DNA from: Parvularia atlantis
Taxonomy: Eukaryota > Opisthokonta > Rotosphaerida
Assembly: GCA_943704415.1 (NCBI GenBank)
Contig: CALSCO010001151.1
Coordinates: 1-20,539, forward strand
Reading direction: 5' to 3'
Length of the DNA: 20,539 nucleotides
The notes beneath the pieces are model-generated. The model was not told where the DNA came from. It saw only the letters and a program-made list of their open reading frames with translations, and made no database searches. Both the position numbers and the translations under genes were made by a program. Below, in pieces: positions 1 through 20,539 of the stretch. Each line of letters starts with the position of its first letter. The first letter of the stretch is position 1.

Positions 1-110
1 GGGGAAACCCCTGAGGCTGCCTCGGGCCCGGAGAAAGGTGCCACCAGGGACGACTCGGCTCCACAGTGACACAAGGAGTTCAGTTTAGGCACTTTTGTAA
101 GAGGCGCATC

Positions 111-1287
111 ATGACGGAGGACGCCGAGCGAGTGACCCGCATCGACGCGGCGACGGCGGCGCGCGTGCGGGCGGGCGTGGTGGTGCGCGACCTGGCGACG
201 GCGGCGCGCGAGCTCGTGCGCAACGCGATCGACGCCGAGGCGCGGGCCGTGCGCGTGCGCGTGCACCCGGCCGCGCTGCAGCTCGACGTCGCCGACGACG
301 GCCGCGGCATCGCCCCGGACGACCTCCCGCGCCTCGCCGTGCGCCACCACACGTCGGCGGCCGGCGGTGCGCGACGTGGCGAGGCGCTTGCGAGCCTGGG
401 CGAGCTGGCGCGGCTCGTGATCAGCAGCGTGCGGGACGGACGTCGGCTGCGCAAGGTCGTGCGGCTGGGCGCGGTCGTCGAGGCGGCCGTGGACGACGTC
501 AGCGGGGACGCAGCGCACGGCACGCGCGTCGTCGTCAGCGAGCTGTTTGCGGCGCTGCCCGTGCGCCAGCGGCGGATGGTGCGTGCGGCGCGCGCGGCCC
601 GTGTGCAGTGCGCGTTCACAGTCGATCGCAGCTCGCCGGGCCGGCCGAGGTCGAGCGCGTCAAGCAGGCGCTGGAGGAGCTCACGCTGGCGCACCTCGCC
701 GTCGACATCAGCCTCGTCGACGCAACGCGCGCGCGCACGCTGCTCCACGTGCAACCGGTGCGCACGTTGTGCTGCTGCCGCGTCGTGCTGCTGCTGATCG
801 ATGCGCAGGCCACGACGCTCGAGGCGCGCTTCCGGGCGCTGTTTGGCGGCGTCGGCGGCGCGCTGCAGGCCGTGGACGTGGCCGACGACGCCGCGCAGCT
901 GCAGCTCGACGGGCTGCTGGGCACCCGCGGCTCGGTCTCGCGCGCGTGTGTCGTGCAGTGCTGCCCGCGGCTGCCTGCTGCTCAATCGTACGCGCGCCAG
1001 GCACCAGTTTGTGCTCGTCAACGGGCACGTCGTGCGCCCCGTGCACTCGCCGCTGCACCGGCTGGTCAACGCGCTCTTCGACGCGTCGCAGCTGGCGCGC
1101 GCCGGCGCGGACGACGCCGCAGTCGACGACGCGATCAGTGAGCAGCCGGGCCGCCGGCCCGTCTACCGCAAGCGCACGACGCAGGCGCGCTGCGGCGTGT
1201 TTGTGCTGCGGCTACGCTGTGCCGCCGACGCCGTGGACCTGCCGGCCGAGGGGCGCCACGTCGTGCCCGAGTTTGTGGTGCGCTCTC

Positions 1288-1326
<39 letters not shown>

Positions 1327-2977
1327 CGGCTGATCGTGTGCGCGCACATCGCAGCACTGGCAGCCCGTGCTCGCGCTCGTGCGCTCGACCGTGCTCGACT
1401 TTTTGCGCGACGCCAACCTGCTGCCAAACGAGGCGCCGCTGCCACGCCCCGCGATCGCCGCCAACGACGTCTTTGGCCCGCCCGAGACCGGCTGGGCGAG
1501 CGCCGGCAGCGACGACGACGACGACGGCGAAGACGACGACGAGCGCGACAACGCGGCCGCACGGTTCAGCACGCGCCTCGCGACTTTCGACGGCGACGAC
1601 GCGGACCTCGCGCAGTCCAGCCTGCTCTCGGCGCGGTCCAGCCCGATCCGGTCGAGCCCAGCGCGGCGGTCCGATCGCAACGAGCAGGTCAAGCGTGCAT
1701 TCCTCAACGCCCTCGCGCCCGCCGACAACGACGACTACATCGGCGACAACGACGACGACATCGGCGACAACGACACGCGAGCGACGACCAGCCGCGCCGT
1801 CGACACGTTCGCGCGGTACCTCGCGGCAGCCGCGTCGTCGTCGCCGCAGAGGGCGCCGGCATCGGGCGACGTCGCGCGTCTGACCCACGAGGCATGCGAG
1901 CACGACGAGCACGTCGACGCGTGTGAGGCCGTCGAGCACGACGACGAGGACGACGCGGACCCGCGCGCACATGAGCCGGCTGACGCGGTGCGGTCGGCGA
2001 CGGTGGGCGCGCGGGGCTCGGACGCGGCGCCCGTGCGCGCCGTCGAGCAGCTGCTGGCCGAGTGGGTCAACCCGGTCTTCCCGCGCGGGGACGACGCCGT
2101 GCCGCGCCTGCCGCACGGCGCCCACCACCGTTACGCCAAGTACTACCGTCTGGGCCAAACGGGCCTGGACAGCGTGCTGCGCAAGAGCGACCTGCAGCGC
2201 GCGGTGCTGCTGGGCCAGATCGACTGCAAGTTTGTGGCGTGCCACCTGGACGTGGCGAGCCTGGGCGGCGCGGGCGGTCTGCGCGAGGTCGTGCTACTGA
2301 TCGACCAGCACGCGGCCGACGAGCGCGTGCGCCTTGAGCGGCTGACGCGCGAGTTTGCCGCCTCGCTCGACCCGGCGCAGCTGGTGGCCGTGGGCGAGCC
2401 CGGCGGCGTGCAAGTGCGGCTCGAGCCGGACGAGATCCGCCTTCTCGAGCTGCACCGAACGCACTTTGAGCGCTGGGGCGTCCACGTCGCCGTGCACGCC
2501 GTTGAGGCCGGGCTGCCGCTCGTGTTTGTGCGGCAGCTGCCGGCGCTGATCGCCGAGAAGGTCGCGCGGGCGCCGGGCGTGCTGCACGTGCGTGGCTGCG
2601 TGCGCGGGCTCATTGGCTGACCGGCCGCACGGCGCAGAACCTGATCACGGACCACCTCGCGACGCTGGCCGAGTCGCATGGGACGGCGACGACGATGCCG
2701 CGCGTGATCACGCACCTGCTCAACGGGCTTGCGTGCCGCGGTCCGTGCCGCCGCTGTGCTGCGCGACATCGCTGACCGCGCCGACACAGGTGCGATCAAG
2801 TTCGGCGACCCGCTGCTGCGCGCCGAGTGCTTAGCACTGGTCGAGGCACTCGCGCGCTGCGACTTTCCGTTCCAATGCGCGCACGGCCGGCCGTCTATGA
2901 TCCCGCTCGCCGTCACCAGCCCGACCGCTACCGCGCCGCGTCTGCGCCCGCTCAAGCGCGTGCGATCGCACCAGTGA
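111..2977 (+). CDS. MLH3: MutL-family DNA mismatch repair protein, MLH3 type (7 exons, 843 aa)
   Basis: Exons 111-578, 632-757, 809-945, 1001-1277, 1355-2587, 2638-2740 and 2790-2977; the phases join without a break. The N-terminal GHKL ATPase shows motif I (E34, N38, D41 in ELVRNAIDAEA), motif II as DDGRGI at 62-67 (usually DNGxGI), motif III GEALASL near residue 98, then GTRVVV and LFAALPVR. The middle is a poorly conserved acidic linker with Asp runs. The C-terminal dimerisation and endonuclease domain has the metal-binding motif DQHAADERVRLE at 653-664, fitting DQHA(X)2E(X)4E, and later GAIKFGD and QCAHGRPSM at about 810-818. The last motif favours MLH3 over PMS2/PMS1, which has a CPHGRP-type sequence. 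In the family it pairs with MLH1, nicks DNA, and acts in meiotic crossover resolution and mismatch repair in the nucleus. Intron 3 (946-1000) is the least certain junction. The start is the first ATG before the conserved domain. Confidence 0.88.
1291..1323 (+). repeat. (GCT)11 trinucleotide repeat inside MLH3 intron 4
   Basis: Eleven uninterrupted GCT units lie inside the 77-nt intron 1278-1354 (GTGCGC at the 5' end, CGCAG at the 3' end). The intron is longer than its neighbours by about the length of the repeat, which suggests repeat expansion in an otherwise minimal intron. Confidence 0.9.
1726..1774 (+). repeat. 21-bp tandem repeat coding an acidic stretch of MLH3
   Basis: Two copies of a 21-bp unit, plus the start of a third, encode DNDDYIG, DNDDDIG and DND in the linker of the MLH3 protein. 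The copies differ at one codon (TAC or GAC). This is coding, in-frame low complexity. Confidence 0.75.
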
Positions 2978-3279
2978 GACCTTGCGCTGCGTAAGTGCGT
3001 GCGCACACCGGCGGTGCCTCGCCGACGGTGCACGTGCACCACGACCGGGGCCGGGGCCGTGCCGCAGCTGCAGAAGTGCCAAACTTGAAAGTGCCACAAA
3101 AAAGACGTGACACGAAAAGAATGCGTGAAAGCGTCATTCTTCGCGGGCATGGGTGTCGCGTGGGTGGCCCGCATGGGAGTGCATGCCCGCGAGATGCTTC
3201 GAGAAGCGCCGGGGCCATTTTCCGTCCTTCTTCGGCGCCACCCGCACGGCGCGCGCGCGCCCCACCCAGCCGCGGAGCC
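2978..3279. other. Intergenic region between MLH3 and the TIR gene
   Basis: This 302-nt stretch has no supported gene. It is less GC-rich than the genes around 3060-3130. It contains AAGTGCC at 3074-3080 and AAAGTGCC at 3088-3095, whose reverse complement GGCACTTT also appears in the MLH3 and SF3B4 leaders. It probably holds the MLH3 3' end and the promoter and leader of the downstream gene. I see no TATA box. Confidence 0.6.
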
Positions 3280-6200
3280 ATGGCGCAGGGCAAGCACGAC
3301 CCGTCTGTCAAGCAGTACCACGTCTTCGTCAGGTGCCCCCCCTCTATCCACCCACCCCCTGGACGCGCACGCTCACGGCCGCGCACAGCTACCGCGTCGC
3401 CACTGACGCCGCGCTGGCCGAGCGGCTGTGCGACAAGCTGCAGCAGCTGGAGATCGAGCGCGAGGCAAACCTGCGGTGCGCGCTCGTCGCGTCTGACACG
3501 CGCCTGAGACGCGCCTGACACGCCGCCGCGACGCGCAGTATCAAGTGCTTCCTCGACAAGCAGGCGCGGCGCCTTTTTGGGCGCATCGGACGGCGCCGCT
3601 GACGTGCGCGCGCGCCCCGGGCAGGACCTCAAGTTTGGCGAGAACTGGGAGGAGGGCTTCCTGGCGGGCCTCGTCGGCTCGTGCCTCTTCGTGCCGCTGT
3701 TCTCGGAGGTGCCGCCGCCTCGCCTCGCCTCCGATGGCCCTCATCGCCATCGGCGCGCATCGCAGGCGTCGCTCCAGTACCTCGTCGACTCGCGCCCCGG
3801 CGTCAAGGACAACTGCCTGCTCGAGTACGAAGTGCGGATGAGGACGCGGACGCGCCACCCGATCTGGACGCCGCTCACGCCGCGGCCGCGCAGACCGCGC
3901 TGCGCCTGTTCAACGAGGAGAAGATCGACATCCTCCCGGTCTTTGTCGGCTCGTCGCCCGGCGGCGTCTACAAGAAGTTCAACGGCTTTGGCTTCCCGTG
4001 CGCGCCGGCGAGCGCGGCTGCTGCTGCGCTGCTCACGCACCGCGCAGCTTTCCAGAGCACAGCTCGGCAACCAACCCGAGCGGCACGATCCGCCAAACGC
4101 TCATGACCTTCTTCAAACTGCAGGGCATCTTCCTCAACCCGGACGAAGTGCGTGCGCGGCCGCTCTGTGTCGTGCTGATTGCATGTGTGCAGCTCAAGGA
4201 CAAGCTCGGCGTGGTGCAGCACCGCCTGTCGATCGAGACCTGGCCGCGCTTCCGCAACGGCTGGGCCAACACGGCCGAGCTCGGTGTGCGGCCACTCGCA
4301 CGCGCGTGCGCACAGCCCATGCTGACTGCGCGCAAGGCCCCGAGCGCATGCACCAGTGCGTGCAGTGCGGCGACGAATACATGGAGTCGCAGAACGGCGA
4401 GGGCCACTGCAGCTTCCACCAGGCCGGCCACGAAAACTCGACATACTACTGCTGCAACCAGTTGCGGGCGCTGCGCCTGTGCGCGCCCTCGGCGCTCACC
4501 CGTGCGCACGCACCAGGAAGCACGACCCGCCGCGTCTTTACCAGACGCCCGCGCCGTTCTTCCCCAAGCCCGGCCAGCCGAACCGGCCGCCCGCGATGCA
4601 AGAGGTCCCCGGCGCGCGGTGCGCTCTCGTGCTGGCCAGCTCACCGATCGCTGACTGCACGGGCGCGCGCAGCGACGCCATTGCCAAGTACAAGGTGCCC
4701 GGCTGCACGCGCAAGCGCCACCGTTCGTCGCACCACTACGTGCGCGCCGCATGCGCACTCGCGCACCGACGCGCCGCTGAGCCCGTGCGCGTGTGCAGGA
4801 CTACCCGTACGAGAACTGGTACAAGTGGGCCAACTCGATCACCAACTACACCGACACGCGCGACGTCTGGGCCGAGGTCGACGCGCCCAACCTCAACACG
4901 GGCAAGCCGCTGTACTTTGAGGTGCACTCGCGACCACACCGTGTCGTGCGCTCACGCCGTCGACAGATGGGCAAGGTACTCAAGGGCATCGGCAAGGGCG
5001 GCATGTACATCCACATGAGTGGCAGCAAGGACCGCAAGCGCTTCTTCAAGGTGTTTGACGCCGAGGCGATCAACCAGATCGAGTCACTGGCCATCGCCAA
5101 GGCGCTGCGCAATGCCGAGCGCGACGTGGCCGCAACGGGCTCGTTCAACGTGCGCGCCCCAGTCGCACTGCGCGTGCGCGCTCGCTGACCGCCGCCCGCG
5201 CCAGCCCAACAAGCTCGTGCAGCTCGACGGCGAGACGTTTGAGAACGACAACGGCAAGGCGCAGTTTGTGTGGGACATCGTCAACGACAAGGTGCGGGCT
5301 GCGTGTGCCGTGAGTATGCGCTCACGCTCATTGGCCGCACGTTCAGCTCGCCGGCATCACGGCGACGCTCACGAGCCCGACGGCGCCGCAGCCGACGGCC
5401 GTGCGCGTGCTCTTCGACGTCGAGCCCGAGATCCGCAAGGCGCGCACGACACGCGGCTTGCCGTGCGCGTGTGCTGACCGCGCTCGGCGGGCCGCAGGTC
5501 GACGTCAAGGTGCTCTCAGTGGCCAAGCTTACCGAGAAGGTGCCCTCGCGGCCGTACGTCCTGCCGACCGCGCCGTGGTACAAGGGCGAGTTTGCGCCGG
5601 TGATCGAGACGCGCGCGGCGCAGAAGGTGCCGCCGTTCGTCGCACTTGCGCGCGCGCCGCTGACGAAACGGGGAGCAGGACTTCAAGACGTATGGCAACC
5701 TCAACGGCCGCATGAAGCTCAACTCGATCGAATGCAACGAGGCGAGTGTGCTGCCTGCGCGGGCATGGTCCGCAGCTGACGCGCGCACGCTCAGTGGCGC
5801 AGCAGCGGCTCGGACATCTTCATGGCCAAGGTCACGTTCGTCAACATAGACGCGACGACGCCCATCAGCCTCGTGGACGTGGCGTGCCAGTACGCGCTCA
5901 TGCCAGTCAACAACAACGCGTCGGCTGCGGGTGCGTGCTGCGCCCTTATGCTGTCGTGCCTGACGCGCGCGCTTGCTGCACAGAGGTCGAGTGGAAGACG
6001 TTCGAGTCGGTCACGGCGACGGTCTTCCACGGCGAGGAGGACAAGAAGATCCCGCTGCCGCAGAAGGTCGACGCGAGCGGCACGCTCACGCTTGGCCTGC
6101 GTCTCAAGGCGTCCGTGCCTGAGCTGCCCAACTGCGACGCGATCTACAACTACTCGATGGTGCGCACTGCCCGCGACCTTGCCGTTCCTCGTCTTACGTC

Positions 6201-7217
6201 GGGCGCAGCTAGCGCGCACGGGCCCGATCCTCATCCGCGTCACGGTCGAAGCGGCTGACGGCCGCACGGCGTCGCTCCCGATCGAGTGGGTCAACACGAT
6301 GCCACTCGTGCACCTGAGCCCGTCCGAGGGCGAGGAGTTTGTGGTCGCGGACGACAAGACCATGTACACGTACGAGAAGGTCTCGGTCAAGCGCCAGAGC
6401 AGTCCCGTCGGCGTCACAGTCTACGGCTTCAACCGGAGCCACAAGCTCGAGGAGAAGGAGCTGCGCGAGGCCGCGTTCCGCGCCAGCCAGGCGGCCGACC
6501 CGCGCGCCTCGCCCTTCCCGGCCGACGCGACCGCGCCGGCCACGGCCCTCGTGCGCTCGCTCGGCCTGCCGTGGCTGACGGCCGCGACGTACCACCGCCT
6601 CGAGGGCCTGTGCAATGACCGCGCGGGCTTCTCGAGCGAGGTTGGCGTGCTCGTGGACCCGGCGTGCCTGCGCGCCGTCGGCGTCATGGTCGCGCTCGTC
6701 TCGCCCACGGTCAGCGTGATCCAGCACTTTGCCCTGCCGCTCTACGGCGAGACGGCGACGACGCAGGGTGTGCGCTGCCGTCGCGCTCGATAGTGGTGGC
6801 TGACAGACAGCCGGCCTCGCAGACACGCCGCACTTCACCAGCGCCCTCGCCGTGCCCGCTGGCTTCAAGGAGAAGCACGCCGAGCCGCCGCGCAAGATCC
6901 GCCCCGTTGGCCTGGTTGCGTGGCTCGGCGACGGCACCGCGCCCGCTACGTCGTCGCCCGCGACAGCCGGCGCGGCGGGCGGCAGTGGCGCGTCGCTCGC
7001 GCAGATCGAGGCCGCTCTCGCAGCCGTGCTCGACCGGCGCATGTCAGCGCTCGAGAACAAGCTGCAGGCGCTCGAGGCGTCGCTGACGGCGCGGCTGGAC
7101 CGCATCGAGGCCAGCGTTGCCGGCGCGAGCTCGTCGGCGTCGTCCGTCTCGAGCGGCGCCGAGGCGGCCGCGGAGGGCACCAAGTCGGTCCGCAAGGGCT
7201 TTTTCAGCCGTCGCTGA
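3280..7217 (+). CDS. TIR domain protein with CHORD-like zinc module, beta-rich middle and C-terminal coiled coil (21 exons, 950 aa)
   Basis: Exons: 3280-3332, 3389-3475, 3539-3563, 3625-3708, 3766-3831, 3894-3997, 4048-4147, 4193-4283, 4337-4460, 4517-4618, 4673-4739, 4799-4921, 4967-5149, 5205-5291, 5347-5439, 5498-5626, 5679-5747, 5795-5930, 5984-6159, 6209-6767, 6823-7217. Introns 3 and 15 are GC-AG. The TIR domain is at 13-118: YHVFVSYR (strand A), IKCFLDKQDLKFGENW (strand B and BB loop), LFVPLFSE, CLLEYETAL with E103 at the NADase glutamate position, and ILPVFVG. A Cys/His module at 211-295 (C211, C214, C228, H231, C242, C243, C290, H295) matches the CHORD ligand order. Residues 302-850 are beta-rich and unrecognised. 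Residues near 880-930 form a heptad-like coiled coil (IEAALAAVLDRRMSALENKL), followed by a Ser/Ala tail. There is no signal peptide or membrane span. I infer a cytosolic signalling or defence protein; the domain calls are from motifs only. Confidence 0.85.
3564..3624 (+). other. GC-AG intron 3 of the TIR gene
   Basis: The intron begins AG|GCGCGG and ends GGGCAG. Removing 61 nt joins FLDKQ to DLKFGENW in frame, exactly restoring the TIR BB-loop region. No GT donor gives this join. Confidence 0.8.
5440..5497 (+). other. GC-AG intron 15 of the TIR gene
   Basis: The intron begins AAG|GCGCGC and ends GCCGCAG, 58 nt long. It joins PEIRK to VDVKVLS in frame. The GT dinucleotides inside the interval give the wrong phase or introns shorter than 40 nt. 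Confidence 0.7.
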
Positions 7218-7393
7218 TCTCTGCTGTTGTCTGTGTGTGCGTGCTTGCGTTCAACAAGACAACGGGTCTCGCCCACGCGCAGCCGCGTCGCCTCGCGCTC
7301 TTCGAAACGCGCCTGAGACATATCTGAAACAATCTACATCACATCAATGACAGTCAGCCATTCCATTCGTCGGCCGCCGGTCAAGCCACAGTG
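7218..7393. other. Intergenic region between the TIR and carboxypeptidase genes
   Basis: These 176 nt include a comparatively AT-rich patch at about 7310-7365, just upstream of the carboxypeptidase ATG, which may be its core promoter. I recognise no specific motif. Confidence 0.5.
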
Positions 7394-9340
7394 ATGGCGG
7401 GTGGTCTCGTGACCGTCGTCGGCCTCATCGTCGGCGTCTTCGCGCTCGCGGCGGGCGCGGCGGGCGCTTCGGGCGCGACGGCGGCGACGACGACGCGCTT
7501 CGTGCTGCGCCCAGCGACTGCGCCCCGCGTCGATGCGCTCGCGGCCGGCTGCGCCGACGTGCGCCGCATCATCGGCAGCGACGACGACGCACCGCTGTTC
7601 GAGGTCGCGCACTGGGGGGGGACCAATCGCGGCGACGTGCGGCTCACGACGGGCGGCACAGGCGTTCGGCACGGCCGCGGACGAGGCGCATCTCGCCGCG
7701 ATGGGCTTCGAGATCGTCTCGCGCGATGCCGGCCACCCGCTCAAGATCGCGTGCGTCCGCTCTGATCGGCGCTTTGATCGCGCCTGATTGCCCTGACGCA
7801 GACCGCCCGCCGGCTACCAGGACCCGCAGCAGCTGCTCGCGGCCGTCAGCGCCCTCGCCACGGCGTACCCCGGCCGCGCGCGCGTCGTCGACCTGACCGA
7901 TCTGTACGGCCCCGGCCCGACGTTCGAGGGCAACAACATCCGCGCGATCAAGATCGCCGTGCGTCGCGCGCTCTGTGCGGTTGCGGCAGCGTGCCTGATA
8001 TGCTCGCGCGTGGTCAGGCCGACGTCGATGACGAGACCAAGCCGGCGCTCGTGCTCGTCTCGAACCACCACGCTCGCGAGCTCGTCACGCCCGAGATTGC
8101 CGTCAACATCTCGTCGCGGCTCGTGCTCGAGTGTGCGTGCCGCGCTCTCTGCCTGCGGTCGCACCTCACAACCGCGTGCGTGCGGCAGACGAGAGCGACC
8201 CGCAGATCAAGCGCATCGTCGACACGTACCAAATCTACGTGCTCTGGGTCCGCCCGCCGCTTGCACTCGCTCATCCGCGCTGATCCCCCCCTCTGCGCAG
8301 ACGCTCAACCCGGACGGCCTCGACTACGTCTGGAACGTGGACTCGTACTGGCGCAAGAACCGCACGCCCAACCGCGACGGCTCGCACGGCGTCGACCTGA
8401 ACCGCAACGTGCGCGGGTCGCCCTTGCAGTGCTCGCTTGTGCTCAACGTCGTGCAGTACCCGATCGGCTGGGACTTTTCGTGCGCTGGCTCGAGTGTGCC
8501 CTCGTCCGACACGTACCGGGGCCCGAGCGCCGCGTCCGAGGTCGAGGTGCAGACGATGATGGGTGCGTCCGCGGCTGGTTGTTGCCGACAGCTGACGCGC
8601 GCCCGTACGCAGCTTTCCAGGAGGCGATCCGCCCGGTCAAGGTGCTCGACCTGCACAGCTATGCGCGCGAGGTGCGCGTCATTTACGGCGACTGCGCGAG
8701 CCTGCCCGCGACCGTCGACAACTACTTCCAGGTGACGCCGCGCCTTGGCGTCTCGTCGTGGCTCACGCGCACGCGTGCAGGACGTCGCGTCGACAGTGGC
8801 GGACCTGATCGGCTATGTTCAAGCACGCTCGTGTTGCATGGGCGGTAACATCCACTTTGCGTACCACAACCAGGGCAGCCTCACGTTCCTGATCGAGACC
8901 GCGACCGCGTTCCAGCCGCCGGTGCGCTCGTTGCACTCGGTGCGGCCGAGCGCACAGCTGACGCGCGCACACACGCTCGAGTGCAGGAGTCGGCTATGCG
9001 CGCCGAGCTCGCCCGCGTCGCACCCGGCATCCTGTTCTTTATGGACCTGCCCACCCCGGCGTCGGGCCGCGTGACGGACGCGCGCACGGGCGCCCCGGTC
9101 GAGGCTTTCTTCGACATCCCCTCGCTGCGCTTCGAGCTGGACGAGCAGGTGCGCGTCACCATGTGGCTCATGCACAGCTGACTACGCCCACAGCGCCCGT
9201 CCAACCCCAAGACCGGCGCGTACCACCTGTGGCTGCCCGCGGGCACGTACAACGTCACGGTGAGCGTTCCCGGCGGCGGCGCGACGTCGGTGCTGCTCAC
9301 GGCCAGCGCGAGCGGCGCCGTGCGTGACATCGCCGTGTGA
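7394..9340 (+). CDS. Secreted M14 zinc carboxypeptidase with C-terminal transthyretin-like domain (11 exons, 470 aa)
   Basis: Exons 7394-7603, 7662-7750, 7802-7958, 8018-8132, 8189-8247, 8301-8408, 8457-8562, 8613-8731, 8781-8921, 8987-9148 and 9194-9340. Residues 1-28 look like a signal peptide (hydrophobic run GLIVGVFALAAGAAG). The zinc ligands are H170 and E173 in NHHARE and H296 in LDLHSYA. The substrate carboxylate site is seen as TLNPDG, WRKNR and DLNRNYPIGWD. The catalytic glutamate is E360 in LTFLIETA. The C-terminal part (SGRVTDARTGAPV, then TGAYHLWLPAGTYNVTV) resembles the carboxypeptidase regulatory, transthyretin-like domain of the CPD/CPE branch. Residues 29-140 may be a propeptide. 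Expected activity: removal of C-terminal residues from peptides in the secretory pathway, lysosome or outside the cell. Residue specificity is not readable here. The 5' end of intron 5 could be 8239 or 8248; 8248 keeps the family motif YVL. Confidence 0.88.
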
Positions 9341-9352
9341 GCACGGTCGCGC

Positions 9353-9372
9353 TGTGTGTGTGTGTGTGTGTC
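9353..9372 (+). repeat. (TG)n microsatellite upstream of ADE2
   Basis: About ten TG units lie just after the carboxypeptidase stop, in the 85-nt gap before the first in-frame ADE2 ATG candidates. Confidence 0.85.
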
Positions 9373-9425
9373 TGCGTCAGTGGTGCTGTTTGGATCGAGT
9401 CATGCGGCGCGTGTCACGATACCAG

Positions 9426-9533
9426 ATGCCACGTCTGTTGCGCGATGGCGTCCACGCAGCAGGTGTGGCGCGGGGGCGGATGCCACGTCTGTTGCGCGAT
9501 GGCGTCCACGCAGCAGGTGTGGCGCGGGGGCGG
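9426..9533 (+). repeat. Perfect 54-bp tandem duplication at the ADE2 5' end
   Basis: Copies at 9426-9479 and 9480-9533 are identical base for base. A third partial copy shares the nine bases ATGCCACGT at 9534. Each copy starts with ATG in the ADE2 frame and encodes MPRLLRDGVHAAGVARGR. The unit is a multiple of three, so the reading frame stays open. Confidence 0.95.
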
Positions 9534-11892
9534 ATGCCACGTGTCGTCGCTCACTCGCCCCGGCAGATCGCAATCCTCGGCGGCGGGCAGCTCGGGCGGA
9601 TGCTCGCGCTGGCGGCGGTGCCGCTGGGCCTCGCCGTGCACGTGTTGGACCCGGCCGGGCCCGAGTGCCCCGCGGCGATCGCGGCGACGTCGGCGATCAA
9701 GGGCGACTTCAAGGCGCGCGCGACGCGGGCGCGATGCGGCTGATCGGGGCGGCTCGTGCTGACGCGGCGCACGGGGTGATCGCAGAAGAAGGACGAGGTG
9801 CTCGCGTTCGTCGAGAAGGTGCGGCCGGACGTGCTCACGGTCGAGATCGAGCACGTCGATGTGGACGCGCTCGAGGCCGTGCAGAGCAAATGCAGTGCGG
9901 TCGCGCCTGACCGCCGCGTGCGCGCGCGGCTCACCGGGCGACGCGCCAGAGATCGCCGTGCAGCCCGAGCCGGCCACGATCCGCGTGATCCAGGACAAGC
10001 TGCTGCAGAAGCAGCACCTCTCGTGCGGCCCCCTTTGCGCGGCGTAGATCGCGTCGCTGAGCTGGTCGACAGCGCGCACGGGCTCGCCGTGCCGCGCTAC
10101 AAGGCCGTGAGCGGCGTCGACGACATCAAGGCTGTCTTCGATGACTACGGCTCGCAGCTCGTGCTCAAGTCGCGCACGCTCGCGTACGACGGGCGCGGCA
10201 ACGCGGTCGTGAAGGACATTCAGAGTGCACCTTGTGCCGCGCCTCTCGCTGCTCGCCTGACCGCGCGTGCCGCATGCGCAGACGTCCACGCCGCGCTCAA
10301 GAGCCTCGTCAGCGCCGAGGTCTACGTCGAGGAGTTTGTCGAGTTCGAGATGGAGCTCGCGGTCATGGTCGCGCGCAGCACCAAGGGCGAGCTCGTCTCG
10401 CACCCGTGCGTGCAGACGATCCAGAAGGCGCGCCCGCGTACTCTCAGCGCACACTGGCTGAGCCGCGCGTGGTGCAGGATAGCATCTGCCACACGGTCAT
10501 CGCGCCGGCGCAGGTCGACGGGCCGATCGCAGCCAAGGCGCGCGAGCTGGCCGAGGCGGCCGTGGCGACGCTCAAGGGCGCGGGCATCTTTGGCGTGGAG
10601 CTGTTCATGCTCAAGAACGGTGCGCTTCTCCGCAGAGGCTGGATCGCGCTCACTCGCGCGGGGGGGGGGGGGGGGGGGGGGGGGGCGCAGGCTCGCTGCT
10701 GATCAACGAGATTGCGCCGCGCGTGCACAACTCGGGCCACTACACGATCGAGGCGTGCCACACAAGCCAGTTTGAGCAGCACCTGCGCGCGATTCTTGGC
10801 CTGCCGCTCGGCGACGCGTCGATGCGCGTGCGTTGGCGCTCCCTGCGTTGCTGAGGTGCATGGCTGACGCGCGCGCTCGAACAGGTCCCAGCTGCTGTCA
10901 TGCTCAACATTCTCGGCAACGGCACGCTTGGCCAGACGTTCGAGCCGTGCATGCGCAGTCTGCGCGTGCCCGGTGCGCACCTTACATGGCAGCGGCTCTG
11001 CTGACGCGCGGCGTCGCAGGCGCGTCGATGCACTGGTACAACAAGGGCGAGGCGCGCGCGGGGCGCAAGATGGGCCACATCACCGTGACGGGCGCGACGA
11101 TGGAGCGGGTGTTTGAGCGGCTGCACCAGATCACGCTCGTGGACAACCGCGTGTCGCCGAGCCTGCCGCAGGTGGGCATCATTATGGGCAGCGACTCGGA
11201 CCTGCCCGTCATGTCGGCCGCGGCCAGTGCGTGTGCCTTGTGGCGGCCTTGCGGCGGCCTTGCCCGTGCGTCTCACCTGCGTTGCGCGCAGAGGTCCTCA
11301 CCGACTTTAAGGTGCCGTTCGAGATCCACGTCGTGTCGGCGCACCGCACGCCGCGGCGCATGTTTGAGTACGCCTCCACCGCGCACAAGCGCAGCCTCAA
11401 GGTCATCATCGCTGGTGCGGCCGTCGTGTCGCGCGGCTGTCGCTCTCTGACTGTGGCGCCGCAGGCGCGGGCGGGGCCGCACACCTGCCGGGGATGGTCG
11501 CGTCGCTCACACCGCTGCCGGTGATCGGCGTCCCCGTGCCGCTCAAGCACCTCGACGGCGTCGACTCGCTGTACTCGATCGTCCAGGTGCGCCCGCGTGC
11601 GCGTGTATCTGCAGCACGCTGAGCCGCCTGCAGATGCCGCGCGGCGTGCCCGTCGCCGCCGTCGCAATCGACAACGCGGCCAACGCGGGCCTGCTGGCCG
11701 TGCGCATGCTCGGCGCGTTTGAGCCCGAGTGCGTCGTTGTCACGCCGTGTGAGCGCGCGCGTGCGCGCCTTCTGATGTGCGCGCGCACGCAGGCTGCTGC
11801 AGCAGATGGTCGAGTACCAGAAGCGTCTCGAGGACGACGTGCTCAACAAGGATCAGAAGCTGCAGGACGTCGGCTGGCAGGCCTACAAGTGA
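9534..11892 (+). CDS. ADE2: Phosphoribosylaminoimidazole carboxylase, PurK-PurE fusion (13 exons, 557 aa)
   Basis: This enzyme carries out AIR carboxylation in de novo purine synthesis. Exons 9534-9713, 9786-9894, 9950-10022, 10073-10224, 10282-10427, 10478-10619, 10691-10827, 10885-10972, 11020-11226, 11292-11414, 11465-11586, 11634-11728 and 11793-11892. The PurK half has [13 protein letters not shown] at the N terminus, [26 protein letters not shown], the ATP-grasp segment [19 protein letters not shown], and [16 protein letters not shown]. The PurE half starts near [14 protein letters not shown] and continues with [30 protein letters not shown] and PVIGVPV. The length is close to yeast Ade2 (571 aa). 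Introns 1 and 5 are GC-AG; intron 6 carries a G26 run. In-frame ATGs at 9402, 9426 and 9480 could give longer products (601, 593 and 575 aa); 9534 is chosen because homology starts there. The gene faces HADH convergently across 64 nt. Confidence 0.92.
9714..9785 (+). other. GC-AG intron 1 of ADE2
   Basis: The intron begins AAG|GCGCGC and ends TCGCAG, 72 nt long, with phase preserved. No GT donor fits near the end of the GDFK-coding exon. Confidence 0.7.
10428..10477 (+). other. GC-AG intron 5 of ADE2
   Basis: The intron begins AAG|GCGCGC and ends GGTGCAG, 50 nt long. It joins CVQTIQK to [11 protein letters not shown], a well-conserved PurK segment, in the correct phase. The nearest GT (10438) gives the wrong phase. 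Confidence 0.85.
10660..10685 (+). repeat. G26 homopolymer in ADE2 intron 6
   Basis: Twenty-six consecutive G residues sit five bases before the 3' splice site of intron 10620-10690. The intron (71 nt) is longer than its neighbours by about the length of the run. Confidence 0.9.
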
Positions 11893-11956
11893 CCGGTGTT
11901 TTGAGAAATATTCCGTACTCCTGAGATCGAGGAGGCCACAGCCGCGCCGGCGCGCA

Positions 11957-13312
11957 TCACTTGGGCACCTTGTTGCCTTTCGAGTCGTACTTGTAGAAGC
12001 CCTCGCCCGACTTGCGGCCGAGCTTGCCATCCGCGACGAGCTTCGAGAGCTGTGCGCAGGATCGCGCATGAGCACGGTGCAGCCAGGCGCCCGCGCCCGC
12101 GCACGCGCACCATCGGCACGGGCTTGAACATCGGCTCGGACGGGAAGCGCTTGCTCCAGCCGTCGAGGATGAACTTGGTCGTGTCGAGGCCAACGTAGTC
12201 GCTCAGCGTGAACGGGCCCATGGGGTAGCCCGCGCCGAGCATCATCGCCGTGTCGATGTCCTCGGCCGACGCGTCACCGCGCTCGAGCATGCGCACGGCC
12301 TCGGCCATGTACGGCACCAGCAGGCGGTTGACGATAAAGCCGGGCGTGTCCTTGCACTCGACCGTCGTCTTACCGACGGCTGCGTGGCGGACGCGGGGGG
12401 CCGTCAGCGAGCGGCGCGGCGCAGCGGGCCCTCGCGCACACCCTTGCCGAACGCGACGAGCGCCTCGAACGTCGCCGGGCTCGTGTGGCTCGTCTTGATC
12501 ACCTCGACGAGCTTCATCACGGGCACGGGGTTGAAGAAGTGCAGGCCGCCGAAGCGGTCCTGGCGCTTGGTGATCGCGCCGATGTCGGCGATCGAGAGCG
12601 ACGACGTGTTGGACGCGAAGATGGTGTGGGCCGGCGCGGCCTGCATCGCGTCCGGTCAGTGTGCGACCACAACGAGCGCGGCCGCACCTCGTCCAGCTTG
12701 GCAAACAGGCGCTGCTTCACCTCGAGGTTCTCGACAATCGCTTCGACGACGAGGTCCGACGCGGCGCTCGCGCTCTCGGCCGACGTGCTCGTGGTGATGT
12801 TGGCCATCGTGCTGTCGACGTACTTTTTGGCGTCGTCGGGCTGCGACTCGTGACGGCGTCAGTGCGCGCACAGAGCGCATCGAGCGACCAGCAGCACCTT
12901 GCCGTCAAACTGCTTGTTGGCCACGCGCTTGATGCTCTGCGCGATGCGCTCCGTGCCGGTCTTGAGCAGCTCGTTGTTCATGTCGACCATGAACACCTGC
13001 TTGTCGTGCGCTCGCACGGTGAGGCGTGCAAGCGACGAGCAGCAGACGAGAGGCAGACGAGAGAGACAAGCGATGAGCGGCGAGCAGCACGACCACAGCA
13101 CAGCACCAGACGAGAGGCAGACGACCGTCACGAGCTCGAGAAGGAAGATCACCACCGAGGCTGCTGCTCGCTCGCACCTTGTGGCCCGACGCAGCCGCGA
13201 CGGCGACGATGCCGCTGCCCATGAGGCCCGAGCCGATGACGGTCACGGTCTTGATCTTGTAGCCGCCCGCGGCGGTGGCGAGGGCGCGGCGCAGCAGCAG
13301 CGACGAGGCCAT
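11957..13312 (-). CDS. HADH: Mitochondrial short-chain 3-hydroxyacyl-CoA dehydrogenase (6 exons, 315 aa)
   Basis: Exons in order 13312-13178, 12996-12898, 12840-12688, 12640-12442, 12379-12111 and 12049-11957. The product oxidises L-3-hydroxyacyl-CoA with NAD in fatty-acid beta-oxidation. The N terminus [15 protein letters not shown] is Arg-rich, lacks acidic residues and looks like a mitochondrial presequence. The Rossmann motif [13 protein letters not shown] follows. Then come [24 protein letters not shown], the catalytic His in [66 protein letters not shown], and the C-terminal GKKTGEGFYKY-like sequence [11 protein letters not shown]. The length matches the human enzyme (about 314 aa). The first intron, 13177-12997, is 181 nt, much longer than any other here. 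The gene is divergent from the 13.6-16.1 kb genes and convergent with ADE2. Confidence 0.94.
13044..13124 (+). repeat. Purine-rich repeats within HADH intron 1
   Basis: The 17-nt word AGACGAGAGGCAGACGA occurs at 13044-13060 and again at 13108-13124, with related GAGCAGCA and GACGAG words between. All lie inside the 181-nt first intron of HADH. Confidence 0.8.
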
Positions 13313-14034
13313 TTCCCCCCCTCCTGCCGCGGCGCCGAGAAGGACGAACGTCAGCCAGCAGCCAAGCACCGCTCTGTGCGTCACAGCGCACCGCAGAAGG
13401 CTCTCGAAGGAGTAATTGGCAAATCGGTGTATGTATGTGTTGATGGCTTGCGGCACGTGGACGAGGCGCGCGGTCGGCAGCACGACACGACGCACAGGGA
13501 AGGGGGGGACGACGAGGGCGAGCTTGTCAGTCGAGCTGCGCCGCGCCCACGCCAAGACTTGCGCGTGTGTCTGCCTGTGCCTGTGCTGTTTGTTCAGTTC
13601 AGTTGGGCCCAATGAGCTCTGATCGTGCGCGTGGTTGTCTGCGCGTGCGTGTGCGCGCGAGGGGTACGCTTGCCATGCCTGCAGAAGAACGTCGGCGACG
13701 AGCTGAAGGACGCTGCGAGCAACTTCATCGTCAAGGTCGCGAGCGTCGCCGAGACGTGCTCGCTCGCATGCCCAAGGTGCTGCGCACGTTCAGCCAGCAA
13801 CTGCCGATGCCCGCCAAGCTCGACATGACCGACGCCGCCGTGAGCATGCTGCCGCCGGCGCGAGTTGATCACCGACGCGGACCAGCTGCTGCGCAACGGC
13901 GTGCTCAACCGTGTCGTCCTCCCCCGGGCGGTCCCTGCACTCGCGTCCTCTCGACCTTGTCTTTGTTCCTTCGTGTCTTCGTGCCGTCCGCACGCTTCCG
14001 CAGTCGGTCGCTCACATCACACAGACCGCGCAGG
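13313..14034. other. Divergent region between HADH and the TMEM209-like gene
   Basis: These 722 nt must hold the HADH promoter and leader (leftward) and the promoter of whatever lies to the right. 13400-13450 and 13570-13620 are comparatively AT-rich. 13685-13915 contains coding-like patches described separately. I see no recognised promoter motif. Confidence 0.5.
13685..13915 (+). CDS. Possible exons of an unrecognised small gene; structure unresolved
   Basis: Three consecutive patches read like protein but lie in different frames: KNVGDELKDAASNFIVKV from 13685 (after a CAG acceptor-like site), VLRTFSQQLPMPAKLDMTDAA from about 13777, and LLRNGVLNRV from 13886. A 46-nt intron 13840-13885 (GTGAGC at the 5' end, ACCAG at the 3' end) would join the second and third in phase. 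A 41-nt interval 13736-13776 would join the first and second but lacks a convincing branch site. ATG 13612 lies upstream but does not connect with a normal intron. The family is not recognised. It could be a small gene, a degraded gene, or sequence with base errors. Confidence 0.25.
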
Positions 14035-16107
14035 ATGAAGGGCGCGCGCGCGTGGCAGCACGCCGCCGTCCCGCTGGCCCCCACCGCGGCCGCGCCCGCA
14101 TCGGTCCGCTGGTCGCGCCGCGCGCCCGCCGTCGCGCTCAACGCGCTCGCTGCCGCCGGCTGCGTGCTTCTCGCGCGGACGGCGCTGCTGCGTCTGCTGG
14201 CGGCGCATCTGCCGCCGTCGATCGCGGCCGCACCGGGCCTCGTCGGTGCGCGTCCGTGCGGCCCGCTGCTGCTGCTGCTGCTGCTGCTGATCGCCGACGC
14301 AGCGCACGTCGTCGCCGTGCTCTTCGCTGTCAACGCGCTGATCGCGCTACTCGGACCCGACGCACCGCGCGCCGCTCGCGCCGCCGCCGCCACGACGCTC
14401 GCGCAGCTGTCGCCGACGCAGCGCCGTCTGCTGGGCCTCGCGCCGTCGCCGTCCGTTGCCGCACCGCCTCCCGCTGCTGCCGTCATCGACGTCGCGCCGT
14501 CGTCGCCCGTCGTCGGCAGCAGCGGCTTCGCGGGCTTCACGACGCCGCGGACGCCGTGCGTCGTGCTCTCGATCGCGCCTTGTCGACGATCTGACGAGGA
14601 ACGGCAGCGGCAGCAGCAGCAGCAGCAGCGCCACGTCGCCCGTCCGCCGCAGCGCCGTCGGCTCGCCCGACGTCGACGCGCTCAACTACAGCGTCGACGC
14701 GTTCCGCCGCTGGACGTCGGCGTCGCCCTCGGCCTCCCCCGACACGTCGTTCGCCGCCGCGCACGGCCCGCAGATGCTCCTAGGCAGCGCCGCCCAGCAG
14801 CAGCAGCAGCAGCAGCAGCAGCTGGGCGCGTTCGTGTACCAGACGGCGCCGCTGCAGTGCGTCGTGCGCCCTCATCTGCCGCCGAACGCTCACGTCTCGC
14901 GCGCAGGGCGACGGCCGCGCTCGCTGCCAGCAAGGAGAAGGAGTCACAGGCGGTGCAGAACCAGCACGCGGACGAGCTGCTGGTGCAGGAGGGCCTGGCC
15001 GACGCGATGGACGACCACGTCGAGCGGCTGCGCGAGGTGTGCGCGCGCCCGTACCGCCCTCATTGCAGCTCACCGCCCTCGTGCGCAGTGGATCGCGACG
15101 CGCGTGCTGCTGCCGCTGCAGGACCGCATCGCCGCCGTCGACGGCGAGCTCGAGCGGCAGGGTGTCGGCCACCTGCGCTGCCGCGCCGCCGTGTGGGAGA
15201 CGCAGTTCCTGGCCGCGCCCGCGAGTCCCTACGGTCTGCGTGCCGTGTGCTAGTTCTGCCTGCTGACTGCCCTCGCCGCCCGCAGGCTACGCGCCCGACC
15301 CCGCGCGGCCCATGACGCTCGCCGAGTTCTTTCAGCGCTTTGGCCAGGTGCGCCGCTCCGTGCGTCCGTGTCTTCCCGCACTGATCGCGCGAGTGCACGC
15401 CAGCAGCACGAGGTCGCCAAGGAGCGCATGCGCCTCGAGCGGTACCTGCGCGTGCCCAAGACAGCGGCACAGCGCGAGTATGTCTTTGACCGTGTCAAGG
15501 GTGCGTCTGGCCCACCCAACACCAAGCGCGCGTGCTGATCGGTCGCACAGCCCTGAGCTCGCCCAAGCTCGCGCTGTTCCGCTGGAACGGCGGCGGCGCG
15601 CACAAGGACAAGCCGTGGACGGACGAGCTGCCGGCCGACGCGGTGCTGGTAATGCACCTCGTCGCGTGCTTCTTCGACGAGAACATGAGCACGCCGGACG
15701 ACGTCGGCCAGAACCGCCCGTTCTCGAGCCAGTACTACGTGCCGCTCGAGGGCGACGCGCCGCCCGCGGTCGAGGCCACCGTGCGCATCCGCCAGACCGC
15801 CGCCAAGCCACCGCACTTCAACCTGCTCGTCAACAAGAAGACGGCGCACGTCCGCCACGTGCGTCCCTCACGACGGCCACGGGCTGCGCTCACACGGACA
15901 CGCAGGACCGGCACAACCTCTTCCACGCGCTCGTGCTGTTCGTGCACTTTCTCCGGCGCGACTACAGCGGCTACCTCGGGTGCGGTCGGACGGCGCTGGA
16001 CGTGCGCGTCGCCACACGACGACTGAGCGGCGCGCGCGCGCAGCAACTGCGACCTGGCCGGCCGCCGCATCGGCCTCATCCCCGCGCTCTTTGGCGAGGC
16101 GCCGTGA
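14035..16107 (+). CDS. TMEM209: TMEM209-family nuclear envelope protein (9 exons, 549 aa)
   Basis: Exons 14035-14555, 14608-14856, 14907-15036, 15089-15233, 15286-15347, 15404-15500, 15551-15858, 15906-15979 and 16044-16107. The N terminus has two likely membrane segments: VALNALAAAGCVLLARTALL and, after a Pro/Ala loop, LLLLLLLLIADAAHVVAVLF continuing to NALIALLG. A disordered Ser/Pro/Gln linker follows, with S7 and Q9 runs. The conserved C-terminal domain shows WIATRVLLPLQDRI, REYVFDRVKALS, LALFRWNGGG, LPADAVLVMHLVACFFDE, FSSQYYVPLEG, PPHFNLLVNKKT, NLFHALVLFVHFLRR, and CDLAGRRIGLIPALFGE. These match the order and spacing I recall for human TMEM209 (561 aa), the Pfam family misleadingly named Cytochrome B561 N-terminal. 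Human TMEM209 is a nuclear-envelope protein linked to nucleoporin NUP205. Intron 4 (start 15225 or 15234) and intron 7 (start 15850 or 15859) have two in-phase donors. Confidence 0.87.
14266..14289 (+). repeat. (CTG)8 coding poly-leucine in the second membrane segment
   Basis: Eight CTG codons encode L8 at the start of the second predicted membrane segment of the TMEM209-like protein. Confidence 0.9.
14795..14821 (+). repeat. (CAG)9 coding poly-glutamine
   Basis: Nine CAG codons encode Q9 in the disordered linker of the TMEM209-like protein. A shorter AGC run coding poly-Ser begins at 14612. Confidence 0.9.
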
Positions 16108-16143
16108 AGGGCCCCCGTGTGTGTCCGTGACCGCGACAGGCCG

Positions 16144-16162
16144 GGAAAAAAAAAAGAAGAAA
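16144..16162 (-). terminator. Pol III terminator of the tRNA gene
   Basis: Read on the minus strand, a T-rich tract with an unbroken T10 (16155-16146) starts a few bases after the tRNA 3' end. This is the expected RNA polymerase III termination signal. Confidence 0.85.
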
Positions 16163-16168
16163 GCTGGA

Positions 16169-16270
16169 GGTGGGTGCGGGATTCGAACACGCGCGGTTGC
16201 CCACTGACGCCGTTACATCATTGTAACTAGAGCCTAAATCTAGCGCCTTAGACCACTCGGCCAACCCACC
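16169..16270 (-). tRNA. tRNA-Leu (anticodon UAG), atypical
   Basis: The acceptor stem pairs perfectly (GGTGGGT with ACCCACC). The A box TGGCCGAGTGG fits the consensus. The D arm is Leu-like (GTGGTCTAAGGC). The anticodon arm is CTAGA-TTTAGGC-TCTAG with TAG at 16236-16234, the same loop as human tRNA-Leu(UAG). The T loop is TTCGAAT, with one T-C mismatch in its stem (GCGTG with CCCGC). Oddities: 34 nt lie between the anticodon stem and the T stem, where Leu tRNAs normally have about 13. They include a TTAC-GTAA hairpin and then about 16 extra bases. The base after the acceptor is T rather than the usual A73, and it is followed by an encoded CCA. It could be an intron-bearing, divergent or decayed tRNA. 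Confidence 0.8.
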
Positions 16271-16457
16271 ATTGCAGGTGGCTCGCACGGCAAACACCTA
16301 CGAAGCGTACATGGTGCAGTAGCATGCCCAGCGGGTGGTATGGGATGTCGCTAGGCGTGATGCAGGTGTGGCGGCGGATTGGTAGCCAGGTGTAGTGAGA
16401 AGGGGGAGAGGCACTTTCGGGTGTGGGTGCCGTGTGCCACGCGCCTTCCCGTTCGCG
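16271..16457. promoter_or_regulatory. SF3B4 upstream region with GGCACTTT element
   Basis: These 187 nt lie between the tRNA 5' end and the SF3B4 ATG. GGCACTTT at 16410-16417, 41 nt before the ATG, matches GGCACTTT at 88-95 in the MLH3 leader (16 nt before that ATG) and its complement at 3088-3095. Its role as a shared promoter or leader element is inference. Confidence 0.4.
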
Positions 16458-17936
16458 ATGGCGTCGCAGCTGGTCGGCACGCAGCAGGCGATGCACGAGC
16501 GCAACCAGGGTGCGTCGTGCGCATCGGGGCCGATCGCGCTCATGCGATGCACGGCGCGGCAGATGCGACGCTGTACGTCGGCGGCCTGGACGCCCAGGTC
16601 ACGTCGGAGCTGCTGTGGGAGCTGTTTGTGCAGGCCGGGCCCGTCGGTGCGCCCGGGCGCCGTGCGGCACGCCAACGCGACCGACGGCGCTGACGGGAGC
16701 GAACGGCACGTCCGCGCAGTCAACATCCACGTGCCCAAGGACCGCGTCACGTCGATGCACCAGGGCTTTGCCTTTGTCGAGTTTATGACGGAGGAGGACG
16801 CCGACTACGCGTGCCGGTGCGCGCCTCGCGCGTGTGCGCCTCGCGCGTGTGCTGATCGGGATGGCGCGCAGCATCATGAACATGGTCAAGCTGTTTGGCC
16901 GGCCCATCCGCGTCAACAAGGCCAACGCCAACAAGCAGCGCGACGTCGAGGCCGAGGTGCATGCGCGACGTGCTTCGTCGCCATGCGCACTGACTTGCTC
17001 GCCGTCGCGAAGGCGTACTCGGCCAACCTGTTCATCGGCAACCTCGACATGGACGTGGACGAGAAGATGCTGTACGACACCTTCAGCGCGTTCGGCACAA
17101 TCGTTCAGGTGCACGGCCGGCGCGTGCGCGTGCACGAGGCGCTGACGTCGCGCGCAGACGCCGAGGGTCCAGCGTGACCCGGACTCGGGCCTGTCGCGCG
17201 GCTTTGGCTTCGTCGTCTTCGACTCGTTCGAGGTGCGTCTGTCCGTCGAGTGCGAACGACGCTGATCGACGCGCGCGCGCAGGCCGCCGACGCGGCCATC
17301 GAGGCCATGAACGGGCAGTACCTGGCCAACAAGGCCATCACCGTCGCGTACGCGTTCAAAAAGGACGCCAAGGGCGAGCGGCACGGCTCGGCCAAGGGTG
17401 CGCCTGCCGTGCACGGCCGGCGGCGCGTGCTCAGCCTCGCCCGCCGCAGACCGCGCGCTCGCCGCCCAGTTTAAGAAGGACAAGGACGGCTGTGCGTCAC
17501 GGCCTATCTCACTCGTGCCGCGCGTTGCTCACGCCCCGTCGCGCCGCACGCAGCGCGCGTGCTCAATATCGCCGCTAACATCATGGCCGGCACGGCCAGC
17601 AGCGGCTTTTACGGTGTCGCCGGCGCGCCCGGGCAGCAAGCCGCCCCGATCACGCCGCGCACCGTCGTGCTGCCGCCCATGTCGATGCCCGGCGTGCCGC
17701 CCGTCGGCGTCCCGCAGCAGATGCAGCAGATGCAGCAGATGCAGCAGATGCAGCAGATGCAGCAGCCCCCGCCGCTGCCGTTCCTGCCGCCGGCGCTCCC
17801 TGGCCTGCCGGGCGTGCCGGGCATGCCCGGGTACCCGCCGGGCATCAACCTCATGTCGATCCCGCCGCCCCTGCCGTTCAACGCCGTCGCAGGCGCCGCG
17901 TGGCCGCCGAACCTGCCGCCTCCACCTCAGCATTAG
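16458..17936 (+). CDS. SF3B4: Splicing factor 3B subunit 4, U2 snRNP protein SAP49 (9 exons, 342 aa)
   Basis: Exons 16458-16509, 16563-16646, 16720-16816, 16872-16956, 17013-17108, 17158-17232, 17283-17397, 17450-17491 and 17554-17936. The start ATG gives a short N terminus ending HERNQ, as in human SF3B4 (ISERNQ). RRM1 has RNP2 LYVGGL and RNP1 QGFAFVEF, with [20 protein letters not shown] and [13 protein letters not shown]2 has RNP2 LFIGNL and RNP1 RGFGFVVF, with [15 protein letters not shown] and [25 protein letters not shown] then KGERHGS. The tail is Pro/Met-rich with (MQQ)5 and is shorter than the human tail. In the SF3b complex the protein binds pre-mRNA near the branch site during A-complex formation. 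Introns 3 and 4 are each set by phase and by alignment to the RRM1/RRM2 linker. Confidence 0.95.
17715..17765 (+). repeat. 9-bp tandem repeat coding (MQQ)5 in SF3B4
   Basis: Five perfect ATGCAGCAG units (17721-17765), preceded by two CAG codons, encode a Met/Gln repeat in the proline-rich tail of SF3B4. Confidence 0.95.
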
Positions 17937-18195
17937 ACGTGCATTGTGTGCGCACAAAAAAAGGCGGAAAACAAGGAGGAACACAGCATTGAGAGCTTGC
18001 GACAGCGGCCGCTCGGCGAAGGCGAGCACCATCGCAAGCGCATCTACGATCGGCACGGTCTGACGCCTTGCTGCTTCAAGATCCGCGGCCTCCCACGGCA
18101 CCTCACGCCCTTTCGAGCCATGTATTAGTAGAACTGGACACAGCGACAGCAGTGGCGACAGCAGCAAGCCTGAACAGAGAGACGCGACCATCGCG
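17937..18195. other. Convergent gap between SF3B4 and the acidic membrane protein gene
   Basis: These 259 nt have lower G+C than the flanking exons. They include an A7 run (17956-17962) and a nested inverted repeat at 17996-18038 (CTTGCGA with TCGCAAG outside, GCTCG with CGAGC inside). Open frames exist on both strands but show no family motif and weaker third-position G+C than the real genes. This probably contains both 3' ends, or possibly a structured RNA. Confidence 0.45.
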
Positions 18196-18695
18196 TCACG
18201 CCCGCGTGGGCCGCCGCGCCCAGAACGCCTGCTGCCGCTCCACGAGCACCGACAGCACGACGACCACGACCAGGCCCGACAGCACGGCGATGGTCGTGAA
18301 GATGTCCTAGCGGTGGGTGCGCGCGCGCACGCGTGTGAGCGCCTGATCAGCACGGCTCCGAGCAGCGCACCGACGCGAGCGAGACAGCCGAGTAGAAGAT
18401 GCCGGGCACGAAGCGCAGGCGCGCGCGCGGCGGCAGGCGGTCGAGCGAGGCGGAGCGCTCGACGAGCACGTCCACGGAGGCGCGCCTCTTGCGCACGAGC
18501 CGCGCGATCTCGTCCTCGTCCGCGTCGACGTCGTCGTCGTCGTTGAGGTCGTCCGCGGGCGTGTGGAGGATGTTGATCGGCGGCGACGGCGGGGCGATGC
18601 TCAGGCCGCCCGCGCGCTCGCCCGACGTGCGGCGCTCGTACAAGCTGAACGAGTCGGTGCGGACGAGGCGGCCGCCGGTGATCGGGTCGATCCTG

Positions 18696-18730
<35 letters not shown>

Positions 18731-19372
18731 CTCGGTGTCGGTCTCGTTGTCGGCCGCGGCGGCGGGCGGCCCTCTCTGCTGCGGCTGCTGGTGCTTCTGC
18801 TGCTGGGCGCGCTCGGCCTCGAGGTCGGCCTTGGCCTTGACGAGCGCGCCCCTGAAGAGCCGCGTCACCATCTCGTGCGGCCCCTCGCCGTCGTCGTCCT
18901 CCACCTCCTCGCCGTACGCCTCGATCGCCGCGATGATCTCGCGCGCGTCCCGCTCAGCACGCGCCCTCAGCTCGTCGTCCTCGTCCTTGTCGTCGCTCTC
19001 GTGCTCGTCGTCGCTCTCGTGCTCGTCGTCGCTCTCGTGCTCGTCGTCGTCGTGATCGTCGGCGGCGCGCGGCGGTGGCGGTGGCGGCGGGGAATGCACG
19101 CGGTTGCCGGCCTCGTTGAACCGCACGACCTTGCGCGAGGACGACGCGCCGGGGCTGTCGATGGGCGGCGTATCAATCGCGCTGCTGCCGCCGCCGCTGA
19201 TCGCGCCCGATGCGCCCGATGCGTCCGTCGTCGTCGTCGTCGTCGTCGTCACGGCGATCTTGAGCGGCGTCCCGGCCACGTCCACCAGTGCGAGCTTGCC
19301 CGGCCGGTAGTCGTGCAGCACCGGCGGCGACGCCGGCCGCACCTCCACGGCGCGGGGCTCGAGGAGAGCCAT
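18196..19372 (-). CDS. Acidic low-complexity protein with one C-terminal membrane segment (2 exons, 370 aa)
   Basis: Exons 19372-18371 and 18306-18196; the intron 18370-18307 starts GTGCGC and ends CTAG. The family is not recognised. Visible parts: N-terminal LHDYRPGKLALVDVAG; a T8 run at 42-49; RKVVRFNE at 80-87, which fits the RVxF docking motif of protein phosphatase 1; a P7 run; an Asp/Glu-rich stretch at 104-135 with EHESDD repeated; a helical segment RAERDAREIIAAIEAYGEEVED; a D11 run; the basic patch LVRKRRASVDVLVER; and, after GIFYSAVSLAS, the hydrophobic segment IFTTIAVLSGLVVVVVLSVL close to the C terminus (VERQQAFWARRPTRA). With no signal peptide it looks tail-anchored in the ER, nuclear envelope or mitochondrial outer membrane, facing the cytosol. 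The PP1 link is inference. It is divergent from the 19.8 kb gene and convergent with SF3B4. Confidence 0.72.
18989..19042 (+). repeat. Three perfect 18-bp units coding the EHESDD repeat
   Basis: The unit GTCGTCGCTCTCGTGCTC is repeated three times. On the minus strand it encodes three EHESDD units in the acidic region of the membrane protein. Further GTC runs encoding Asp or Thr lie near 18696-18731 and 19227-19250. Confidence 0.9.
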
Positions 19373-19532
19373 TCTGGGAACGGGCGCGCGGTTCGTGCGT
19401 CAGCGACTGACTGCTGCGCTGAACGAGCGCGTGACGGGCAAAGAAAGACCAGCACGACGGCAAGCAGAACAAGCACCAGCACGAGCAGCCGCAAGCAGGA
19501 CAAAGCAGCAGCCAGCAGCAGCAGCGAGGGGC

Positions 19533-19574
<42 letters not shown>

Positions 19575-19840
19575 GAGAGAGCCAAACAGAGCGTTTCAGA
19601 CGCGTCACGCATCCGTCTCAGTTCGCCCGCCGTGCGCCTCGCGCTCTACCCGACCTCGCACACAGCAGCGGTCGCCGCACACGAGCGAGGTGCGCGTGCG
19701 GGTGCGCGTGCGGGTGTGTGGCCGTGCGCGCGGGGAAGGCGAGGGTGGAGGCAGCCGGCCGGCCGCTGGGCGCGGGAAAAGTGGTGATGCCGGCGCAGTG
19801 ATCGCGCCCACGTGCCGACCGCCCCTTTGCGCCGCCATCG
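19373..19840. other. Divergent promoter region with long GA tract
   Basis: These 468 nt lie between two genes pointing away from each other. They contain CAG-rich sequence at 19450-19525, a (GA)n tract at 19535-19582 and GC-rich sequence beyond. The GA tract could be a GAGA-type promoter element or a neutral microsatellite. I see no coding exon with family support. Confidence 0.5.
19535..19582 (+). repeat. (GA)n microsatellite
   Basis: Nearly perfect GA dinucleotides with one GGG interruption near 19563, in the divergent intergenic region. Confidence 0.9.
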
Positions 19841-20474
19841 ATGGCCGCGTGCGTCCCGCGCGCCCGCCGTATGCGCCACCCGCTGCTCACGCGCCGCGCG
19901 CAGCAGCAGCAGCAGCAGCGGGGGCGATGCGGCGCCGCTCGGTGCCGATGCGCCGCTGCATCTGCCGTCGTCGTGCTGATCGCGTCGTGTGGGCGCAGGG
20001 AGCGAGCGCGTCCTCGCCGCGCTCGAGGTCGTGCGCAAGAAGCAGCTGCGCCTCGCGGTCGAGCATCTCGCGCTCGACTCGGTGCTGGACCTGAGCGTGT
20101 GCGTCGTCGTTGTCCGCTCCTGGGCGGCGCTCACGACAAGGAGCAGGATGGCCCTCGACAACGACGATGAGATCGCGCGGCTGTTTGAGCAGCACGAGGC
20201 GCGCTTCGTCGAGCGCGAGCGCGCGCTGACCAAGCTGATGAGCGGGGTGCGCGGCGTCGCCCGCTGCTGCTGCCGTTTGCTGATTGCCGTTGCCGCAGCT
20301 GGTGGACCTGACCGACGCAACGTGCGCCCCCCCCTCCCCCCTCCCGCTGGTCGCACTGCTGCTGCTGCTCACACGGGCAGGCGCCGCAGATCCGAGCTGT
20401 TCACGTTCGCGGACCGGGCGGGCGAGCCTGCGGCGAGCAGCAGCAGCGCGAGCGACGCGTCCAAAGCGAGCTGA
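19841..20474 (+). CDS. Small helical, coiled-coil-like protein (6 exons, about 117 aa)
   Basis: Model: exons 19841-19848, 19904-19941, 19999-20098, 20147-20246, 20299-20321 and 20390-20474. Each intron begins GT with most matching GTGCG or GTGCC, ends AG, and keeps phase. The product starts MAASSSSSGG and then has SERVLAALEVVRKKQL, LAVEHLALDSVLDLSV, MALDNDDEIARLFEQHEARF, VERERALTKLMSGLVDLTD and a Ser/Ala-rich tail ending ASDASKAS. It is rich in helix formers with heptad-like Leu/Val spacing and has no membrane segment or signal. The family is not recognised; its size and helicity suggest a subunit of a larger complex. Uncertain points: the 8-nt first exon, the acceptor of intron 3 (20140 or 20146) and of intron 5 (20380 or 20389). 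Confidence 0.6.
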
Positions 20475-20539
20475 TCGCTGATCACCCCCTGCACGGTCAA
20501 CGCCCCCCTGCCGCTCCCTCCCCCTCCCCCCTTCCCTGC

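What the first reader, a model, noticed from the sequence alone, without database searches (positions are those of the whole stretch)
3280..4739. TIR domain joined to a CHORD-like zinc module in one protein
After the TIR domain, residues 211-295 contain eight Cys/His in the CHORD order: C211, C214, then C228 and H231 three residues apart, the pair C242-C243, and C290 with H295 five residues apart. The spacings C214-C228, C228-H231, CC and C290-H295 match my recollection of RAR1/CHORDC1. The first pair is CxxC rather than C-x4-C, and the CC to GC distance is longer, with a Pro-rich insert. Context words (CSFHQAG, YYCCN, GCTRKRH) also resemble CHORD. RAR1 CHORDs work with HSP90 and SGT1 on plant NLR immune receptors, some of which carry TIR domains. 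One protist polypeptide carrying both modules would be a notable link, and I do not know of a described TIR-CHORD fusion.
Basis: partly seen in the sequence, partly recalled or inferred. Interest (0 to 1): 0.85.

Follow-up and report, generated by a model that had tools for sequence, protein, structure and literature searches.

The report
TIR protein with CHORD-like zinc module
A single gene in an unnamed, GC-rich microbial eukaryote encodes a TIR domain (probably an NAD-cleaving enzyme) followed by a zinc module that resembles CHORD but lacks the known Hsp90-binding surface, and the same layout recurs in chytrid fungi, a choanoflagellate and other microbes.

Summary
The gene is longer than reported: 21 exons, 3280-7217, 954 residues. 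TIR is clear (PF13676, 4.5e-9). PF04968 (CHORD) gives no hit for this protein, but family evidence supports CHORD kinship: a profile of 14 homologous modules finds CHORDC1 (2.9e-5) and RAR1 (0.027) as its top two in the PDB, profile-profile E is 1.3e-8, and Foldseek's top two for a low-confidence module model are CHORD structures, with weak E-values.

Nineteen database proteins share TIR plus this module: 15 from chytrids, one each from Monosiga, a EukProt entry 'Rmarinus', a JGI record and a source labelled 'lgn'. With the window protein, 17 of 20 keep all eight ligands.

The Hsp90/SGT1 link is not supported: the Hsp90-contact signature is in 4 of 4 CHORDs checked and 0 of 17 modules. Ligand order is CHORD's; spacings differ.

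Best reading: an undescribed TIR architecture, probably an NADase regulated through a CHORD-derived zinc joint, a beta-rich region and a C-terminal coiled coil. Activity, zinc and regulation are inferred.

The parts
3280..7217 (+). whole gene, 21 exons, 954 aa: TIR, CHORD-like module, beta-rich region, C-terminal coiled coil
   Evidence: in-frame splice model, 18 GT-AG and 2 GC-AG introns of 40-63 bases; relatives aligned along the chain
3322..3950 (+). TIR domain, residues 15-124 (exons 1-6)
3823..3825 (+). codon of Glu103, at the catalytic Glu position of NADase TIRs
   Evidence: invariant in 15 of 15 rows of A1; loose D..E motif in 24 of 24 proteins; aligned with a Glu of flax L6 and of Cat1; that this Glu is catalytic here is inferred
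4357..4721 (+). CHORD-like module, C211 to H295 (exons 9-11)
   Evidence: eight ligands; family profile vs PDB 2yrt 2.9e-5; hhalign E 1.3e-8; Foldseek ranks 1-2, weak E
4517..4618 (+). exon 10, most of the Pro-rich insert between the CC pair and the last Cys
   Evidence: CC-C distance 46 here and 85 in P0001, 5-14 in the other 15 full modules
4799..6949 (+). beta-rich C-terminal region (exons 12 to part of 21); end approximate
   Evidence: aligned in relatives; mostly strands in the model of P0003
6990..7214 (+). C-terminal coiled-coil-like helix; boundaries approximate
   Evidence: terminal helix 788-820 in the model of P0003; carried over to the window by position

Best explanation
One gene encodes a TIR protein of a conserved but undescribed eukaryotic family. 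The N-terminal TIR is of the SARM1/plant-resistance-protein kind and probably cleaves NAD+ when several copies assemble. It is followed by a helix and by a zinc module that derives from, or shares ancestry with, CHORD: it keeps the eight ligands of CHORD's two zinc sites but lacks the Hsp90-binding face. The rest is a beta-rich region (about 430 residues in the relative P0003, longer here), which I take to be the sensing or target-binding part, and a C-terminal coiled coil that should set the oligomeric state. The zinc module most likely acts as a rigid joint or protein-binding surface between sensor and TIR rather than as an Hsp90 adaptor. Shown: gene model, architecture, conservation, CHORD similarity, missing Hsp90 signature. 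Inferred: zinc binding, NADase activity, cytosolic place, sensing, oligomerisation.
Confidence: 0.62

Rival explanations
1. The module is a working CHORD that brings Hsp90 (with SGT1) to the attached TIR, so the protein carries its own co-chaperone.
For: Eight ligands in CHORD order; CHORD is the best profile and module-fold match. [quoted passage not shown]
Against: FH[DE], W before CC and EF..F after CC are in 0 of 17 modules but in 4 of 4 CHORDs; the CC-C loop that carries part of the Hsp90 patch is 5-8 residues in 14 of 17 modules instead of 15. The genome has a separate protein with two PF04968 CHORDs.
Confidence: 0.08
2. The module is an independently evolved zinc finger that hit on the same ligand order as CHORD.
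For: First pair C-x2-C, short C-terminal loop, no PF04968 hit over the cut-off; C2H2 fingers appear further down the profile hit list (1x6e 0.069); fixed-ligand decoys of one CHORD reach its score in 20 of 500.
Against: CHORD ranks first and second at 2.9e-5 and 0.027, similarity goes beyond the Cys/His for three of four CHORDs (0 of 500 decoys each), and the module fold search ranks CHORD first.
Confidence: 0.15
3. The TIR is a non-enzymatic scaffold for signalling assembly, and the protein is an adaptor.
For: The abstract of PMC7075850 (start seen in the listing) says TIRs are most commonly signalling units and less commonly NAD-degrading enzymes.
Against: Invariant Glu at the NADase position and nearest profile and fold matches to NADase TIRs.
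Confidence: 0.2
4. TIR and zinc exons belong to two neighbouring genes wrongly joined.
For: No transcript of this organism was available.
Against: All 20 joins are in frame and 19 database proteins from other sources have the same order in one protein.
Confidence: 0.03

Closest known systems
CHORD domain (PF04968): RAR1, CHORDC1/Morgana
   Same: eight Cys/His in the same order, x13 between Cys 2 and 3, C-x2-H, CC pair, C-x4-H; top profile and module-fold match
   Different: C-x2-C in place of C-x4-C; CC-C loop 5-8 in 14 of 17 instead of 15; no Hsp90 contact signature; a single module behind a TIR instead of paired CHORDs
Rex3/REXO1 exoribonucleases with a single CHORD (PMC12129344, passages read)
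   Same: a lone CHORD-type module beside an enzyme domain in the same chain, recognised there by structure comparison
   Different: enzyme is a DEDDh nuclease with a KIX domain, not a TIR; their sequences were not compared here
SARM1 and C. elegans TIR-1
   Different: SARM1 has ARM and SAM domains before a C-terminal TIR (recalled); here the TIR is N-terminal and its partners are a zinc module and a beta-rich region
Choanoflagellate Kinase TIRs and other TIR proteins (PMC6040629, passages read)
   Same: P0016 (kinase), P0015 (SH2) and P0022 came up as TIR relatives; the organisms of these three were not identified
   Different: no C-x2-C module in those three or in P0023; the passages seen name Ank, Arm, SH2 and kinase partners, not CHORD
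Plant TIR resistance proteins (flax L6, RPP1, RUN1)
   Same: TIR profile and fold match
   Different: no NB-ARC or LRR hit here; RAR1 acts on such proteins as a separate chain (PMC2935968)

Membership tests
TIR_2 (PF13676) | score over Pfam's curated cut-off (28 bits) | tested here: met
   37.3 bits, 4.5e-9, residues 15-124
NADase TIR | conserved catalytic Glu | tested here: met
   Glu103 invariant in 15 of 15 rows of A1; loose D..E motif in 24 of 24; aligned with a Glu of L6 and Cat1
NADase TIR | measured NAD+ cleavage | not testable with these tools
   needs purified protein
CHORD (PF04968) | score over Pfam's curated cut-off (24.6 bits) | tested here: not met
   no hit for the window protein or its module alone at E <= 10; 4 of 15 members of A1 listed, best E 0.024, 15.7 bits in P0002
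CHORD | eight zinc ligands in order C C C H CC C H | tested here: met
   window protein and 16 of 19 database proteins with the C-x2-C start
CHORD | spacings C-x4-C, x13, x2, x14, CC, x15, C-x4-H of RAR1 and CHORDC1 | tested here: not met
   first pair x2 in 17 of 17; H-CC x14 in 8 of 17; CC-C x15 in 0 of 17; x13, x2 and last x4 kept in 17 of 17. The genome's own two CHORDs have x15 and x16 in place of x13
CHORD | homology by profile methods | tested here: met
   2yrt 2.9e-5, 2xcm 0.027; hhalign 1.3e-8 with only 4 CHORD sequences
CHORD | CHORD fold with two zinc sites | tested here: inconclusive
   Foldseek ranks 1-2 but E 0.45 and 0.84; mean pLDDT 64; zinc not modelled
CHORD | Hsp90-contact residues (PMC2935968) | tested here: not met
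   FH[DE], W before CC, EF..F after CC: 0 of 17 modules, 4 of 4 CHORDs
RAR1/CHORDC1 | paired CHORDs | tested here: not met
   one module in the chain; a gene with two CHORDs lies at C500
Rex3/REXO1 | CHORD next to a DEDDh exonuclease domain | tested here: not met
   Pfam at E <= 10 lists only TIR families for the window protein

The most novel reading that the evidence does not exclude
An ancient eukaryotic immune or cell-death NADase in which TIR and a CHORD-derived module were fused independently of, or long before, the plant partnership in which RAR1 serves TIR receptors as a separate chain; the CHORD copy was freed from Hsp90 and became the joint that couples a beta-sandwich sensor to the enzyme.
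Probability: 0.15. Interest if true: 0.85.

Novelty: new variant of a known kind. Interest (0 to 1): 0.6.

Why it matters
TIR enzymes are effectors of immunity and cell death from bacteria to plants and animals, but little is known of them in zoosporic fungi and protists (my judgement). A conserved TIR protein with its own CHORD-type module gives a testable enzyme in organisms of which some are cultured (chytrids, Monosiga), adds a second case, after the Rex3 nuclease, of a lone CHORD-type module beside an enzyme domain, and separates two things usually taken together: the CHORD ligand set and Hsp90 binding.

Tried and rejected
Plain CHORD membership: Pfam on the window protein and on family members stayed under the cut-off. 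Hsp90 adaptor reading: rejected on the residue table. Prokaryotic or viral source: scans of genome contigs with A2 (two patterns, 77 matches) and of viral contigs with A7 (one pattern, 5 matches) gave no relative by tblastn; weak evidence. More copies in this genome: the protein search matched only contig 290, 18 exon matches. The TIR_2 search gave four other places (C136, C130, C263, C552) and did not list the window's own TIR, so it is a lower bound; only C136 was read, and no CHORD-like module was sought beside them. Relatives without TIR: the third protein search (P0002, residues 222-480) returned only P0002 among 737 candidates, although members with homologous regions exist, so it says nothing. 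C-terminal fold: in the Foldseek search of the whole P0003 model the non-TIR rows include arrestins and factor XIII (rmsd 13 to 33) and 1tza (rmsd 7.6, TM 0.52 of the target); a hint of beta-sandwiches, not an identification. The first rows by E-value there are insect-toxin chains with rmsd over 25 and TM-scores of 0.10 or less; taken as chance. Organism: the small-subunit rRNA search did not complete. Tree: the window protein falls outside the 15 chytrid rows but on a long branch beside Rmarinus, a join the program warns may be false, so no claim on its place. Rows dropped: A3 and A7 hold 14 and 15 of the 16 database modules with all ligands (P0001 with its long insert out of both, P0005 out of A3); the three incomplete ones and the window's own are in neither; A6 holds 7 TIRs of 24. 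Literature: no paper held all of 'TIR domain', 'chord domain' and 'fusion', none 'PF04968' with 'TIR', none of 'TIR-CHORD', 'CHORD-TIR', 'TIR and CHORD', 'CHORD and TIR'. Searches (2 papers; 20 of 27 listed; 20 of 77; 12 of 35) list none whose title or abstract start describes the fusion, PMC5776081 (Hsp90-Sgt1-Rar1) holds both 'chord domain' and 'tir domain' and was not opened, nor was PMC10853773. Only open-licence PMC papers are covered. PMC2935968, PMC12129344, PMC6040629 and PMC7075850 were read as passages only. Searches scored only the 7,990 and 7,997 candidates sharing most words, so the family may be larger.

Full report
What is there. The window is contig 290 of an unnamed 16.25 Mb assembly, 69.7% GC, eukaryotic by its introns. 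On the + strand, 21 exons from 3280 to 7217 splice into a 954-residue protein; 18 introns are GT-AG and two GC-AG, 40-63 bases long, all in frame. One junction (intron 9) has an alternative donor that would add six residues after the CC pair; the donor used fits the relatives' text after CC.

The family. Two protein searches gave 23 distinct proteins. Nineteen have TIR followed by the C-x2-C start of the module; four (P0015, P0016, P0022, P0023) have a TIR but not this module. The nineteen are 15 from chytrid fungi (names: Polychytrium, Chytriomyces, Phlyctochytrium, Physocladia, Nowakowskiella, Entophlyctis, Podochytrium, Zopfochytrium, Cladochytrium, Rhizoclosmatium; that these are chytrids is recalled), Monosiga brevicollis, a EukProt entry labelled Rmarinus (which I read as Rhodelphis marinus, from recall), a JGI record and one from a source labelled lgn. 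Sixteen of the nineteen and the window protein keep all eight ligands; P0007, P0012 and P0014 do not. The region after the module aligns too, weakly in places (mean column identity of A1 25%), so the architecture looks like one inherited unit. The tree groups the 15 chytrid rows (97/97) and leaves the window protein outside them on a long branch. The window protein and P0001 both have a long insert between CC and the last Cys, 46 and 85 residues, Pro-rich in both by eye.

What it lacks. In RAR1 CHORD II the zinc ligands are C159, C164, C178, H218 and H181, C196, C197, C213, and the Hsp90 face includes F187, H188, D189, W194, F204, F207 and M208 (PMC2935968, passages). In the family the ligand order is kept, but the first pair is C-x2-C and CC to C is 5-8 residues in 14 of 17, 14 in Monosiga and 46 and 85 in the two with inserts. 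FH[DE], Trp two before CC and EF..F after CC are in 4 of 4 CHORDs, including both CHORDs of this genome's own gene at contig 500, and in 0 of 17 modules. The Hsp90/SGT1 link is thus unlikely, although the same paper suggests that Hsp90 binding is general among CHORDs. Rex3/REXO1 gives a precedent for a lone CHORD beside an enzyme domain (PMC12129344, passages).

How it may work. The layout - enzyme-type TIR, zinc module, beta-rich region, C-terminal helix - suggests an oligomer in which binding by the beta-rich part brings TIRs together to cleave NAD+, with the zinc module as stiff joint or docking surface. Only the anatomy is shown; activity, zinc, place in the cell and trigger are inferred.

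Novelty. In the open-licence PMC library the searches named in Tried and rejected found no paper on a TIR-CHORD protein (listings, one of whose papers holds both terms and was not opened). It is best called a new variant of a known kind: known TIR, CHORD-derived module, undescribed combination.

Noticed in passing
window 15-2977, + strand: MutL/PMS-like mismatch repair gene: HATPase_c in the first open frame and MutL_C in a later one.
   Followed up: partly
window 7797-8735, + strand: zinc carboxypeptidase (Peptidase_M14, 9.7e-18).
   Followed up: partly
window 9780-11447, + strand: ATP-grasp, PurK_C and the start of AIRC (the last below its cut-off) in order, as in a fused PurK-PurE (ADE2-type) enzyme.
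   Followed up: partly
window 12407-12655, - strand: 3-hydroxyacyl-CoA dehydrogenase NAD-binding domain (2.3e-25).
   Followed up: partly
window 16386-17936, + strand: RRM protein (RRM_1 9.1e-14) whose text and Pro/Met-rich tail recall splicing factor SF3B4; the name is from memory.
   Followed up: no
G000:C500, L001: a gene with two CHORDs (three PF04968 exon matches, best 85.7 bits) and a following stretch that resembles the CS domain of SGT1 only weakly by phmmer (E 0.56).
   Followed up: partly
G000:C136, C130, C263, C552 (L023-L026): four other TIR_2 matches in the genome; only the C136 stretch was read.
   Followed up: no
window 4517-4618: exon 10 (102 bases, in frame) holds most of the Pro-rich insert; by my reading skipping it would leave CC-x12-C, near CHORD's 15, so alternative splicing is worth a look.
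   Followed up: no
P0013 (Monosiga): the predicted protein has PWWP domains before the TIR, perhaps two genes joined by the gene model.
   Followed up: no
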